Below, one piece after another: positions 1-10,290 of a stretch of DNA of 10,290 nucleotides. This DNA comes from Armatimonadota bacterium (GTDB lineage Bacteria; Armatimonadota; UBA5829): assembly GCA_023474015.1 (NCBI GenBank), contig JAMCYN010000107.1, forward strand, positions 1 through 10,290. Direction: 5' to 3'. The notes under the pieces were generated by a model. That model made no database searches. It was not told the DNA's origin and worked only from the letters and a program-made list of their open reading frames with translations. Position 1 is the stretch's first letter. Each line of letters starts with the position of its first letter. Position numbers and translations under genes: made by a program.

Positions 1-7
1 GGTCGGC

Positions 8-730
8 TCAACATAAGCCCGCCCTGCTCACCGCAGGGTAGCCGGCGAGATCCTTCAGATCGACCATCATCTCGGCGAACTTGAAAGCCGTATACATCGG
101 GTCTATAACCGGGGCGCCGATAACGTCCACCGGGTCAGCCTTGAAGTAGCTGGTGAACAGGGAAGAGAGGATAGTGCACCCGGATATGATCACCTCGGCC
201 CCGTCTTCCTTGATGCACTTTTTAGCCACCTCGACCAGCCGATTTGCCACCTCTTCCGTGGGGGTGATCTCTGGGTAAAGCTGGTTCGCCCTGATGCCGA
301 TGTGCCTTATCGAGGCCATGCTCTGCCGGACTCCGTAGAGATCGACAAGAAGCTTGTCAAACCTCTTTGCGACCAGTTCCTCGACGGTGACCACCGACCA
401 CCTCGCGCCCATGGTCGCGGCAAGGTGCGTCGCGGACTCGAAGCATCCCGTAACCGGTATGTCCACCACCGCGCGCATCTCGAACAGCCCCGGGTCGCTC
501 ACGCACGAGTTCACCACGGCGTCGTAACCCTGCTGCTCGGCAAGGATGGTTCGCTCGACGGTCGCGTTTATGCATTTGAGCATGTTGTAAGGAAAAGTGT
601 TATAAGGAAGCGGAAATACGTCCTTTACGCACTCGTAGTCGAACTCCGTCCCAGGCCGCGCCACCTTTTCCAGATTCTCTCGTCCGAAAGGCTCCGTGCT
701 GCCGAACGGGCAGATAACCAACAGTTTCAT
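8..730 (-). CDS. Asp/Glu/hydantoin racemase family protein
   Basis: A 240-residue protein of the cofactor-independent Asp/Glu/hydantoin racemase superfamily, at the usual length for hydantoin-racemase-like members. These enzymes use two cysteines on opposite faces of the substrate to move the alpha proton. Both are visible: Cys76 in NSCVSDPGL, matching the family's C-x-x-DPGL motif, and Cys185 in IISGCTILSS. No signal peptide or membrane segment is seen, so it should be cytosolic. The ATG at 730 is preceded by AAGGAG (complement of 737-742) with a 6-base spacer, which fixes the start; the stop is TGA. It is the last gene of the row, 29 bases after the PLP lyase gene. Family members also include maleate isomerase and arylmalonate decarboxylase, so the substrate is open. 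A hydantoin or amino-acid racemase would fit the hydantoinase B remnant further upstream in the row. Confidence 0.85.
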   Translation of the reverse strand: MKLLVICPFGSTEPFGRENLEKVARPGTEFDYECVKDVFPLPYNTFPYNMLKCINATVERTILAEQQGYDAVVNSCVSDPGLFEMRAVVDIPVTGCFESATHLAATMGARWSVVTVEELVAKRFDKLLVDLYGVRQSMASIRHIGIRANQLYPEITPTEEVANRLVEVAKKCIKEDGAEVIISGCTILSSLFTSYFKADPVDVIGAPVIDPMYTAFKFAEMMVDLKDLAGYPAVSRAGLC

Positions 731-759
731 GTCATTCTCCTTGAATAAATACTTGCTTC

Positions 760-1797
760 TTATGTTGAGCCGACCACTTCCCTGATGACCTTGAGCGCGA
801 TCTCGACGCCATCGTCGGTGATGTGACGATGGAAAGTGAACCGTGCAATCTGCTCGGTAAGGCGATGGCCCCTGACTCCGCGCTCCAAGAGGCGGGCAAG
901 GAACTCATCGGTGGTCAGTCCTGTTTGCGAGATGTCGGCCATGACGATGTTAGTCTGCACGCTCGCGAGGTCGACCGATATGCCGGGCATTTCGTTAAGC
1001 TCATTCGCGAACTGCTTAGCGCGCCTCTGGTCATCGCGGAGGCGGTCCACCATGGTCTCAAGCGCGACGATACCGGCGGCGGCGAGGATACCGGCCTTGT
1101 GGAAGCTCCAGGCTCCGAGCCGCTTCAGATTGACATAGGCCCGCTCGATGTCTTTCGTACTGCCGCAGAGCATGGCGCCAGCGGGCGCGCACAGCCCCTT
1201 GATGAGGCTAAACACGACTGCGTCCGCCGGAGCGACCAGTTCAGCGGGCGTCACATTGAAAGCGAACGCGGCATGCAGGATTCTGGCGCCGTCGATGAAG
1301 ACCGACGCCCCGTGCCGGTGAGCGACGTCGCAGAGCGCCTTTGTCTGCTCAAGCGATGTCACCGTCCCTCCCGCCATGTTGTGAGTGTTTTCCAGGCAGA
1401 CGAGGTCGGTCACAGGAATGTGGTTGAACCTGTTGTCGGTGATGGCCGCCTCGACATCCGCCGGGTCCATCACGCCTGCCCGGCCCTCCACCAGTCTGGG
1501 GTAAAGACCGCCGATATAGGAGATGCCCCACTCCTCCGACCAGGCGATATGAGAGTTCTTCTCGACGATCACCTGGTGGCCGCGCTCGGCAAACGTCATC
1601 AGCGCCACCAGATTGGCCATTCTCCCGGTCAGCACCAGCAGCGCCGCCTCCTTGCCCATCAGCCGGGCCGCCATCTCTTCCAGCCTGTTTACCGACGGGT
1701 CCTGCCGGTCGATGATCCAGTCGGGCTTCGCCGCCCGCATCGCATCCCACATCGCGTCGGTGGGTTCATTGATAATATCGCTCTTGAAATCGATCAT
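760..1797 (-). CDS. Threonine aldolase / beta-eliminating lyase family PLP enzyme
   Basis: A 345-residue fold-type I PLP enzyme of the low-specificity threonine aldolase family, which splits beta-hydroxy amino acids to glycine and an aldehyde. Its full length matches the family. Visible motifs in order are: SDIINEPT near residues 6-13 (family SDTVT.PT); G58-R-M-A-N-L; NSHI with His83, which stacks on PLP; ENTHN-AGG at 136-144; DGAR at 169-172, whose Asp binds the PLP nitrogen; SLIKGLCAPAG at 197-207 with the Schiff-base lysine at Lys200; and ARFTFHRHIT at 318-327, corresponding to the carboxylate-binding R-F-V-T-H region. The segment LGAWSFHKAGILAAAG (228-243) is divergent, since aldolases usually have GGG-x-RQ there, so the substrate may not be threonine. 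A start at 1797 is supported by AAGGA about 7 bases upstream. The stop is TAA. Cytosolic. Confidence 0.85.
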   Translation of the reverse strand: MIDFKSDIINEPTDAMWDAMRAAKPDWIIDRQDPSVNRLEEMAARLMGKEAALLVLTGRMANLVALMTFAERGHQVIVEKNSHIAWSEEWGISYIGGLYPRLVEGRAGVMDPADVEAAITDNRFNHIPVTDLVCLENTHNMAGGTVTSLEQTKALCDVAHRHGASVFIDGARILHAAFAFNVTPAELVAPADAVVFSLIKGLCAPAGAMLCGSTKDIERAYVNLKRLGAWSFHKAGILAAAGIVALETMVDRLRDDQRRAKQFANELNEMPGISVDLASVQTNIVMADISQTGLTTDEFLARLLERGVRGHRLTEQIARFTFHRHITDDGVEIALKVIREVVGST

Positions 1798-1995
1798 TTT
1801 CCTATCCTTCGCACACTGTCATTCTGAGCGCCCGACCGCGCGCGATGTGCGGTAGTTTCGTAAAGAAACCTACCCCGCCAATGTGGGGCGTTTCTCCCCA
1901 AACCAGGGGAGGTTTCTTAGGAGCCGCAGGCGAAGAATCTCAGCCCAACAAAGCAGATCCTTCGACTTCGCTCAGGATGACATGAATGATGAGGC
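1798..1995. other. 198-base intergenic spacer filled by a palindromic repeat
   Basis: This is the longest gap in the row. It lies between the methyltransferase stop and the PLP lyase start and contains no open frame with a coding signature. Almost all of it is the 1817-1982 palindromic element. The last bases before the lyase gene (1798-1816) hold its ribosome binding site. Confidence 0.8.
1817..1982. repeat. MITE/REP-like palindromic intergenic element
   Basis: A 166-base element bounded by 14-base terminal inverted repeats with one mismatch: TGTCATTCTGAGCG at 1817-1830, and CGCTCAGGATGACA at 1969-1982. Nested inside are an inverted pair CGAAGAATCT (1931-1940) / AGATCCTTCG (1955-1964) with one mismatch, and a perfect 9-base pair AAGAAACCT (1863-1871) / AGGTTTCTT (1910-1918). 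The latter encloses two hairpins: CCCC 1873-1876 with GGGG 1885-1888, and CTCCCC 1894-1899 with GGGGAG 1906-1911. It encodes no protein and no target-site duplication is obvious. Ends reading TGTCATTCTGAGCG are, from memory, common in dispersed intergenic repeats of many environmental bacteria; copy number cannot be judged from one copy. It begins 13 bases past the methyltransferase stop and may act as a terminator or RNA-stabilising structure. Confidence 0.7.
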
Positions 1996-3438
1996 TTACG
2001 AGACCCCAGCCTTCTCTTCGACTCGATCCGAGATTGATTTCAGCTCGCGTTGAACGTCGGCGGGCAGCTTGCGGCACACGTGCTCGCTCAGTATTCGGTC
2101 GATCTTACGCCGGACCTTCTCTTTTGCGTCCGTCGATCCGGCGGCCTGCCAGCCCTGGTAGGTGTTGCGGTCGAAGATGCCCGGTTCCCACTGCTCGCGG
2201 TAACGCGCCAGCGTGTGGTCGCACGACAGGAAGTCGCCCTCGATTCCCAGCTCGTCTATCAGGTCCAGGGCCAATGTGTCGTCGTTCACCGGAGCGCCCT
2301 TCTTGAACTGCCTTATCCAGCTAATGATCTCGTCGCACAGTGCGAGCATTTCAGCCGAATAGGTGACCCCGGCCTCGATATAGCCCACATCGTGGATGAG
2401 ATTTGCCCCGACCAGCGAGTCCGCCATCAGGGTCAGGCTCGCTTCGGATACGGCTTGCCAGTCCGGCAGCTTGGAGTCGCCGCATCCGGCAGTTCCGAAG
2501 CACGGCAGGTTGTAGAAGTGCGCCATGTCCGAGGAGAATATACGATTCTCGGGCGCGGCAAATGTCGAGAGCATGGTCTTCATGTCCATCACCACGATCC
2601 TGCCACCGCGCACCACAAACGGCGTGCCCTCACGCACGAACTGCGCCAGCACCAGCGCCGCAAGCTGCCCCGCCGCACCCATGGCCTGGTAGCCAGCCGC
2701 CGTGATCGGGCTGCTGACGCCCATAATCGCCGAGACCAGATATAGGCAGGGAAGCCCTTTTTTCGCCGTGTAAAGAAGCTTCCGGACGGTGTCCTCGTTA
2801 TGCAGGAGAGCGCGCACAGGCTGGATGTAGTGGATGAAGAATGGCCGCTCTCTCAGGCTCTCCGCGTTTCCCGCCACATTCTCCGCCATCGCGATAATGT
2901 CTCGCGTGCCCTCATAGTGGAACGAGACGCCAATGATGGGCTTGGTCGAATGATTGAGCATAATCTCCATTTGCTTACGGTCCGCGCCGCCGCGCGGGAT
3001 ATCGGTTGGGATAATCATCGACATCAGGAAGTCGATGTTATCCAGGCCGTCGCAGAGAGTGACCAACTCCTCGAGGTCCTTGACCAGCGGGGCTCTGTGT
3101 TCACCCGTTCTGTGATCCAGGATATTGAGGCAGTCCGAACCCGGACCATACAGGCAGTTGCGCGCCCCGACTTCGTGCTTCGGGTTTCCCTCCTGGTCGT
3201 GGAGGGTGAATGTGTGCGGCACGGTCTTGAGCGCCCAATCGACCAGCGACTCGGGAATGTACACACGCTCGCCGTCAACCCTCGCGCCGCCGTTCTTGAA
3301 GATGGCGAGCGCCTCTTCGCTCTGGAAGACCACACCCGTCTTTTTGAGTATTTGGAGAGCCGCGGCGTGTATCCGCTCGCACTGGTCCTTGCTCAGCGTG
3401 CTGAGGACCATCTCTTTGAGTTCGGCATCTTGCTGCAT
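1996..3438 (-). CDS. MttB-family (trimethylamine methyltransferase-like) protein, non-pyrrolysine type
   Basis: A 480-residue protein of the MttB superfamily, whose members transfer a methyl group from a methylated amine to the cobalt of a cognate corrinoid protein. Recognisable regions are the N-terminal HAAALQILKKTGV (24-36), the glycine-rich GPGSDCLNILD (98-108), the barrel strands around GAAGQLAALVLAQ (254-266), and the C-terminal GTAGCGDSKLPDWQA (315-329) followed by GANLIHDVGYIEAG (344-357). Archaeal MttB needs an in-frame amber codon for pyrrolysine. This frame has no internal stop and ends in TAA, so it belongs with the non-pyrrolysine homologues, one of which (MtgB) is a glycine betaine methyltransferase. 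No corrinoid protein, reductive activase or corrinoid:tetrahydrofolate methyltransferase is in the window. The start at 3438 has only AAAGG about 11 bases upstream. It follows the chimeric gene by 18 bases. The substrate is unknown. Confidence 0.85.
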   Translation of the reverse strand: MQQDAELKEMVLSTLSKDQCERIHAAALQILKKTGVVFQSEEALAIFKNGGARVDGERVYIPESLVDWALKTVPHTFTLHDQEGNPKHEVGARNCLYGPGSDCLNILDHRTGEHRAPLVKDLEELVTLCDGLDNIDFLMSMIIPTDIPRGGADRKQMEIMLNHSTKPIIGVSFHYEGTRDIIAMAENVAGNAESLRERPFFIHYIQPVRALLHNEDTVRKLLYTAKKGLPCLYLVSAIMGVSSPITAAGYQAMGAAGQLAALVLAQFVREGTPFVVRGGRIVVMDMKTMLSTFAAPENRIFSSDMAHFYNLPCFGTAGCGDSKLPDWQAVSEASLTLMADSLVGANLIHDVGYIEAGVTYSAEMLALCDEIISWIRQFKKGAPVNDDTLALDLIDELGIEGDFLSCDHTLARYREQWEPGIFDRNTYQGWQAAGSTDAKEKVRRKIDRILSEHVCRKLPADVQRELKSISDRVEEKAGVS

Positions 3439-3456
3439 TGGTATTCGGACCTTTCT

Positions 3457-5430
3457 TTAGATTTGACCGCCTATCGGCGCCGCCGCCCCGGCGGCCCTGA
3501 GTCTTCGCGTTTCCTCGTTATTCACTTCAAGCGTCTTTGAATCGATGACTACTCCATAAACATCTCTCGCACGCTCTATGGAGACAAGCCCTTCGAGCAC
3601 ATCCCAGCGGACTTTCTCCGGCTCCCTCTCGAATGGACTGCCCCAGCCGCCTCCGCCGGGAGTAATGATTGTTACATTCTCACCCTGCTTGAGCTGGGTA
3701 GTGAACTTCGTGCACAGCGATTCGGACTCCTTGCCGTCGGCGTCGGCTAGAAGGCAGTGAGAAGGGGCGGCGTTCTTTCCCCCGAAAGCACCCCAGGGCG
3801 TGATCTCGTGACGGTCCGTGCTGACGCTCACCTTGGTATTCGGAGTGAGCGCAGTGACCGAGCGCATCAGCCCGACTCCTCCGCGTCGTCGGCCCGCTCC
3901 CTCCGAATCCGGGACCATCGAGTATTCCTTGACAAACAGCGGGTATGTCGCCTCTATGACCTCGACCGGAGTGTTGCGAGTATTGGTCATGTGCGTCTGG
4001 ACAGCGTCCATCCCGTCAAGCTCCGCCATGGCCCCCTGGCCGCCCGCGTAGGTCTCGACATAGCTGTACATATTGTCCGACTCGGGCATCTTGCCGCCTA
4101 CGTTCAGGATGGTGGTCACGCCATAGGACGCGGCCTGGGTCTTGTCCTTGAACGCGTCCAGCAGCGCCCCGAGCAGCACATCAACGACCTTGGGTGATGT
4201 GATAATCGTGGAGTTGCACACCGGCGCGGGGAACTTCGCCGCGACCACCGAGCCGTGTCTCACCTTGACCTCAAACGGCCTGTAGGCCCCGGCGTTCGGT
4301 GGGATATCGGGATCGATCAGGCACCGGAACACGTAGTAGACCCCGGCGTTGGCAGTGACTATCGTGGAGTTTATCGAGTCCGGCTGTTGGTCGTCACTTC
4401 CCGAGAAATCGACGAATACCGAATCTTCCTTTATCTCGATGGAAGCCGATATCTTGATGAGTTTCTTGGTAAGCGGCGTGCCTTCGATGAAGTCCTCGTG
4501 GTAGAACTTGCCCTTGGGCATGTTCCTGATTCCGGCGCGCATACGGGCTTCGGAGTAATCCATCAGCGCCCGCATATAGAACGCGATGGTCTCCTCATCG
4601 TAACGGCCTATAACCTCCCGCAGCCTTCGCGAGCCGACGTTGTTTGCGGCCACCTGCGCCATGATATCGCCCCGGCTCTCGAATGTGGTCCTGACATTCT
4701 GGTTGATGAAGCTCATGAGCTCTTCGTCGAGCAGGCCGTTTTGCATCCCAACATCATCCGCGAAAGCGATAACGTTCAGGTATGGACCACAAGCATCCAG
4801 AAATCGTTCATACCGTCTGATCTGTATCTCCGCCACCTTCTCAAGAAGGAGGCAGGCAAAGCGCGGCTGAGCTACCATGTCTTCCAGCAGCTTGCTGAAT
4901 CCTCTCATTGCAAGGGCCACTTCAAAGATGCTCGGCTTGTCCACACTACCGACCAGCGCTCGTGAACTCTGTGCATAGAGCCGCTCGGCATCCTCTCTCA
5001 ACCGCTCGGTGCGCCCCGGATCCTCGGGGTTAGGCCAGTCATATGCATCTATATCCGCAATAGTCGCATCAGCCAAGGGAGTTGACGTCGATGCGTACGA
5101 CTGTCCATCGGACTCTGAAACCTGATATTCGATGCCCCATTCATTCACATAACGTCCATCCGGATACTTGGTCTCTTTGCCGGCGTGCGGTGGTCGAGAG
5201 CGTATGGTCTGGGTGTCGACATGCAGCAGATCAAGTATATCCTCCTCAACAACAATCTTCTCTGAAGGGATTGACTCGATCACATCTTGTCCGACAATCC
5301 CTAAATACTGTTTCAGTCGCGAATAAGCCACGCCGCGGATAGTGGAGACGATAGTACCGCCGATATCAAGAGGTACTCTATCCGGCTCCTCGTGATTTAG
5401 AGTTCTGAGCACTCTCTCCCTGGAAGTCAT
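3457..5430 (-). CDS. Chimeric protein: truncated URO-D/MtaA-type domain fused to truncated hydantoinase B
   Basis: One uninterrupted frame of 657 codons joins parts of two unrelated families. Residues 1-234 match the URO-D/MtaA family from its canonical start (MTSRERVLRTLNHEEPDRVP) to the DDVGMQ motif at 225-230. Residues from about 240 to 657 match hydantoinase B/oxoprolinase: NVRTTFESRGDIMAQ (245-259), VAANNVGSRRL (260-270), DFSGSD (341-346), ETYAGGQGAM (459-468), RRRGGVGLM (514-522), PGGGGWGSP (591-599) and a final YGVV. A normal URO-D homologue continues for about 100-130 residues with its metal-binding H-x-C and later Cys; these are missing. A normal HyuB has about 160-180 more N-terminal residues carrying the NDP..GG.H..D metal site; these are missing too. 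Neither activity is expected. The ATG at 5430 is chosen over the GTG at 5451 and ATG at 5445 because GGAG lies 9 bases upstream and URO-D homologues start there. The stop is TAA. Confidence 0.85.
   Translation of the reverse strand: MTSRERVLRTLNHEEPDRVPLDIGGTIVSTIRGVAYSRLKQYLGIVGQDVIESIPSEKIVVEEDILDLLHVDTQTIRSRPPHAGKETKYPDGRYVNEWGIEYQVSESDGQSYASTSTPLADATIADIDAYDWPNPEDPGRTERLREDAERLYAQSSRALVGSVDKPSIFEVALAMRGFSKLLEDMVAQPRFACLLLEKVAEIQIRRYERFLDACGPYLNVIAFADDVGMQNGLLDEELMSFINQNVRTTFESRGDIMAQVAANNVGSRRLREVIGRYDEETIAFYMRALMDYSEARMRAGIRNMPKGKFYHEDFIEGTPLTKKLIKISASIEIKEDSVFVDFSGSDDQQPDSINSTIVTANAGVYYVFRCLIDPDIPPNAGAYRPFEVKVRHGSVVAAKFPAPVCNSTIITSPKVVDVLLGALLDAFKDKTQAASYGVTTILNVGGKMPESDNMYSYVETYAGGQGAMAELDGMDAVQTHMTNTRNTPVEVIEATYPLFVKEYSMVPDSEGAGRRRGGVGLMRSVTALTPNTKVSVSTDRHEITPWGAFGGKNAAPSHCLLADADGKESESLCTKFTTQLKQGENVTIITPGGGGWGSPFEREPEKVRWDVLEGLVSIERARDVYGVVIDSKTLEVNNEETRRLRAAGAAAPIGGQI
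4696..4731 (-). other. Junction between URO-D-like and hydantoinase B-like coding sequence
   Basis: On the rightward side the protein reads as a URO-D homologue up to GMQNGLL. On the leftward side it reads as HyuB from about NQNVRTTFESRGD. The intervening DEELMSFI could come from either parent, so the breakpoint is placed only to within this interval. No transposase, direct repeat or insertion remnant is visible at the join. Confidence 0.65.
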
Positions 5431-5439
5431 GTGCAGGCA

Positions 5440-5443
5440 CTCC
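5440..5443 (-). promoter_or_regulatory. Ribosome binding site deciding the start of the chimeric gene
   Basis: The complement reads GGAG, 9 bases before the ATG at 5430. The in-frame ATG at 5445 and GTG at 5451 lack a comparable purine-rich site, and homologues begin at MTSRERV. Confidence 0.6.
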
Positions 5444-5486
5444 ATTTCCACAACGTCGGTTCACTTACCGGTGGCACGCGATCTCG

Positions 5487-7010
5487 TTATATTGACTGCA
5501 ATTCCGAGAGCTTGTGATAAAGCTGTCGCATCAGTGGATATATAGCCTCGTAGGCATCGAGCTTCTTGCCATACTGTTCGGCCGTTGTAGCATCAGGACG
5601 ATACACTTCTCGCACTCCCACCAGCTTGCCTGAAATCTCGGGCGAATCGTATACCCCAGCTCCCACACCCGCGAGAATAGCCGCTCCCAGAGCCGGCGCT
5701 TCCGAGGTACACATCGCCATCAATGACCGATTCATAATATTGGACCTGATCTGGAGATCGACCGATGATTTAGCGCCGCCGCCGATTGCGTGCATCTCTT
5801 GAATGCAGGCTCCACCTCGCTCGATTAAGCGCAGATTCATGGCGAGTTCGTATGCGGTACCTTCAATAGCCGCCTTTATGATATCTGAGCGTTTTGTATT
5901 CAACTCAAGTCCGAGAATACTGCCCTTAACTGATGTGTCAAACCACGGAGTTCCCGTGCCGGAAAAATGCGGCAGGGTGAACAAATTGGTAGGATCGTTA
6001 GGCAAATCCGCAAGCATCAGATCGTATGCGTCCTTCCCGGCGGACTCCGACTGGCTAACTTCCGTCGGAGCAAAATTATCTCGGAGCCAACGCAGCAAAC
6101 ATCCTCCCGTAAGGTTGTATGCCATGGTCACGAATCGGTTTGGCACCACATGCGGATAGCACGGGAAACCAGCCGCGCCAAGTGATGGCTTGAAGTCGTC
6201 CAACACCGCGCAAATGACGTGCACGGTGCCCAGCGCATAAGTTGCCTGGCCATTGCGAACAACACCAGAGCCCACAGCTCCACAGGGCTGATCGTGCCCG
6301 CCGACTACAACGAGGGTGGACCGTGAAAGCCCCAGTTGGTCGGCAATCTCCGGGGATGGATGACCGACCGGAGTCCCGGACGGCGCGATTTCAGGCAGCA
6401 TTTCCGGATCGACTTCCGCTGATTCCAGCATGGTTTCGGACCAGCGCTTCTGATGAACATCGAACGCCATCGATCTGGCAGCCATCGAATAATCTATGAT
6501 CGGCGGCAGGCCCAAACGAGTTAACACGAATTCCCCATAACAGAGGAACTTATGCGTCTGTCTATAGACTTCGGGGCGGTTTTTCTTTAGCCAGCAGATC
6601 TTCGGCAGAGGATGGCTGTAATCGGGAGTCTGCCCGGTAAGCTCAAAGGTGCTATCCCGGCCCACCCGCTCAGTCAGTTCCTCTACTTCCACCCGGCCTC
6701 TGCTGTCAAATGATGTTAGGGAGTTGCACACCGGACGTCCGTGGCGATCAACCGGAGTGAAAGCCTCCCCCATAACGGATATGGAAAGAGCGTCTACAGG
6801 GTTTGACAGCGAAGAGGTAGCCTCCCGGATGGCGCTGGAAGCACTGTGCCAAAGCAACTCGGGGTCCAATTCAACCATGCCTGGTTCCGGGTGTAGCATG
6901 GGGTACTCACGGTAAGCTGATGCCAGAACATCTCCCTGCTCGTTAAACGCTACCGCCTTGCAGCCCGTATATCCTATATCCAGACCCATAAGCGTCTTAC
7001 TTGAACTCAT
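5487..7010 (-). CDS. FGGY-family carbohydrate kinase
   Basis: A 507-residue full-length FGGY kinase, the family that phosphorylates xylulose, gluconate, rhamnulose, glycerol and similar substrates with ATP. Two actin-like domains are recognisable. The N-terminal phosphate loop is GLDIGYTGCKAVAF (residues 9-22, Asp11). The catalytic base lies in VVGGHDQPCGAVG (235-247), with Asp240 as the likely general base. ALGTVHV (259-265) stands where SxGTS is usual. The C-terminal adenosine-binding region is AIGGGAKSSVDLQ (408-420), followed by EAPALGAAILAGVGAG (437-452). The phosphate loop has Tyr at position 14, where most members have Thr or Ser. The ATG at 7010 follows a G-run (GGGGGG) 5 bases upstream, and the stop is TAA. 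It starts 18 bases after the permease stop, so the two are almost surely co-transcribed. Xylulokinase or gluconokinase-like labels are both plausible; specificity cannot be read by eye. Confidence 0.9.
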   Translation of the reverse strand: MSSSKTLMGLDIGYTGCKAVAFNEQGDVLASAYREYPMLHPEPGMVELDPELLWHSASSAIREATSSLSNPVDALSISVMGEAFTPVDRHGRPVCNSLTSFDSRGRVEVEELTERVGRDSTFELTGQTPDYSHPLPKICWLKKNRPEVYRQTHKFLCYGEFVLTRLGLPPIIDYSMAARSMAFDVHQKRWSETMLESAEVDPEMLPEIAPSGTPVGHPSPEIADQLGLSRSTLVVVGGHDQPCGAVGSGVVRNGQATYALGTVHVICAVLDDFKPSLGAAGFPCYPHVVPNRFVTMAYNLTGGCLLRWLRDNFAPTEVSQSESAGKDAYDLMLADLPNDPTNLFTLPHFSGTGTPWFDTSVKGSILGLELNTKRSDIIKAAIEGTAYELAMNLRLIERGGACIQEMHAIGGGAKSSVDLQIRSNIMNRSLMAMCTSEAPALGAAILAGVGAGVYDSPEISGKLVGVREVYRPDATTAEQYGKKLDAYEAIYPLMRQLYHKLSELQSI

Positions 7011-7028
7011 TGTTACCCCCCAGACAAT

Positions 7029-8075
7029 CTAATGTGTAAGCGAATTGCCATATCCAAGGACTATAACAGCCAAAGCCAAAACCACCAGCCCGGCGTACAT
7101 GGTCCGTATCGGCTTGCCCTTACCCGTGCGCCATTCCCCCGCAATCACTCCCCATATACCTGCAACAGCTATGGACCCGCCGTTGAATATCGCCCAACCC
7201 GCGGAAGGTCCGAGAGTCCCCATAATGGCGGCCGCCCTGCCGTATGTTGCCACGCCGCCGAGCCAGAGAATGCCCATAAGTCCGGCGAAAAACCAATGGT
7301 CAAGCCCCGCCCTGCTGGTACGGTACACGGACCAAGTCTTTCGCTTGTTCAGGATTGCAGCCAAGAAGATGAAATTGCCCAAGAACCCGCCAAGGCAGGC
7401 AATCGTCCAACTGGCATCACTTGCCGCAACAGATGATGCTCCGTTTGCGATTGCCGATTTCATTATCGGCGCGCCGAATACAAATGCGAAATTGAGCATG
7501 GGAAGCAAGATGGCGCCGGATACAATGCAATAGATAAGTCCCTTTGCATATGAGCCTTCGGGCTTGACCATCTCAGACGCGCCACTCCTCTGCTCGGCAG
7601 CTCTTTCTTGTGTCTCTTTTGAGATGCCGGCTCGCCCGGATATTGCCACTCCGACAAGAGTGAGCAGAACCCCCGCTGTCACAGTCAAACCGCTGGGCGT
7701 AAGGAACACCTCCGGTTTCATAACAAGCGGCACAAGTGCGCCAACGCCGGTAAGAAGTCCGATGGTTATCGCAAACCCAAGCCCCACGCCTATTATGGAA
7801 GACCCACGGCCGAAGAGATTACTGCCAAACCCCCAACCAAGGCCAAACAAGAACACCATTAAGAGAACACCGCCCCCCGAATCCCGCAGCGCACCCAGCA
7901 AATTCGGCACGGTTATGAACGCGACAGTGCACGGGGCTATTATCAAACCGACAAGGCTATAGACAAGCCACGTGTTTTCCCACTCCCACTTGGGGGTCTT
8001 CTTCATGGGTATCATGAAGCTACCGACCAGGATGGCGCTGAGAACCGCCACAATTACCCCGACTAAAGGATTCAT
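7029..8075 (-). CDS. RhaT-type (L-rhamnose/proton symporter family) sugar permease
   Basis: A 348-residue inner-membrane protein with about ten hydrophobic segments, near residues 3-22, 35-57, 68-87, 91-118, 129-147, 176-197, 220-242, 258-278, 290-313 and 327-343. A longer charged loop at 148-175 separates the two halves. It resembles Escherichia coli RhaT along its length: KKTPKWEWENTW (25-36; KKVKKWSWETMW in RhaT), VFLFGLGWGFG (74-84; VFLFGAMWGIG in RhaT), and SGRAG before the central loop. RhaT is a proton symporter of the drug/metabolite transporter superfamily. The frame stays open to an ATG at 8123, but the ATG at 8075 has GGAGG 8 bases upstream and begins right before the first helix, so it is preferred. 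The stop is TAG. With the kinase directly behind it, the role is uptake of a sugar then phosphorylated; rhamnose itself is not proven, as no rhamnose isomerase or aldolase is seen. Confidence 0.85.
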   Translation of the reverse strand: MNPLVGVIVAVLSAILVGSFMIPMKKTPKWEWENTWLVYSLVGLIIAPCTVAFITVPNLLGALRDSGGGVLLMVFLFGLGWGFGSNLFGRGSSIIGVGLGFAITIGLLTGVGALVPLVMKPEVFLTPSGLTVTAGVLLTLVGVAISGRAGISKETQERAAEQRSGASEMVKPEGSYAKGLIYCIVSGAILLPMLNFAFVFGAPIMKSAIANGASSVAASDASWTIACLGGFLGNFIFLAAILNKRKTWSVYRTSRAGLDHWFFAGLMGILWLGGVATYGRAAAIMGTLGPSAGWAIFNGGSIAVAGIWGVIAGEWRTGKGKPIRTMYAGLVVLALAVIVLGYGNSLTH

Positions 8076-8083
8076 GATTCTAT

Positions 8084-8088
8084 CCTCC
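8084..8088 (-). promoter_or_regulatory. Strong Shine-Dalgarno site of the RhaT-type permease gene
   Basis: The complement reads GGAGG, 8 bases before the ATG at 8075. The alternative ATG at 8090 sits immediately upstream of this site and cannot use it, and the one at 8123 would add a charged leader before the first helix. Confidence 0.75.
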
Positions 8089-8148
8089 ATCCTAACTCGA
8101 CTATGAATCCGCACATGATGCAAGCAATGTCGCGTGTGAGGTTATGGG

Positions 8149-8173
8149 ATACTCGCATAGCTCCTCGCAGTAT
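8149..8173. promoter_or_regulatory. Inverted repeat upstream of the permease gene, possible operator
   Basis: On the plus strand ATACTCG (8149-8155) pairs with CGCAGTAT (8166-8173), giving a 7-base stem with a one-base bulge around a 10-base centre that contains AGCT. It lies about 75 bases upstream of the permease ATG, in the only gap where a promoter for the permease-kinase-chimera genes could sit. Operator function is a guess; a fortuitous hairpin is equally possible. Confidence 0.3.
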
Positions 8174-8183
8174 TGCTGGTGGC

Positions 8184-8203
8184 CTTGTAAGATTACTTAC
8201 AAG
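8184..8203. repeat. Perfect 7-base inverted repeat over the hydrolase stop codon
   Basis: CTTGTAA (8184-8190) and TTACAAG (8197-8203) are perfect inverted copies with a 6-base loop, extendable by two G-C pairs past a bulge. The hydrolase TAA (8197-8199) is inside one arm. No T-run follows on the minus strand, so it is not a classical intrinsic terminator. It could limit read-through or protect the mRNA end. Confidence 0.4.
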
Positions 8204-10290
8204 CCGTCCTCGATTCCGACAAGCCGTCCGGCAAAAAGCATGGCCGCCGGGTTGCAGTGGAGCCTGCCTGCCAGGTTCAGTAGGGAGATTATCAGGCTGC
8301 CCCTGCCGTATTTCTTCTGGGCCACGGCCATGGTCGGATGCCAGCCACCGGTCCAACCTCCGTTTCCGCTGACGAGAACGGCATCCCAGCCCGGAGCATC
8401 GAAAGTCGTGGACAGGAACGGAGTCACATAACCCACAGCCGGATCGTGCCAGAACCTGAAGTCATTCGGTTCGAACCCTTTCACAAGGCGGTGTCCGGTA
8501 TATCGAGACACGAAGTGACGAGGACCCATCCCGCAGGGAACGATCGATATTGTGTCGCCGCCGATGTCGTAATCCCCGACGGGCAACTCCACAAATACGG
8601 CCGTCGCACCGCTCGCGACCGCACGCATAATCGACTTTCGATTCTTCTTGAACCTAGCGGGATCATCTATCAAGATCACCTCATCGGCTGCGGCCAAACC
8701 CGAGTATCTGGTGTCGAGACCGAGACCCACGGCCAATCTGGAAGCACTTCCCGTCACGTCGCCTACTATCTGGGCGCGTCGTCCGCGTTTTTCGCTGGGA
8801 CGAGGAAATATGTCGAGGTCCACCGATGTGTCATGCAAGACCCTGCCAGTGGAATCGACAAGCCCGAGACGCGCGACTGCCCGTGAGCGCTCCAACACTG
8901 TCGGAGTTCTGTAACGGATGAACCCCTGGAACGCGCTGTCGCAAGAAGAAATGTTCGCCTTTACGCGTCGGGCAAACAACACTTCTCCGTTCATCTCAAG
9001 CTGATAGTGTAGATACGCATCAGCCGGTGTGTCGATCAGGTCATTGCATATCCAGGCTTCCAGGTCTGTAGTCTCGCCCGAGAAGAACGAGTACCTGTCC
9101 GTGCGAAGATTGACAGCAAGCGGCGTGAGCGCATCTCGATACGCAAAGTATGCCGGTTTGGGTCGGCGCTCAACATCCATGATCGCCTTCATCCACCCGG
9201 ATGGGAAGGCATCTATGAACAAATGTATGGCAAAACTGTTCATCCGGCTGTCGCGCCGGAATGCCTCGGTGAGAAGCCGTGCGATCCAGGCCTGGTGGGC
9301 CTGGCTGGCCCTCACCCACTCCTTAAGGCTACGCTGAGTGTCGAACCACATATAGTGAAATCGCCCTGTTTGAGCCCGCACTATGCGGTCTGGAGACCAT
9401 TGCTTTTCCTCTTCCCGCGTTTGAGGCAGCCAGGAAGAGGGATAGTACTTTCTCATGACTTCGACCGGGTCCAATCCTTCGGACCCAAACTCACCGCAGC
9501 CGTAGTGCCAGCCGGGCTTGATTCTCTGCCAATAGCCAGCGTGGAGCCTGCCGAGGTCCAACCCATGACCGTTATACCATCCGCAGTAGCAGTGGTTGTC
9601 CGGCAGCCCGGGACCAGGGGGATCATAGTCGCCGTCCGCGGGCTTTATCACGCGGTCGGGATTGGCGAGTCGCACCGCCTCGGACGCGGCGGTGAAAAAT
9701 CTCTCCAGCTCCGGGCGAGTAAGGTGACGGTGGGGTTTGCCCCACCCGTTCGGAAACGGCTCGTTGATGTATGTCACCAGGATATTGCATGGGTGCGGCC
9801 TCACCAACCGTTCCATCTCTTCAGACTGCTTCACGGCCTCCGAGAACTGGTTTCGTCTGAGCACGGCAAATAACGGCAGATCGGTTTGAGTCATCAGGCC
9901 AAGACGGTCGCAGTAATCGTAAACCTCGGGCTGAACAGGCCGCTGCGTCAGACGCCAGAAGTTCAAGTTGCATATCTTAGCAAGCAGAATATCGTCGATC
10001 AGACGGTTCCAGTCCTTCTTTATGACGCACTGCTGCTCGAATCCCATCGTGTTGGCGCCGCGAAGGCGAATCTGCCGCCCGTTCAAATAGAAGCGTCCCT
10101 TGGGCTCCGACTGTTCATCCATATCGAACGACCGCATCCCGAACTGGCGGGTCCCGGCGTCGAGAACGCCCCCATCCTTATCCACCAACCTGGCCTGCAA
10201 CTGATAAAGCCAGGGCTCGTTAATATCCCAAAGCCGGTGGCCGGGCATATCGAACGGCAGCCTCAGGTAGTTTACTCCGGGGCCCGTCTG
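8197..10290 (-). CDS. Glycoside hydrolase, GH2-type, 5' end beyond the window
   Basis: The frame is open to the right edge, so the N-terminus is missing; 697 residues are visible and 14 precede the first in-window ATG. The visible part starts at the end of a GH2 sugar-binding/Ig-like region (DINEPWLYQLQARLVD) and enters the TIM barrel at YLNGRQIRLRGANTMGF (visible ~68-84). INEPF near 175-179 fits the GH2 acid/base Asn-Glu pair (Glu ~177). YGCGEFGSEGL near 263-273 fits the nucleophile strand (Glu ~267). The barrel ends near PKPAYFAYRDAL. A beta-sandwich follows (~395-490), then a ~190-residue alpha/beta region around ADEVILIDDP that recalls glutamine-amidotransferase-like domains without an obvious catalytic cysteine. 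GH2 covers beta-galactosidase, beta-mannosidase, beta-glucuronidase and others; the specificity is undetermined. Any signal peptide would be outside the window. The stop is TAA; the permease gene follows after 121 bases. Confidence 0.8.
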   Translation of the reverse strand, partial: QTGPGVNYLRLPFDMPGHRLWDINEPWLYQLQARLVDKDGGVLDAGTRQFGMRSFDMDEQSEPKGRFYLNGRQIRLRGANTMGFEQQCVIKKDWNRLIDDILLAKICNLNFWRLTQRPVQPEVYDYCDRLGLMTQTDLPLFAVLRRNQFSEAVKQSEEMERLVRPHPCNILVTYINEPFPNGWGKPHRHLTRPELERFFTAASEAVRLANPDRVIKPADGDYDPPGPGLPDNHCYCGWYNGHGLDLGRLHAGYWQRIKPGWHYGCGEFGSEGLDPVEVMRKYYPSSWLPQTREEEKQWSPDRIVRAQTGRFHYMWFDTQRSLKEWVRASQAHQAWIARLLTEAFRRDSRMNSFAIHLFIDAFPSGWMKAIMDVERRPKPAYFAYRDALTPLAVNLRTDRYSFFSGETTDLEAWICNDLIDTPADAYLHYQLEMNGEVLFARRVKANISSCDSAFQGFIRYRTPTVLERSRAVARLGLVDSTGRVLHDTSVDLDIFPRPSEKRGRRAQIVGDVTGSASRLAVGLGLDTRYSGLAAADEVILIDDPARFKKNRKSIMRAVASGATAVFVELPVGDYDIGGDTISIVPCGMGPRHFVSRYTGHRLVKGFEPNDFRFWHDPAVGYVTPFLSTTFDAPGWDAVLVSGNGGWTGGWHPTMAVAQKKYGRGSLIISLLNLAGRLHCNPAAMLFAGRLVGIEDGL
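8199..8229. repeat. Short direct repeat at the 3' end of the hydrolase gene
   Basis: The 11-base word ACAAGCCGTCC occurs at 8199-8209 and again at 8219-8229, 20 bases apart. The spacing is not a multiple of three, so the two copies are read in different frames in the last codons of the hydrolase. It may be a small duplication; chance is possible. Confidence 0.5.

Follow-up and report, generated by a model that had tools for sequence, protein, structure and literature searches.

Members of the URO-D/MtaA family (PF01208) keep a C-terminal region of about 150 residues that carries a His-x-Cys motif. Members of the hydantoinase B (HyuB)/CapB family (PF02538) have an Asp-His-Asp-His site within their first ~160 residues. 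The caprolactamase CapB binds metal through Asp41, His99, Asp102 and His124, and activity was lost in mutants of these four, according to PMC8453981, which also names the DxGGTxTD motif of HyuA-like proteins. In the stretch of 10,290 nucleotides analysed here (the window), we found one open reading frame that combines the front of a URO-D/MtaA-type protein with the back of a HyuB. In contrast to the members of the two families, it has neither the last ~150 residues with His-x-Cys nor the Asp-His-Asp-His site, and no hyuA gene adjoins it.

Two half-proteins in one reading frame

The fused frame (3457..5430, reverse strand) encodes 657 amino acids from its ATG and is stop-free in the ORF translation of the window. 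With an alternative GTG start the same open frame covers 3457..5451 on the reverse strand, again without a stop, and its real presence in the sequence record was confirmed. Residues 1 to ~230 represent the front of a URO-D/MtaA-type protein (57–59% identity to four intact proteins of 385–392 amino acids), while residues ~235–657 represent the back of a HyuB (68% identity to P0002, an intact HyuB of 579 amino acids).

The front part (residues 1–229; 4744..5430, reverse strand) is cut before the His-x-Cys motif and shares 58% identity over 99% of its length with the intact proteins P0121–P0124. All 120 listed relatives (best 120 of 716) carry PF01208, the best one being 58% identical across 99% of the query. 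Analysed alone, the front half scored 21.8 bits against PF01208, under the curated cut-off of 23.9; despite this score we assigned it to URO-D because its relatives carry the domain. Residues 1–234 align with eleven intact or near-intact PF01208 members at 49–59% identity (alignment A1), and the match runs up to D-D-V-G-M-Q-N-G-L-L, where the relatives continue with I/L-S-P. At columns 276 and 278 of A1 these relatives carry a near-invariant His-x-Cys motif, which the fused frame lacks. The motif of P0124 lines up with H-I-C of the Methanosarcina mazei methyltransferase 4ay7; its role is that of a metal site. Structure modelling of the front half yielded a partial barrel with modest confidence (mean pLDDT 70.6). 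URO-D and 4ay7 were the best fold matches of this model, both weak (best E 4.5e-3, TM 0.36); the fold search yielded no match at E ≤ 0.001, and a sequence search of the PDB with the front half yielded no chain at E ≤ 1.

The back part (~420 residues; 3457..4728, reverse strand) is a hydantoinase B/CapB-type subunit without its first ~160 residues. PF02538 matches residues 237–606 of the GTG-started form (profile positions 154–519 of 519, E 5.6e-116) with 388.5 bits against a curated cut-off of 26.8. The first aligned residue, D235 of the fused frame, faces CapB 162. The four CapB ligands align with Asp42, His103, Asp106 and His128 of P0002 (counted by hand from the alignment; structure chain 6YRA), and all four are missing from the fused frame, where homology starts at CapB 162. 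A profile scan of the seven window proteins identified no HyuA partner. Judged from these alignments, we do not expect either half to function like the members of its family.

The junction zone comprises the codons Q-N-G-L-L (Q230–L234; 4729..4743, reverse strand), bounded by where the URO-D and HyuB alignments end and begin. Here Q-x-G-(L/P)-L-(I/L)-S-P predominates in the closest URO-D relatives, and K/R-G-x-x-D and G-x-x-(D/N) in the HyuB relatives. The stretch shared at the join is therefore at most five codons or ~15 nucleotides long, which is an upper bound. The frame is kept across the join, for which the chance expectation is about one in three. Viral contigs yielded no hit to the exact junction pattern, and the window had no close match among plasmids; both are weak tests.

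These results bear out the sequence-only reading on three points. It had described a URO-D/MtaA-type front and a hydantoinase B back in one frame, as the ORF, the PF02538 match and the PF01208-bearing relatives now support; it had placed the join close to where we find it; and it had stated that the URO-D C-terminal His/Cys and the HyuB N-terminal metal site are absent, in agreement with A1 and the CapB alignment.

Relatives and gene neighbourhoods

A full-length search returned 2,158 proteins, and the only full match among the best 120 listed was this contig itself. The 119 non-self matches listed (best 119 of 2,158) carry PF02538 and cover 59–64% of the query, which is the size of the HyuB part; none of the 119 showed the URO-D/HyuB fusion in an independent genome. 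A more distant fusion could sit below the matches listed, though both halves would add to the score of a true fusion relative. Among plasmid records with a match, none of 904 covered 80% of the fused frame. Of 301 Chloroflexi-phylum genomes 152 had a match, and each match listed was confined to one half, either residues 1–235 or from 227 on. Within the literature library searched, no paper mentions uroporphyrinogen decarboxylase, hydantoinase and a fusion protein together.

All window genes lie on the reverse strand. Upstream of the fused frame, in what we call the right-hand block, are an FGGY carbohydrate kinase (5487..7010; PF00370/PF02782), a RhaT-like sugar/proton symporter (7029..8072; PF06379, with NF010022 below its cut-off) and a glycoside hydrolase family 2-like gene that is open at the window edge (8197..10290; PF02836, PF00703). 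The left-hand block downstream encodes an MttB-superfamily methyltransferase (1996..3438; PF06253, up to 76% identity to database proteins), a PLP-dependent aldolase of the GntG/threonine aldolase type (760..1797; PF01212, with NF041359 above its cut-off) and an Asp/Glu/hydantoin racemase family protein (8..730; PF01177). The MttB-type gene is a plain 480-codon frame without in-frame TAG, and its product scored 368 bits against the trimeth_pyl model, below the cut-off of 525; it looks like a non-pyrrolysine member.

Intact homologues of the two halves were found in separate clusters. In a groundwater Chloroflexi genome (G001; locus L001, 20.7 kb) an FGGY kinase (63% identity to that of the window) is directly followed by an intact URO-D of 389 amino acids (58%). 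This locus contains no homologue of HyuB or of the other left-block genes, nor of RhaT or GH2. One profile search of genome contigs with the URO-D alignment returned a single locus. A URO-D match at E ≤ 1e-42 was found in 3 of 400 genomes of the Chloroflexi phylum, G001 included; the short loci of the other two lack an FGGY kinase, which leaves the kinase–URO-D pair known from a single genome. In another genome of the Chloroflexi phylum (locus L034) a HyuA-like frame, recognised by the DxGGTxTD motif only, precedes an intact HyuB (50%), and hyuB is directly followed by two pieces of a racemase homologue (52% and 48%). At L034 4284–4723 these pieces match in two different frames with the middle missing, and the racemase gene may be broken there. 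In L002 and L003 (G001, C529 13449–14739) the HyuB homologue likewise appears as two overlapping pieces, one with an internal TAG, likely as a result of a frameshift or a broken gene.

We then compared the contig sizes of the matches listed for HyuB, URO-D and MttB (119 of 119, 119 of 120 and 118 of 119 entries, respectively); the two entries outside this comparison (4836, a repeat, and 2237) had no counterpart in the other lists by eye. HyuB and MttB had five equal-sized contigs in common (3604, 5297, 7834, 14762 and 26994), versus 0 to 2 in offset controls, and the 26994 contig is labelled Thermodesulfobacteriota in both lists. The short ones may be chance, 26994 and 14762 being the strong ones. 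URO-D and MttB shared one equal-sized contig (3037), and HyuB and URO-D shared none among the matches listed. Equal contig sizes, the sole basis here, suggest without proof that hyuB and mttB occur together on other contigs. Within the Chloroflexi phylum, we examined 11 stretches around MttB, which came from 10 genomes and contained 16 of the 28 listed matches. No HyuB or HyuA homologue was detected in them at E ≤ 1e-10, which argues against a general hyuB–mttB link in this phylum. As for the role of a cluster of hyuAB with MttB-type methyltransferase, aldolase and racemase, our guess is that it could demethylate an N-methylated cyclic amide and open its ring.

Among the matches listed, the nearest taxon-labelled relative of the URO-D part is from Chloroflexi (58%) and that of MttB from Thermodesulfobacteriota (72%); the best MttB identity in 400 genomes of the Chloroflexi phylum was 47%. 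The taxon-labelled HyuB relatives listed belong to Thermodesulfobacteriota (53%), Acidobacteriota (52%) and Chloroflexi (51%), and by sequence they do not single out one phylum. The kinase was compared with fetched loci only and is left out of the taxon evidence. Neither parent of the join was found at high identity.

Base composition across the junction

GC at third codon positions (GC3) is 0.545–0.688 in the URO-D part, kinase, RhaT and GH2, and 0.751–0.795 in the HyuB part, MttB, aldolase and racemase. The strongest change point of the window (3,126 codons, seven ORFs) is at 4740, with a 2-unit support interval of 4683–4785 and a log-likelihood gain of 47.9 (versus a maximum of 8.6 in 2,000 permutations). 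Synonymous codon usage is best split at 4749. For comparison we analysed 80 equally long control windows, taken as slightly overlapping pairs from 40 stretches of 16 Chloroflexi-phylum genomes, with automatic gene calling; the same pipeline gave a gain of 49.3 at 4743 for the window itself. A step at least as large occurred in 7 of the 80 controls (6 of 63 with similar mean GC3), five of them from one genome and two from another, that is, in 2 of 16 genomes. In three of the seven the change sits inside an ORF, by 143, 224 and 434 codons. We therefore rejected the size of the GC3 step as proof of a join; what counts is that the step coincides with the protein junction.

Tetranucleotide usage of the two halves correlated at 0.22, a value as low in 3 of 80 same-contig controls and in 23% of 320 different-genome pairs. 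Their tetranucleotide frequencies were as far apart as in 11 of 80 same-contig controls and 86% of 320 different-genome pairs. The left block is even in GC3 (gain 1.3). In the right block GC3 shifts less strongly at 7871, within RhaT (gain 12.5), and the block's own halves (window 4735–10290) correlate at −0.17 in tetranucleotides, below all 120 controls. A second join within the right block is possible.

Origin of the join

Taken together, two unrelated loci were probably joined by a chimeric molecule or a misassembly. The two half-proteins, their intact homologues in clusters elsewhere, the shift in composition at the junction, the missing catalytic sites of both families and the absence of a relative among the matches listed are observations; that the join was made outside the cell we infer from them. 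A right block of GH2-like, RhaT-like, FGGY kinase and URO-D genes would have been cut inside URO-D, and a left block of hyuB, MttB-type methyltransferase, aldolase and racemase genes, with hyuA expected upstream, inside hyuB. The ends would have met at a short stretch coding for Gly-Leu-Leu or similar, common to both families, and since both carry such a stretch the frame would have stayed open. Most likely this would have happened during library preparation or assembly, when a chimeric molecule or read was accepted where coverage was thin. Usual assembler k-mers are longer than ~15 nucleotides, so a shared stretch this short would need a chimeric read and not a plain misjoin in the assembly graph. 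In that case no cell would make a protein from the fused frame. Several observations count against a chimera of two blocks: large steps occur in the controls, 11 of 80 same-contig controls differ as much in tetranucleotide frequency, the right block is uneven, the kinase–URO-D pair is known from one genome, without RhaT or GH2 relatives beside it, and HyuB gives no phylum signal. The overlap limit of ~15 nucleotides, the kept frame and the lack of a high-identity parent point in the same direction.

A genuine recent rearrangement in one genome, leaving a dead fused gene, is the next candidate but less likely. It could have arisen by illegitimate recombination at short homology, by deletion between distant loci or at the border of a transferred island. 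The open frame and the short, possibly common stretch would suit end joining at microhomology, and the controls demonstrate that sharp GC3 steps occur in real contigs, inside ORFs too. However, the fusion is a single occurrence among the matches listed, the nearest labelled taxa differ for URO-D and MttB, and the fused frame has no stops or frameshifts, so that such an event would have to be recent. We favour a join in the library or assembly over a recent rearrangement in view of the single sighting of the fusion, its undecayed frame, the shift in composition on the junction and the different taxa of the nearest labelled relatives.

Of the three origins offered by the sequence-only reading, namely an in-frame deletion, a misjoined contig and a new scaffold, the misjoin fits best and the other two are improbable. 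An in-frame deletion inside one ancestral operon of URO-D, hyuA, hyuB and mttB is very unlikely. The genes share one strand with tight spacing on both sides of the frame, and a HyuA-like gene does precede hyuB in L034; yet the order URO-D, hyuA, hyuB was seen in no locus examined, the best URO-D relative with known surroundings, that of L001, follows an FGGY kinase and has no HyuB homologue within the 20.7 kb read, and URO-D and HyuB share no equal-sized contig among the matches listed. Moreover, a composition change at the join is unexpected for a deletion inside one operon. The kept spacing of neighbouring genes, which had been read as the mark of a single clean event, does not discriminate, since any manner of joining two intact cluster ends would preserve it as well.

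That the frame encodes a functional new protein, with the partial TIM barrel as a scaffold or docking part for the HyuB core, is highly improbable: it is open over 657 codons, but the missing part holds all four ligands essential in CapB (PMC8453981), the barrel is without its C-terminal portion, GC3 shows no blending at the junction, and no relative of the same architecture was seen among the matches listed, in plasmids or in the Chloroflexi phylum. We give equally little credence to a very recent, expressed fusion in which half a TIM barrel, related to corrinoid-type methyltransferases, would replace the metal-binding front of HyuB, so that the product would serve a methyltransferase cluster as a scaffold or partner without catalytic activity.

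The join by a chimeric molecule or misassembly, if left unflagged, would let the frame pass for a fusion protein in databases, and from the contig a sugar cluster would wrongly appear to be linked with a hydantoinase/methyltransferase cluster. A change-point scan of third-position GC can place a suspected join within a few codons, the step alone being no proof, as the controls demonstrate. In chimeric contigs of metagenome assemblies, two composition regimes likewise meet inside a gene and the arrangement is seen on one contig only; the composition of this window changes at the join in the same way, though 7 of 80 controls contain equally large steps.
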